This document shows, in pieces, positions 1 through 64,000 of a stretch of 64,000 nucleotides of DNA (position 1 is its first letter; every line of letters starts with the position of its first letter). The DNA comes from an uncultured Arthrobacter sp. (GTDB lineage Bacteria > Actinomycetota > Actinomycetes > Actinomycetales > Micrococcaceae). Position numbers and translations under genes: made by a program. The stretch spans positions 62,001 through 126,000 of the forward strand of contig NZ_CANLXP010000007.1 of the NCBI RefSeq assembly GCF_947495145.1, read 5' to 3'. The notes beneath the pieces are model-generated. The model saw only the letters and a list, made by a program, of their open reading frames with translations, searched no databases and had not been told where the DNA came from.

Positions 1-266
1 CGCTTGAGGTGGTCGGTGGGAGCAACGACGACGATCCGGTTGACGATCCGCCGGTCCACGAGCTCCGTAGCTACGCGCAGCGCGAAGGTGGTTTTACCGG
101 CACCTGGCGTGGCGACAGCTAGGAAATCCTGTGGAGAGCCGGCGAAGTACTTTGCAAGCGCCTCTTCCTGCCACTGCCGAAGTTTCGGTGCCGTGCCCCA
201 GGCGGCCCGTTCCGGGTACGCGGGAGGAAGTGCCGGACCGGCGCCGAACAGTGCATTGTTGCTCAC
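1..266 (-). CDS. DEAD/DEAH-box helicase, N-terminal fragment (runs off the left edge)
   Basis: The first 88 codons of a superfamily 2 helicase are read leftward from a GTG start at 266. The visible part has a Q-motif-like stretch (LRQWQEEAL, about residues 29-37), then Walker A TPGAGKTTFAL (about 53-63), then VVVAPTDHL, which matches motif Ia. It should be an ATP-dependent helicase or translocase acting on nucleic acid in the cytoplasm; motifs II to VI lie outside the window. The start overlaps the stop of the upstream MFS gene by 4 bp (GTGA), so the two are probably co-transcribed and translationally coupled. Family assignment is secure, substrate is unknown. Confidence 0.8.
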   Translation of the reverse strand, partial: MSNNALFGAGPALPPAYPERAAWGTAPKLRQWQEEALAKYFAGSPQDFLAVATPGAGKTTFALRVATELVDRRIVNRIVVVAPTDHLK

Positions 267-1714
267 TCTTGGGACGGCACCTTTCGTGTGTCATGTGTTG
301 ATGCAAGGGGTTCACGATCGCCTCGGGCAGCCCTCAACCCGGCCACTATACCGACTACCGCGAACAGGCACAGAGCCAGCCAGATTGCAACAAACACGGG
401 TGTTTGGCCCGGCACCTCCGGATCCCTCAAAAGCGCGAAGAGGCCGCCGGCGCCGGCCGTTCCGACGACTCCGCCCAGCTGGTCCGAGAGCTGCAGAGCC
501 GCCGAATTGCGGCCCTGCTCGTGTGGTGCCGACAGCTTCAGAACGAGCACCGATGTGCTGGACAAGGTAAGTCCCATGGCAAAACCTGCAGCGCTCCACA
601 CGAGTACAAGAACCCAGAAGGGGACCTCCGCAGCTGCGGCCAGGGCGAGGCCGCCGATGCACACGGACAGCAGGGAGGCACCGATCACGAGCAGCCACTG
701 ACGGCGGAAGCTCACCCGAGCCTGGACGAAGGAACCTGCACTCCACCCGATGGCGGCAGCGCTCAGCGCAAGACCCGCTGTTGAGGCACTCAATCCGCGG
801 GCCGAGACCAGCATGAGCGGAACAAACGCTTCTGCGCCGAAGAAGGCAACCGTCAGAAGCCCGCGGGTGGCGATAACGCTTGGAAGCCCGGGTGCCAGGC
901 GGACAGTCCCGACAGGCAGAAGCCTCGGAAACGCAACCGCAGCGGCCACAAGTCCCGCCACGCCCAAGACCACCAGGAGCCAGGCCTGAACGGGGTCAGC
1001 GAAACCATCGGCGGCAATCTTCGTGAGGGCAAACTGTGCAGCGAAAACCCCTCCTGCGAGCAAAACACCGGTCGCGGCGTTCCTGCGCGCGGCAGAATCG
1101 AGCGGCTCGCGCGCTCGGGTGACTTTCAGACCCTCCGTACGCGGCCACACCAACAGGAACGCTGCAATGACCACCGGCGCCACGCCAAGGAAGACCCACC
1201 GCCAGCTGGCCTGCTCGGCCAGAACACCGGAAACGTACGGCCCGATCAGGGAGGGCACCACCCACGCTGCAGCAAGCCATCCGAACACCACCGGCTGCAT
1301 CCGCTGGGGGTAGGCCCTCGCAATAATGACGTAGACGGCCACAATCATGAACCCGCCCCCGAGCCCCGATACTGCCCGCCCGAGCGTCATGATCCAGAAG
1401 GCCGGAGCACTGCCGGATATCGCAAGGCCGACGACCATGAGCGCCAGGCCCGCGGCAAGTGCCGGTCTCGGCCCCTGCCGGTCACACCAGATCCCGCCCA
1501 GAACGCTGCCGAGCAGCGAAGCGGTGAGATACATCGAGAATGCCAACCCGTAGCTGGATACGCCGTCCAGTTCTGCGGCTACTGACGGCATGGCCGTCAC
1601 CACCGCCATGGCTTCGAACGCGGCGCAGGTGATGATCGCAATGACCCCGATGGTCAGGGGCCGTAGCGATGAGGACATTGCCCCGTCGCGGAGCTTTGCC
1701 TCGGGTTCTGACAT
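263..1714 (-). CDS. MFS transporter, drug/multidrug efflux type
   Basis: This 483-residue polytopic membrane protein belongs to the major facilitator superfamily. The MFS signature between helices 2 and 3 is visible as GGIWCDRQGPRPAL, and the motif C-like GPYVSGVLAE of exporters follows near residue 165. The length and number of hydrophobic segments fit a 12-14 helix proton-coupled exporter of the EmrB/QacA kind. The start is ATG at 1714, with a later in-frame Met (MSSSLRP) as the alternative. It lies 63 bp downstream of the DUF3039 gene and overlaps the helicase start. Substrate cannot be told from sequence. Confidence 0.82.
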   Translation of the reverse strand: MSEPEAKLRDGAMSSSLRPLTIGVIAIITCAAFEAMAVVTAMPSVAAELDGVSSYGLAFSMYLTASLLGSVLGGIWCDRQGPRPALAAGLALMVVGLAISGSAPAFWIMTLGRAVSGLGGGFMIVAVYVIIARAYPQRMQPVVFGWLAAAWVVPSLIGPYVSGVLAEQASWRWVFLGVAPVVIAAFLLVWPRTEGLKVTRAREPLDSAARRNAATGVLLAGGVFAAQFALTKIAADGFADPVQAWLLVVLGVAGLVAAAVAFPRLLPVGTVRLAPGLPSVIATRGLLTVAFFGAEAFVPLMLVSARGLSASTAGLALSAAAIGWSAGSFVQARVSFRRQWLLVIGASLLSVCIGGLALAAAAEVPFWVLVLVWSAAGFAMGLTLSSTSVLVLKLSAPHEQGRNSAALQLSDQLGGVVGTAGAGGLFALLRDPEVPGQTPVFVAIWLALCLFAVVGIVAGLRAARGDREPLASTHDTRKVPSQE

Positions 1715-1777
1715 GGCTTCCTCACGAGCATGGCAACGTCCGCCGGGCGGGGCCCGGCGGACGCGGAAAGGGTTTGG

Positions 1778-2074
1778 CTAGGACTTGTCCCCGGGCCGCA
1801 TTGAATTGTAGATTTCCTTGCACTCCGGGCACACCGGGAACTTCTCAGGATCCCTTCCGGGTGTCCAGACCTTGCCGCAGAGAGCGATCACAGGTTCTCC
1901 GGACAGCGCCGACTCCATGATTTTTTCTTTGCGGACGTAGTGGGCGAACCGCTCCCGGTCTCCGGGCTCAACCTCTTCACGCAGTTCTTCGCGCTCGATC
2001 GTGGCCGTGGACGTGCCGGATTCCCCGGGTGCGCCGTGGGGGGTGTCATCAAAAGGATCTGCTGGCGTACTCAT
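1778..2074 (-). CDS. DUF3039 family protein
   Basis: A 98-residue acidic protein ends in a short conserved module, ALCGKVWTPGRDPEKFPVCP followed by ECKEIYN. Cys in CGKVW and the pair in CPEC could form a zinc site. This is the arrangement of the actinobacterial DUF3039 family, which commonly neighbours a DEAD/DEAH helicase as here. The N-terminal third is low-complexity and acidic. No biochemical function is established for the family. It sits on the same strand as the MFS and helicase genes and is probably in one operon with them. Confidence 0.8.
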   Translation of the reverse strand: MSTPADPFDDTPHGAPGESGTSTATIEREELREEVEPGDRERFAHYVRKEKIMESALSGEPVIALCGKVWTPGRDPEKFPVCPECKEIYNSMRPGDKS

Positions 2075-2135
2075 TGCTCCATCCTACTGCCCGTGATGTG
2101 GTCCCGATCGGTTGTAGGTCCGGCTCCCACGGTAC

Positions 2136-3707
2136 TCATTTGTTGACGCTCACCGCCTGCAGAAGCTCCGGGCCGCGCCTGTCATACCAGGCGCCGCCCA
2201 ATCGGATACCGCCGACGAGTACAGCGGAACCGAGGGCAAGACCGGCGAGAAGCGTCAGCCAGCCGAGCACTGCGCTCCCGGTCAGCAGGTAGGCGATTGC
2301 CAGTCCGATTTCCGGCGCGAGGAGCACCAGCAGGCCTACCCACCCGAGAACCTGGATGGCAAGCATGGAGAACCCCGTTCCCGGAGGCGTCTTGAACGGA
2401 CTTTCACCGGGCAGCGGGACGTTGTAGGTATAGCGCGCGGAGAGAACGCTCGAAAAGCCGGTTCCGGTCAGCAACGCACCCAGGCTGAGCCCGAGCATCA
2501 TGGGGAGGTCGGCGAGTGATCCGCTCAGCCAGAGCGGAACTACTGTGAAGGCGAGGACCACGGGCACTGCGAAGACCAGCAGGGCTATCGCCCTGCCCGC
2601 CCGGTCGTTCCGGCCGCTGACCCCGGCCGAGAGGTGCAGCCAGAACGAGGTGTTGTCATAGGAGATATCCGCCGAGATCGACCATGCGAGCAGGAACGCC
2701 GTGATAGGGCCGAGGTAGTTCAACAGGAAGAGGTCTCCGGAGTCGCCGCTGATGAACCAGAGCAGGATCGGCAGCAGCGGAACCACAACGATCGAGGCCG
2801 CGTACCGCGGGTCACGGATCCAGTAGGTGAGGGCGCGTGCGGCTACAGCGCCCGTCGGGGTGGCCGGGAAGCGTGAAAACAGGCCGAGGTTGCCTGCCCC
2901 CTTTCGCGTCACGGCGTTGTACGGCGGCGTGACGAGGGCATGGCTGAGGCTCCTGTGCCACAGGTAAGCGAGCACGGCGATGGTGCCCACACCGATGGCG
3001 AAACGGGCAAGCGCAGTCAACCATGCGCCGGCGGCCAGATCCGCCGGAACCGCCACGAAGACGCCCAAAGGCGTCCACCCCAGGATGTCTGCCAGGTCGC
3101 CGGCGAATTCCGGCGAGCTCTGGAAGCCGGCTGTGATACCCGCGAAAATCGGACCCAGCAGGACGAGCGGGATGATAGCGATTGTCGAGCTGAGGTCCTT
3201 GAACCGCCGGGAAGAGGCAAGGGCGGTTCCCGCCGTCGTAATCAGGCGGGAGCCCACAACGCACAACAGGACTGCGCAAACCGCGCAGATCAACGCTGCA
3301 ACTGCTGCTAGCGGATAGCGGATCCAGGTCAGCGTGAGGGTAAGGAACGCGATCAGGGTGACGATTCCGGGGATGCCGATGACACCGCTCAGGGCAAGAC
3401 CGGTCATGAGCTGGCGCATCGGCACCGCAAAGGTGACGAAGCGGGCCGGGTCCAGAGTCATATCCACCCCTGACGCCACGAGGGGGATGACCAGCCAACC
3501 GAGCACAGCGGCCGCTCCGCCGAGCACCACAATGGTCCGCACCAGCTCGAGGTCCACAGTGCCCAGGACAATCAGGCCCGCCACGATCAATCCGAGCAGG
3601 CCCAGGCCGTACAGGCCGCCGAGGATGACGCCCACAAGCTGCCAGGTGCTGCGGCGCAGGGAATTGCGCAGGAGCAGGAGCTTGAGTCTCAGGAGGTGCG
3701 CAACCAC
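2136..3707 (-). CDS. ABC transporter permease, large integral membrane subunit
   Basis: A 523-residue protein with about 12 hydrophobic segments and few charged loops follows directly on an ABC ATPase. The start used is ATG at 3707, which overlaps the end of the ATPase gene by 19 bp, so the two products are almost certainly partners. The protein resembles ABC-2-type exporter permeases of actinobacteria that carry two copies of a six-helix unit in one chain. Substrate is not evident. It is followed by DUF3039 after a 61-bp gap. Confidence 0.78.
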   Translation of the reverse strand: MVAHLLRLKLLLLRNSLRRSTWQLVGVILGGLYGLGLLGLIVAGLIVLGTVDLELVRTIVVLGGAAAVLGWLVIPLVASGVDMTLDPARFVTFAVPMRQLMTGLALSGVIGIPGIVTLIAFLTLTLTWIRYPLAAVAALICAVCAVLLCVVGSRLITTAGTALASSRRFKDLSSTIAIIPLVLLGPIFAGITAGFQSSPEFAGDLADILGWTPLGVFVAVPADLAAGAWLTALARFAIGVGTIAVLAYLWHRSLSHALVTPPYNAVTRKGAGNLGLFSRFPATPTGAVAARALTYWIRDPRYAASIVVVPLLPILLWFISGDSGDLFLLNYLGPITAFLLAWSISADISYDNTSFWLHLSAGVSGRNDRAGRAIALLVFAVPVVLAFTVVPLWLSGSLADLPMMLGLSLGALLTGTGFSSVLSARYTYNVPLPGESPFKTPPGTGFSMLAIQVLGWVGLLVLLAPEIGLAIAYLLTGSAVLGWLTLLAGLALGSAVLVGGIRLGGAWYDRRGPELLQAVSVNK

Positions 3708-4510
3708 GACAACCCCTCCGCGGTGTTCCTGCCGCCGACGAGCTCCACGAACCGGTCTTCAAGGCTCGCATCACCGCGCACCGTGTCGACCGTTCCCGCT
3801 GCGAGCACCGTTCCTGCCGCGATGACCGCGACATGGTCACACATACGCTGAACCAGATCCATCACGTGGCTGGACACGATCACCGTTCCGCCGGAGCGTA
3901 CGTAGGTGGCGAGAATGTCACGAATGTTGGCGGCTGAGACGGGATCGACGGATTCGAACGGCTCATCCAGCACAAGCAGCCTCGGCGCATGGACGAGGGC
4001 GGATGCAAGCGCGATCTTCTTCGTCATGCCGGCCGAGTAGTCCACCACGAGGGTTCCCGCGTCATTCCCCAGGTCAAGCGCCCGCAGGAGGTCAGTTACC
4101 CTTCCCGCAACCTCGTCCCGGTCCATTCCGCGCAGGAGACCCGCGTAGGTAACCAGTTGCTCACCGGTCAGCCGGTCGAAAAGCCGGACGCCGTCGGGCA
4201 GGATTCCCATCAGCCGCTTGGCCTCAAGCGGGTCCTGCCAGACATCGACACCGTGCACCCAGGCCTGGCCGTAGTCGGGGCGCAGCAGCCCAGTGGCCAT
4301 GGAGAGCGTCGTGGTCTTGCCTGCACCGTTCGGACCCACCAGCCCGTAGAAGGACCCGGCCGGAACGTCGAGGTCTATGCCATTGACGGCAATTTTCTCA
4401 CCGAAGCGCTTTGCCAGGCCGCGCAGCACCAAGGCCGGACGGTTGCCCGGAGGTTGGGGGTTCCGCGATTCCGGGGCAGGCGGAGGTGAAGAAGAGGGGC
4501 GGGAAGTCAT
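3689..4510 (-). CDS. ABC transporter ATP-binding protein
   Basis: This 273-residue nucleotide-binding subunit has Walker A GPNGAGKTT (about residues 57-65), a degenerate signature YSAGMTKK in place of LSGGQ, and Walker B LLVLDEPFESVDP. The YSxGM signature is common in ABC-2 exporters, which agrees with the large permease encoded next. An N-terminal Ser/Pro-rich tail of about 25 residues precedes the domain. It pairs with the downstream permease (19-bp overlap) to form an exporter of unknown substrate. Confidence 0.88.
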   Translation of the reverse strand: MTSRPSSSPPPAPESRNPQPPGNRPALVLRGLAKRFGEKIAVNGIDLDVPAGSFYGLVGPNGAGKTTTLSMATGLLRPDYGQAWVHGVDVWQDPLEAKRLMGILPDGVRLFDRLTGEQLVTYAGLLRGMDRDEVAGRVTDLLRALDLGNDAGTLVVDYSAGMTKKIALASALVHAPRLLVLDEPFESVDPVSAANIRDILATYVRSGGTVIVSSHVMDLVQRMCDHVAVIAAGTVLAAGTVDTVRGDASLEDRFVELVGGRNTAEGLSWLRTS

Positions 4511-4604
4511 GAGTCAACGCTAACAACGGCCCTGGCTCCCGTACCTCATCCGAAAGGACTAAAAGCGGCGGCGCGGCAGCTCCTAGAACGCGGTTCGGCA
4601 GCGC

Positions 4605-5600
4605 TTAAAACAGGGCCCTTGCCAGCGCGCTGCGTGCCTTGTTCACCCGTGGGTCGGTGGGACCGACAATATCGAACAGCTCCAGGAGTCGAACCCGTGC
4701 TGCTTCCCGGTTCTCACCGGAGCTACGGGCGATGAAGGTGGTCAGCCGTGCGAATGCATCTTCTACATGTCCGCCCGAAAGATCAAGGTCGGCCACCGCA
4801 AGCTGGGCATCAAGAGAATCGGGGGAATCGGCGGCCGCCGCACGCACGGCAGCCGCGTCGGTATCCTGAAGCCGCTGCATGAGCTGCACCTGGGCGAGGC
4901 CCGCTTTCGCATCCGCGTCGGCGGGCTGTTCGGCAAGCGCCCTACGGTACGCGGCGGCAGCTGTTGCATAGTCGCCTGCTTCGATAGCGTCGAAAGCCTC
5001 CTGGTGCAGCGGCGGCAAGGATTCCTCAACCGGTTCGCCGGCGACCGCCTCGTCATCCGCCGGGGCATCATTCAGCGAGCCGTTGACACCGTTGGCCTGC
5101 GCGACCTTGAGGAGTTCCTCCACATAGGTCCGGATTTGCGGTTCGCCCAGCAGACCCTCGAACAGGGGCACGGGCTGTCCCTTGAGCACACCGACGACGG
5201 TCGGGACGCCCTGTGCCTGGAAGGCCTGGGCAATCCCGGGCTGCGAGTCGAAGTCCACGCGGGCAAGCAGAACCCGACCGGCCTGCTCCACCGCGATCGT
5301 CTCGAGGACTGCGAGGACCTGTGACGATTGATCGCTCCAGGCGGCGCCGAGGGCGATGATCACCGGCACTTGCGCGGACAACTGCACCAACTGCGGGAAG
5401 ACCTGCTCGGTGACGTCGACAATATAAGGGCTGCCGGCCCCAGCCGGACCGCCGGTGGGCACGCCGCCGGGCGCTGCACCGGTGTTACCCGCCGGCGCGT
5501 TCCGGGCCTGGGCCCTGGCCTTGAGCGCGGACAGATCGACGGCGCCGCGCAGGTTCATCGACGACGGCGCAGCGCCGCCCGGAGTATTCGGAGTGGTCAT
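4605..5600 (-). CDS. YbbN/CnoX-like thioredoxin-fold TPR protein
   Basis: The 331-residue product has a Pro/Gly-rich N-terminus, a thioredoxin-fold domain (about residues 60-165) and a C-terminal TPR-like helical region (about 195-330). At the place of the WCGPC redox site it reads AAWSDQSSQ, so both cysteines are missing and it cannot act as a dithiol oxidoreductase. The later cis-Pro region (GVPTVVGVLKG) is kept. This matches the actinobacterial tetratricopeptide/YbbN group, which is thought to act as a holdase or co-chaperone. It is separated from its neighbours by 67-94 bp and may be monocistronic. Confidence 0.8.
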   Translation of the reverse strand: MTTPNTPGGAAPSSMNLRGAVDLSALKARAQARNAPAGNTGAAPGGVPTGGPAGAGSPYIVDVTEQVFPQLVQLSAQVPVIIALGAAWSDQSSQVLAVLETIAVEQAGRVLLARVDFDSQPGIAQAFQAQGVPTVVGVLKGQPVPLFEGLLGEPQIRTYVEELLKVAQANGVNGSLNDAPADDEAVAGEPVEESLPPLHQEAFDAIEAGDYATAAAAYRRALAEQPADADAKAGLAQVQLMQRLQDTDAAAVRAAAADSPDSLDAQLAVADLDLSGGHVEDAFARLTTFIARSSGENREAARVRLLELFDIVGPTDPRVNKARSALARALF

Positions 5601-5667
5601 GTTTTCACCTTATTACTGGGGCAATATCCATTGGGCAACACAGTGACCCGGCGAGGGTCTTCCTTTG

Positions 5668-7437
5668 TCATCGTAGTTCGGCGGACAACAGCTGCTGGGC
5701 CGCACCGATCACGGTGATCAACTCGTCACTTTCCGCCGCTGGAACATACATCATCACAGCTTCGCCGTAGCGGACGTCGATGCCGTCCTCCGTGGATTCT
5801 TCGCCGGTGAGCGCCTCATAGACTGTTCCCTCGAGAGCGATCGAGTCCCCTGGTCCTTCCGGCACGCTGCTGTAGGTGTGGTCGAGGTACCCGAATACCA
5901 TGGCGCCGCCGTCACCGGTGGAAACCGCCCTCGTGTACTCGGCAATCGATTCATGGGTGAACGTTATCTCGGCCGAGTCATTTCCAGCATCGGCGACCAC
6001 GTCGGATTGGAACGAGGTGATCGCGTCCGCAAATGAGTTCGGTTCGAATGTTTCAGCATTACCGCCGTCAGGTGTGGTCAGGTAATCCGCGATGGCGGAC
6101 ATTGCGTCCTGTGGCGAGGCAGCAAGGTCCTCCCCGCCGTCGGCCGGTATCTCCTGCAGTCCCTCCGGCGTTCCGGCGGTGGGAAACGTTGTGCCCGGCA
6201 GCATCTGGATAGAGGACACGAGCCGGTAGTTTGACCGGGGATTTTCCTGCACGAGCACCAGCGCCTGCGGCACCGGATTGGACTCACCCTGTGTCAGCGC
6301 GACGACGGTGCGCGGCCACTCGTTTCCGGTCGGGATCATGCTCGTAAGCACCGGATCCGCGGCGACGGGAGTAGGCGCCGGTACGTCGTCTGCCTGCGAG
6401 CGGACGGAGTAGTTGGCGCTGCGCAGCGTGGCGGCCGCGCCCGCCACCCGCGGCTCGAGAAGTGTTGCGTCAGCAGCGGCGTCGGCCTCTGTCACCGTGG
6501 TGGCCACTGAGGCAAGAATCCTGTCCAGCTGGCTCTCCAGGATGACGGGATATTGCGCGGCATCGCCGCCGGCCGGCGATGGTGAGGCAGAGGGCGTCGC
6601 TGACTCGGCCGGCGATGCTGAATCTGCGGGCGTCGCTGACTCTGTCGGCGTCGTCGAGTCACTGGGCGTCGCTGAACCGGTTTCTGTTGCATTGCCCACC
6701 GCCGTCCCGGTCAGTCCGAGCGCGGTGGCCAATCCGAGTGCCGCCAGCGGGCGGACCCGATGCGCCGCGAAGGCGCTTCCGGAGTTCCGTCCGCGGTGCT
6801 GTTGCCGTGCGTAGGCACGGGAACCGACGGCTGCCGGCTCCCGCCGGGTCTTGCGCGGCTTGATGAAAGCAAGCGCAATTCCGAGGACAAGCACCAGGGC
6901 GCCAAGGATGATCAGCGGAACCGCCCACGGGGTGGCGGTGTCGTTGGGGCTGGTGATTGATACGGCGGTCGGCGCGGGAGTCTCGCCGTCGGCGGCGATA
7001 AGGATCGACCACTCCCCCTCGCCCGGGTCCATCCAGCGGTGGGTCAGCGTTCCTTCAGCAGTCTCCTCGCTCGTCCAGAGGTCTGCACCGCTCGGGTTGG
7101 GAACTGTCTGCTCGCCCTCGGTGAAGTCAGTGATCAACTCGTCTTCGCCCACACCGGTGACCGTCAGGTGAGCTGCGTCTGCCACCCAGGCATCGACGTC
7201 GGACGCCCGCCCGACGGCGAGGGTGAACGTGCCTTCGGACTGGACCGTGATGTCGACGTCCTCAGCGTCGGTCTCCCGAGCGCCTGCATCAATCACGGTG
7301 ACAGGACCGTTGGGCGCATCCGCCGGAACGGCGACTGTCACGGTCTCGGGCGGAGCCCACCACGTAAGCTGGCCGATACCTAGCAATACCAGCAGCGCGC
7401 CGATCGCCATGACCGGAGCAGCAAGAGGAAAGCGCAC
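5668..7437 (-). CDS. membrane-anchored surface protein of unknown function with Ser/Thr/Pro linker
   Basis: I do not recognise this family. From a GTG at 7437 it is 589 residues: a signal-anchor-like helix (about 3-22), an extracytoplasmic region rich in Asp/Thr/Val (25-170), a second helix (171-195), a basic cytoplasmic loop (KPRKTRREP), a third helix (227-247), a Ser/Thr/Pro/Ala linker with repeated SATP and SASP units (249-284) and a C-terminal exported region (285-589). The reading frame stays open upstream, giving alternative starts at 7500 or 7629. The GTG puts the hydrophobic anchor at the N-terminus, but none of the three has a strong ribosome binding site. It is divergent from the AI-2E family gene. 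Function unknown. Confidence 0.6.
   Translation of the reverse strand: MRFPLAAPVMAIGALLVLLGIGQLTWWAPPETVTVAVPADAPNGPVTVIDAGARETDAEDVDITVQSEGTFTLAVGRASDVDAWVADAAHLTVTGVGEDELITDFTEGEQTVPNPSGADLWTSEETAEGTLTHRWMDPGEGEWSILIAADGETPAPTAVSITSPNDTATPWAVPLIILGALVLVLGIALAFIKPRKTRREPAAVGSRAYARQQHRGRNSGSAFAAHRVRPLAALGLATALGLTGTAVGNATETGSATPSDSTTPTESATPADSASPAESATPSASPSPAGGDAAQYPVILESQLDRILASVATTVTEADAAADATLLEPRVAGAAATLRSANYSVRSQADDVPAPTPVAADPVLTSMIPTGNEWPRTVVALTQGESNPVPQALVLVQENPRSNYRLVSSIQMLPGTTFPTAGTPEGLQEIPADGGEDLAASPQDAMSAIADYLTTPDGGNAETFEPNSFADAITSFQSDVVADAGNDSAEITFTHESIAEYTRAVSTGDGGAMVFGYLDHTYSSVPEGPGDSIALEGTVYEALTGEESTEDGIDVRYGEAVMMYVPAAESDELITVIGAAQQLLSAELR
6585..6690. repeat. degenerate Ser/Thr/Pro-coding tandem repeat
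   Basis: This stretch encodes the Ser/Thr/Pro/Ala linker of the surface protein. Imperfect units of about 18 bp contain the string ctgactcggccggcg and its variants (for example near 6598-6618 and 6633-6655). Such coding repeats tend to change length by slippage. On the protein they form a flexible, possibly O-glycosylated spacer between the membrane and the C-terminal domain; the glycosylation is inference only. Confidence 0.5.
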
Positions 7438-7676
7438 TCGAGAACCTAACGTTGGGATGGTCAAGCCCGAACTGACCTGAGCGAATCGGACTAGCCCCAT
7501 GGTAACGAAGAAGTTTCGGCAGATCCTGTCCGCCGCTGACGCCAGCACCGGGCCCCAGTACAACGTCCCCGGCAGCGCGAGTGGTTCCCGCGGAGACCCT
7601 GTGGCTCCTGTTACTGTTTCGCTAGTCATGCAACCGGTGCTGCCTGCGCTGATACGCAAACGAAAGCGGACTATAC

Positions 7677-8996
7677 GTGAGTGAACGCGAAGACGTGCCA
7701 ATCGGCGAGCCCCTGCCTCGCCCGGCGTCCTCGGTGCACGAGACGCCGGAGGCTTCCGGTGCGGCAGAGCCTCAGCCGCGCGTTCAGTCGCGCCGCCGTG
7801 GACTGGGACTCGCCATGGTTCGATTGCGCCACATGGTGCCGGTAGCGCAGCCCCGACCGCGCTTCGAATTCCCACCGGAGCGTAGCGAAGAAGTGCCGGT
7901 CGACGAGACGGTGAGCATCAGCGACGACCGGCTGAAGTTCGGGGGCCCACAGCCCCGGTCCATGCGCCAACATCCCATCCACTTCGGCTTCATGGCCAGT
8001 GTGGGTGCCGGGCTGGCTCTGCTGGCTTACTTCATGATCACCAACGTCGGCCAACTGCTTGTCTGGATCGGCGCGGCGCTCTTCATAGCGCTTGGGCTGG
8101 ACCCGATTGTGCGTTGGCTTGAAAACCGGAATGTGCCCCGCCCGGCAGGGATAACACTCGCGCTGGTGATGCTGGTGGGCATCATTGTGGGCTTCTTCGC
8201 GGTTCTGATCCCGACCATAGTCTCCCAGACGACCCAGTTGGTTGAACGGGCACCGGGCTACGCGCGGGAGTTCCTGGCGTCCGACTTCTTCCAGACGGTT
8301 GACCAACAGTTCGAGGTGCGCGAACGCGTCACCGAGGAGGTCAACAGATTCTTTGCCAACTCCGAGGCAGTCGGCGGTATCTTCGGCGGCGTTCTCGGGG
8401 TGGGTACCGTCATCCTCAACAGCCTGTTCGGCGTTCTCGTGATCCTGGTGCTCACGCTGTATTTCCTTGCTTCCCTGCCGGCCATGAAGAAGTGGGCCTA
8501 CCGTCTGGCACCCCGGTCCCGTCGCCCGCGTGTCGAGCGGCTTGCCGAGGAAATCACCCGCAGCGTCGGTAACTACGTCATCGGCCAGGCCTGTGTAGCT
8601 CTGCTGAACGCGACCTTCGCCTTCATCTTCATGACCATTGCCGACGTTCCGTTTTCGGTCCTGCTCGCGTTCATCGTGGCGATGCTGGCATTCATACCGC
8701 TGGTCGGCGCGGTGATTGCCGCCGTCGTCGTAAGTCTGGTGGCACTTACCGTCGGATGGCAGACAGCAGCGCTGTTCGCGGTGATGTACGTGGCGTACCT
8801 CCAGGTGGAGGCCTACTTCATCTCACCGCGAATCATGCAGAAGGCAGTGGCGGTGCCGGGTGCGATCGCCGTCATTGCGGTAATTGCCGGCGGCAGCCTG
8901 CTCGGCGTCCTTGGCGCGCTCATCGCCATCCCGCTGGCCGCGGGCGTGATGCTGCTACTGAAGGAAGTGTTCATCGCCCGCCAGGACAATCAGTAG
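7677..8996 (+). CDS. AI-2E family transporter
   Basis: The 439-residue membrane protein has a long cytoplasmic N-terminus (about 1-100), then about eight hydrophobic segments with the family's typical order: two N-terminal helices (ISFGF-like region at 100-150), a soluble stretch (about 180-225) and four or five C-terminal helices ending in GALIAIPLAAGVMLLLKEV. The family (formerly UPF0118, PerM/YdiK/TqsA) includes exporters and Na+/H+ antiporters, so AI-2 transport should not be assumed. The start is GTG at 7677 with only a weak upstream purine stretch; a later ATG (MVRLRHM) is possible. Confidence 0.85.
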   Translation: MSEREDVPIGEPLPRPASSVHETPEASGAAEPQPRVQSRRRGLGLAMVRLRHMVPVAQPRPRFEFPPERSEEVPVDETVSISDDRLKFGGPQPRSMRQHPIHFGFMASVGAGLALLAYFMITNVGQLLVWIGAALFIALGLDPIVRWLENRNVPRPAGITLALVMLVGIIVGFFAVLIPTIVSQTTQLVERAPGYAREFLASDFFQTVDQQFEVRERVTEEVNRFFANSEAVGGIFGGVLGVGTVILNSLFGVLVILVLTLYFLASLPAMKKWAYRLAPRSRRPRVERLAEEITRSVGNYVIGQACVALLNATFAFIFMTIADVPFSVLLAFIVAMLAFIPLVGAVIAAVVVSLVALTVGWQTAALFAVMYVAYLQVEAYFISPRIMQKAVAVPGAIAVIAVIAGGSLLGVLGALIAIPLAAGVMLLLKEVFIARQDNQ

Positions 8997-9020
8997 CGGC
9001 CGTTCCGGCAGCCCAAAACG

Positions 9021-9809
9021 CTAGTCAGCGCGTGCCGCCGGTCCGTTCCATTCGGAGGCCAGCGCTACGGGCTTTCCCAGTACGACGCCGGCAACCTCCT
9101 CTAGGACGCGGCTCACGTACTTCTCCCCCACCCAGAGGTGCTTGGCGCCGTCGACCCCGACAACCTGCGCCTGCGGTACACGGGCGAAGCGGCTGGCCGC
9201 AACTGGCGGCTGAAGGTAGTCATCGTGCTCGGGCACGAGGACGTGCAGCGGCAGCTCCGCCTCCGCCCAGGAGTCGAGGTCAGCATCGGTAGCACGGTGC
9301 AGCGGCGGGGAGAGCAGGATGGCGCCCTCGATGTACTCGGCGACCGGCTCCCGCGCCCCGTACTTCAGGCAGAGCTCCGTGCCGAAACTCCAGCCGACCA
9401 GCCATACGTTGGTCAGCCCTTCGTTGACTACCCACTGCACGGCGGCCTCGAGGTCGTGGCGTTCCAACCCGCCGCCGTCGAACTCTCCTCCGCTGCATCC
9501 GCGCGGAGAGCAAGTTCCGCGGGTGTTGAACCGCAGGACGGCAATGTCAGCCAGCGCAGGCAGCCGGAAAGAGGCCTTGCGGTAGACGTGCGAGTCCATG
9601 AAACCCCCCGCAGTGGGCAGCGGGTGCAGGGTTACAAGCGTCGCTGCAGGGACCTTGCCCTCCGGGGCGGCGAACTCGCCGACCAGAGTCTTGCCGTCCG
9701 CCGTCGTGAGTTCGATATTTCGGCGGTCAGCAGGCAAGACCGTACCCGCCCGGATCTCGGTGGGGTCGGAGCTTTCGGAGAACTGGTACGCGGGCTCTGA
9801 GCTGGTCAT
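9021..9809 (-). CDS. alpha/beta hydrolase
   Basis: This 262-residue soluble protein of the alpha/beta-hydrolase fold has its nucleophile elbow at GWSFGT (GxSxG), an HPLP oxyanion-region motif near residue 60, a likely acid Asp in EHDDYLQP and a catalytic His in GAKHLW. It resembles the short KANL3/Tex30-like or dienelactone-hydrolase-like enzymes rather than lipases. No signal peptide is present. It is convergent with the AI-2E gene (24 bp between stops) and lies upstream of no obvious partner. Substrate unknown. Confidence 0.78.
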   Translation of the reverse strand: MTSSEPAYQFSESSDPTEIRAGTVLPADRRNIELTTADGKTLVGEFAAPEGKVPAATLVTLHPLPTAGGFMDSHVYRKASFRLPALADIAVLRFNTRGTCSPRGCSGGEFDGGGLERHDLEAAVQWVVNEGLTNVWLVGWSFGTELCLKYGAREPVAEYIEGAILLSPPLHRATDADLDSWAEAELPLHVLVPEHDDYLQPPVAASRFARVPQAQVVGVDGAKHLWVGEKYVSRVLEEVAGVVLGKPVALASEWNGPAARAD

Positions 9810-9866
9810 CTGATTCAGTCTACTGAAGGAGCCGGATGCTTCGCGTCCGGCCGTAGACGCTGCAGG

Positions 9867-10187
9867 CTATGCGGAGCGGCGGGTCCGCCAGCACGACAGG
9901 TGCCAGTGCCGCCGGTCAGCAAGCGCCGTCTCTGCGCCGAGCAGTGAGTCCTCCTGCCACGCAACCAGGTGAGCAACGCCGGGGGGAATGTCACGGTGGC
10001 ACCCTGGGCACAGGTAGTGCTTGGCAGCGTTCTGTTCAGTGATCCGCCGGACCGACCAGGTGCCGTCGCGGCCCGATTCCCGGGTCGGAATGCCGGCGCG
10101 GGCGCGCTCCAGATCCAGTTCCGGTGCCTCCGACCACTTCCGGCGCGGCTGGCCGCGCGCCTTGCGCGGCTGATTGGATCGGGGCAT
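9867..10187 (-). CDS. small Cys/His-rich protein, putative zinc-binding (HNH-like)
   Basis: A 106-residue basic protein starts at the ATG at 10187 (MPRSNQP); a GTG five codons upstream is the alternative. The N-terminal half is Arg/Lys-rich. The C-terminal half has CPGCHRDIPPG, then HLV, then HWHLSCW, an arrangement of Cys and His that could hold one zinc ion, as in HNH-type or zinc-ribbon proteins. Homologues next to nucS in actinobacteria are usually labelled ATP/GTP-binding protein without evidence; no P-loop is present here. It is divergent from nucS with a gap of about 65 bp. Confidence 0.6.
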   Translation of the reverse strand: MPRSNQPRKARGQPRRKWSEAPELDLERARAGIPTRESGRDGTWSVRRITEQNAAKHYLCPGCHRDIPPGVAHLVAWQEDSLLGAETALADRRHWHLSCWRTRRSA

Positions 10188-10252
10188 GAATCCAGTCTGC
10201 ACTGAGCGGGCTGTGAACCGGAAACCGCTGCGGGGCAGGTATTGTGCGGAGG

Positions 10253-10948
10253 GTGCGTTTAGTCATTGCCCGCTGCTCCGTCGATTACATCGGTCGCCTT
10301 CGTGCCCATCTTCCGCTGGCCACCCGTCTGCTCATGGTCAAGGCGGACGGCTCCGTCCTGGTCCATTCGGACGGCGGATCCTACAAACCGCTGAACTGGA
10401 TGAGCCCGCCGGCCAGCCTACGGGTTGTTGATCCGGCCCCTGAGGACGCCGAACTGGGCGTCGTTGAAACCTGGAACGTGCAGCACGCCAAAAGCGACGA
10501 TCGGCTGGTCATCAGCATCCACGAACTGCTACACGAAAGTGCCCACGACCTGGGTTTCGACCCGGGGCTGGTCAAGGACGGCGTGGAAGCCGATCTGCAG
10601 CGCTTGCTCGCCGAGCAGATCACCCTTCTGGGCGACGGCTACTCACTCATCCGGCGGGAATATATGACCGCCATCGGTCCGGTGGACATCCTCGCGAGGG
10701 ACGGCCAGGGCAGGACTATAGCCATTGAGCTCAAACGCCGCGGCGACATTGACGGCGTTGAACAACTGACCCGCTATCTCGAACTGCTCAACCGCGATCC
10801 ACTCATGGCCCCGGTCAAGGGGGTCTTTGCAGCCCAGCAGATCAAGCCTCAGGCGCGCGTGCTGGCACAGGACCGGGGTATTGATTGCCTGACCCTCGAT
10901 TACGACGCCATGCGGGGCGTTGACGACGTCGATTCACGCCTCTTCTGA
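10253..10948 (+). CDS. nucS: mismatch-specific endonuclease NucS/EndoMS
   Basis: The product begins [16 protein letters not shown] and continues with [19 protein letters not shown], which is diagnostic for NucS. The N-terminal dimerisation and DNA-binding domain (about 1-110) is followed by a RecB-like nuclease domain with GPVDILARD and AIELKRRG (the D...ExK active site). NucS replaces MutS/MutL mismatch repair in most actinobacteria and cuts both strands at mismatches, usually with the beta clamp. I take GTG at 10253 because it gives the canonical N-terminus; GTG at 10244 is three codons upstream, and the GGAGG immediately before 10253 is too close to serve it. Confidence 0.93.
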
Positions 10949-11266
10949 TAGTGCTTCCGGGCGATCAGAACTGACAACCGATCGGTTTGAACCGGTTACT
11001 GGAACCCCAAGCGTGCAGATCTTCGAATTCTCGCTTAACAATCGGTTTAATCGTCGGAATGTCCGTTGACCAGCCGATACTGCTATGTGATGCTTATTTC
11101 AGTCTTTGTGTACGTGGTTTTCATGCTCGCAAGACAGGTTGCGAGCGTGAAGCTTGTCGTTAGGTTCCAGGGCATTCCTGGCCTCGATGGAATTCACGCG
11201 AAGTAACTCGCGGTCGGCACACAGTGTGCTGATTTGAAGGATGTTCCATTATGAGGAGAAATATAG
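10949..11266. other. intergenic region with cold-shock gene leader
   Basis: This 318-bp gap precedes the cold-shock gene. It holds a 12-bp palindrome (aaccgatcggtt, 10976-10987), the octamer atcggttt twice (10981 and 11041), a TTGACC at 11066-11071 that could be a -35 element with a poor -10 near 11089, and an 8-bp stem hairpin gctcgcaa/ttgcgagc at 11125-11146. A long structured leader is usual for cold-shock mRNAs. The promoter placement is weak. Confidence 0.4.
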
Positions 11267-11470
11267 ATGGCACAGGGAACCGTCAAGTGGTTCAACGCTG
11301 AAAAGGGCTTCGGCTTCATCACGCCGGACGACTCCGAGGGCGACGTTTTTGTTCACTACTCTGAGATCCAGACCGGCGGGTTCCGCACTCTCGATGAGAA
11401 CCAGCGCGTCCAGTTCGAAATTGGCCAGGGCGCCAAGGGCCCGCAGGCGACCGGCGTCACCGCGCTGTAA
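11267..11470 (+). CDS. cold-shock protein, CspA family
   Basis: A 67-residue single cold-shock domain has RNP1 KGFGFIT and RNP2 VFVHYS and begins [17 protein letters not shown]. It binds single-stranded RNA and DNA as an RNA chaperone. The start is ATG at 11267 with a strong Shine-Dalgarno (gaggag) about 8 bp upstream. The gene is monocistronic, with a long leader and a strong factor-independent terminator right after it. Regulation by temperature through the leader is likely for the family, but is not proven here. Confidence 0.95.
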
Positions 11471-11483
11471 TCAGCGACTCACC

Positions 11484-11525
11484 AAATAGTTTGGGCCCCT
11501 ACTTCTGCGGGGGCCCAAACTATTT
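11484..11525. terminator. perfect 16-bp bidirectional terminator hairpin
   Basis: Left arm aaatagtttgggcccc (11484-11499) and right arm ggggcccaaactattt (11510-11525) pair perfectly around a 10-nt loop. The A-rich left flank and T-rich right flank sit at both outer ends, so the structure can stop transcripts from the cold-shock gene (plus) and from the DUF2550 gene (minus). Confidence 0.9.
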
Positions 11526-11555
11526 AAAGTGCCTTGTGACCGTTTATCGCTGCCG

Positions 11556-11987
11556 CTAGCGCCAGGTTCCGATCCCTATGACAGGACCGGCTTCGAGCCA
11601 GGAAGACAGCCCGGCGTAGACGTCAAACTTCATTGCCAGGAGAACCTCGGTTCCCTCATAGCTCAGCGTGACGATGATTGCGCCCGGCTGGATGCGGGCC
11701 TTTTCGGTCTCCGTGGGCTGACGCCAGCCCTTAAGCTCAAGCGAACTGCGCAGGTATCTGTGCCTGGGCCTCGGACTGAGGGAAACCAGCCGCAACCACT
11801 CCAGATGCTTGTCCGTATAACGACAAACCCCCATTCGCCAACCCCTTGTGGGAAGGCGAATGGAGGCGTCGAACGTACCAAGCGCTGTGCGCAGCTGGAA
11901 ACGGCGAAGACAGAAAGCGCCGATCATGAACACCAGCAGGGCGAAGAGCACCGCGAGCGTGATGAACGTGATACCGATGCCGTCCAT
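11556..11987 (-). CDS. DUF2550 family membrane protein
   Basis: This 143-residue protein has one N-terminal transmembrane helix (about residues 5-27, ITFITLAVLFALLVFMIGAF) and a soluble basic domain of about 110 residues with the conserved RGWRMGVCRY and EWLRLVSLSPRPRHRY stretches. DUF2550 proteins are found directly after atpC in actinobacteria, as here (11 bp from the atpC stop). No function has been established; linkage suggests a cell-envelope or ATP-synthase-related role. Confidence 0.85.
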   Translation of the reverse strand: MDGIGITFITLAVLFALLVFMIGAFCLRRFQLRTALGTFDASIRLPTRGWRMGVCRYTDKHLEWLRLVSLSPRPRHRYLRSSLELKGWRQPTETEKARIQPGAIIVTLSYEGTEVLLAMKFDVYAGLSSWLEAGPVIGIGTWR

Positions 11988-11998
11988 CAGGCTTTACG

Positions 11999-12283
11999 CT
12001 ACTTCGCGTCTGCGGTCACTGAACCGCCGATCCTGGCATTGTCGGCAACAATCACCACGCGGTTGCTGTCCACGGAGAAGAAGCCGCCATCAACGCCCAC
12101 GATGAGTCGTTCGCCGGAGACCGGCTGAATAGCGAGTTCTCCTTCTGCGAGGATCGCAAGCACCGGGGAGTGTCCGGGAAGGATCCCGATCTCGCCGTCA
12201 GCAGTGCGCCCCTTGACCATGGTCGCCGCGCCGGACCACACGAAGTGGTCCGCCGCGACGATCTCGACTTCAAGTTCAGCCAT
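11999..12283 (-). CDS. atpC: F1Fo ATP synthase epsilon subunit
   Basis: The product from ATG 12283 is 94 residues and contains the N-terminal beta-sandwich domain (MAELEVEIVAAD, GEIGILPGHSPVL), with no room for the long C-terminal helical hairpin of the E. coli subunit. This short form is usual in actinobacteria. The open frame extends 13 codons upstream into atpD, but the ATG 5 bp after the atpD stop is the normal start. Epsilon couples the rotor to F1 and can inhibit ATP hydrolysis. Last structural gene of the operon. Confidence 0.93.
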   Translation of the reverse strand: MAELEVEIVAADHFVWSGAATMVKGRTADGEIGILPGHSPVLAILAEGELAIQPVSGERLIVGVDGGFFSVDSNRVVIVADNARIGGSVTADAK

Positions 12284-12288
12284 GGAGC

Positions 12289-14728
<2,440 letters not shown>

Positions 14729-14777
14729 ACTTGTCCTTTCCTTCGTAGTCCCCTGGAGGTACTACGGTTCAGGCATC

Positions 14778-14808
14778 GGACGTCCGCGCGCGGTGCGCGC
14801 GGACGTCC
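14778..14808. other. perfect 14-bp stem-loop between atpA and atpG
   Basis: The arms ggacgtccgcgcgc (14778-14791) and gcgcgcggacgtcc (14795-14808) pair perfectly around a 3-nt loop. On the transcribed strand the stem starts about 6 nt after the atpA stop. There is no T-tract, so it is not a standard terminator. It could be an RNA stability or processing element, or an attenuator. Confidence 0.75.
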
Positions 14809-14814
14809 CCACCG

Positions 14815-16449
14815 TTAGCGCTTCTGCTTGACGATCTTTTCCTGGTCCACAGAACCCTCATCAAGGGGGCTGTGTTCCTCGTGGCCTGCGACGAGACCGT
14901 CATGACCTTCACCGAAGAACCCCTGCTTGAAGTCCGTGATGTGGGACTTGAGCTCGTCCACGGTGGAGTCTTCGAGCTGGTTGGTCTGAGCCAGCGTTGT
15001 CAGCACCGAAGACTTGTGGCGCAGGTGCTCCAGGAACTGGGACTCGAACTTGCGGATGTCCTCGACAGGGACGTCGTCAAGGTAACCGTTGGTACCTGCC
15101 CAGATCGATATGACCTGCTCCTCTACCGGGAAGGGCGCGTACTGGCCCTGCTTGAGCAGTTCCATGAGGCGTGCACCGCGCGTGAGCTGCTGGCGCGATG
15201 CAGCGTCCAGGTCTGAAGCGAACATGGCAAATGCCTGCATGTCACGGTACTGTGCGAGATCGAGTTTCAAGGTACCCGAGACCTTCTTCATCGCCTTCAC
15301 CTGTGCGGCACCGCCCACGCGGGACACTGACACACCGACGTCAACGGCAGGCCGCTGGTTCGCGTTGAACAGGTCCGACTGGAGGAAGATCTGTCCGTCA
15401 GTGATGGAGATGACGTTGGTCGGAATGTAGGCAGACACATCGTTCGCCTTGGTCTCGATCAGCGGCAGACCTGTCATCGAGCCTGCACCCAGGTCATCGG
15501 AAAGCTTGGCACAACGCTCAAGGAGACGGGAGTGCAGGTAGAACACGTCGCCCGGGTAGGCTTCGCGTCCCGGCGGACGGCGGAGCAGCAACGATACCGC
15601 GCGGTAGGCTTCAGCCTGCTTGGAGAGGTCATCAAAGATGATCAGAACGTGCTTGCCGCCGTACATCCAGTGCTGGCCGATGGCCGAACCGGCGTAGGGA
15701 GCGAGGTATTTGAAGCCGGCGGGATCCGACGCAGGCGAGGCCACAATGGTGGTGTACTCCAGCGCACCCTTATCTTCCAGGGTCTGCCGGACGGCGGCGA
15801 TAGTGGACGCCTTCTGACCGATGGCAACGTAGATGCAGCGAACCTGCTTCTGCACGTCGCCGGACTCCCAGTTGGCCTTCTGGTTGATGATGGTGTCCAC
15901 AGCGATGGCGGTTTTGCCGGTCTGGCGGTCACCAATGATGAGCTGACGCTGTCCGCGGCCGATCGGGATCATCGCGTCGATGGCCTTGAGCCCGGTCTGC
16001 ATCGGCTCATGCACCGACTTGCGCTGCGTTACGCCCGGAGCCTGAAGCTCAAGTGCGCGACGAGCCTCGGCCTTGATCTCGCCCAGGTCATCGATGGGCT
16101 GGCCCAGCGGGTCGACGACGCGTCCGAGGAATGCGTCACCGACCGGTACCGAAAGGATCTCGCCGGTACGGTGTACTTCCTGGCCCTCCTCGATCCCGGC
16201 GTAGTCACCGAGGACTACGACGCCGATTTCACGAGTGTCGAGGTTCTGGGCAAGGCCCAGCGTGCCGTCTTCGAAGCGCAGCAGCTCATTTGCCATGACG
16301 GAGGGGAGTCCCTCTACCCTGGCAATGCCGTCGCTTGCGGATGTTACGCGGCCAACTTCGACCCGCTCCGCGTTTCCGGGTTCGTAGGACGCCGCGAACT
16401 CGTTCAACGCATTACGGACGTCGTCGGCGTTGATGGTCAATTCGGCCAT
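14815..16449 (-). CDS. atpA: F1Fo ATP synthase alpha subunit
   Basis: The 544-residue alpha subunit has the P-loop GDRQTGKTA and the signature [20 protein letters not shown]. It forms the non-catalytic nucleotide-binding half of the F1 hexamer. The C-terminus has an extra charged tail ([19 protein letters not shown]) beyond the core of about 510 residues, as seen in other actinobacterial alpha subunits. The gene starts about 108 bp after atpH. Confidence 0.97.
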
Positions 16450-16557
16450 CTGCAGTCCCTGCTCTCCTGTGTTGTGACCACCGCAGGTGAGCGGTGACCG
16501 GTGTTGTTTACGTCTGTCGTCGAAGCCTAAGGAGCTTCAGCGTTGCCTTGTCCCTGG

Positions 16558-17372
16558 CTAAACGGCCATCTTTCGACGGAGTTCGGACAGGCGGGTCACT
16601 GCCGTGGCATCAACCACTTCGTCTCCCACCTTTACGCGTACGCCGCCCACGAGGGAGGGGTCCACGCTGACAATGACCTTGAGGTCTCGCCCGTAGAGCG
16701 CATTCAGCCCTGCCTGAAGCCGGGCCAGCTGCTCATCCGACAGCGGACGGGTGACGCTGACGGTAGCAATCCAACGCTCCTGGCGCAGTGCGACAAGCTC
16801 GATGAAGCGCTGCACCAAAGCCGAGGGCTTCAGTCCCCGCGGCGAAAGAACCGCCTGGCGAATCAGGAGCCTTGCTTCATCTCCAGCTGAGGGAACCAGC
16901 TTCAGCGCAAGAGCCACTTTGGCGGACCCTTCTGCCTGGGGTTCAGACAGTGCGCGCTGCAGGTCATGGTTCGATTCGACGACGCTCAGGAAAGCGAAGA
17001 GGTCATTCTCAAGACCCTCGAGTCCGCGAATTCCCTGCCCCCTGTTTTCAGCGACGGCTATAGCCACAGTTGCGGCCAGTGCCTCCAGCGCATCACCGAC
17101 GTCGCGGGGCTTGGCCCAGCGACGGGCAACGAGGTCCCGAACAATCTCCGCGGCTTCCGGCGAAATGCGTCCGGCGAAAAGCCTCGTCGAGAGAGCAACC
17201 TTCTGCTCGCCCTCGCGATTGGGATCGGTGAGGGCACGGCGGAGACCGGCATTCGAATCGAGTGTGTCCAGCACACCGAAAAGCTCCTCAGCCAGCGTCA
17301 GCGATGCTGTGCCGAGGCGCGGTTCGAGTTCCTGCCGTGCCGCCGTAAGGGACTGGCTTGATACGCCTGCCA

Positions 17373-17373
<1 letters not shown>
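16558..17373 (-). CDS. atpH: F1Fo ATP synthase delta subunit
   Basis: The 271-residue product is a delta subunit (OSCP), which joins the peripheral stalk to the top of F1. The C-terminal signature is PSLVGGVRVKVGDEVVDATA, followed by a helix ending SELRRKM. It is longer than the 180 residues of E. coli because of an N-terminal extension, as in other high-GC Gram-positives. The start ATG shares one base with the atpF stop (TAATG), which suggests coupled translation and equal stoichiometry. Confidence 0.94.
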
Positions 17374-17930
<557 letters not shown>

Positions 17931-17977
17931 TCACCCGTCTTTCTACAACTAGTCCGTTTGGTCGACCAGCGACTCTT

Positions 17978-18181
17978 CTAGAGAACGAAGGCGAAGACCA
18001 GACCGAGGATGGCGAGGGCTTCGGTCAGTGCCAGACCAAGGAATGCGATTGGCTGCAGTACGCGCTGTGCTTCCGGCTGACGAGCGACACCGTTGATGTA
18101 CGCGGCGAACACGAGGCCCACACCGATACCACCGCCGATTGCGGAGAGACCGTAACCTACGAGGTTCAGATTGCCTTCCAT
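17978..18181 (-). CDS. atpE: F1Fo ATP synthase c subunit
   Basis: The 67-residue rotor-ring proteolipid has two membrane helices joined by the polar loop ARQPEAQ. The ion-binding carboxylate is Glu in ALTEALAI of helix 2; the neighbouring residues lack the Gln and Ser/Thr ligands of sodium-binding rings, so a proton-driven enzyme is expected. It is shorter at the N-terminus than the mycobacterial subunit. A purine-rich aaaggaaaaaa Shine-Dalgarno precedes the ATG, fitting the high expression needed for a multi-copy ring. Confidence 0.96.
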
Positions 18182-18258
18182 TTTTTTCCTTTCAAGATGC
18201 CGCGCTATGCCGGCAGGTTGGTTGGGATCATCCCCTGCGGGGAAGACTTTGTTACTTG

Positions 18259-19083
18259 TTAGTGGGCGTCCGCATGGAGGGCGCCCTCGATGTAGATCGC
18301 GGCCAGCAGGGTGAAAACGTAGGCCTGCAGGACCATGATCAAAGCTTCGAGCATGTACATGGCAACCGCGCCGCCGAGGACCAGAACTCCGGTTCCCTGA
18401 AGGAGGATGTTGCCCGACAGCGTCATGAATTCGATCGCGCTGCCGGCGAGCATCACGATGAGGTGACCTGCCAGCATGGTTGCGAACAAACGGAGGGAGT
18501 GCGTAACCGGACGAACCAGGAAGTTCGAGATGATCTCAATCGGAACGACCAGCGGCATGATGTACCACGGCACCCCGGACGGAACCACGGCGAGTTTGAA
18601 GTAGCGAAGGCCATGTTTCTTGACGCCAACGGCGATCCAGAGGATGTAGAAGATGGCCGCAATCGCATACGCACTGCCGGGGTGGGAGAAACTCGGGATC
18701 TGAAGCAGCGGGACAGCGCCGAAGATATTGTTCACCAGGATGAAGAAGAACGCGGTGAACAGCCAGGGGACGTACTTCATGTACTCGCGTCCGCCGATGA
18801 TGTCCTTGCCGATGGAGTTGCGTACGAAACCGTATGCGGCCTCTCCAAGGAACTGCACCTTGCCGGGAACAAGCTGACCCTTGCGGGACGCTATATAGAA
18901 AAATGCGCCGATGAGGATAACCGACAGGATGACCAGTAGCATCTGCTTGCCGAACCCGGGTGCGAACCAAACGCCATACTCGGTATTCCAGGGAAGTATG
19001 TTCGGCGGGTGCGCTTCTTCGATCGTGGGTGGGACAAAGCCCTCTTCAGTGGTGGTTTGAGCGGGGAGCGCAAGCGCGATCAA
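18259..19083 (-). CDS. atpB: F1Fo ATP synthase a subunit
   Basis: The 274-residue Fo stator subunit has five or six membrane helices. The essential Arg of the proton half-channels is in [14 protein letters not shown], and the C-terminal helix contains [19 protein letters not shown] periplasmic N-terminus ([10 protein letters not shown]) precedes the first helix. It works with the c-ring to convert proton flow into rotation. Confidence 0.96.
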
Positions 19084-19168
19084 CGCGTTTCCTCTCTGCA
19101 GTGTCCATCGTTGGGCGTGGTTGGATCGGGCACAGCGTTACTGCTCCGACGCATGAAGTTATGGGACA

Positions 19169-19501
19169 TTACTCAGGGGAACCTTCCTCCGGACCGCGCC
19201 TGCGTTCCGGCATTGAATCAGGACCGGAGGAGTTGGAACGGGTGAGGTTGTGCTTGTGGGAGAGGTAGAAACCGCCCACTGCGCCCAAAAGGCCTCCTGC
19301 GAGCACGATCCAACGCGTCCCCAGGAGATTGTCCAGCCCCCAGCCTATCAAACTCCAGACTATGATCCCGCCAATGATGTAGCTGAAAACAGCTATTCCA
19401 TCGTTGTACCCGGCTTCGCCGTAACGACCGCGCGCGTCAGTCTCTGGGCGCTCATCGCCGGAGCCCGAGCCGGTGCTGGAGGCGCCTTTACGCATGTCCA
19501 T
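19169..19501 (-). CDS. AtpZ/AtpI-like small membrane protein of the ATP synthase operon
   Basis: A protein of about 110 residues has two hydrophobic segments (about residues 38-58, FSYIIGGIIVWSLIGWGLDN, and 63-82) with the GWGLD...G..LG pattern of the AtpZ/AtpI superfamily, which assists c-ring assembly or carries Mg2+/Ca2+. I use the ATG at 19501, overlapping the atpI end by 14 bp; the ATG at 19495 is nearly as good. The open frame further upstream lies inside atpI and is unlikely. The charged C-terminus is disordered. Confidence 0.65.
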   Translation of the reverse strand: MDMRKGASSTGSGSGDERPETDARGRYGEAGYNDGIAVFSYIIGGIIVWSLIGWGLDNLLGTRWIVLAGGLLGAVGGFYLSHKHNLTRSNSSGPDSMPERRRGPEEGSPE

Positions 19502-19985
19502 CAGCTGCCTGCGCTCCGGACGACCCGGTCGAGTCATAGTCGTTGTACAGCTGGTGGCGCGCCCTGGCAAAGACAGTGACCTCCACTATCTGCCAGAGAA
19601 CCACTGCTCCCACGGCTGCGCCGAAGAACCAATTGCGATCCAGCCAGGAGGGGACGCCGATGAAAAACAGGACGGCGGCAAAGCCTACGACCTTGATGGC
19701 ATAGGTGACCATGAAGATACCGAGGGCACCGCTTGGATTCGACCGGCCGACGAAATGGCCGATGAGCAGGCTCAGCCCGAAGAAGATCGCCACCACCGCG
19801 TAGCCGAACAGTACGCTCGCGGCCCCGCTCCCCCCGTTCACCGCGAACGCGATGGCCGTGGTGATGGTCAGCACCGCCCCCGTGACCGCGAGGCAGCGTA
19901 GCAGGATCCGCAGCCACAGGGAATCAGTGGGACCAGAGACGGAGGCACGGGACACACGGGCGCGCGAGGCGTCGGGTGTGCTCAT
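19488..19985 (-). CDS. atpI: ATP synthase I-type membrane protein
   Basis: The 165-residue protein has four membrane helices (about 25-45, 55-75, 85-108 and 118-138) and conserved spacing typical of actinobacterial ATP synthase subunit I (Rv1303-like). It is the first gene of the ATP synthase operon and probably helps assemble the c-ring. The N-terminus (STPDASRARVSRASV) is polar. It lies downstream of the wecA-like gene with a gap of about 108 bp where the operon promoter could sit. Confidence 0.75.
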   Translation of the reverse strand: MSTPDASRARVSRASVSGPTDSLWLRILLRCLAVTGAVLTITTAIAFAVNGGSGAASVLFGYAVVAIFFGLSLLIGHFVGRSNPSGALGIFMVTYAIKVVGFAAVLFFIGVPSWLDRNWFFGAAVGAVVLWQIVEVTVFARARHQLYNDYDSTGSSGAQAADGHA

Positions 19986-20093
19986 GGGGTTCCGTCCATC
20001 GATTGTCGGGCTCGGGTGGCGGGATCCGCCTGACCGTACCCGGTAATTCTACAGCAGATAGAAATCGACTCGAATTTCACTTGCTTCGCTCAA

Positions 20094-21098
20094 CTATCCA
20101 GCCGGAGCCAGTCGCCGCCTGGCAAGTATCCTGGGCGAGTAGATGTACAGAACAACGACGGCGGCCGCAAACAACGAGCAGATGATTGCCAGCGGCGCAG
20201 GTGCGGTTGCGAGAACAAAGCCTGCCGCACCGACCAGCGCGGAACAGACGGTCACCACGAGCGCCGACTGGACATGCGTGAGCCCGGCGTCAGTCAGCCG
20301 CTGATAGACGTGCTCCCGGTGCGAGGCGTACCAGCGTTCACCCGCCCTCACCCGCCGGAGGAAGGTAATGAAAGTGTCTGCGAGGTAGATCAGCACCGGG
20401 GAGAAAAGGTACTCAAGGTAAACGCCCGCCAGAAGACCGGCGACCGCCATCGCAGCAATGGACGCCCCGAGCAGGTAGCTGCCGACGTCACCCAGGAAAA
20501 CAAAACCCCTTCCAAGGTTCCACGGGAGGAAGCCGGCAAAGGCTGCTGCCACCACCAGACCGGCAACCGTCAGCCAGAATTGGCCGACCAATGAGCCGGC
20601 GATGGAGTAGAAGACACCAACGAGGACTCCATGGAAGCCGGAGATCCCGTTGATCCCGTCCATGAAATTGGCTGCATTCACGTAGGCCGCGACGGCGAGG
20701 GCCCCAACCGGAACCCACCAGTAGGGCTGCTCGGTAGTCCAGGCGAGCGCAGCAGTTCCAACGGCTCCGATTCCGAGTTGGGTCAGAGCCCGGATCCGGA
20801 TGGAGAGTCCCCGATAGTCTTCAACCCACCCGAGGACAGCAGCGGCTGAGAGCATGGCCAGCACGATGAGCACGATTGAACGGTCCACGGGAACCAGTCC
20901 GGTCAGCACCGACAGCGCAAGCCCGACGACGATGCCCACCGCCACGGTGATCCCCACTCCCCGAATGACCACCGAGGTGTGGGAGGACCGTTCGTTGGGG
21001 ATGTCGAGCACGCCGAGTTTCTGCAGGACCGGCTTGAGGACGAACGGCAGAACCAGGCTGAGCAGTAGAGCTGATCCGACAACAACCCACAGCAGCAT
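20094..21098 (-). CDS. wecA: undecaprenyl-phosphate GlcNAc-1-phosphate transferase, WecA/MraY family
   Basis: This 334-residue polytopic enzyme has the diagnostic motifs NFMDGINGISG (Mg2+ and catalysis loop), FLGDVGSYLLG and the C-terminal HREHVYQRLTDAGL loop of WecA/TagO/Rfe proteins. It starts lipid-linked polymer synthesis by moving a sugar-1-phosphate, normally GlcNAc, to polyprenyl phosphate at the membrane. In actinobacteria it lies next to atpI, as here. The upstream CapD-like gene ends 2 bp before this start, so the two are co-transcribed. Confidence 0.88.
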   Translation of the reverse strand: MLLWVVVGSALLLSLVLPFVLKPVLQKLGVLDIPNERSSHTSVVIRGVGITVAVGIVVGLALSVLTGLVPVDRSIVLIVLAMLSAAAVLGWVEDYRGLSIRIRALTQLGIGAVGTAALAWTTEQPYWWVPVGALAVAAYVNAANFMDGINGISGFHGVLVGVFYSIAGSLVGQFWLTVAGLVVAAAFAGFLPWNLGRGFVFLGDVGSYLLGASIAAMAVAGLLAGVYLEYLFSPVLIYLADTFITFLRRVRAGERWYASHREHVYQRLTDAGLTHVQSALVVTVCSALVGAAGFVLATAPAPLAIICSLFAAAVVVLYIYSPRILARRRLAPAG

Positions 21099-21100
21099 CG

Positions 21101-22963
21101 TCAGGCCCCTTTTTCGGCCGGGGGCGCTATGCCCTCCGAGTACGCCTCGATACCGCCCTTGGCCTTCCAGTCGCGCAGATCGAGCATTGCCGGATCGAGA
21201 GCAGCGACCTGCGTGTGCGAAATCTTGGGATGGAGGGGCCGGGAGTCGTCCTCGTCGATTCCCACGAGGTCCTCGTGCAGTTTCTCGCCTTTGCGCAGGC
21301 CGGTGAAGACGATCTCGATGTCTTTTCCGGACATCGCGATCATGCGTTGGGCGACATCAAGAATTTTCACCGGTTCCCCCATGTCAAGGATGAGAACTTC
21401 GCCTCCCCTGCCGATCGCTCCCGCCTGGATGACCAATTGGCAGGCTTCCGGGATGGTCATGAAGAAGCGGGTCACTTCAGGGTCGGTCACGGTGATGGGT
21501 CCACCCACCCGGATCTGCTCGGTGAAGAGCGGCAACATCGAGCCGCGGCTGCCGATGACGTTTCCGAACCGGACGGACACGTACTTCTTGCCGGCCGCCC
21601 CGGCGGTCCAGGCGGTCAGCTTTTCAGCGACGCGCTTCGAATGTCCAAGCACACTGGTGGGATTGGCTGCCTTGTCAGTGGAGATATTCACGAAGTTGCT
21701 GACCCCGGCCGCTTCGGCCGCGCGCAGCACGTTGAGCGTGCCAAGAACGTTGGTCTTCCACGCTTCCTCGGGGTACTGCTCAAGCAATGAGACGTGCTTG
21801 AGCGCGGCGGCGTGGAACACCACTTCGGGCTTACGGTCCACGAAGATCGCGCGCAGGGTCTCCGCCTCCCGGATATCGGCCAGGACCGTGTCTCTGCCGG
21901 TCAGCAAACCCCGCCCGGTCAGGGAAATCTGGGTTGTCTGCAGGCCAGTCTCATCACGATCGAGCATGATGAGCTCCGCCGGACTGAACTCGGCGAGCTG
22001 ACGGCATAGTTCGGAGCCGATGGACCCGCCCGCACCGGTCACGAGCACCCGCCGGCCGGCAATATAGCCCGCTACCTCATCGGCGTGGATATCAACGGGA
22101 CGCCGGCCGATCAGGTCCTCGACCGCAACCTCCCGGAAATCGGTAAGTCCCTTCTCGCCGCCGCCGGCGAGCATCTCGCGCAGCGGGGGCAGAACCAGAA
22201 CCCGCATATTCAGCCCGACAACCAGGTCGGAAACACGCCGCACCTGGGCCGCTTCGACGTCGGAAAACGCAATTACGAGGGCCGTTGCACGTGTGCGCCG
22301 CACAATCTCCGGCAGATCTTCGAGCCTGCCCAGCACCGGAACGGTGGCAAGCCGCAGATGTTTCTTGGCGGGATCATCATCGATCAGGCCCACCGGGAAG
22401 TAGGGAGACTCCCGGTCTTGCATCATCCGGGTCACTAGTGACTTGCCGAGGAAACCGGCACCGTAGATCAGGGTGCGCTGCGCGTCGTCGCCCGGTTTGG
22501 CTTTACTCTCCACATACATGCGCTTCAGGTATCGGGTTGACGCCATGAAGATGCAGGCAAACGGGAACGCAATGATCGCTACGCTGCGCGGAATCTGGAT
22601 AACGCTGATGAAGGCGATGCTCACGAGCAGCAGAATGACTGAGACGATCACCGTCACGATGACGAGAAGTCTCGCTTCGTGGAAACTGCCGAACGCATAG
22701 CGGCCGCGATACAGCGCAAAGCTCATACCGATGACCAGTTGGGAAATTACGGCGACCGCGCAGAAAGCCACTGCGCCAGGAACGTTGATCTGGATGACGA
22801 GCAGTTCCAGACGAAGAATCAGAGCCAGAAAGACCGCAACAATCCAGGCGAACGAGTCGAAGGCGTACTGGGACCAGAGCCAAAGGGCCGGCTTGTCGGT
22901 CCTGCCGGCGGAGTCGTCCCGATTCACGCGAGCCGCGGAATTCTGGTTGTCCGTCTGTGTCAT
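21101..22963 (-). CDS. CapD/PglF-like membrane nucleotide-sugar 4,6-dehydratase
   Basis: From ATG 22963, which has an AAAGGAA Shine-Dalgarno, the product is 620 residues. Four N-terminal helices (about 30-150) are followed by a CoA-binding-like Rossmann region and a large SDR domain starting at VTGAGGSIGSELC (about residue 300). The substrate region FVNISTDKAANPTS then LGHSKRVAEK replaces the Tyr of YxxxK by Leu, as in the FlaA1/CapD/PglF class, where Met or Leu is found. These make 4-keto-6-deoxy sugars from UDP-GlcNAc. Its place next to wecA and two glycosyltransferases indicates envelope glycan synthesis. Confidence 0.83.
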   Translation of the reverse strand: MTQTDNQNSAARVNRDDSAGRTDKPALWLWSQYAFDSFAWIVAVFLALILRLELLVIQINVPGAVAFCAVAVISQLVIGMSFALYRGRYAFGSFHEARLLVIVTVIVSVILLLVSIAFISVIQIPRSVAIIAFPFACIFMASTRYLKRMYVESKAKPGDDAQRTLIYGAGFLGKSLVTRMMQDRESPYFPVGLIDDDPAKKHLRLATVPVLGRLEDLPEIVRRTRATALVIAFSDVEAAQVRRVSDLVVGLNMRVLVLPPLREMLAGGGEKGLTDFREVAVEDLIGRRPVDIHADEVAGYIAGRRVLVTGAGGSIGSELCRQLAEFSPAELIMLDRDETGLQTTQISLTGRGLLTGRDTVLADIREAETLRAIFVDRKPEVVFHAAALKHVSLLEQYPEEAWKTNVLGTLNVLRAAEAAGVSNFVNISTDKAANPTSVLGHSKRVAEKLTAWTAGAAGKKYVSVRFGNVIGSRGSMLPLFTEQIRVGGPITVTDPEVTRFFMTIPEACQLVIQAGAIGRGGEVLILDMGEPVKILDVAQRMIAMSGKDIEIVFTGLRKGEKLHEDLVGIDEDDSRPLHPKISHTQVAALDPAMLDLRDWKAKGGIEAYSEGIAPPAEKGA

Positions 22964-23079
22964 GATTCCTTTGGATGGGCAGTTGGCGTAACGTCCCGCC
23001 ACCTTCGGTCCGGCGCGAAATGGCCGTCCCGGCCGTGTAATAGACTTTCCCTACCCGAGAATACTAGCCCGACTGATGC

Positions 23080-23109
23080 GCGCTCCCGGTGACCAATCAC
23101 CGCGAGCGC
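23080..23109. other. hairpin in the divergent capD-like/glycosyltransferase intergenic region
   Basis: Arms gcgctcccggtga (23080-23092) and tcaccgcgagcgc (23097-23109) form a 12-bp stem with one C-C mismatch and a ccaa loop. It lies between two divergent genes, about 30 bp before the TTG start of the first glycosyltransferase, and could be an operator or a 5' UTR structure. Confidence 0.5.
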
Positions 23110-23140
23110 AGCGTTGCGCGAGCTGGCCGAAAGGACTGTT

Positions 23141-24040
23141 TTGCAGGAAACCGTGGCTGTAGCGGCAGTGACTTTCGACAGGCCGGATGACGTACAGACA
23201 CTCCTTGAAGCCCTTTCACGGCAGGATCATCCCATTGCCTCGGTGGCCCTGGTCGACTCAGGCACCCAGGACGTTGCTGCCCTGGCTGAGCGCTCCAGCG
23301 CTCCCGTCAACTACATCCGGTCCGCCACCAACCTCGGCGGGGCCGGCGGTTTCTCCCTTGCCATCCTCTCCGCCATGGCAAGCGGAGCCGAGTGGATCTG
23401 GATCATGGACGACGATGCCCACCCAGAGGACACCGGCGTCCTGGACAGCCTGCTCGAGGCCGCCCGCTCGCGGAAGCTCGACGTCGTAGTACCCCTGATC
23501 GTCGCGCCGACCGACTCGACCCGCCTCTCCTTCCCCTTCCGGCTCCAGGGCCGCACCACCCATGACCGCGGTCAGGTGGAGAAGCTCGGCTTCATCCCGG
23601 ACATCGCGCAATTCTTCAACGGCGCCCTGATCCGTGCCGACGTCTTTTTCCGGGTCGGACTGCCGGATCTGCGCCTGTTCATCCGCGGCGACGAGACTGA
23701 TTTCATGCTTCGTCTCCGCCGTGCCGGGATTCCATTTGGCACGGTCACCACCGTCGCGTTCAGCCACCCGCCGGGATGGGCGGAAGTCCAGCAGGTGCTC
23801 GGCGACCGGCTCCACGTCCTGGTGCCGGAAACCCCGTTCAAACGCTTTTACTTCTTCCGCAACCGCGGCCACCTCACCCGCCGGTACCTTCGGGGTCGTT
23901 CGCTAGTCGCTGACGTCGTGGGGTATCCGCTGTACTACCTGCGCCGCGGCGACGTTCGCGGACTCGCTTCCTGGGTACGCGCCTATTCGGCGGGCGTACG
24001 CGGCCGCCGCTTCGGTCCTCCCTCCGACTTCGGATTCTGA
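23141..24040 (+). CDS. glycosyltransferase family 2, GlfT-like
   Basis: The 299-residue GT-A enzyme has NLGGAGGFS (nucleotide-sugar region), WIWIMDDDAHPE (metal-binding Asp triad) and RGDETDFMLRLRRAG (acceptor side and catalytic Asp). These features resemble bacterial galactofuranosyl- and rhamnosyl-transferases (GlfT/RfbN-like). I place the start at TTG 23141 because GAAAGGA lies at proper distance; a TTG nine codons upstream has no such signal. It is the first of three plus-strand genes with tight spacing. The donor sugar is not certain. Confidence 0.8.
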   Translation: MQETVAVAAVTFDRPDDVQTLLEALSRQDHPIASVALVDSGTQDVAALAERSSAPVNYIRSATNLGGAGGFSLAILSAMASGAEWIWIMDDDAHPEDTGVLDSLLEAARSRKLDVVVPLIVAPTDSTRLSFPFRLQGRTTHDRGQVEKLGFIPDIAQFFNGALIRADVFFRVGLPDLRLFIRGDETDFMLRLRRAGIPFGTVTTVAFSHPPGWAEVQQVLGDRLHVLVPETPFKRFYFFRNRGHLTRRYLRGRSLVADVVGYPLYYLRRGDVRGLASWVRAYSAGVRGRRFGPPSDFGF

Positions 24041-24043
24041 TTG

Positions 24044-25009
24044 ATGACCGCCCAACCGGCCGTCACCGTGGTGGTGACCACCTTCAATCGCGCCGGGTAT
24101 CTGAGCCGGCTGCTGGATTCGCTGGAGCGGCTCCAGCCAGCGCCCGCCGCCGTCGTCGTCGTCGATAACGCCAGCACCGACTCCACCAGTGAGGTACTCG
24201 AAGCGGCGGCCGCGTCGTTTCCGGTCCCGCTGACCGTCCACCGGTTGGCGACCAATGCCGGTGGTTCCGGCGGCTTCTCCGCCGGTGTTGAGCGCGCGCT
24301 GGCCGAAGGCGCTACCTGGCTGTGGCTGATGGACGACGACGTCGAGGTCCTCCCGGGCGCGCTGGCCGCCTTCGGTCCGTGGCTGCAGCAGTACCGGTGC
24401 CTGCATGGCCGGCGTCTGGACTCCACCGGAGAACCTTTCTTCTGGCAGCACCGCTTCAACCCATTCCTTGGCGTGCACTTCCCGGTTCCTGGCAACGTCT
24501 TCGCCTCTTCTCCGGTTTTCCGGACCAATGTGGCGTGCTTCGAGGGTGTTCTCCTGCATGCCGATGCCGTCCGGGCCGTCGGCCTGCCTGATCCGCGGTT
24601 TTTCATCAACGGCGATGACACCACGTACGGCTGGCTCGTCTCGCAGCGGGAGCCCGTGGTCTACATCAACGAGTTCGTGCTGCGAAAGGCCCGCCCGCAG
24701 AAGCAGATCGACCTCGGGGTGCGCCACCTCAATGATTCGAGCAACCTGGGACGCTACTGCGGCATGCGAAACCGCGGTCATCTTGCGAGGTACCTGATGG
24801 AACACGGACAGTTCAGCCGGGTCGGGTTCGCTCTGGGGACCGCCCTGACCGCCGCCAAGGAACTGGTGCGGCTGGTGGCAGTCGAGCGCACCCTGTCCGG
24901 TCTCGGTCCGCTCTGGCACGGGTGGCGCGAGTCCCGCTTTGTCCTGGGTGATCCCGACTGGCAGCCGATGCCGGCGCTGGATTCCCGGACGACGGACGCA
25001 ACCTCATGA
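24044..25009 (+). CDS. glycosyltransferase family 2, GlfT-like
   Basis: The 321-residue paralogue of the upstream enzyme has TTFNRAGYLSRLLDSL at the N-terminus, NAGGSGGFSAG, WLWLMDDDVEV and INGDDTTYGWLVS. It starts at the ATG one base-pair triplet after the previous stop, so translation is coupled. The two enzymes probably add successive sugars to the same lipid-linked glycan in the cytoplasm. Pairs of such enzymes build galactan in mycobacteria, but these are about half the length of mycobacterial GlfT2. Confidence 0.8.
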   Translation: MTAQPAVTVVVTTFNRAGYLSRLLDSLERLQPAPAAVVVVDNASTDSTSEVLEAAAASFPVPLTVHRLATNAGGSGGFSAGVERALAEGATWLWLMDDDVEVLPGALAAFGPWLQQYRCLHGRRLDSTGEPFFWQHRFNPFLGVHFPVPGNVFASSPVFRTNVACFEGVLLHADAVRAVGLPDPRFFINGDDTTYGWLVSQREPVVYINEFVLRKARPQKQIDLGVRHLNDSSNLGRYCGMRNRGHLARYLMEHGQFSRVGFALGTALTAAKELVRLVAVERTLSGLGPLWHGWRESRFVLGDPDWQPMPALDSRTTDATS

Positions 25010-25950
25010 CCTGGGCCGTTCTCGGAGGCAGCGGCTTCGTGGGCAGCGCCGTCCTGAAGGCGCTCTCCGACGCCGGTGAAGATGCCCTATCCGTTCGGGC
25101 GCCCCGCGTAACCGCCTCTGCACGCACCCCCGCCGAGGTGGCCGCCGAGGCTGACCGCCAGCAGGCCGTCGTCGACCGCCTGGCGACTGAACTCACCGGT
25201 TGCACTGTGGTGGTCAACGCGGCGGGCGCTGCCGCCCCTCGCAGTCCCGACTCACCGGAGCTGACCGGCGCCAATGCCCTGCTTCCTGTACTGATTGCCC
25301 GGGCATGCGCTTCGGCGGGCGTGCAGCGGCTGGTGCACCTGAGCAGCGCGGCCGTGCAGGGGCACCGTCCGGTCCTCGACGAGTCGCCGGACACCGCACC
25401 CTTCTCCCCCTACTCACGCAGCAAAGCGCTCGGCGAGCACGCACTGGGACTTGTTGCTTCGGGCACCCCCGAGGTCGTTTCAGTGCGAGCCACCTCCGTT
25501 CAGGGCCTTGAACGGCCGACGACGGCGGCGCTGGCCCGGCTCGCAGCCTCACCGCTGGCGTCGGTCGCCTCGCCCGGCACCGCGCAGAGTCCGGTTTCGT
25601 CGATCGATGCGCTGGCGGAACTGGTTCTGACGCTAGGGCTGCATGATGGTCCGGTGCCGCCTATTGTGCTGCAGCCCTGGGAGGGGATGACCGTGCGCAC
25701 GGTGCTCGAAGCCTCCGGCGGCACTCCCCTTGTTCTTCCTGCAACTCTCTGCAGGCTGGTGCTGCGCAGCGGGTACGCCGTGTCAGCGCTGCTGAAAGAG
25801 CGCCTGCACGGGTCAATCCGGCGGGTCGAACTCATGTGGTTCGGTCAGGACCAGGTTGCGGGCTGGACCACCGAACAGAGTGTTTCCCTGCCGTTCAGGG
25901 TCAGTCCGATCCTTGAGGAGGCCGGGGCTCGCCGGCGCCGTCCGCGCTAG
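25006..25950 (+). CDS. NAD(P)-dependent epimerase/dehydratase, extended SDR
   Basis: This 314-residue protein has the Rossmann start MTWAVLGGSGFVGSAVL, VVNAAGAAAP, LVHLSSAAVQG and the catalytic YSRSK motif of extended SDRs. It is likely to modify a nucleotide sugar for the two glycosyltransferases just upstream (ATGA 4-bp overlap), or it acts on a related substrate. The last 50 bp overlap the 3' end of the convergent sua5 gene. The C-terminus is basic (EEAGARRRRPR). Confidence 0.75.
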   Translation: MTWAVLGGSGFVGSAVLKALSDAGEDALSVRAPRVTASARTPAEVAAEADRQQAVVDRLATELTGCTVVVNAAGAAAPRSPDSPELTGANALLPVLIARACASAGVQRLVHLSSAAVQGHRPVLDESPDTAPFSPYSRSKALGEHALGLVASGTPEVVSVRATSVQGLERPTTAALARLAASPLASVASPGTAQSPVSSIDALAELVLTLGLHDGPVPPIVLQPWEGMTVRTVLEASGGTPLVLPATLCRLVLRSGYAVSALLKERLHGSIRRVELMWFGQDQVAGWTTEQSVSLPFRVSPILEEAGARRRRPR

Positions 25951-26713
25951 TCTCCGGGTTCGCATCACGAGCTGCGGCAGCCGGCCCGCCCGATTCTCCT
26001 TCGACGCTCTCACCGGTTGCACCGGCGTCGTCGTTGCTGCTGTCGTCATTGTCGTCATCATTGCTGCTTCCGAGGACGACGGAAGGCACCACCGCGCGCA
26101 GTTCCTCAAGGGAGATGACGCCTTCGCGGACCACCACAGGCAAGTCTCCCGTGGTATCCACGATGGTTGACGCACCGGCGTCAGCGGAGCGAGGACCATC
26201 CTCAAGGTAAACCTCGACGGCGTCTCCGAGCTGTGCGTACGCCTCGGCTCCGGTCGCGGCAGCCGGCTGTCCGGTCCGGTTTGCCGAAGAAACGGCGAGC
26301 GGACCGGTCAGGACGAGGAGGTCCAGCGCAACGCGGTCGTTCGGCATGCGCAGCGCCACCGTGCCGAGAGTGTCTCCGAGGTCCCACGTGAGCGAGGGCT
26401 GGGCATGGCAGATGAGCGTCAGGCCGCCGGGCCAGAACTCCTCGGCGAGCCTGCGGGCTTCAATGCTGATGTCCGTTGCCAGCCCGTCCATGGTCTGCCG
26501 GCGGGGAATGAGGACGGGCGGCGGCATGCTGCGTCCCCTGCCCTTGGAAGCAAGCAGTGTGGCAACGGCCTGCGGTGCGAAGGCGTCGGCTGCGATCCCG
26601 TACACCGTGTCGGTGGGAATCACCACGCACTGCTTTGCCGCCAGCGCACGCTGGGCGCGGGCGATGCCCTCACTGCGCTCGGTGGGGTCGGAACAATTGA
26701 AGGTGGCACTCAC
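25901..26713 (-). CDS. L-threonylcarbamoyladenylate synthase (Sua5/YrdC/TsaC)
   Basis: The enzyme makes threonylcarbamoyl-AMP for the t6A37 modification of ANN-decoding tRNAs. YrdC-domain motifs seen are IPTDTVYGIAADAF, KGRGRSMPPPVLIP and GPLAVSSANRTGQPA. From GTG 26713 (AAAGGA upstream) it is 270 residues; an ATG at 26722 is too close to that Shine-Dalgarno. After the core, about residues 215-270 form an acidic, low-complexity tail (SSNDDDNDDSSNDD and a Gly/Glu/Pro-rich end). The terminal 50 bp overlap the convergent SDR gene. It follows prmC by 13 bp. Confidence 0.88.
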   Translation of the reverse strand: MSATFNCSDPTERSEGIARAQRALAAKQCVVIPTDTVYGIAADAFAPQAVATLLASKGRGRSMPPPVLIPRRQTMDGLATDISIEARRLAEEFWPGGLTLICHAQPSLTWDLGDTLGTVALRMPNDRVALDLLVLTGPLAVSSANRTGQPAAATGAEAYAQLGDAVEVYLEDGPRSADAGASTIVDTTGDLPVVVREGVISLEELRAVVPSVVLGSSNDDDNDDSSNDDAGATGESVEGESGGPAAAARDANPETSADGAGEPRPPQGSD

Positions 26714-26726
26714 GCCTGCCATCCTT

Positions 26727-27590
26727 TCATTTACTGGTCCCCCATGGCACATCCGTCCGGACGGCCGATGTTGATCGGTCCCGGCCGGAGAGGTCCTGAT
26801 GGGTTCGCACGGTTGTCCAGCACGGATGTGTCCCCAGAATCCTGGCCAGTGTCCCTGCCTGCACCTCCGCGTGTTCCATCACGAAGTAGCCGCCCGGCTT
26901 CAGGAGCCGGGCCGCGGCAGCTGCGGCGGCGAGCGGTAGGCGAAGCCCGTCGGCGCTTCCTCCGTAGAGTGCAAGTTCCGGATCGTGCTCAGCGACTTCG
27001 GGCTCGCGTGGAACGGCGCTCGTGGGGATATAGGGCGGATTGGAGGCGACGACGTCGAACGTTCCGTTGCGCTCTGCCAGCGCTTCCGCATAGTCCCCCT
27101 GAACGAGGGTGACACCGAGCGGCGCGAGATTGCGTTCCGCCCAGGCGTGAGCCAGGTCGCTCAGTTCCACTGCGTAGACGCACGCCTCGGGCACTTCCTG
27201 CGCAACCGACCCCGCGATGGCGCCGGACCCTGTGCCCAGGTCCGCCACGAGCGCGCGCTGCGTCAGCCGTGCTGCGTCGATGGCCAGTTGGGCCACGGTT
27301 TCGGTTTCGGGGCGGGGAATGAAAACCCCGGGCCCCACCGCAAGCTCCAGTCTTCGGAAATACGCGACTCCCGTGATGTGCTGAAGCGGTACCCGCTGAG
27401 ACCGTTCCGCAATCAGCTCGTTGTACCCCTCCGGCGCGGCGGCGCCGATCAGCGCAAGCGCCCGCACCCGGCCGACGCTTTCCCGCAGCAGGTGCGCAGC
27501 AAGAAGCTCCGCATCCGTCCTGGGGCTCGGTACCCCTGCCTCCGCCAGCACCGCCGCGGCCTTACGCAGAGCATCGGCCAGCGATTCCAT
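26727..27590 (-). CDS. prmC: release factor glutamine methyltransferase PrmC
   Basis: This 287-residue SAM-dependent enzyme methylates the Gln of the GGQ motif of RF1/RF2. Visible motifs are an N-terminal helical domain, ADLGTGSGAIAGSV (motif I) and VASNPPYIPTS (the NPPY substrate motif). It lies directly after prfA, whose product is its substrate, with a gap of 14 bp. The position between prfA and sua5 is conserved in actinobacteria. Confidence 0.92.
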   Translation of the reverse strand: MESLADALRKAAAVLAEAGVPSPRTDAELLAAHLLRESVGRVRALALIGAAAPEGYNELIAERSQRVPLQHITGVAYFRRLELAVGPGVFIPRPETETVAQLAIDAARLTQRALVADLGTGSGAIAGSVAQEVPEACVYAVELSDLAHAWAERNLAPLGVTLVQGDYAEALAERNGTFDVVASNPPYIPTSAVPREPEVAEHDPELALYGGSADGLRLPLAAAAAAARLLKPGGYFVMEHAEVQAGTLARILGTHPCWTTVRTHQDLSGRDRSTSAVRTDVPWGTSK

Positions 27591-27604
27591 AGTATTTCGC
27601 GTAC

Positions 27605-28690
27605 CTATGCGTCGTCGCCGATGGCGTCGAGGCGGGTCTGTTCGTCCAACTCGATCGCGGACTGGACGACCGGCTCCAGCTCGCCGTTCATCACGGCGTC
27701 GAGGTTGTAGGCTTTGTACCCGGTCCGGTGATCGGCGATCCGGTTCTCCGGGAAGTTGTACGTGCGGATGCGCTCTGAACGGTCCATGGTGCGCACCTGG
27801 GACTTGCGGATGTCCGAGTTGGCGGCGTCGATCTCTTCCTGCTTCGCAGCGAGGATGCGCGAGCGCAGCACGCGCATGGCTGCCTCGCGGTTCTGCAGCT
27901 GCGACTTCTCGTTCTGCATGGCGACCACGATGCCGGTCGGAAGGTGGGTGATGCGGACGGCCGAGTCGGTGGTGTTCACTGACTGCCCGCCCGGCCCGGA
28001 CGACCGGTAGACATCGATCTTGAGATCATTCTGGTTGATATCGACTTCTTCGGGTTCATCCACCTCGGGGAGCACCAGTACGCCCGCGGCGGACGTATGG
28101 ATACGCCCCTGCGACTCGGTAACCGGAACGCGCTGGACGCGGTGGACGCCGCCCTCGAACTTGAGCCGCGCGTAGACACCCTCGGCCGGGTCATTCGAGG
28201 ACCCCTTGATTGCCATCTGCACGTCCTTGTATCCGCCGAGATCTGACTCGTTGGCGGAAATGAGCTCTGTCTTCCAGCCGCGTGATTCTGCATACCGGGT
28301 GTACATCCGCAGGAGGTCACCGGCGAAGAGAGCAGCTTCGTCACCGCCTTCACCGCCCTTGACCTCGATGATGACGTTGCGGGCATCATTGGGATCACGC
28401 GGGATGAGCAGCCGGCGCAACCGTTCCTGTGCTACGGCCAGCTGCTCTTCAAGGTCAGGAATCTCCGCGGCGAATTCCGGGTCCTCGGCCATCTCACGGG
28501 CGGCTTCCAGGTCATCCTCAAGGGCCCGCCACCGTGTGTGCGCTTCAACGATGCCGCTGAGTTCCGCATACCGCCGGCCAAGCTTGCGTGCCAGTGACTG
28601 GTCAGCATGCACGGCCGGATCAGACAGCCGGACCTGCAGATCAGCGTGCTCGTCGAGCAGGCCCTGAATGGACTCAAACATGGCAGACAC
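27605..28690 (-). CDS. prfA: peptide chain release factor 1
   Basis: This 361-residue RF1 recognises UAA/UAG and releases the nascent chain. The GGQ loop is [17 protein letters not shown], followed by [13 protein letters not shown]. The codon-recognition tripeptide region reads [15 protein letters not shown], with PVT in place of the usual PxT/PAT of RF1. The start GTG at 28690 follows an AGAGG Shine-Dalgarno; an ATG three codons later would give MFESIQ. The 262-bp gap upstream holds a large structured element. Confidence 0.95.
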
Positions 28691-28779
28691 AACAACCTCT
28701 TTCGGCTCTTTCGAGCCAGTTTAGATTAGGACATTACTTTCGGCGCACCCCGCATGCGGGTAGGCGACTTAACTGAGGA

Positions 28780-28940
28780 GCCGCTTATATTGCCGGCCAG
28801 GGAGCGTTCGACGACTCCCGACCTTCGCAAGCTCAGGTCGGGGCCCTCGTCGTCTCTCTTAGCGCCCACTGGAGCTGAACGGTTTACGACGTGAGTCGTA
28901 AACCGTTCAGCGGAGGGGCGGGGCCGGCAATATAAGCGGC
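28780..28940. repeat. 161-bp structured inverted-repeat element between rho and prfA
   Basis: A perfect 19-bp inverted repeat (gccgcttatattgccggcc at 28780-28798, its complement at 28922-28940) encloses two further hairpins. One has an 8-bp stem, cccgacct/aggtcggg (28817-28824 and 28835-28842). The other has a perfect 17-bp stem at 28874-28890 and 28895-28911 with a GTGA loop, which is a GNRA tetraloop on the plus strand. The outer arm starts 12 nt after the rho stop. No T-tract and no coding sequence were found. It could be a MITE-like mobile repeat, a processing or attenuation structure in the rho-prfA transcript, or a small RNA. Confidence 0.75.
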
Positions 28941-28952
28941 GGAGGACCTTAG

Positions 28953-31112
<2,160 letters not shown>

Positions 31113-31462
31113 GAAGGATTCCTTCCCCCTCGTCGGGCGATCCATCTCTGATGTGGATCGCGGTTTGGTTTGCCCGCCGCCAAGTCAGAAGAGTTGGAAG
31201 CTAAGGTTCGGTGCTGACCGGATGCTCTCCGGCGTGGCCGAGCGTGCTGGAAACCTCAAACCCCGGTGCGTAGCAGTCACGATGTGACGAGCTGCCGCAT
31301 CAGGTTCCGGGAGGTTACACCTGAGATTGAGCCACTGCTGACACACAGGCAGTTTCACGACGGTCACAGAAGATGACGGCCAGATCAACAGAAGCACATC
31401 TGAATACGGAATTGCCCTCGTAAGACCGGTGCGTTATTAACGTCAACGATTCAAGCTGGCGA
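31113..31462. other. rho leader region, no gene
   Basis: The 350 bp between thrB (ending at 31463) and rho hold no credible coding sequence. On the minus strand a TTGACG lies at 31441-31446 with a poor -10 (TACGAG) about 18 bp on, a possible rho promoter. A small palindrome gtcac-gat-gtgac is at 31276-31288. A long leader is in keeping with the autoregulated rho genes of other bacteria, but no specific element is recognised. Confidence 0.35.
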
Positions 31463-32437
31463 TTACCGTTGGTGCACCTTCACTTTAGCACCTTCTGTGT
31501 CAACGTTCAGCCGTAGAACACGCCAATCAATACCTTCATCGATGCCGACGACGATGCGCTGCACCGCCGAGATGACAGAGGCAGCCTGGTCCTGTCCGAC
31601 GGCGAGTGTCATCACCGTGGGCCCGGCGCCCGAGATCACCGAGGCGAAGCCCTCCGATCGCAGTGCGCGCATCAGCGTGGCGCTGTGCAGCATGGCCTGG
31701 GCGCGGTAGTCCTGGTGCAGCAGGTCCCGGGTTCCGTCGAAAAGAAACTCCGGCGAGCTCGTCATGGCATGCACCAGAAGGGCAGCGCGGCCTGCGTTTG
31801 CTGAAGCGCTGTTGTGCGGAACAGAGGCGGGCAGGAGCGCACGCGCCGCCTCTGTCGAAAGCTCGCTCGCGGGGATTGCGACTACGGGAACCACATCCGG
31901 GTGCACCGGAAGATTGGTGCTCTGGAAAGCACGTCCCGTTTCCCAGGACACAGCCAGTGAACCCAGCAGCGCCGGAGCCACATTGTCCGGGTGCCCTTCG
32001 AGCGTCGAGCACAGCTGCAGGACGGCACGCGGGTCCATGCGGGCGGAGCCGGGAAGGAGCGCGTTGGCTGCCAGCACGGAAGAGACGATTGCCGCCGCCG
32101 AGGACCCGAGGCCCCGGCCGTGCGGAATGATGTTCCGCGTCTCGATCTCCAGCCCCGGGCTGCTGTAGCCTGCACGCTCGAGCGTGCCGAGAATTGTTGC
32201 TGCGACGAGGTGCGCCCCATCCCGCGGCAGGGTTTCTGCACCCTCACCGATGACCGTAACCGTCGTCGTACCGGAATCGGTGGTCCGGACAAGGACTGAG
32301 TCATATAGCGTCAGTGCCAGGCCGAGACTGTCGAAACCGGGGCCGAGGTTGGCGCTGGTTGCCGGAACTTCAACCAACACCTCCTGTCCCGAGGCGACCA
32401 CAGCCGCCGCTGGCATGGCCGGCGCTCCGCTAAGCAT
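31463..32437 (-). CDS. thrB: homoserine kinase
   Basis: This GHMP-family kinase phosphorylates homoserine to O-phosphohomoserine for threonine synthesis. Motifs are [18 protein letters not shown] at the N-terminus and the ATP-binding [12 protein letters not shown]. From ATG 32437 it is 324 residues, overlapping the thrC end by 8 bp; GGAGG lies 11 bp upstream. An in-frame ATG at 32461 is also possible, and the reading frame extends further upstream inside thrC. The order hom-thrC-thrB is the actinobacterial threonine operon. Confidence 0.9.
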
Positions 32438-33560
32438 CTGACGGCTGGCCTCCGTGCGCATCCGCCAGCCCCAGCGCACCCGCAACGCTGACGACGTCGA
32501 ACTCCACCTTGGTTGGCTCGACATCCGATCCGTCGGCCGCCTTGAGCGCCCACTGCGGATCCTTCAGTCCGTGTCCCGTCACGGTGATGACGATGGTCTT
32601 GCCTTCGGGAACGTCTCCGGCTGCGTGCTTTTTCAGCAGCCCGGCAACACCCGCGGCCGACGCCGGCTCCACGAAGACGCCCTCGCGGGACGAAAGCCAG
32701 CGGTGTGCCTCAAGGATTTCCTCGTCGGTCACAGCCTCTATCAGTCCGCCTGATTCGTCCCGCGCAGCAATGGCCTGATCCCAGGACGCCGGATTGCCGA
32801 TCCGGATAGCGGTTGCGATGGTGTCGGGCTCAGTGACCGGGTACCCCTTCACGAGGGGCGATGCGCCCTCGGCCTGGAAGCCCCACATGGTCGGCGTCCT
32901 GGTCGAAACCGCGGGCAGCTCGCCGGCCGTGGCTGAGGTGTAAGGCTGCGAGTACTCCTTATAGCCCTTCCAGTAAGCCGTGATGTTGCCCGCGTTCCCA
33001 ACCGGAAGGAGGTGGTAGTCAGGGGCGTCACCGAGAAAGTCGACGACCTCGAAAGCGGCTGTCTTCTGCCCCTCGATGCGGGCCGGATTGACTGAGTTGA
33101 CGAGGAACACCGGGTAGGACTCCGCCAGTTTCCGCGCGACATCGAGACAGTTGTCGAAGTTGCCGTGAACCTGGAGCAGTTCGGCGCCGTGCGCGATGGC
33201 CTGGCTGAGCTTGCCCATGGCGATCTTGCCGTCCGGAACCAGCACAGCGCAGGTGAGGCCGGCCTGGGTGGCATACGCTGCGGCGGATGCTGACGTGTTG
33301 CCCGTGGAGGCACACACTACGGCCTTGGCGCCGGCTTCGACTGCCGCTGTGATCGCCATGGTCATGCCTCGGTCCTTGAAGGAGCCGGTGGGGTTCATCC
33401 CCTCGACCTTCAGGTAGACGCTGCAGCCGGTGAGGTCCGACAGGGCCGGGGCGTGCACCAGCGGCGTCCCGCCCTCGCCGAGCGTAATCACGCGCGTGGA
33501 TTCGGTGATCGGCAACCGGTCGGCGTATTCGCGGATAACGCCGCGCCATTGGTGGGCCAT
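32430..33560 (-). CDS. thrC: threonine synthase
   Basis: The 376-residue fold-type II PLP enzyme converts O-phosphohomoserine to threonine. The PLP-binding Lys is Lys62 in [11 protein letters not shown]. Further motifs are [13 protein letters not shown] and the phosphate loop PVGNAGNIT. The start shares one base with the hom stop (TGATG), so synthesis is coupled to homoserine dehydrogenase. The tail beyond the catalytic core is short. Confidence 0.94.
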
Positions 33561-34894
33561 CAGAGTCCCTCTACTCGGAGGACAGAGGTCACCGCGTTGA
33601 TGACGTCCAGGTCCTGGATATGTTTCACAGTTGCGGCCAGTGCCGATTCAGTGGCCCGGTGCGTGACGATGCGAAGCTCAGCGCTGGCCTCTCCGCCGTC
33701 TTTCGCCGGGTGGATGGTTTGCCGCATTGTTTCGATCGATACGCCGTGCTCAGCGAAGAGGTGTGCAATCCTGGCAAGCACGCCGGGCTGGTCCGCCACA
33801 TCGAGGCCGATGTAGTAGCTCGTGTTCACCATGTCGATGCTCAGCGCGGGGACGTGACCGGTGGTGGTTTCGGTGCGTCCGGGGCCGCCGAGCACCATCC
33901 GCCGGGCGGCGCTGACCACGTCACCCAGCACCGCGGAGGCAGTCGGCGTTCCACCGGCTCCCTGTCCGTAGAACATGAGCTCGCCCGCGTTTTCCGCTTC
34001 GATGAAGACCGCGTTGAACGCGCCGCGCACAGCGGCGAGGGGATGCTCCCGCGGCAGGAGGGTGGGGTGCACGCGGACGCTGACGCCGTCGTCGCCCGCT
34101 GCATCCTCCAGCAGCTCAGCGATCGCGAGGAGTTTGATGACGTAACCGGCGTCACTGGCCGCGGCGATGTCTTCCGCCGAGACCGAGGTGATGCCCTGAC
34201 AGTGAACGTTCTCCAGCGCGAAGCGGGTGTGGAAGGACAGGGAAGCGAGAATGGCTGCCTTCGCCGCGGCGTCGTGCCCTTCGATGTCCGCCGTTGGGTC
34301 TGCCTCTGCATAGCCAAGGCGCTGCGCGTCGGCCAGCGCGTCAGCGAACTGCGCGCCGGTGGAGTCCATCTGGTCGAGGATGTAGTTCGTTGTTCCGTTC
34401 ACGATGCCGAGGACGCGTGTGATGCGATCACCGGAAAGACTGTCGCGGATCGGACGGAGGATCGGAATGGCCCCGGCAACAGCGGCTTCATAGGACAACT
34501 GGACGTGTGCCGCATCGGCCCGCTCATAAAGCGTCGGACCGTCCTGGGCAAGCAGAGCCTTGTTGCCGCTGACGACGGTTGCACCGTGGTCAATGGCACG
34601 CAGGATCAGACTGCGGGCCGGTTCGATGCCGCCCATGAGTTCAATGACGATGTCGGCGCCTTCAACCAGGGATTCCGCGTCGGTGGTGAACAGCTCCCGC
34701 GGCAACTCGGCCTCGCGGGGCGCGTCGATCGATCGCACGGCGATACCGGTGAGCTCAAGCCGCGCACCGATACGTGCGGCGAGGTTGTCGGCGTCCGTCA
34801 GGAGGATCCGCGCAACCTGCGAACCAACGTTTCCGCAGCCCAGCAGTGCCACACGCAGCGTGGCACCGGAATCGGTGGTGTGGGGGGCATTCAT
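33560..34894 (-). CDS. hom: homoserine dehydrogenase
   Basis: This 444-residue NAD(P)-dependent enzyme reduces aspartate semialdehyde to homoserine. It has the dinucleotide-binding start [17 protein letters not shown], the catalytic region VSGNKALLA and [14 protein letters not shown], and a C-terminal ACT domain (about residues 355-440) where threonine feedback would act. The ATG at 34894 is preceded by a TTG that could also serve, since AGGAG sits at better spacing from it. It lies 8 bp downstream of lysA. Confidence 0.94.
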
Positions 34895-34902
34895 CAAATC
34901 GA

Positions 34903-36363
34903 TCAGGCTCCTGCTTCCAGAGTTGCTCGGTCGTTTCCAGCCTCGCGCAGCACATCGCGTGAGAGGAGGTCTTCTTCGGTTTCCCCGCGCACGATCAGGC
35001 GCGCTTCGCCGTCCTTCACCGCAACCACGGGCGGGCGGGTGAGGTAATTGTAGTTACTGGCCAGGGACCAGCAGTAGGCGCCCGTTCCCGGCACCGCGAT
35101 GAGGTCGCCGTTTGTGGTGTCTCCGGGCAGGTACACGCTGCGCACCACGATGTCACCGCTTTCACAGTGCTTGCCGACCACCCGGGACAGGACCGGCTCG
35201 AGCGCTGAGGTCCGCGATGCAACCACAGCGGAGTAATCGGCGTCGTACAGCACCGGGCGCGCGTTGTCGCTCATGCCGCCGTCGACCGAAATGTAGCGGC
35301 GGGGGTGCGCTGTGCCGTCGGCATCCACCTGAACCGTCTTGGTGGTTCCGGCCGTATACAGCGTGAAGGTACTCGGTCCGACGATCGCGCGGCCGGGCTC
35401 GATCGAGATCCGCGGCGCCCGCAGGCCGTGCTCAGCGCACGCTTTACCGACGACGGCGGCCATCGCCCGCGCGATGGCAGCGGGCGAGCGCGGAGTGTCG
35501 GCCTCGGTGTAGGCGATGCCGTAGCCGCCGCCGAGATCGAGTTCCTTCAGTTCGACGTTATGGCGGTCTCGAACCTCCGCCAGGAATCCCAGCAGCCGAC
35601 GCGCCGCCAGTTCGAATCCGGCGGACTCGAAGATCTGGGATCCGATGTGGCTGTGCACGCCCAGCAGCCGGATGCAGGGATGTGCCAGTGCAGCAGCTAC
35701 CGCCTGAGCGGCCGGAGAGTCTTCGCCAGACGACGCCGGCGCCAGCGACAGACCGAACTTCTGGTCCTCATGCGCGGTGGCAATGAATTCATGGGTGTGC
35801 GCGTGCACGCCGGGCGTGAGCCGGAGCATCACGTTGGCCGTCGTCCCCCGTTCCTGGGCAAGCGCGCCGACGCGCTGCAGCTCATCGAGGCTGTCGACGA
35901 CGATGCGGCCGACCTCCAGATCGAGCGCACGGTTCAGTTCGCCGTCGGACTTGTTGTTGCCGTGCAGGGCGAGCTGGCGTCCCTGCAGGCCCGCCCGGAT
36001 CGCCACTGCAAGCTCCCCACCGGAGGCGGTGTCCAGTCGGAGGCCTTCCTCGGCAACCCAGTGGGCCACCTCCGAGCACAGGAACGACTTGCCCGCGTAG
36101 TACACGTCCACTCCCCCGCACAGATCCCGGAACGCTTCGTTGAACGCATCCCGGAAAGTGCGTGCGCGGGTACGGAAGTCGTTCTCGGACACCACATAGA
36201 CCGGCGTGCCGTACTGCTCGGCGAGTTCGGTGACCGATACGCCGTCAACGGAGAGCGCACCGTTCTTTCCCCTGGCGACGGGGGCTGCCCACAGTGCTGG
36301 ATTGAGCGTATTGGCGTCCTCAGGGTAGGACAGCCATTCGGGGGCAAGGGGTGAAGAAGGCAC
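34903..36363 (-). CDS. lysA: diaminopimelate decarboxylase
   Basis: The 486-residue alanine-racemase-fold PLP enzyme makes lysine from meso-diaminopimelate. Motifs are the PLP Lys in YYAGKSFLCSEV, HGNNKSDGEL, GVHSHIGSQI, LDLGGGYGIAY and EPGRAIVG. The start is a GTG one base after the argS stop, giving a long N-terminal lead (about 40 residues) before the barrel, as in other actinobacterial enzymes. It shares an operon with argS and the threonine genes. Confidence 0.94.
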   Translation of the reverse strand: MPSSPLAPEWLSYPEDANTLNPALWAAPVARGKNGALSVDGVSVTELAEQYGTPVYVVSENDFRTRARTFRDAFNEAFRDLCGGVDVYYAGKSFLCSEVAHWVAEEGLRLDTASGGELAVAIRAGLQGRQLALHGNNKSDGELNRALDLEVGRIVVDSLDELQRVGALAQERGTTANVMLRLTPGVHAHTHEFIATAHEDQKFGLSLAPASSGEDSPAAQAVAAALAHPCIRLLGVHSHIGSQIFESAGFELAARRLLGFLAEVRDRHNVELKELDLGGGYGIAYTEADTPRSPAAIARAMAAVVGKACAEHGLRAPRISIEPGRAIVGPSTFTLYTAGTTKTVQVDADGTAHPRRYISVDGGMSDNARPVLYDADYSAVVASRTSALEPVLSRVVGKHCESGDIVVRSVYLPGDTTNGDLIAVPGTGAYCWSLASNYNYLTRPPVVAVKDGEARLIVRGETEEDLLSRDVLREAGNDRATLEAGA

Positions 36364-36364
36364 G

Positions 36365-38005
36365 TTACATCCGTTCCGGAGCGGAGACGCCCAGGAGATC
36401 CAGCCCGTTGGCGAGCACCTGGGTGACGGCGTCGTTCAACCACAATCTGGTGCGGTTGATACCGGTGACCGGTTCATCACCCAGCGGGGTGACACGGCAG
36501 GCGTCATACCAGCGGTGATAGGCACCGGCGATGACCTCCAGGTGGCGCGCGACCCGGTGGGGCTCACGGAACTTCGCCGCCTGCGCCACAACCGCCGGAT
36601 AGGACCCCAGGTGGGCAAGCAGCTCTTCATCCGCGGGCTGGTCCAGTGCACCGGCGTCGAAAACCGAGCGGTCCACGCCCGCAGCGGCAGCGTTGCGTGA
36701 CACTGCGCAGGTACGGGCGTGCGCGTACTGCACGTAGAACACCGGATTCTCGTTGGTGTTCTTCTTCAGCAGCTCGGGGTCCAGCGACATGGCGGAATCG
36801 GCGGGAGAACGGCCGAGTGAGTACCGCAGCGCATCCGCTCCCAGCCAGTCCAGCAGGTCGCGGAGCTCGATGATGTTTCCGGCGCGCTTGGACAGCCGGG
36901 CGCCGTTGACGGAAACCATCTGGCCGATGAGCACCTCGATGTTGGCGTCCATGTCGTCACCTGCGCAGGCTGCAATCGCCTTCAGGCGGCCGATGTAACC
37001 GTGGTGGTCGGCGCCGAGGAGGTAGATCTTCTCCCGGAACCCGCGGTCCTTCTTGGACAGGTAGTAGGCCGCGTCGGAAGCGAAGTAGGTCGGTTCACCG
37101 TTGGCGCGGATCAGGACCCTGTCCTTGTCATCACCGAAGTCGGTGGTGCGCAGCCAAACTGCGCCGCCGTCGTCGTACACGTGTCCCTGCCCGCGCAACC
37201 GGTCCACGGCCTGCTCCACAGCGCCGGTGCCGTGCAGGCCCGCTTCGGAGAAGTAGACATCGAAATGGACGCCGAAGGCTGCCAGGGTTTCCTTGATGTC
37301 AGCCATCTGCGCGCGGTAGGCGATTTCACGCACCACCGGCAGTGCTTCGTCGTCGGGCAGGTCCGCTACCTCGGGACGGTCTGCGAGCACCGTCCGTCCG
37401 AGGTCGGCAATGTACTCGCCCGGGTAGCCGCCCTCCGGCGTCGGCCTGCCCTTGACGGAGGCCAGCACCGATGCGGCGAAGTTGTTCATCTGGGTACCGG
37501 CATCGTTGATGTAGTACTCCTTGGTGACATCCGCACCGCTTGCGGACAGCACGCGTGCCAGGGAGTCGCCGAGGGCCGCCCAGCGGGTATGCGCCAGATG
37601 AAGGGGACCGGTGGGATTGGCGGAGACGAACTCCATGTTGATCACGTGGCCGGCGAGCGCAGCGTTGGTGCCGTAGGCACTACCTGCCTCGACGATGTTG
37701 CGTGCGAGTTCGCCGGCAGCGGCAGCATCGAGCCGGATGTTGAGGAAGCCCGGACCGGCGATCTCGACCGATGCAACGCCGTCGATCGCCTCAAGCCGCG
37801 ACTTCAGGATGCCTGCGAACTGGCGCGGGTTCATGCCCGCTTTCTTCGACAGCTGAAGGGCGATGTTGGTGGCCCAATCCCCGTGCTCGCGGCTCTTCGG
37901 CCGCTCCACCCGGACCTCTGAGGGCAGCTCCACGTCGATTTCACCGGCAGCGACGGCGTCTTTCAGGCATGAGGAGATTGCGGAGGAGAGTTCTTTGGGA
38001 GTCAC
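36365..38005 (-). CDS. argS: arginyl-tRNA synthetase
   Basis: This 546-residue class I synthetase has the N-terminal Add1 tRNA-recognition domain (1-110), the HIGH-type motif as HLAHTRWAALGD after FVSANPTGPL, a LSKRAGNI sequence in the KMSKS region (many ArgRS lack a canonical KMSKS) and the C-terminal anticodon-binding DALR domain ending LLGVSAPERM. It is the first gene of the argS-lysA-hom-thrC-thrB set and is divergent from the FMN-binding lipoprotein gene. Confidence 0.95.
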   Translation of the reverse strand: MTPKELSSAISSCLKDAVAAGEIDVELPSEVRVERPKSREHGDWATNIALQLSKKAGMNPRQFAGILKSRLEAIDGVASVEIAGPGFLNIRLDAAAAGELARNIVEAGSAYGTNAALAGHVINMEFVSANPTGPLHLAHTRWAALGDSLARVLSASGADVTKEYYINDAGTQMNNFAASVLASVKGRPTPEGGYPGEYIADLGRTVLADRPEVADLPDDEALPVVREIAYRAQMADIKETLAAFGVHFDVYFSEAGLHGTGAVEQAVDRLRGQGHVYDDGGAVWLRTTDFGDDKDRVLIRANGEPTYFASDAAYYLSKKDRGFREKIYLLGADHHGYIGRLKAIAACAGDDMDANIEVLIGQMVSVNGARLSKRAGNIIELRDLLDWLGADALRYSLGRSPADSAMSLDPELLKKNTNENPVFYVQYAHARTCAVSRNAAAAGVDRSVFDAGALDQPADEELLAHLGSYPAVVAQAAKFREPHRVARHLEVIAGAYHRWYDACRVTPLGDEPVTGINRTRLWLNDAVTQVLANGLDLLGVSAPERM

Positions 38006-38172
38006 CTATCCAGCATAACGGCGCGGGTCTAATCCCCCCGGTTCTGTGACGGACCCCTTATTTGGTTCATCCGTAGCGCCACCCGTCCTCCAACGGTTTT
38101 GAACCGAACCGGATTAGCTAGCGTTGTATCAGCACAGGACGTGACCCAGCCCCGCCGCACCCAGGAGATTTC

Positions 38173-38640
38173 GTGACCCACACCGTGAAGATGCCTTACC
38201 AGCGTTGGGCCCTGACAGGGATCGCTGCCCTTTCCCTCCTCGGCTCGGCCGGTTGCGCCGCCAGCCCGACGCCGGCACCCGGCAACGGAGGGGCCGCCGG
38301 CGGGGATGCCGCAGACACTGCCGTGCCCGGTGGCGGAAGCGGCGACTATGCGAACGGCACCTACTCGGCAACCGGCTCCTACCAAACGCCGGGCGGCGAG
38401 GAATCGATCGGGGTGACGGTCACTCTCGAGTCCGGCGCCGTTGCCGATGTGCAGACTGAGCCGATGCCGAGCAACGGCACCACGGAGCTGTACCAGGGCA
38501 AGTTCAGCAGCGGAATCAAGGAGCAGATCGTCGGCACTCCCCTCGACGAGCTGAGCGTCGACAAGGTGTCCGGCTCCTCCCTCACCAGCGGAGGGTTCAG
38601 CAACGCAATCGAGCAGATCAAGTCAGAAGCCGCGCAGTGA
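38173..38640 (+). CDS. FMN-binding domain lipoprotein (ApbE substrate)
   Basis: This 155-residue exported protein has a lipobox LGSAGC with the lipidated Cys at residue 28, a Gly/Ala/Pro linker (29-60) and an FMN-bind domain (about 65-155). The flavin attachment site reads DKVSGSSLTS, where Ser136 takes the place of the Thr of the usual SGATVTS motif. The FMN would be bound through a phosphoester by the ApbE encoded next (4-bp overlap). The start is GTG at 38173 with CAGGAGA upstream. It probably carries electrons on the outer face of the membrane. Confidence 0.85.
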   Translation: MTHTVKMPYQRWALTGIAALSLLGSAGCAASPTPAPGNGGAAGGDAADTAVPGGGSGDYANGTYSATGSYQTPGGEESIGVTVTLESGAVADVQTEPMPSNGTTELYQGKFSSGIKEQIVGTPLDELSVDKVSGSSLTSGGFSNAIEQIKSEAAQ

Positions 38641-39506
38641 ACCCGGCGGGTGGCGCCGGAAGGTTCAGCTTCGAAGCCATCGGCACGGGCTGGCACATCG
38701 ATACTCCTGCAGAGCTGCCCACGGAGGTTCGCGCCGTCGTCCTGAATCTGATCGACGAGTACGACGCCGTCTACTCCCGTTTTCGCCCCGACTCGCGCAT
38801 TGCGGTGCTCGCCGGCGGCGGCAGCGTCGATCTCCCGGCGTCCGGAGAGGCCCTCGGGGGCCTTTACCGGACTCTCCACCGTCTTACCGGCGGTGCGATG
38901 TCTCCCCTGGTGGGACGATCCCTGGAACAGCTGGGGTACGACGCCGGCTACTCCTTCGTGCCGCTCGGCACCGCTGTGCCGGCGGCAGGCTGGGACGACA
39001 CTTTCGAGTGGATCCGGACCACTATCCGCTCGGAGCAGCCGGTAACGCTGGATGTCGGTGCGGCAGGCAAGGGCCAGCTCGTTGACCTCGTCTCCGCGGC
39101 GCTGCTCGAGGCCGGTTATCCCGAACACACCGTCGATGCCGGCGGGGACATGGCGCATCGGGGTTCTTCCCCCCTTCGAATTGCCCTTGAGCACCCGTAC
39201 ACCCCGGAGTCTGCCATCGGCGTTGTGACACTCGATAACCGCGCGCTATGCGCGTCGGGGTCCAACCGGCGCCGCTGGGCTGATGGCCTCCACCACGTCC
39301 TGGATGCAACAACCGGACAATGCGTCGATACAGTGGTGGCTACCTGGGTGCTGGCTGCCGACGCGATGGTCGCGGATGCGCTGGCCACTGCACTCTTCCT
39401 TGTCCCACCCGAAGTGCTGCTGGCTGAGTTCGACTTCGACTACGTCCGAGTACAGTCCGACGGGCGCGCGCAATTCTCTACATCCCTGGCAGGAGCGTTG
39501 TTCTAG
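38637..39506 (+). CDS. FAD:protein FMN transferase (ApbE)
   Basis: This 289-residue flavin transferase attaches FMN to Ser/Thr of exported redox proteins. Visible family features are YSRFRPDSRI, LDVGAAGKGQLVD (FAD/Mg2+-binding), VDAGGDMA and HHVLDATTGQ plus DAMVADALATAL at the C-terminus. No signal peptide or lipobox is evident, so it may act in the cytoplasm or be membrane-associated. Start GTG overlaps the FMN-binding gene by 4 bp; the next gene starts immediately after this stop. Its gene neighbours are its likely substrate and electron donor. Confidence 0.9.
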   Translation: MNPAGGAGRFSFEAIGTGWHIDTPAELPTEVRAVVLNLIDEYDAVYSRFRPDSRIAVLAGGGSVDLPASGEALGGLYRTLHRLTGGAMSPLVGRSLEQLGYDAGYSFVPLGTAVPAAGWDDTFEWIRTTIRSEQPVTLDVGAAGKGQLVDLVSAALLEAGYPEHTVDAGGDMAHRGSSPLRIALEHPYTPESAIGVVTLDNRALCASGSNRRRWADGLHHVLDATTGQCVDTVVATWVLAADAMVADALATALFLVPPEVLLAEFDFDYVRVQSDGRAQFSTSLAGALF

Positions 39507-41018
39507 ATGGTCGCACTGCGGAGCTGGCTTTCCAGGCTCGACACTGTCCTGGGCCGCGCCACCATGTACCGGCTGGTTCTTGTTCTTCTGCTGGTGCTGG
39601 CCGCGTACGCGTTTGTCCTGTCCGCCGCCGGCCTCCTGGCTTTCACGCCGGCAGAGCTTGGTGCCACGCTGGCCACCGCAGTCGTCACCGCCTGGAGCGG
39701 CACACGGGTGATGGCGATGCTGTTCCGCACGCGTCCGCACACCGAGTCATCGCTCATCACGGGGCTGCTGCTCTTCTTCGTGATGTTTCCCTCTGCCGAA
39801 GCGCCCGGCGTAGGCGGAGTTGCGCTGGCGGGCCTTCTGGCGGCCGCTTCCAAGTACCTGCTTGTGTTCCGGGGCCGGCACATCTTCAATCCGGCTGCCT
39901 TCGGCGCCGCTGCGGTGACGCTGCTGGGACTTGGCGCCGCAGCCTGGTGGGCTGCCAATCCGGCCATGCTGCCGGTCGTGCTGCTCTGCACCATCCTGAT
40001 TCTGTACCGGACCCGGAAGTTGCTCATGGGAGCGGTGTTCGTGCTTCTGGCGGTGGGCATCCTGGTGGTGCGTCTTGCAGCGGGCGGCACCGATCCGGCG
40101 GCTGCGCTGCAGCTTGTCTTCGTGTCCTACCCCGTACTCTTCCTGCTCGGCTTCATGCTGACTGAACCGCTGACCCTTCCGCCCCGGCGCTGGCAGCAGC
40201 TGCTGGTAGCCGCCGTCGTCGCCGTCGTTCTTGCGTTGCAGATCAGCATCCCGCCGGTGTTCCTCGGCCCGGAGTTCGCGCTGCTGATCGGGAACGCCGT
40301 GGCTTTCGGAATGGGCCAGCGGCGACGCATCCGCCTGCGCTATACGGGGTCGCGGCAGCTGACCCCAACCAGCGCAGAGGTTTCCTTCACCCCCGAATCG
40401 CCGGTGCGCTTCAAGCCCGGCCAGTACATGGAACTGACCCTTCCGCATGCAAGGCCGGACCGGCGGGGGCTCCGCCGCATCTTCAGCATCAGTTCAGCGC
40501 CCGACGACGGCACGGTCCGCTTTGGTCTGCGCCTCTCAAATCCGTCCAGCACGTTCAAAGCGGCCCTGCTGAACCTACGCCCCGGTGCCTCAGTGGATGC
40601 GACGACAGTTGCCGGCGACTTCGTGTTGCCTTCCGATCCTTCCGTTCCGCTGCTGTTGTTCGCCGGCGGAATCGGCGTGACGCCGTTCCTCAGCCAGCTG
40701 CGGTCTCCGGCCGGAACGGAACGCGACGTCGTCCTTATCTATCTTGTGAGCGCGCCGGCCGAACTCGGCTATGTTGAGGAACTCGCCCAATCGCGGGTGA
40801 TTCTGTTCTGTCCCGGTGACCCCGGGCCGCTTCCCGGGACGTGGACGCGCGGCGGAACCGGATTCCCCCGCGTGGAGGAACTGCGCTCCCTTATTCCGGA
40901 TCTGGACAAGCGGCGCGTGTACCTGTCAGGTTCTCCTGCAACCCTCGCGCGAGCGAAGCCGATTATCCGCGGCGCCGGCGTAAGGTCCTTGCGGACCGAC
41001 GCCTTCCTTGGCTATTAG
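39507..41018 (+). CDS. RnfD/NqrB-like membrane domain fused to an FAD/NAD(P) oxidoreductase
   Basis: This 503-residue fusion has about nine membrane helices (about 20-265), with HTESSLITGLLLFF and FRGRHIFNPAAFG matching the NqrB/RnfD/RseC-type core. A cytoplasmic ferredoxin-NADP reductase-like module (about 275-503) then follows with FKPGQYMEL, RRIFSISSAP (FAD), GGIGVTPFLSQL (NAD(P)) and YLSGSPATL. It should take electrons from NAD(P)H and pass them through the membrane to the exported FMN lipoprotein. The exact quinone or acceptor is unknown. It is the last gene of the three-gene plus-strand operon. Confidence 0.83.
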   Translation: MVALRSWLSRLDTVLGRATMYRLVLVLLLVLAAYAFVLSAAGLLAFTPAELGATLATAVVTAWSGTRVMAMLFRTRPHTESSLITGLLLFFVMFPSAEAPGVGGVALAGLLAAASKYLLVFRGRHIFNPAAFGAAAVTLLGLGAAAWWAANPAMLPVVLLCTILILYRTRKLLMGAVFVLLAVGILVVRLAAGGTDPAAALQLVFVSYPVLFLLGFMLTEPLTLPPRRWQQLLVAAVVAVVLALQISIPPVFLGPEFALLIGNAVAFGMGQRRRIRLRYTGSRQLTPTSAEVSFTPESPVRFKPGQYMELTLPHARPDRRGLRRIFSISSAPDDGTVRFGLRLSNPSSTFKAALLNLRPGASVDATTVAGDFVLPSDPSVPLLLFAGGIGVTPFLSQLRSPAGTERDVVLIYLVSAPAELGYVEELAQSRVILFCPGDPGPLPGTWTRGGTGFPRVEELRSLIPDLDKRRVYLSGSPATLARAKPIIRGAGVRSLRTDAFLGY

Positions 41019-41119
41019 CGCATCTCTCGGGCACCGACTGCAGTGTTTCGTTGTGCCATCTTTTCCCTGCTAAGCTTCATAAGTCCCTTTCGGCCACTGG
41101 TTTTACTGCAGTGGACCGT

Positions 41120-41192
41120 GCCCTCGTAGCTCAGGGGATAGAGCGTCTGCCTCCGGAGCAGAAGGTCGTAGGTTCGAATCCTATCGAGGGCA
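41120..41192 (+). tRNA. tRNA-Arg (anticodon CCG)
   Basis: A 73-nt cloverleaf can be built by eye: acceptor GCCCTCG/CGAGGGC, D-arm GCTC/GAGC with loop AGGGGATA, anticodon stem TCTGC/GCAGA with loop CTCCGGA (anticodon CCG, reading CGG), T-arm GTAGG/CCTAT (one G-T pair) with loop TTCGAAT and discriminator A. The CCA end is not encoded. A T-rich stretch follows directly. Confidence 0.96.
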
Positions 41193-41229
41193 CTTTTCTT
41201 TCCGTGAACGTCATCTGCGGGCTCTCCGA

Positions 41230-41802
41230 TCATGACGGCATTCCGCCGGAAACATAGCGGTGCGCCCACAGATCCCGCAGCAGCGCCACTTCGGCAAGAT
41301 GATGAATCATCTCGCGGTTGATGTGCTGAATCAGCGCAGCCATCGGAGCGTCCGCGAACGGGCCCTCCGCCGGTCCAACGGGCCGGTCCAGCTCCTCCAT
41401 CGACAGTGCGGACACCGACCTGGACCAGTGTGCATGCATGTGGTCCAGCTCTTCGAGCGCACCCCGTGCATTTCCCGGATATTCGTAGGTCTCATAACTG
41501 ACCGGCGCGCCCCCGAAATGTGATGCCAACCGCTCGCCCAGGACGCCGACCAGGATGTGGCCGAGCCGCCAGGCGATGGTGGTCATCGGAGCAGGCTCCG
41601 GTTCGGGAATGGCGAAATCGATGGTGAAGTCCCCGCTCCCGACCTGCAGCGGTGCTGTACCCGTGCCGCGTGGACGAATATTCCAGCAACCGGGGACGGG
41701 CTCCCAGAAGTATTCGTCATCGCTGAGACCATCAAGCCGCGGCCGGGCCTGGTTACCCCAGTGCCATTGCAACTGGTCCGTCAGTTCCTTGCCAATGTCC
41801 AT
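41230..41802 (-). CDS. DinB superfamily protein
   Basis: This 190-residue four-helix-bundle protein has the DinB/YfiT-type His positions: TIAWRLGHILVGV and REMIHHLAEVALLRDLW, which bind a divalent metal in the family. Members include thiol-dependent transferases and stress-induced proteins. The start is ATG at 41802 with a GGAAGGA Shine-Dalgarno; the open frame upstream lacks such a signal. It is divergent from a WYL-domain regulator, with a 19-bp palindrome between them. Confidence 0.82.
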   Translation of the reverse strand: MDIGKELTDQLQWHWGNQARPRLDGLSDDEYFWEPVPGCWNIRPRGTGTAPLQVGSGDFTIDFAIPEPEPAPMTTIAWRLGHILVGVLGERLASHFGGAPVSYETYEYPGNARGALEELDHMHAHWSRSVSALSMEELDRPVGPAEGPFADAPMAALIQHINREMIHHLAEVALLRDLWAHRYVSGGMPS

Positions 41803-41848
41803 TCTTGCTTCCTTCCCTCCTGAGGATGAGGAAAGTGTAGGAGCCATT

Positions 41849-41867
41849 GCGGACAGCATCTGTCCGC
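41849..41867. promoter_or_regulatory. 19-bp palindrome, candidate operator of the DinB/WYL pair
   Basis: The sequence gcggacag-cat-ctgtccgc is perfectly symmetric with 8-bp arms and lies between the starts of the DinB gene (41802, minus) and the WYL regulator (41889, plus). Such TGTCCGC/GCGGACA sites are what one expects of a dimeric HTH regulator acting on itself and its neighbour. Assignment to this regulator is inference. Confidence 0.6.
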
Positions 41868-41888
41868 GTTGATGGGTACCGTTGTTCC

Positions 41889-42845
41889 ATGTTGGAAACC
41901 TCGGCACGGCTGCTGCAGCTTCTCTCGCTGCTTCAGCTTCGGCGCGAATGGACCGGATCGGCGCTCGCCGAACGGATGTCCGTTACCGAGCGCACAGTGC
42001 GCAGGGACATCGGCAAGCTGCGTACGCTCGGATATCCAATTTCCGCCTCCCCCGGCATCGCCGGCGGTTACCAGCTGGGCGCAGGTGCCCAACTGCCTCC
42101 GCTGCTCCTCGATGACGATGAAGCCCTCGCCGTCGCGATCGGCTTGAGCGCCGTCACCGCGAGCCCGGTTTCAGGCCTCGGTGAAGCGTCGGTGCGTGCG
42201 CTCACAAAGCTTGAACAGGTCCTTCCGGGCAGGCTGCGACCAAAATTTGCCGGGCTGCGGACCGCCGTCACCCGCATGGCCGTCGCAAGCACACCGGTAA
42301 ACCCCGAAGTACTCACAGCGCTTTCGTCCGCCATCACGGAGCGGCGGGTGGTGGTCTTCAGGTATGCGCGGCAGGATGGCGAATCCTCCCGCAGGGTAGT
42401 CGAACCCGTGCGGCTGGTTGACACCGGGCGCCGATGGTATCTCGTTGCGTGGGACACCGCCCGGCAAGACTGGCGGACGTTCCGCGTGGATCGCTGCCAG
42501 AGCGTTCCCTCACCGCGGGACAGATTCGCCGCACGTCCGCTTCCCGCCAAAGACCTCGCCGCCTACGTGCAGAAGTCAATCACGCGCTCGCCGTACCGCC
42601 ACGACATCGTTGTGCGCATCGACGCCCCCGTTGCCGAGGTCAGCCCGATGGTCCCACCGAATATCGCCGAGCTGGAAGACGACTCTGGGTCCACCCTCAT
42701 GCGATTCGGTGCCGACTCGTTCGATTGGCCGCTGATGCACGTCGTGGCGCTCGGGTTCGAATTCGACATCATCGAGCCCCGGGAACTCCGGGAACATGCG
42801 GTCAGGGCTGCGGAGCGGTTATTCCGCGCAGCAGCAGGGCATTAG
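41889..42845 (+). CDS. WYL-domain HTH transcriptional regulator (YafY-type)
   Basis: This 318-residue regulator has an N-terminal winged HTH of the DeoR/HTH_11 type (LAERMSVTERTVRRDIGKLR, about 25-45) and a WYL domain (about 135-220: VVFRYARQDGES, RRVVEPVRLV, GRRWYLVAWD, FRVDR), with a C-terminal WCX extension. WYL domains sense ligands or nucleic acid. The start is ATG at 41889; there is no clear Shine-Dalgarno, so the mRNA may be leaderless. It probably controls the divergent DinB gene through the palindrome. Confidence 0.86.
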   Translation: MLETSARLLQLLSLLQLRREWTGSALAERMSVTERTVRRDIGKLRTLGYPISASPGIAGGYQLGAGAQLPPLLLDDDEALAVAIGLSAVTASPVSGLGEASVRALTKLEQVLPGRLRPKFAGLRTAVTRMAVASTPVNPEVLTALSSAITERRVVVFRYARQDGESSRRVVEPVRLVDTGRRWYLVAWDTARQDWRTFRVDRCQSVPSPRDRFAARPLPAKDLAAYVQKSITRSPYRHDIVVRIDAPVAEVSPMVPPNIAELEDDSGSTLMRFGADSFDWPLMHVVALGFEFDIIEPRELREHAVRAAERLFRAAAGH

Positions 42846-42943
42846 CCTCGGCGGCCGGCGGAGCGTGCAGCGGCTCGCCCCACCGCGTTGACCATCAGCG
42901 CTGCGTGTGAGCGGGGCAACGCCGAGTAAACTTTGAAGTAATC

Positions 42944-45900
42944 ATGTCGCTGACAATCACTTACCCTGCCCAACTCCCTGTCTCGGAACGGCGGGCGGAC
43001 ATCATGGCCGCCATCGCGGCTAACCAGGTCACCATCATCGCCGGCGAAACGGGCTCGGGAAAAACCACGCAGATTCCCAAGATGTGCCTGGAGCTCGGCC
43101 TCGGCCGGTCCGGGATGATCGGCCATACCCAGCCGCGCCGCCTCGCAGCCCGCACCGTCGCCGAACGCATCGCCGAGGAGCTGCAGGTGACACTTGGCGA
43201 GGAGGTGGGCTATCAGGTCCGGTTCACCGGCGAGGTAGGCCGGAGCACGCGCATCAAGCTGATGACGGACGGCATCCTGCTCGCCGAGATCCAGCATGAC
43301 AAGCTTCTGAAGAAGTACAGCACGATCATCATCGACGAGGCACACGAGCGCAGCCTCAACATCGATTTCATCCTGGGCTACCTCAAGCGCATCCTGCCCA
43401 AACGCCCTGACCTCAAACTCATCATCACCTCGGCCACCATTGATCCGGAACGCTTCGCGAACCACTTCGCTGCGGATGAGGCTGCTGCCCAGAAGCAGCC
43501 GGCGCCCATCATCGAGGTTTCCGGGCGCACCTTCCCTGTCGAGATCCGGTACCGGCCGCTCAGTCAGCCTGCCGATGACACAGCGACGGATTCAGACGAC
43601 GAACTCGAGGAGGACCGCGATCCAGTCGACGCCGTGTGCGACGCCGTCGATGAGCTTTCTCGGGAAGCTCCCGGTGACATTCTGGTCTTTTTCTCCGGCG
43701 AGCGCGAGATCCGCGATGCAGCGGATGCACTTCGTGCCCGGGTGCAGGGAAATCCGCGCTTGCGCGGAACGGAGATCCTGCCGCTCTTTGCGCGCTTGTC
43801 CCTGCAGGAGCAGCACCGGGTCTTCAGACCGGGTGGATCGGGGCAGCGCATAGTCCTTGCGACCAACGTAGCCGAAACGTCGTTGACCGTCCCCGGGATC
43901 AAGTACGTCATCGACACCGGAACGGCACGCATCTCCCGCTACTCACACCGCACCAAGGTGCAGCGTCTTCCGATCGAACGGGTATCGCAGGCATCCGCGA
44001 ACCAGCGATCGGGCCGGTGCGGCCGTGTGTCTGACGGCATCGCCATCCGCCTCTACTCGGAGGAGGACTTCGAATCCCGACCACCCTTCACTGATCCGGA
44101 GATCCTGCGGACCAACCTGGCGGCAGTCATTCTCCAGATGACAGCGATGGGGGTGACCCGCGGCCCAAAGGACGTCGCGGCTTTCCCATTCGTGGAGCCG
44201 CCGGATTCAAAAGCCATCAACGACGGCGTCACGCTGCTTCGCGAGCTCGGCGCTCTTACCGCGGACGGCGGAATTTCCCCGGTAGGCCGCCAGCTGGCCC
44301 AACTGCCCGTCGATCCGCGCCTCGGACGCATGATCGTTGAAGCCGGGCGCCGCGGCTGCGCCAAGGAGGTCATGGTCCTTGCTGCGGCCCTCACCATTCA
44401 GGATCCGAGGGAACGGCCGCAGCCTGACCAGGCGGCGAAGCTCCAGACCGCCACTGAGAAGCACCGCAGGTTTGCGGACGAGAAATCGGATTTCACCGGT
44501 TACCTGAATCTGTGGCGGTACCTCCAGGAACAGCAGAAGGAGCTGTCCTCCACCCAGTTCCGCAAACTGTGCCGGAACGAATTCATCAATTACCTGCGCG
44601 TGCGCGAATGGCAGGATCTCTTCGCCCAGCTGCGGCAGCTCGCCAAGCCGCTGGGAATCACTCTTTCTCCCAGCGAAGTGGATCCGGTGGCCCAGCACGA
44701 TGCGGTGCACATCAGCATGCTGTCCGGCCTGCTCAGCCACATTGGCCTGTATGACCAGCGCAAGCGTGAATATTCCGGTGCGCGCGGCACCCGGTTCGCC
44801 ATCTTCCCGGGCAGCGCCCTGTTCAAAAGGAACCCTGACTGGGTGATGGCGGCGGAGCTCGTGGAAACCTCCCGGCTGTGGGCCCGCGTGGTCGCCGCAT
44901 TTGATCCGCTCTGGGCCGAGGAAGTAGCTCCGGATCTGGTGAAGCGCAGCTACAGCGAGCCGCACTGGTCCCGCAAGATGGGTTCAGTGATGGCGTACGA
45001 GAAAGTCACCCTCTACGGTGTACCGATTGTTCCCCAGCGCCGCATCAACTATGGCCGCATCGACAGGGAACTGGCTCGGGAAATCTTCATCCGGCATGCG
45101 TTGGTGGAGGGCGACTGGCGCACCCATCACAAGTTCTTCCATCGCAACAAGGCGCGGATCGCGGAAATCGAAGAGATGGAAAACCGGCTGCGCCGCCGGG
45201 ATCTCATGGTCGACGACGAGACGCTGTTCTCCTTTTATGACGCCCGGGTGGGCCAGGACGTAGTGTCTGAACGCCATTTCGACAGGTGGTGGAAGCTGAC
45301 CCGGCAGGACTCCCCCGAACTGCTTGACTTCAAGCCGGAGGAACTGCTCAGCCGGGACGCCGAGCTGGACGAAAACGCGTTTCCCAGAATCTGGCGCCAG
45401 CAGGGATTCGAACTGCCCCTGAGCTATGAGTTCTCACCCAACGTCCCCGGCGCCTCGGACGGCGTGACTGTACAGGTCCCGATACTGTTCCTGAATCAGC
45501 TGGAAGCGGCGCCCTTCCAATGGCAGATTCCGGGGCTGCGCGTGGAGTTGGTCACGGCGCTGATCAAGTCCCTGCCCAAGCAGATCCGCAAAAACTTCAT
45601 TCCCGCACCGGACGTCGCCCGGAGCGCCGTTCATGCCCTGAACGCGGATTTTGACCCTGCCCATGACGAACTTGAGCCTTCCCTGGAACTGGCCTTGCGA
45701 AGACTGAAGGGACATATCATTCCGCCCGGTTCCTGGAACCGGGATAACCTTCCGCCGCACCTGCAGATGACCTATCAGGTGGTGGACGCGAACGGTCGGA
45801 TCCTGGATGAGGACAAGGACCTTCCCGCTCTGCAGGATCGGCTCGCCCCGCTGACCAGGCGCGCGATTGCCGAATCCCTGGGCGCCACGCCGGGCTCCGT

Positions 45901-46846
45901 ACAGCAGATCAGCAAGGCGGCCGGTCGGAAGCAACCGGCTCCGCCGCCGTTGTCGTCGGAGTCCGCTCCCGGCATCAAGGAAGTCAGCGGCGCAACCGCG
46001 TGGACCTTCGGCGCTATCCCGCATGAAGTTTCCCGGATCGTGGGGGGTCACCGGGTAACCGGCTATCCCGCGCTCGTGGACGAACAGAACGCCGTGGGGC
46101 TCCGGGTCTTTCCCAACCCGGCCGAACAGGTCGCCGCCATGCGTACAGGCGTCATCCGGCTGCTTGCGTTGCGGGTACCCAGCCCGGCGCGGTATGTCCT
46201 TGAGCATCTGAGCAATTCGGAGAAACTGACCTTCAGCCAGAACCCCCACGGCAGCGTCGCTGCGTTGATCGAGGACTGCTCCATCGCGGCGATCGACAAG
46301 CTCACGCCCGAGCAGCTTCCATGGACGGCGGAAGAGTTCGACGGGCTGTACGAGACCGTCCGCGCCGAACTCATCGATACGGTGTTCACCGTCACGGCAA
46401 CGGTTGAGAAAATCCTGGCCAGCGCCCGCAGGATTGAAAAACGGCTGAAAGGCGCTACGAGCCTGGCGCTCATCACCGCGCTCAACGACATAAAGAGCCA
46501 GCTTGAGCAGCTCGTCTTCCCAGGTTTTGTTGCAACGACCGGATACGCGCAACTGGCCCATCTCCCCCGGTACCTTGCCGGCATGGAAAGGCGGCTCGAG
46601 AAACTGGAGACCAACGTCCAGCGCGACGGCGTGAACACTGCAGTGGTGCAGCGCCTTGAAGACGAGTACGACGACGCCGTAGCCGCCGTCGCCCCGCAGG
46701 GACGGCCGGTGCCGCCAGCGTTACGGCGTGTCCGCTGGATGCTTGAAGAACTACGGATCAGCCTGTTTGCACAGGAGCTCGGAACCGCCTACTCGGTTTC
46801 CGAGAAACGGATCAGGACAGCTCTGGGAGAAGCACTGGCCGCCTGA
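42944..46846 (+). CDS. hrpA: ATP-dependent RNA helicase HrpA
   Basis: This 1300-residue DEAH-box RNA helicase has motif I AGETGSGKTTQIPK, Ia TQPRRLAART, II IIIDEAHERSLN, III ITSATIDPERF, V VLATNVAETSLTVPG and VI QRSGRCGRV, followed by HA2 and OB-fold domains and the long HrpA-specific C-terminal half (DUF3418). It is the full length of the family. HrpA resolves stalled ribosomes or mRNA structure in E. coli. The gene stands alone; its stop is 1 bp from the stop of the convergent HIT gene. Confidence 0.94.
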   Translation: MSLTITYPAQLPVSERRADIMAAIAANQVTIIAGETGSGKTTQIPKMCLELGLGRSGMIGHTQPRRLAARTVAERIAEELQVTLGEEVGYQVRFTGEVGRSTRIKLMTDGILLAEIQHDKLLKKYSTIIIDEAHERSLNIDFILGYLKRILPKRPDLKLIITSATIDPERFANHFAADEAAAQKQPAPIIEVSGRTFPVEIRYRPLSQPADDTATDSDDELEEDRDPVDAVCDAVDELSREAPGDILVFFSGEREIRDAADALRARVQGNPRLRGTEILPLFARLSLQEQHRVFRPGGSGQRIVLATNVAETSLTVPGIKYVIDTGTARISRYSHRTKVQRLPIERVSQASANQRSGRCGRVSDGIAIRLYSEEDFESRPPFTDPEILRTNLAAVILQMTAMGVTRGPKDVAAFPFVEPPDSKAINDGVTLLRELGALTADGGISPVGRQLAQLPVDPRLGRMIVEAGRRGCAKEVMVLAAALTIQDPRERPQPDQAAKLQTATEKHRRFADEKSDFTGYLNLWRYLQEQQKELSSTQFRKLCRNEFINYLRVREWQDLFAQLRQLAKPLGITLSPSEVDPVAQHDAVHISMLSGLLSHIGLYDQRKREYSGARGTRFAIFPGSALFKRNPDWVMAAELVETSRLWARVVAAFDPLWAEEVAPDLVKRSYSEPHWSRKMGSVMAYEKVTLYGVPIVPQRRINYGRIDRELAREIFIRHALVEGDWRTHHKFFHRNKARIAEIEEMENRLRRRDLMVDDETLFSFYDARVGQDVVSERHFDRWWKLTRQDSPELLDFKPEELLSRDAELDENAFPRIWRQQGFELPLSYEFSPNVPGASDGVTVQVPILFLNQLEAAPFQWQIPGLRVELVTALIKSLPKQIRKNFIPAPDVARSAVHALNADFDPAHDELEPSLELALRRLKGHIIPPGSWNRDNLPPHLQMTYQVVDANGRILDEDKDLPALQDRLAPLTRRAIAESLGATPGSVQQISKAAGRKQPAPPPLSSESAPGIKEVSGATAWTFGAIPHEVSRIVGGHRVTGYPALVDEQNAVGLRVFPNPAEQVAAMRTGVIRLLALRVPSPARYVLEHLSNSEKLTFSQNPHGSVAALIEDCSIAAIDKLTPEQLPWTAEEFDGLYETVRAELIDTVFTVTATVEKILASARRIEKRLKGATSLALITALNDIKSQLEQLVFPGFVATTGYAQLAHLPRYLAGMERRLEKLETNVQRDGVNTAVVQRLEDEYDDAVAAVAPQGRPVPPALRRVRWMLEELRISLFAQELGTAYSVSEKRIRTALGEALAA

Positions 46847-46847
46847 G

Positions 46848-47273
46848 TCAGTCAGGAACGTTCTCGCCGAACCCTGCACTGCGCAGGGCAGCCCGAAGCC
46901 GTTCTGCGTTCTCGTCGAGCTTCTCCGGATCCGGGTTCGAATCGATGTTGTGGACATCGAAGTCAGCAGGGCTTTGCGTCGGCCAGATGTGGACGTGTAC
47001 GTGGGGAACTTCGTAGCCCTCCATCAGAACTCCGATGCGCCTCGCATCGAACTCCTTCTCCTGAACCCTGGCAATTTGTTGTGCCACCCGCATGACCTTG
47101 CCGAGGAGGTCCGGCTCGAGATCAATCCAGTGGGCTACCTCACGGCGGGGAACGACCATCAGGTGCCCGTCGGTAATCGGTTCGATGGTCAAGAAGGCCA
47201 CCACGTCCTCGTCCTTCCAGACGAAGCGGCCGGGTATCTCGCCGGCGATGATCCTGGTGAAGATCGTGCTCAT
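46848..47273 (-). CDS. HIT family nucleotide hydrolase
   Basis: The 141-residue product has the histidine triad HVHVHIWP with catalytic His near residue 95 and the N-terminal MSTIFTRIIAGEIPGRFVW typical of Hint/HIT hydrolases. It should hydrolyse AMP-linked substrates such as aminoacyl-AMP or AMP-lysine. The start overlaps the end of the alcohol dehydrogenase gene by 4 bp (ATGA), indicating one transcript. Confidence 0.9.
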   Translation of the reverse strand: MSTIFTRIIAGEIPGRFVWKDEDVVAFLTIEPITDGHLMVVPRREVAHWIDLEPDLLGKVMRVAQQIARVQEKEFDARRIGVLMEGYEVPHVHVHIWPTQSPADFDVHNIDSNPDPEKLDENAERLRAALRSAGFGENVPD

Positions 47274-48331
47274 AGGTACTCCTTAAGTGAGCTGACGTCG
47301 AGAACGAACCGGTACTTCACATCGCCTGCAACCATGCGGTCGTAGGCCGAGTTGAGCTGGTCGGCGGTGACCAACTCGATATCCGACACCACTGAATGCT
47401 CTGCACAGAAATCGAGCATCTCCTGCGTTTCCGCGATGCCACCGATGAGCGAGCCGGCGTACGTGCGCCGTTTGCGGATCAGCAGGCCGGGGTCAACGGC
47501 CGGCATCGGGTCTGCAGGCAAGCCGAGCTGAAACAACGCTCCGTCGAGCCGGAGGGTGCGAATCAGCTGATTGAGGTCATGCGGCGCTGCCACCGTGTCG
47601 ATGACGATGTCCAGCGTGTTCGCGGCGGCTTCCATGGCGTCAGCATCCCTGGAAATCACCACGTGGTCTGCGCCCAGCTGGCGCGCGGCGTCCACCTTGC
47701 CGGCGGAAGTGGTGAACACCGTCACCTCGGCTCCCATAGCTTTGGCGATCTTCACAGCCATATGGCCCAGGCCGCCCAGTCCGACGACCCCGACCGCGTC
47801 CCCTTTCTCCACTCCGAAGTGATTGAGCGGGGAGAACGTTGTGATGCCGGCGCACAGCAGCGGCGCGGCCGCCGCCGGATCCAGACTCTCCGGTATCCGG
47901 AGAATGTATCCTTCATTCACAACAATCGAGGTTGAGTAGCCGCCCTGGGTGACTTCGCCGTCGTGCCTGCGGTCGGGTGTGCCGTAGGTGCCGGTCATCC
48001 CGTTCTCGCAGTACTGTTCCAGGCCGTTCGCGCAGCTTTCGCACGCCCGGCAGGAGTCCACCATGCAGCCGACTCCCACCCTGTCTCCGACAGCGAAGGA
48101 GTTCACGGACTCCCCCACCCGGGTAACCCGGCCGACAATCTCATGGCCGGGCACCAGCGGATAGCGGGTAGTACCCCATTCGCTCCGGGTCGCATGGACG
48201 TCCGAGTGGCACAGTCCGCAGTATTCGATGGCGATCTCGACGTCGTCGTGCTCCGGTTCCCTACGTTCAACGGTTGCGCGCCCCAACCCGCTGGACGCCG
48301 AGGTGGCGGCATAGGCAAATGCAGTGGTCAT
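47270..48331 (-). CDS. zinc-dependent NAD(P) alcohol dehydrogenase, YahK/CAD-like
   Basis: This 353-residue MDR enzyme has catalytic-zinc ligands in YCGLCHSDVH and PGHEIVG, the structural zinc Cys set in CRACESCANGLEQYC, and the cofactor fold VGVVGLGGLGHMAVKIA. The layout matches NADP-dependent aldehyde reductases such as YahK and cinnamyl alcohol dehydrogenases. I start it at ATG 48331 (MTTAFAYAATS) with GAGAG upstream. It is followed by the HIT gene in one operon. Confidence 0.88.
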   Translation of the reverse strand: MTTAFAYAATSASSGLGRATVERREPEHDDVEIAIEYCGLCHSDVHATRSEWGTTRYPLVPGHEIVGRVTRVGESVNSFAVGDRVGVGCMVDSCRACESCANGLEQYCENGMTGTYGTPDRRHDGEVTQGGYSTSIVVNEGYILRIPESLDPAAAAPLLCAGITTFSPLNHFGVEKGDAVGVVGLGGLGHMAVKIAKAMGAEVTVFTTSAGKVDAARQLGADHVVISRDADAMEAAANTLDIVIDTVAAPHDLNQLIRTLRLDGALFQLGLPADPMPAVDPGLLIRKRRTYAGSLIGGIAETQEMLDFCAEHSVVSDIELVTADQLNSAYDRMVAGDVKYRFVLDVSSLKEYL

Positions 48332-48384
48332 AACCGTTACTCTCTCATGACGGAACTGAGCCAACCCACACCGCCCGGCGTAGG

Positions 48385-49218
48385 TCAGGGACCCGTCGCC
48401 ACCGGCAGATCCGCACGCTGGGACCACTGTGACCACGATCCCGGATACAGGGCCGCCGAAAAGCCGGCAACCTCAAGAGCAGCAATCTCGTGAGCAGCCG
48501 TGATACCGGATCCGCAGTACACGGCGACGTCTGCAGTATCTGTAATACCGAGTGCAGCGAAGCGCCGGCGCAGTTCCGCCGGCGGCAGGAACGTCTCCTC
48601 CGGTGTGAGGTTGTCCGAGGTGGGTGCGCTCGCCGCGCCTGGTATGTGTCCGGCCTTCGGGTCGATCGGCTCGGTGTCACCGCGGTAGCGCTCCGCCGCC
48701 CGGGCATCGAGCAGGACGCCGTTTCGCGCCAGGGTGAGAACGCCGTCGACCGTCGTCAGGACAGGCATGTGTCCGGAGCTGAGGTTTACTTCGCCCAGGC
48801 AGTGCTGCTCCTCGCCGCGCTCCGTCTCGTAGCCGGCTGCCTGCCACGCACTCAGTCCGCCGTCGAGCAGGTGGACGCTGGTGAGTCCTGCGTCGCGAAG
48901 CAGCCACCAGAGGCGTGCTGCCGACAGATTGCCCGTGTCGTCATAGGCAACGACTACATCGCCGTCGTTGATGCCCCATTGTCGGGCCGCCTCCTCGAGC
49001 GCCGCCGGTTCCGGCAGCGGGTGCCGTCCCTCCACTGCGGATGGATGCGAGCACAACTGCGTTTCAAGGTCAACGTAGACGGCACCTGGAATATGAGCTG
49101 ATCGGTACTGCTCGTGGCCGTGGGGGTTGCCCAGCGCCCAGCGAACATCCAGCAGGACGGTCTGCTGACCGGAGGTCATCCGGTTCCGCAGCGCCTGCAC
49201 GTCCATCAGAGTCTCCAT
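48385..49218 (-). CDS. thiosulfate/3-mercaptopyruvate sulfurtransferase (rhodanese)
   Basis: This 277-residue enzyme has two rhodanese domains. The C-terminal one carries the active site in VYCGSGITAAHEIAAL, a CGSGxT loop that favours 3-mercaptopyruvate-type or mixed specificity, and the N-terminal one (LLDVRWALG, HIPGAVYVDLE) is inactive. The start ATG at 49218 has AAGGAG at 6 bp. It lies upstream of the alcohol dehydrogenase on the same strand, 53 bp apart. A palindrome lies just upstream of its ribosome binding site. Confidence 0.9.
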   Translation of the reverse strand: METLMDVQALRNRMTSGQQTVLLDVRWALGNPHGHEQYRSAHIPGAVYVDLETQLCSHPSAVEGRHPLPEPAALEEAARQWGINDGDVVVAYDDTGNLSAARLWWLLRDAGLTSVHLLDGGLSAWQAAGYETERGEEQHCLGEVNLSSGHMPVLTTVDGVLTLARNGVLLDARAAERYRGDTEPIDPKAGHIPGAASAPTSDNLTPEETFLPPAELRRRFAALGITDTADVAVYCGSGITAAHEIAALEVAGFSAALYPGSWSQWSQRADLPVATGP

Positions 49219-49237
49219 GAGGATCTCCTTAGAAAGT

Positions 49238-49260
49238 GTGACCGGTGGCACACCGGTCAC
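49238..49260. promoter_or_regulatory. 23-bp palindrome upstream of the rhodanese gene
   Basis: The arms gtgaccggt (49238-49246) and accggtcac (49252-49260) match perfectly around ggcac. It lies about 20 bp upstream of the sulfurtransferase start on the minus strand, in the region shared with the divergent PhoD-like gene. It may be an operator or a 5' UTR hairpin. Confidence 0.5.
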
Positions 49261-49379
49261 GGGTGTGAGCCAAGTTCACCACAGCTCCGCTCTCCCATCC
49301 AAGCCGGCGATCGGCAGCCCTGCGGCGGCAGACTTCCATCCCTCTGGCCCTCCACTGCACGAGGGGGTAAAACAGGACA

Positions 49380-51044
49380 ATGACAGCTTCACTGGTGCTC
49401 GGTCCGATGCTCCGGTATGTCGATGAAACTTCGGCGTCGCTGTGGGTTGAAACCAGCGCAGCCTGCACGGTCGAACTGCGCGTGGGGGTGCACTCGTGGA
49501 CTGCCGCTACGTTCGCCGTCCATGATCATCACTACGCGTTGGTGGAAGCGGAGGGTCTACCCGCCGGCGCCACCCTCAGGTACACCCTCGGCATAGACGG
49601 CGAGCGCGTCTGGCCGGAGCGAGATTCGCCGTTCCCCGATCCGTCGATCCGAACACTGCACCCGGACCGGCGGCTTCGACTTGCCTTCGGATCGTGCCGG
49701 ACCAGCGTCCCGCACGATGCCATGGGTAATGCGACCCATGGGGTGGATGCTCTCCGCGCCTACGCGCTCGATCAGGCAGGGAACGACGACGACGACGCCG
49801 TCAGGCCCGATCTGCTTGCCCTCCTCGGTGACCAGGTTTATGCGGACTCGACGAGCAGTGAAATGCAGGATTTCATCGCATCCCGCCGATCGCTTGATGA
49901 ACCGCCCGGGGAGGAATTGAAGGACTACGAGGAGTACGCCCACCTGTACAAGCTCGCCTGGTCTGACGAAGCGAACCGCTGGCTGCTTTCCACCGTTCCC
50001 AGCGCGATGATCTTCGATGACCATGACATCCGCGATGACTGGAACGCGTCCCTCACCTGGCGGGAAAAAATGAACGCGACCACGTGGTGGCACGGCCGCA
50101 TTGTCGCCGGACTGGCGTCCTACTGGGTTTACCAGCACCTCGGGAACCTCTCCCCGGCAGCCCGCGCCGAAGACACCTTGTGGCGACAGGTTTCCGCTCA
50201 CACTGGTGCCGGGGAACTGGACCTCACTGCCGATCTTGAGGCGTTCGCTGAACGCGCCGATTCCCACCCGCTCAGCTACCGCTGGAGCTACTGCCGGGAT
50301 ATCGGCGGCGTACGGATTATCACGGTCGACTCACGAGCCGCACGCGTACTCGACCCGGGGCGACGGTCCCTTCTCGATGACGCAGAACTTACGTGGCTGG
50401 ACGAGCACTTCCAAGGCGGAGTACGGCACCTGCTCGTCGCGACCTCACTCCCTTTCCTCCTCCCGCGCGGGCTCCATCACATTGAGTCCTGGGACGAAGC
50501 CCTCTCGGAGGGAGCCTGGGGGAAGCTGGGAGCACGGATCGGCGAAACACTGCGGCAGGCCCTCGATCTCGAGCACTGGGCTGCTTTTCAGCGCAGCTTC
50601 CGCGCAATTGCCGACCGTGCACTTGAGGTGGCGGACGGGAAGCGGGGACCTGCGCCACAGACGGTGACGTTCCTCTCCGGTGACGTGCACTTTTCCTACA
50701 TCGCAGAGGTTGAGCGTTCCTCCGGCAGCCGCATCCTTCAGGCAGTCTGCTCCCCGGTTCGCAATCCGCTGCCCCGCGCGCTGCGGTTTGCCACTGTGGT
50801 GATGTCCTATGGCGTCGCCAGCCCGATCGGCGCACTGGTAGCCCGCTCGGTGAAAGTGCCCAAGCCGCCCTTCTCCTGGACGACCGTCAAGGGGCCCTGG
50901 TTCGACAACAACCTGGCTGTCCTCGAAGACACCGAGGACGGGATGAAGCTGCAATGGGCAACCGGTGTGACAGCCGGCGACGCACGTTCCCCGCGGTTGA
51001 AAGAAGTCGCTACGTACACCGTTCCTCCCCGCACGCGCGAATGA
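49380..51044 (+). CDS. PhoD-like alkaline phosphatase family protein
   Basis: The 554-residue metallophosphatase has an N-terminal fibronectin-like domain (1-95) and the PhoD core: LAFGSCRTS, LLALLGDQVYAD, MIFDDHDIRDDWN, LLVATSLPFLLP and FLSGDVHFSYIAEV, which hold the Ca2+/Fe3+ ligands. Most PhoD enzymes are exported by Tat; here the protein begins MTASLVLGPML with no twin-arginine or other signal peptide, so it is probably cytoplasmic. It acts on phosphodi- or monoesters of unknown nature. Confidence 0.85.
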   Translation: MTASLVLGPMLRYVDETSASLWVETSAACTVELRVGVHSWTAATFAVHDHHYALVEAEGLPAGATLRYTLGIDGERVWPERDSPFPDPSIRTLHPDRRLRLAFGSCRTSVPHDAMGNATHGVDALRAYALDQAGNDDDDAVRPDLLALLGDQVYADSTSSEMQDFIASRRSLDEPPGEELKDYEEYAHLYKLAWSDEANRWLLSTVPSAMIFDDHDIRDDWNASLTWREKMNATTWWHGRIVAGLASYWVYQHLGNLSPAARAEDTLWRQVSAHTGAGELDLTADLEAFAERADSHPLSYRWSYCRDIGGVRIITVDSRAARVLDPGRRSLLDDAELTWLDEHFQGGVRHLLVATSLPFLLPRGLHHIESWDEALSEGAWGKLGARIGETLRQALDLEHWAAFQRSFRAIADRALEVADGKRGPAPQTVTFLSGDVHFSYIAEVERSSGSRILQAVCSPVRNPLPRALRFATVVMSYGVASPIGALVARSVKVPKPPFSWTTVKGPWFDNNLAVLEDTEDGMKLQWATGVTAGDARSPRLKEVATYTVPPRTRE

Positions 51045-51076
51045 ACCAGGACCAGCGAACCAAGGCGAGCGAAGCG

Positions 51077-51742
51077 CTAGATCTCCACGCTTTGTCCGGG
51101 ATCCAGGTGCCTGAATTCCGTTCCGTAGTGCTTCCCCAGCCGGGTGACGTGACCCTCAACCATGGCGAGTCCGGTCTCGTTCAGTAGGGCGTCATGGATC
51201 TGGTGGGCCCGCGGCGCCCTGACGGAGGTCACGAAATCGATCACCTCGGCCGTCTTCGACCACGGCGCGTGGACCGGCACAAGCAGCGTCTGTACGTGTA
51301 CTCCATGCGGGACAATGAACGAATCGCCCGGGTGGTAGAGGGCTCCCTCGATCAGAAATCCAATGTTCTTCACGACGGGAATATGCGGATGAATCAGGGC
51401 GTGCTGCCCTCCGAAGGTCCGCACGTCAAATCCGGCAATGGTGTAGCTCTGCTCAGGTTCGACGGCATGCACACGGTCCGCGCCGCCGTCATGCTCCCCC
51501 ACTTCCGAGCTCAACTGTGCAGCGACGCCCTCCGGGGCAAATACCTCGAGCGCCGGATCTGCGCGGACAGCGGCCGTGATTCGTTCCTTGTCGAAGTGGT
51601 CGGCATGTTCATGGGTGATCAGGATGGCGGCCGCACCTGAGACTGCCTCCTCAACCTCGGAGAAACTTCCGGGATCCAGGACGATCACAGTCCCGTCCTT
51701 CTCGAGGCGGACGCACGCGTGGGTGAACTTCGTCAGCAACAT
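51077..51742 (-). CDS. MBL-fold metallo-hydrolase
   Basis: This 221-residue member of the metallo-beta-lactamase superfamily has the metal motif ILITHEHADHFDKERI (HxHxDH), GGQHALIHPHIP and LYHPGDSFIVP. It resembles the UlaG-like group, which acts on phosphodiester or lactone bonds. The start ATG at 51742 follows immediately on the divergent zur region. It is convergent with the PhoD gene. Substrate unknown. Confidence 0.85.
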   Translation of the reverse strand: MLLTKFTHACVRLEKDGTVIVLDPGSFSEVEEAVSGAAAILITHEHADHFDKERITAAVRADPALEVFAPEGVAAQLSSEVGEHDGGADRVHAVEPEQSYTIAGFDVRTFGGQHALIHPHIPVVKNIGFLIEGALYHPGDSFIVPHGVHVQTLLVPVHAPWSKTAEVIDFVTSVRAPRAHQIHDALLNETGLAMVEGHVTRLGKHYGTEFRHLDPGQSVEI

Positions 51743-51911
51743 GCGCCCACACTATCGCCGTCGCTCCGCTCGTGTCTTCGGTCTGTTCACTTTCTCTTCG
51801 GTACCCGCACAGCGGAGCTCCGCAGGCGCCGGTGCTACCCTTGACGCGAGTTCAATCCGGAGAAGCCTTCCGGGAATGCAGCTTATTTCGAGAGGGAGGT
51901 GACCGCTACGC

Positions 51912-52343
51912 ATGTCTGCTGAAGCAGGACAGCCGGTCCGCAAAGGATCGGAGCAGCGTGTTACGCGGCAGCGCCGGGCGGTCAGCGCCACCCTCGATGA
52001 GCTGGACGACTTCGTCAGCACGCAGGAGCTCTACCGCAAACTGCACGAACGAGGCGAATCGGTCTCCCTGGCGACCGCCTACCGCATCCTTCAATCAATG
52101 GCCGATGACGGCCTGGTGGATGTGCTGCGGAACGGCGAGGGAGAGGCTGTCTACCGCCGGTGCGCCGTCGAACACCACCACCACCACCTGCTGTGCCGCC
52201 GGTGCGGACGGGCAGTGGAAATCGAAGCGCCGGCAGTTGAGCAGTGGGCTGCCCGGATGGCGGAGGAGCACGGGTATACCGAGGTTGCGCACACCGTGGA
52301 GATTTACGGGCTGTGCCCGGAGTGCAGCGCCGCGAAAGGCTAG
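51912..52343 (+). CDS. zur: Fur-family zinc uptake regulator Zur
   Basis: This 143-residue Fur-family protein has the N-terminal winged helix (TRQRRAVSATLDEL, SLATAYRILQSMADDG), the regulatory His cluster VEHHHHHLLCRRCG and the structural zinc site CRRC ... CPEC. The adjacency to znuBCA makes it Zur rather than Fur or PerR. It represses zinc uptake when zinc is plentiful. The start ATG at 51912 has GGAGGTGA 8 bp upstream. The stop overlaps the convergent znuB stop by 4 bp. Confidence 0.9.
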   Translation: MSAEAGQPVRKGSEQRVTRQRRAVSATLDELDDFVSTQELYRKLHERGESVSLATAYRILQSMADDGLVDVLRNGEGEAVYRRCAVEHHHHHLLCRRCGRAVEIEAPAVEQWAARMAEEHGYTEVAHTVEIYGLCPECSAAKG

Positions 52344-53221
52344 GCCGGCTGCACCGCGCGGGACTCCGACGCCGTCGCCCTCTTCGAGCGGCGCCAGCTG
52401 ATGATCCTGCACACCAGATAGATCACGAATGAGATGGTGGTCACGTACGGGCTGATGGGAATCCGCCCGCCCAGCGCCAGGAGGATCCCGCCGACCACCG
52501 AGGTGCAGGCAAACGCAACACTGAGCAGCACCACGAGCCGGGGTGACGAGGTGACCTTGAGCGCTGCCGCAGCGGGCGTAATGAGTAGCGCGAGCACCAG
52601 CAGTGCGCCGACCACCTGAATGGACAGCGCCACGGAGACGCCCAGCAGGAACATGAATGCCAGCGACAGCCCGCGTACGGGGACGCCGCGCGCCTCGGCG
52701 AGGTCAGGATCCACGCTGGCAAAGGTCAGCGGGCGCCAGATGGCCCCCAGCGCAACCATGACGACGACGGCGCAGCCGGCCAGGAGCGCAAGCTGCACCT
52801 GGTCAACTGAGACAATCTGCCCGGTGAGCAGGCCGAACTTGTTGGCCGCCCTGCCCTCGTAAAGAGCCAGGAACAGGATTCCCAGGCCCAGCCCGAAAGG
52901 CATGATGACGCCGATGATCGAGTTGCGGTCGCGTGCCCGGATACCCATCATGCCGAGCAGGAGGGCGGCTATGACTGAGCCGATCAGCGAGCCGAACACC
53001 ACATTGGCGCCGATCAGCAGGGCAAATGCGGCACCGGCGAAGGAGAGTTCGGCGATCCCGTGCACAGCGAAGGCGAGATCACGCATCATCACGAAGGTGC
53101 CGATCAGGCCGCCCAGTAACCCCAGCACCGCTCCCGCCCAGATCGAGTTCTGAACAAGCGGAAGCAGCTCGCTGTAATTGTCGAACGTGAAAATAGCCTG
53201 GAGCATCTCGTCGAACGTCAC
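52340..53221 (-). CDS. znuB: zinc ABC transporter permease ZnuB
   Basis: This 293-residue permease of the ABC-3 family has seven or eight membrane helices, with GVSVALSIQVVGALLVLALL typical of the ZnuB/MntB group. It forms the membrane channel for ZnuA-delivered Zn2+ with ZnuC. The start is GTG at 53221, overlapping the znuC stop by 4 bp (GTGA); an internal ATG at 53206 is possible. The C-terminus is basic (SWRRSKRATASES). Confidence 0.9.
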   Translation of the reverse strand: MTFDEMLQAIFTFDNYSELLPLVQNSIWAGAVLGLLGGLIGTFVMMRDLAFAVHGIAELSFAGAAFALLIGANVVFGSLIGSVIAALLLGMMGIRARDRNSIIGVIMPFGLGLGILFLALYEGRAANKFGLLTGQIVSVDQVQLALLAGCAVVVMVALGAIWRPLTFASVDPDLAEARGVPVRGLSLAFMFLLGVSVALSIQVVGALLVLALLITPAAAALKVTSSPRLVVLLSVAFACTSVVGGILLALGGRIPISPYVTTISFVIYLVCRIISWRRSKRATASESRAVQPA

Positions 53222-54048
53222 GGCTGTGCCACCTCTGCGTGGTGATGCGTGGTGGCATCCGGAAGGCCCACAACGACGATGCGGCCGTTGTTATGGATGA
53301 CATCGACCCTGCTGTCGTAGAGATCGGACAACACTTCGCTCGTCATGACATCCTGCGGCCGGCCTACCCGGAACCGTCCGCCGGCCAGATACAGAACGCG
53401 GTCAACATAGTCGATGATCGGATTGATCTCGTGCGTGACGAAGACCACTGCCGTGTCGTGCTCGCGGCACTGGTCGTTGATGAGCTTACTCACCGCCTGC
53501 TGGTGGTGAAGATCCAGCGAGAGCAGCGGCTCATCACACAGCAGCACCTGCGGATCTGCGGCCAGTGCCTGGGCGGCGCGCAGCCGCTGCTGCTCCCCTC
53601 CGGACAACCGGCCGACGGGAGCATCCGCGTACGACGACGCACCCACCTTTTCAAGGAGCGCGTCCACGGTGCGCCGGTAGTTCGCGCCGCCGCGACGGAA
53701 ACCCCAACGGTGCCCGTCCACACCGAGTCCCACCAGGTCCCGAGCCCGCAGCGGGGTCTCGGCGGCGAAAGACTTCTGCTGCGGGATGTAACCGAAGGCG
53801 CGGCTTCCGCGATGCAGTGCGTGGCCGTTGACCGTCGCGGTACCCGAGTCCAGCTCCTGCAGGCCGAGAAGCACTCTCAACAGGCTGGTCTTGCCCGACC
53901 CGTTCGGACCGAGAACCGCAAGGAACTCGCCCGGCCGGATGTCGAGATCCAGCTCCCGCCAGAGCGTCCGCTGACCGAAAGAGAGGGAGGCGGAGCGCAG
54001 GCTCACTGCGGGGTGGGCGGCAGCACCGCCGTCGTCCTCAGTGACCAT
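53218..54048 (-). CDS. znuC: zinc ABC transporter ATP-binding protein ZnuC
   Basis: The 276-residue ATPase has Walker A GPNGSGKTSLLR, the Q-loop YIPQQKSFA, signature LSGGEQQRLRAAQAL and Walker B QVLLCDEPLLSLD. Start ATG at 54048 has AAGGA 7 bp upstream; the open frame 13 codons further up has no such signal. It follows znuA by about 45 bp and overlaps znuB by 4 bp, forming znuACB. Confidence 0.93.
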   Translation of the reverse strand: MVTEDDGGAAAHPAVSLRSASLSFGQRTLWRELDLDIRPGEFLAVLGPNGSGKTSLLRVLLGLQELDSGTATVNGHALHRGSRAFGYIPQQKSFAAETPLRARDLVGLGVDGHRWGFRRGGANYRRTVDALLEKVGASSYADAPVGRLSGGEQQRLRAAQALAADPQVLLCDEPLLSLDLHHQQAVSKLINDQCREHDTAVVFVTHEINPIIDYVDRVLYLAGGRFRVGRPQDVMTSEVLSDLYDSRVDVIHNNGRIVVVGLPDATTHHHAEVAQP

Positions 54049-54092
54049 GGAGTTTCCTTGAAGCAGGGATGGGAGTGTCTCGGCCAATTCTG

Positions 54093-55064
54093 TCAGGACT
54101 TCAGTGCTTCAGCGATGTTCTCGACATTGGTGGCCATCCAGGAGAGGTAATCCGTACGCTCCGGAAGGGTCTCGGTGAAGTTGACCACCGGTACCGAGGC
54201 GGCCTCGGCCGTGCCGCGTACTGCCTGCGTCTGTGGCCCCTCCGTCTGCTCGTTGTAGGCCAGGAAGGCAACTGAGCGACTCTTCACGAGTTCCTGCATC
54301 TCGTTCAGCGCAGCGACGGGCACATCTGCGCCCTCCTCAATGGCCTCGGTGTAGTCGGCGGGCGTGGCATCCTCCAGCCCGGCCGCCTCCAGCAGGTACG
54401 CGGGCACCGGTTCAGTGGCGGCTACTTCCTTTCCTGCGGCGTCAGGAGCAAGTGCCTCCGCCTGGTCCTGCAGATCAGCAAGTTCGTCCGCGAGGGAGGC
54501 GGCGTTGCTCTCATAGGTGTCGGCATTCCCGGGGTCGAGCGCCGCCAGTTTCTCCCCTACTGCATCTGCGAGGTCAGCCATCGCGTCGAGCTTGTACCAG
54601 ACGTGTTCGTTGAAGGAGCCATGATCATGTCCGTCTTCCGAATGGTCCTCTGCTTCGGCGTGCGCGTTCCCCTGAGGTGCTACTTCAGCGATGTCGACGG
54701 CGCTGAGTACGTACTCGTGATCCATCTCCACTGAATCGGCAAGCGTGTGCAGGAAGGGATCATAGCCGCCGCCGTTTTCAACCAGAAGGTCCGCTTTTGA
54801 TACCGCGAGCTTGTCCTGCACCGTTGCCTCATAGGAGTGCGGGTCCTGACTGAGACTGTTGACGATGGCGGTCACCTCGACATGGTCTCCACCGACGGAT
54901 TCGACGATGTTCCCATAGACATTCGTAGAGGTTACGACCTGCAATGCAGCACTTTCTGCTGCCTGGCCGGAACCCCCGGCGTCCTGGCCGCAACCGGCCA
55001 GTGCCAGCGGAAGAAGCGCCAGGGAGGTGAGCACCGCCGTCGTTCGCGCGGGAAAGCTGCGCAT
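54093..55064 (-). CDS. znuA: zinc-binding lipoprotein ZnuA
   Basis: This 323-residue cluster A-1 solute-binding protein has a lipobox LALAGC (lipidated Cys25), the Zn ligand His in SQDPHSYEAT, the second in FNEHVWYKLD, and an acidic His-rich loop between them (GNAHAEAEDHSEDGHDHG), which is the mark of zinc rather than manganese binders. It hands Zn2+ to ZnuBC at the outer face of the membrane. A Zur-box-like palindrome lies about 70 bp upstream of the start. Confidence 0.93.
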   Translation of the reverse strand: MRSFPARTTAVLTSLALLPLALAGCGQDAGGSGQAAESAALQVVTSTNVYGNIVESVGGDHVEVTAIVNSLSQDPHSYEATVQDKLAVSKADLLVENGGGYDPFLHTLADSVEMDHEYVLSAVDIAEVAPQGNAHAEAEDHSEDGHDHGSFNEHVWYKLDAMADLADAVGEKLAALDPGNADTYESNAASLADELADLQDQAEALAPDAAGKEVAATEPVPAYLLEAAGLEDATPADYTEAIEEGADVPVAALNEMQELVKSRSVAFLAYNEQTEGPQTQAVRGTAEAASVPVVNFTETLPERTDYLSWMATNVENIAEALKS

Positions 55065-55130
55065 GAATGTCCTCGATCTGTGTCGGAAAGGGCTGTGGAC
55101 GCCTTGGGAGGCTCGCTCAACTCTAACCTA

Positions 55131-55149
55131 AACGCGAATCATTCGCATT
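55131..55149. promoter_or_regulatory. putative Zur box upstream of znuA
   Basis: The core gcgaa-tca-ttcgc (55134-55146) is a perfect palindrome with A/T-matching flanks and a central AATGATT on the minus strand, like actinobacterial Zur boxes. It sits between a possible -35 (TCAGAA) and -10 (TAGGTT), read on the minus strand toward znuA. Binding by the nearby Zur would block znuA transcription. Confidence 0.65.
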
Positions 55150-55219
55150 CTGACCGCGCACGAGTTGAATGCGAAAATGGTCGTGTGTCGAGCCACCTTG
55201 AACCGAAGCCCGCCTTCCC

Positions 55220-55558
55220 GTGACGGGGATTGAACTCCTGTTCGTGCTGGCGAGCGGAACCTACATCCTCAACGCGTTCTTCGGTGTCTCTGTACGAGCC
55301 GGGATCGTCGATTCGAGCGGGTTCCGGTGGCTACATCACGGCCTGTATCTAGCAACCTTCGTGCTGGCTCTCCTTGCCGCAAGCTCGATGTGGTGGAGTC
55401 CAAACCAGGCGGGCTGGTACCTGATACCCGCGGTGCTTGCCCTGGCAGCGCTGCCCTACGTCGGTTCTGCGCGCCGCCACCCGCGCCGGCACGTTTACGC
55501 CGCGCTGGTTCCGCTGCCGTTCTATATCCTGAGCCTCATAGTGGCACTCACTTCCTGA
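55220..55558 (+). CDS. small hypothetical membrane protein
   Basis: A 112-residue protein has four predicted membrane helices (about 2-24, 40-58, 62-82 and 90-110). I do not recognise a family. The basic loop SARRHPRRH lies between helices 3 and 4, giving an even number of helices with both ends on the same side. It is divergent from znuA, so the Zur-box region could also affect it. The start is GTG at 55220 without a clear Shine-Dalgarno. It is 21 bp upstream of the nitroreductase. Confidence 0.55.
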   Translation: MTGIELLFVLASGTYILNAFFGVSVRAGIVDSSGFRWLHHGLYLATFVLALLAASSMWWSPNQAGWYLIPAVLALAALPYVGSARRHPRRHVYAALVPLPFYILSLIVALTS

Positions 55559-55579
55559 ACCGTTGACCCTAGGACACCC

Positions 55580-56368
55580 GTGGAATTCCTCGACGTCGTT
55601 TTCAACCGCAAGACCACCAACGGGCCCTTCCTGCCCGACCCTGTCAGCCAGGACCATCAGCAGCTCCTGATGCAGGTCGCGGGCGCCGCGCCGTCACAGT
55701 TGAATAGCCAGCCCTGGCGCTTCGTTGTTGTTGAGGACCGGAAGACCATCGGTCAGATTGCGGCAATCAGCGGCGAGAGCATGACCCAGGTGATGGCCGA
55801 GGGAACGTTCTTCGAGCGCTACAAGCGCTACTTCCGGTTCAGCGAGGCCGAAATGGAGCAACGGCGGGACGGCATGCTCTTCGACCAGCTTCCCGCGCTG
55901 CTTCGCCCTTTCACAAAAAGGGTATTCACCCCATCCGGACAAACTCTGATGAACAAGCTTCGCGTTCCGCAGACACTAGGCGAGGAGAACCGGAAGCTCG
56001 TCGCCGGCTCGCCCCTGCTGCTGGGCGTGATGCTGGACAGGACCGAGTACCGGCCCGGTGAACTGTCCGGCTTCTATTCGGTGTTCAGCATGGGGGCCGC
56101 GATGGAAAACCTCTGGCTGACAACCGTTGAGTTGGGCATGGGAATCCAGTTCGTTTCCTTCCCGATGGAAGTGCCCGCGAACTGGAAGCGTGTGGAGTCG
56201 ATTCTCCGGGTTCCGGACGAGCTGGAGCTGATGGCGGTTTACCGGCTCGGCTACCTGCCGGAGAAGCAACGCCGCCCAGCCATCGACTGGTCAAGCAGGC
56301 AGCGGAAGCGGCCTTCCCAGTACGTGTTCCGGAACAGCTGTGCCACGCCACAGGAGGGCTGGGACTGA
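55580..56368 (+). CDS. nitroreductase family flavoprotein
   Basis: This 262-residue FMN-dependent oxidoreductase has the nitroreductase features [17 protein letters not shown] at the N-terminus, [16 protein letters not shown] (the helix before the dimer interface) and [15 protein letters not shown] at the C-terminus. It may reduce quinones, nitro compounds or flavin-like substrates. The N-terminal RK of the FMN-binding RRS motif is present as NRKTTNG. It ends at a hairpin shared with the convergent CNNM gene. Confidence 0.83.
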
Positions 56369-56378
56369 TTCGACCTCT

Positions 56379-56420
56379 CACCACGGCGAGGCCCTCCGGG
56401 TGGAGCGGCCCGCCGTGGTG
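56379..56420. terminator. bidirectional stem-loop between convergent genes
   Basis: Arms caccacggcg (56379-56388) and cgccgtggtg (56411-56420) pair perfectly. Inside, ggccctcc and ggagcggcc form a second stem with one bulge around a gggt loop. It lies between two convergent stops (56368 and 56426). There is no T-tract, so the terminator role rests on position and stability. Confidence 0.6.
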
Positions 56421-56425
56421 GTCAA

Positions 56426-57541
56426 TCAGGAGGTTCGGCTCGTCCGTACGTCTGAGACGCCCATCTGTTGACCTTCCTGCAGTGATTCCCCGGTTCTCCG
56501 AAGCCCCTGGTTCTGCGTGGCATCACGGATTTCGCCGATCAGCTGCTCGATGACGTCCTCGAGGAAGAGCACGCCCCTGGCCTGTCCATCCCGCGTCATC
56601 ACGCGGGCCAGATGGGATCCGGTGCGCTGCATGGTGGCAAGCGCTTCCTCGATCTCGTCGTCCGCGCTCAGGTTGGCCAGGGCGCGGACCTTGTTTTCTG
56701 TGATGGGCCGCGCGTACGCCTGTTCCGGCATGGACATAACGTCCTTCAGGTGCAGATAGCCGGTGAGGTTGCCCAGCTCATCGACCAGCACGAAACGGGA
56801 AAACCCGGTGCGGCCGACCGCTCTCTCGAACTCCTCGGGTGTTGAGTCGGTGCCGAGGGTGACGAGTTCATCCAGCGGGACCATGACGGTCCCCGCGGTC
56901 TGGCCCGAAAACTCCAGCGCACTGCTGATCAGCCCGGCGTCGTCGTCCACCAGTCCGTGGCGCGTCGACTCCTGCACAATGGACTGCACCTCTTCCAGCG
57001 TGAAGGACGAGGTCACCTCATCCTTCGGCTCGATGCGCATGGCGCGCAGGATGTGGTTCGCGGTCCAGTTCAGGGTGGAAATCACTGGGTGCACGATCTT
57101 CGCGACCATCACAAGCGGCGGCGCGAGGAGCAGTGCGGCTTTGTCGGCCACCGATACAGAGATATTCTTCGGGACCATCTCACCGAACGTCACGTGCAGG
57201 AAGGTCACGAGCGCAAGCGCGATACCGAAGGCAATGCCGTCCGCCAGCCCTTCCGGCAGACCGATCGCCTCAAGCGGGACCACCATCAGGTGATGGATAG
57301 CGGGCTCAGCCACCTGAAGGATCAGCAGCGAGCATACCGTGATGCCCAGCTGCGCACAGGCGAGCATGAGAGAGACGTGTTCCATCGCCCAGAGGGTAGT
57401 GCGCGCTCGCTTGGAGCCTTCCTCCGCGAGCGGTTCGATCTGGCTTCGCCGTGCGCTCATGATCGCGAACTCCGCACCGACGAAGAACGCATTGCCGATC
57501 AGCAGAACGACCAGCCAGAGAATTCCTGCCCAGTCGTTCAT
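56426..57541 (-). CDS. hemolysin-family membrane protein (CNNM/CorC, DUF21-CBS)
   Basis: This 371-residue protein has the DUF21 transmembrane domain (about 1-190, four helices with NAFFVGAEFAIMSARRS) followed by two CBS repeats (about 205-330). Unlike its upstream paralogue it ends without the CorC_HlyC domain. The family is linked to Mg2+/Co2+ export; the hemolysin label is historical. The start overlaps the stop of the paralogue by 4 bp. Confidence 0.85.
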   Translation of the reverse strand: MNDWAGILWLVVLLIGNAFFVGAEFAIMSARRSQIEPLAEEGSKRARTTLWAMEHVSLMLACAQLGITVCSLLILQVAEPAIHHLMVVPLEAIGLPEGLADGIAFGIALALVTFLHVTFGEMVPKNISVSVADKAALLLAPPLVMVAKIVHPVISTLNWTANHILRAMRIEPKDEVTSSFTLEEVQSIVQESTRHGLVDDDAGLISSALEFSGQTAGTVMVPLDELVTLGTDSTPEEFERAVGRTGFSRFVLVDELGNLTGYLHLKDVMSMPEQAYARPITENKVRALANLSADDEIEEALATMQRTGSHLARVMTRDGQARGVLFLEDVIEQLIGEIRDATQNQGLRRTGESLQEGQQMGVSDVRTSRTS

Positions 57542-58887
57542 CGGGAACCTCCTACGGCCGAGGTTCCCGGGCCCGGCTGCCCGGTCTCTTCGGACTCCAT
57601 CGGGATGAAACTGATGCGATCGATCCGGCGTCCATCCATGCGTTCCACCTCAAGGGTTCCGTCGGGCACTTGCACGCGATCGCCGACCTCGGCAATCCGG
57701 CCCAGGACGGACATCATGAACCCGCCGACTGTCTCATAACCCGCTTCATCGGGCACTGACAGGTGCGGGATCTGGTCGCTGACCTCGTCCGGACGCATGA
57801 TGCCCGGGAAGAACCAGTTTCCGGCTGCACTTTGCAGAACACCGGGTTTGAGCTTGTCGTGTTCGTCAGCCACCTCACCCACAATTTCCTCGACCAGGTC
57901 TTCAAGCGTGACAACTCCGGCGGTTCCGCCGTATTCGTCGAGAACCACAGCGAGCTGCAGGTTGGCCTCCCGGAGCTCGCTGAGCAGGGAGTCAAGGTGC
58001 ACCGTCTCGGGAATCCGGAGCACGTCAGTCATAATGGTGCCGGCCGGAAGCTCGGCACGCCTGGAACGCGGCACGGCGACTGCCTTCTTGACGTGGACCA
58101 CGCCGCGGATGTCGTCGGGTGAGTCCCCGATGAGCGGAAACCTCGAGTAACCCGTCCTCCGTGCCAGGTCCACGACGTCAGCCACAGTCTCGTCGGATTC
58201 GATGGTTGCCATCCGGATACGCGGAGTCATGACGTCGGCTGCCGTGCGCTCCGAAAAGCTGAAGGTGCGGGCGAGGAAGTTCGCGGTTCCCTGGTTCAAA
58301 GTTCCCAGTTCAGCGGACCGGCGTACCAGTGAGGACAACTCAGACGGCGTCCGCGCTCCCGAAATTTCCTCTTTTGCCTCCAGGCCGAAAAGGTGCAGGA
58401 TTCGGTTGGAGAAACCGTTGAGGACAACGATCGCCGGTTTGAAGATTGCCGTAAAAATGAGTTGCGGGCGTGCGAGGGTCTTGCCGACTTTGAAGGGCAG
58501 GGCTATGGCCATGTTCTTGGGCACCAACTCGCCGATCAGCATCGAGAGCAGCGTCGCCAGGACCATGGCGAGAATGAGCGAGATTGATGCCCGGGCGGTA
58601 TCCGGGATACCGAGGGCGCCCAGCGGTGTCTCGAGCAGACGGCCCACCGACGGTTCCATGACGTAACCGGTTAACAGCGTGGTCAGCGTGATGCCGAGCT
58701 GACAGCTGGAGAGCTGGGTAGAAAGCGACTTGAGGCAGCGGAGCAGCGGCTCGGCTCGTTTGTCACCGTCATCCACCGCCCGCTGGACGTAGGTCTGGTC
58801 AAGAGCAACCAGGGCAAACTCAACGGCGACGAAGAAGCCGGTGCCAAGGATCAGCAGCAGGCCGGCGAGCAGGTAGAACCACTCCAT
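57538..58887 (-). CDS. hemolysin-family membrane protein (CNNM/CorC, DUF21-CBS-CorC)
   Basis: This 449-residue protein has DUF21 (about 1-180, FFVAVEFALVALDQT), two CBS domains (about 205-325: VMTPRIRMATIE, GYSRFPLIGDSPDDIRG) and a C-terminal CorC_HlyC domain (about 345-430: TVGGFMMSVLGRIAEVGDRV). CBS pairs bind adenine nucleotides and control Mg2+ transport in this family. It is placed between guaB1 and its shorter paralogue, the same order as Rv1843c-Rv1842c-Rv1841c. Confidence 0.88.
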   Translation of the reverse strand: MEWFYLLAGLLLILGTGFFVAVEFALVALDQTYVQRAVDDGDKRAEPLLRCLKSLSTQLSSCQLGITLTTLLTGYVMEPSVGRLLETPLGALGIPDTARASISLILAMVLATLLSMLIGELVPKNMAIALPFKVGKTLARPQLIFTAIFKPAIVVLNGFSNRILHLFGLEAKEEISGARTPSELSSLVRRSAELGTLNQGTANFLARTFSFSERTAADVMTPRIRMATIESDETVADVVDLARRTGYSRFPLIGDSPDDIRGVVHVKKAVAVPRSRRAELPAGTIMTDVLRIPETVHLDSLLSELREANLQLAVVLDEYGGTAGVVTLEDLVEEIVGEVADEHDKLKPGVLQSAAGNWFFPGIMRPDEVSDQIPHLSVPDEAGYETVGGFMMSVLGRIAEVGDRVQVPDGTLEVERMDGRRIDRISFIPMESEETGQPGPGTSAVGGSR

Positions 58888-59213
58888 TACCTGATCACCG
58901 CCGGTACTGACGGCCGTGCGCCGGTTTCACCCGGCGCACCGGGTTTCTCAGGCTCCGTCGGTTGAGAGGGCTCGTCCGGCTGGGAGTGCTCCCCGGAGGC
59001 AGCGCTGCCGGAAACGACGTCCCCGGACCCGGCGGCATCCGCGCAGAGAATTCCCAACGCGGATGGTCCGGCTGAAGCGGGCCGCGCCGAAGAGAGTGAA
59101 TGATGGGCATGTGAACGGGGGTTGCCGGCTCTGGATGGCTGCGCTGCACATCGGATCGATGCTGCCTGTCGCTGCGTGCGCGCCATGGGCCGGCCCCTAG
59201 AGGAACTGTCCAT
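58887..59213 (-). CDS. possible small Pro/Ser/Glu-rich ORF (doubtful)
   Basis: An open frame of 108 codons ends with a TAA whose last base is the A of the downstream ATG (TAATG), suggesting coupling to the CNNM gene. The product is low-complexity (repeated PxEP and Ser/Ala/Pro), with no recognisable domain and no clear Shine-Dalgarno. It may simply be a spurious ORF in a GC-rich gap. Confidence 0.25.
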   Translation of the reverse strand: MDSSSRGRPMARTQRQAASIRCAAQPSRAGNPRSHAHHSLSSARPASAGPSALGILCADAAGSGDVVSGSAASGEHSQPDEPSQPTEPEKPGAPGETGARPSVPAVIR

Positions 59214-59302
59214 AAGGTTTTTAGTTTACAGCAACAGCACAGTGACTGGCACTGGCTCCGGCTCTGGCTCTCGCACGAACCTTCAGCACCGGCGTCGTGC
59301 CC
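58888..59302. other. guaB1-to-CNNM gap
   Basis: Apart from the doubtful ORF, this 415-bp gap holds a short hexamer repeat (ctggca, ctggct, ccggct, ctggct at 59246-59269) and an A/T-rich spot near 59215-59230. No hairpin terminator was found after guaB1, so guaB1 and the CNNM genes may be read through together. Confidence 0.35.

Positions 59303-64000
<4,698 letters not shown>

Follow-up and report, generated by a model that had tools for sequence, protein, structure and literature searches.

REP sequences are short and, by definition, extragenic, and Wolbachia carries palindromic elements similar to the RPE of Rickettsia. The RPE are 105–146 bp repeats that form a long stem-loop and occur both in intergenic regions and fused in frame within conserved protein genes (PMC2229807). 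They are reported to lose their repeat identity over time (PMC6649704). In nematomorph mitochondria, perfect inverted repeats lie in coding genes, where active maintenance has been suggested and template switching proposed (PMC6649704). Invading repetitive elements that form hairpins have been described from sponge mitochondria (PMC2800124), and Arthrobacter livingstonensis appears in a table of REP counts (PMC12306157).

Here we analyze a 161-bp palindromic element between rho and prfA in a 64,000-nucleotide stretch of DNA from an uncultured Arthrobacter sp. (referred to as the window). We consider it likely that the 161 bp comprise three nested layers, namely a terminator-like hairpin of rho, a worn copy of a repeat (E1) in the loop of this hairpin, and a second repeat (E2) within E1, with E1 being a passenger.

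The hairpin between rho and prfA

The initial annotation described perfect 19-bp arms bounding 161 bp, an 8-bp and a 17-bp hairpin inside, an outer arm 12 nt from the rho stop, and rho and prfA as neighbors. All of these are found in the sequence, and the two genes are identified by their NCBIfam families (Table 1). The outer arms match at 19/19 positions, and the 17-bp stem is paired at 17/17 with a GTGA loop on the plus strand. In the sense of rho and prfA, the strand from 28955 to 28691 folds at -136.5 kcal/mol versus a shuffle mean of -91.1 (z -8.8), and 0/200 shuffles are as low, so the structure exceeds chance. The Rho protein of the window has 730 aa, with a long N-terminal part containing Arg/Asn/Asp repeats (DNRNDRDNR...), and this part differs from that of Rho in genome G036 (locus L006).

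Table 1. Features of the rho–prfA region in window coordinates, listed in the direction of transcription.
Feature	Position	Strand	Basis
rho, transcription termination factor	28953..31145	-	NCBIfam TIGR00767, 628.8 bits
P1 5' arm, rho-proximal strand of the outer stem, terminator-like	28922..28940	-	perfect arms; hairpin similarly placed in relatives
E1 core 1, CCGCCCCTCC on the minus strand, contains consensus CGCCCCTNC	28912..28921	-	window versus E1 alignment
E1 inner hairpin P2, 17-bp perfect stem (28874-28890/28895-28911) and 4-nt loop	28874..28911	-	pairing; P2 in other copies
E1 core 2 left half, probable remnant (TCCAGTGGGCG)	28863..28873	-	by hand; ortholog L012 retains AGGCCCG
E2 within E1 core 2, inverted relative to E1	28805..28862	+	shares TCGCAAGCTC, CCCTC and CTTAG with other copies
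E2 stems; the second is the 8-bp hairpin (CCCGACCT/AGGTCGGG, read by hand)	28810-28815/28849-28854 and 28817-28824/28835-28842	+	
E1 core 2 right end, remnant (CTCCCT)	28799..28804	-	by hand versus E1 alignment
P1 3' arm of the outer stem, then weak tail TCCTCAGTTAAG on the minus strand	28780..28798	-	
TAAACT, putative -10 of a separate prfA promoter	28718..28723	-	TA(A/G)ACT in relatives; putative role
prfA, peptide chain release factor 1	27605..28690	-	NCBIfam TIGR00019, 480.2 bits; conserved start MFES at 28681

We located rho in 36 of 38 genomes of the same genus and took 30 of the 36 loci into the comparison. Together with 17 loci from one other genus among the best family matches and six E1-bearing or E1-derived rho loci, they form a set of 53 distinct rho flanks, our own included. 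A perfect stem of at least 9 bp, beginning no more than 60 nt from the rho stop, is present in 49/53 flanks versus 0/53 shuffled ones (one shuffle each), the longest stem being an inner one in some flanks. Two loci of the same genus, L009 and L011, display a repeat-free 18-bp hairpin after rho with a loop of 4–5 nt. In L008, L012 and L013, a stem closely matching that of L009 and L011 (16 bp perfect) encloses 72–90 nt, and the loops of L008 and L013 hold a full E1. In the window, both arms are replaced (GCCGCTTATATTGCCGGCC versus TCGAGACATGCCGGCC), yet the pairing is still perfect, and we therefore read the stem as that of the rho hairpin, its pairing preserved while both arms changed. The outer 19-bp stem corresponds to the hairpin found behind rho in nearly every relative examined.

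Like an intrinsic terminator, the outer stem is a GC-rich hairpin directly after the stop codon, with its place conserved in the same 49 flanks. Unlike an intrinsic terminator, it has a weak U-tract, and its loop is very long where E1 is present. The initial annotation had noted the lack of a T-tract, and we agree that no strong U-tract follows the outer stem in the window, the 12 nt 3' of the stem being TCCTCAGTTAAG. The mean number of T per 12 nt 3' of the stem is 2.7 in the 18 E1-filled rho flanks and 3.4 in the 35 others, a measure that is crude because the longest stem is sometimes an inner one. A scan for terminator-like sites lists none at the outer stem; it is blind to this stem because its loops are restricted to 3–8 nt, a range that the window loop exceeds. 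The tail after the stem is only weakly T-rich, which leaves termination at the rho hairpin putative; the 3' end of the rho transcript most likely lies at the outer stem.

Between the hairpin and prfA, we notice the motif TA(A/G)ACT in 37/47 loci, with 0.02 per locus expected by shuffling; the 10/47 loci without it include L009 and L011. The motif resembles a -10 promoter element. Its occurrence upstream of prfA suggests that prfA has a promoter of its own, with TA(A/G)ACT as the putative -10.

E1, a palindromic repeat of Micrococcaceae

E1 is composed, in order, of a site-specific stem P1, the core CGCCCCTNC, a variable hairpin P2, and the core TNCGRCAGGCCCGATGCCACTCCC. In 35 distinct copies it measures 106–109 nt with 18-nt arms, and both cores are near-invariant. 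The tip of P2 varies between copies, and the outer arm sequence differs from site to site; copies within genes have a common inner arm, GATGCCGCC or close to it. The alignment of the 35 copies has 87.1% of its stem cells paired. It contains 305 double-change cells versus a shuffle mean of 104 (0/500 shuffles reach it; slid controls ≤97), and its covariation is 0.593 versus 0.149 in shuffled and ≤0.148 in slid controls, where the shuffles take copies as independent and ignore kinship.

With the loop filling of L039 as the query, matches were obtained in 19 of 24 chosen genomes from two genera (that of L039 among them), some at the rho site and some elsewhere. A covariance model of E1 (referred to as R1) matches 44/295 Micrococcaceae genomes in 8/32 genera at E<=0.001, some near-threshold matches being a short variant or partial. 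Copy numbers from this family scan are lower bounds, with 13 candidates scored per genome under stricter filters. In an order-wide draw of 396 genomes, R1 matches 10, all of them Micrococcaceae, and none outside this family. An exact-pattern scan of named genomes yielded at least 119 stretches, and 78 among the 80 matches listed carry the name Arthrobacter, Pseudarthrobacter or Paenarthrobacter. Arthrobacter is a member of Micrococcaceae, and the window is presumably from this family too. The pattern search with one mismatch did not outperform the reversed control in many genomes, and the counts leave it out.

Matches in a betaproteobacterial bin (L292) and a sphingomonad bin (L338) were rejected as chance, having the 19-base pattern alone without core 1 or stem. 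A plasmid or phage origin was likewise discarded, as no match came from one E1 copy queried against plasmids or from a second one queried against phages. A short subfamily, in which the inner hairpin is very small (about CGCCCGCTNCGCGGACGCCCGAAGCCGCTCCC), is seen in L176-L181, L183 and L184; it occupies other sites, among them a lipoyl-protein ORF (L177).

The window copy matches R1 with E 3.8e-4 and 39.1 bits, and the model misaligns its 3' half; a second E1 copy in the same genome reaches E 4.1e-15. Given the low score and the misaligned 3' half, we base the identity of the window copy on core 1, P2, the ends and the orthologs. On these features, the loop of the rho hairpin appears to be filled by a worn copy of E1, a repeat dispersed in Micrococcaceae. 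In L039, L043, L050, L051 and L072, a AGGGGCGGGG-like stretch upstream could pair with core 1 CCCCGCCCCT, forming a hairpin exclusive with P1, and in L043 and L050 this hairpin stands alone after rho.

The initial annotation took its GNRA loop to favor an RNA read from the plus strand, should RNA be the active form. This loop is not conserved, because the P2 tip varies among copies, and E1 after rho lies on the minus (rho-sense) strand in 29/29 copies. Positions 27000 to 31500 of the window gave 0 Rfam matches at gathering thresholds. Across eight loci at E<=5, nothing credible appeared, and the two matches are to animal families only: one is to mir-598 and covers the L065 copy (E 0.58, 24 bits versus a gathering threshold of 69), the other is to bxd_5 at a different place. 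Neither a plus-strand RNA nor the structured small RNA proposed earlier is supported; for the latter, no Rfam family is matched, and copies occur in both orientations and inside proteins. A small RNA or riboswitch was rejected on the Rfam negatives together with the copies within genes.

Sites, orientation and reading frame of E1

Six sites hold 177/183 of the collected distinct copies: after rho (29), after infB (54), the grpE-dnaJ gap (33), the N-terminus of cysD (25), the lipoyl acyltransferase gene (15) and jetB (21). Sites were assigned by protein motifs of our own choice, gene names were verified on one example each, and queries with rho, infB, cysD and the acyltransferase supplied part of the set. 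Where the loci were gathered by E1 itself, the six sites account for 35/37 copies (model scan) and 88/92 copies (pattern scan). Among the six copies outside the sites, L371 is an artefact, and dropping it leaves 182. L161, L162, L261 and one of the two L340 copies (poor stem) lie 0.8–1.0 kb from cysD; the other L340 copy likewise falls outside the six sites. A seventh site is possible in L162 (1286-2126), where an antisense E1 appears to be located towards the N-terminus of a cysH-like ORF.

A freely jumping element would not normally be expected to concentrate at six sites, and this counts against our best reading; the concentration could mean old insertions inherited with loss, or function. 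One alternative holds that each site preserves what is left of a few ancient events, passed on vertically and homogenized by gene conversion, in a family that no longer moves. The occupancy of the same six sites across genera fits such remnants, as does the P2 sequence, one of 133 distinct ones, that is common to the acyltransferase and jetB sites. On the other hand, E1 in cysD occurs in 16 sense and nine antisense copies, and in jetB in six sense and 15 antisense copies (judged by the neighboring jetC), so that at least two events per site are required. In the grpE-dnaJ gap, E1 takes either orientation, at times as an inverted pair, and L059 and L145 each have two inverted copies in a single intergenic region. 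We regard an origin by ancient events alone as very unlikely.

In the rho and infB flanks, E1 follows the sense of the gene in 83/83 copies, and all acyltransferase copies are sense. The single orientation at rho and infB is a second point against our best reading, since it would also be expected from a function at the mRNA level. E1 might accordingly be a cis-acting structured RNA (for attenuation, processing or stability) after rho, infB and grpE, setting their ratio to prfA, rbfA and dnaJ. Two-sided covariation in both stems and the near-invariant C-rich core are consistent with such an RNA, and in some relatives of genus g10 the upstream AGGGGCGGGG can pair with core 1 in a mutually exclusive hairpin (by eye). 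However, this core also occurs within protein genes (cysD, lipoyl acyltransferase, jetB) and in antisense copies, no Rfam family corresponds to it, and 251/295 family genomes have no R1 match at E<=0.001 with strict filters. A cis-acting RNA is unlikely on this evidence.

At the gene sites, judged from one example each, E1 locates between the lipoyl and E3-binding domains of the acyltransferase, ahead of the conserved domain of CysD, and near the C-terminus of JetB. The reading frame is stop-free across E1 in 59/61 gene-site copies. It stays open in 25/25 cysD and 13/15 acyltransferase copies, and in jetB a frame open 300 nt upstream continues across E1 in 21/21. The two out-of-frame acyltransferase copies come from L218, whose genome is 79% complete with 6% contamination, and from L317, on a MAG contig. 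Core length is 70 nt in 61/61 gene-site copies and 70–74 nt in 116 intergenic copies, one of which has 70, although core length alone is no proof of selection because the gene-site copies may form one subfamily.

The arms of the gene-site copies contain 88 double-change cells in 38 distinct arm pairs versus a maximum of 45 in 200 whole-arm shuffles; for the acyltransferase copies alone (seven distinct), arm covariation is within the shuffle range. Since paired arms are needless for a protein, our findings point to a DNA-level process that maintains arm complementarity. The retention of pairing through sequence change would be explained most simply by template-switch or gene-conversion correction between the arms.

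Empty sites bear on how the arms arose. The cysD locus of L249 is without the core and without both arms, and so at cysD the arms arrived together with the repeat. This locus, along with the inner arm common to gene-site copies, favors the idea that all 161 bp were transposed as a single MITE-like unit, which brought the outer stem along as its own terminal inverted repeats. At rho, this idea is weakened by the bare hairpins of L009 and L011, where arms occur without the core. The outer arm parts also have no common sequence between sites, unlike terminal repeats recognized by a transposase, and we find a MITE-like unit quite improbable.

Partial sites are found as well. Among 30 infB flanks, nine (L186, L191, L193, L195-L198, L210, L212) have an unrelated hairpin, L194 has a short hairpin only, which contains the 5' arm, and nothing but the 5' part is present in L190 and in L199, where it comprises the 5' arm with core 1. 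Among 30 acyltransferase loci, seven have E1, L220 has E1 split by E2, L238 and L243 have the 5' arm and core 1 alone, and L221 has the 5' arm alone, near-identical with one mismatch. These partial sites fit either 3' deletions or a 3' arm formed at insertion.

We tentatively speculate that E1 copies are 'structure-first' mobile palindromes, which enter hairpin loops or protein linkers, form the outer stem as an inverted copy of the flank, and are kept paired by template switching. The 5' arm alone in the element-free L194 and L221, and the 5' arm with core 1 in L199, L238 and L243, support this doubtful but conceivable route, although 3' deletions would look alike. If true, E1 would be a bacterial repeat with its conserved identity mainly in the unpaired core.

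Our best reading is that E1 is an RPE-like palindromic repeat, probably tolerated in the terminator loop, and neither a prfA regulator nor a small RNA. Its putative mobility is read from which orthologous sites carry it and which do not. E1 appears to behave as selfish or neutral palindromic DNA, sparing the stem when in a hairpin loop and nearly always keeping the frame in genes; it would thus have no regulatory job at rho beyond being carried in the terminator loop. Two proposals of the initial annotation each hold for one part of the element. A mobile repeat fits the inner part, whose core occurs at other loci, in related genera and in both orientations. A structure always at rho-prfA with compensatory changes fits the outer stem, present in nearly all flanks with both arms replaced between species. 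The mobile repeat and the conserved rho hairpin are layers of one locus, not alternatives.

The nested repeat E2 and comparison with described elements

E2 consists of a variable outer stem, TCCC, an inner stem, TCGCAAGCTC or close to it, CCCTC, and mostly CTTAG. Our search covered the loci gathered for E1 or its sites, so the counts say nothing of wider spread. In E1-related loci, we found eight distinct copies: five forward in E1 at one junction, two reversed in E1, and one alone (L367). The forward copies split E1 core 2 at this single junction in L171, L172, L174, L220 and L247, and by sight also in L173 and L203. The reversed copies are those of the window and its ortholog (L003/L012); TCGCAAGCTC occurs once in the window. 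By these sequence features, the E1 of the window is itself split by E2. In L007 of genome G013 (1850-2300), tandem E2-like units surround CCCAACCTTCGCTTCGCTCAGGTCGGGCCCCTCGCC upstream of an ORF, which presumably resembles thymidylate synthase.

For the window itself, the odd palindrome would be a terminator-like hairpin with passengers. E1 and E2 would make it testable how repeats move, how the arms of a palindrome co-evolve, and how proteins and terminators tolerate repeats. We found no published description of E1 in the accessible open-licence PMC literature, to which our search was limited.

Small palindromic repeats near genes are a likeness between E1 and REP, and REP scans such as that of PMC12306157, as far as its available part goes, may include some E1-type units. 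In contrast to REP, E1 combines a pair of nested stems with numerous intragenic copies, nearly all of the gene-site copies being in frame. It also differs from MITEs, as constant terminal inverted repeats are absent and the outer arms differ between sites. The coding palindromes of nematomorphs are likewise perfect inverted repeats inside genes, whereas they are mitochondrial, and the available part of PMC6649704 does not mention a shared core of a dispersed family. The sponge elements are, like E1, invading repeats defined by hairpin structure, although mitochondrial (PMC2800124, available part).

Set beside E1 by description, the RPE appear to be the nearest known kind. Both are palindromic, the length of E1 falls within the range of about 105–146 bp, and both are found in intergenic regions and in frame inside protein genes. 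Unlike the RPE, which reportedly lose repeat identity (PMC6649704, available part), E1 has stems that differ per site and yet remain paired. E1 also differs in its host, a high-GC actinobacterial family, in its nesting with a second repeat, and in its concentration at few genes. In the literature searched, Rickettsia is the source of the palindromic repeats described as read in frame in bacterial proteins (PMC2229807, available part), and E1 and E2 would represent a nested version of them in a free-living soil group, in the hairpins that follow rho and infB and within enzymes, CysD among them.
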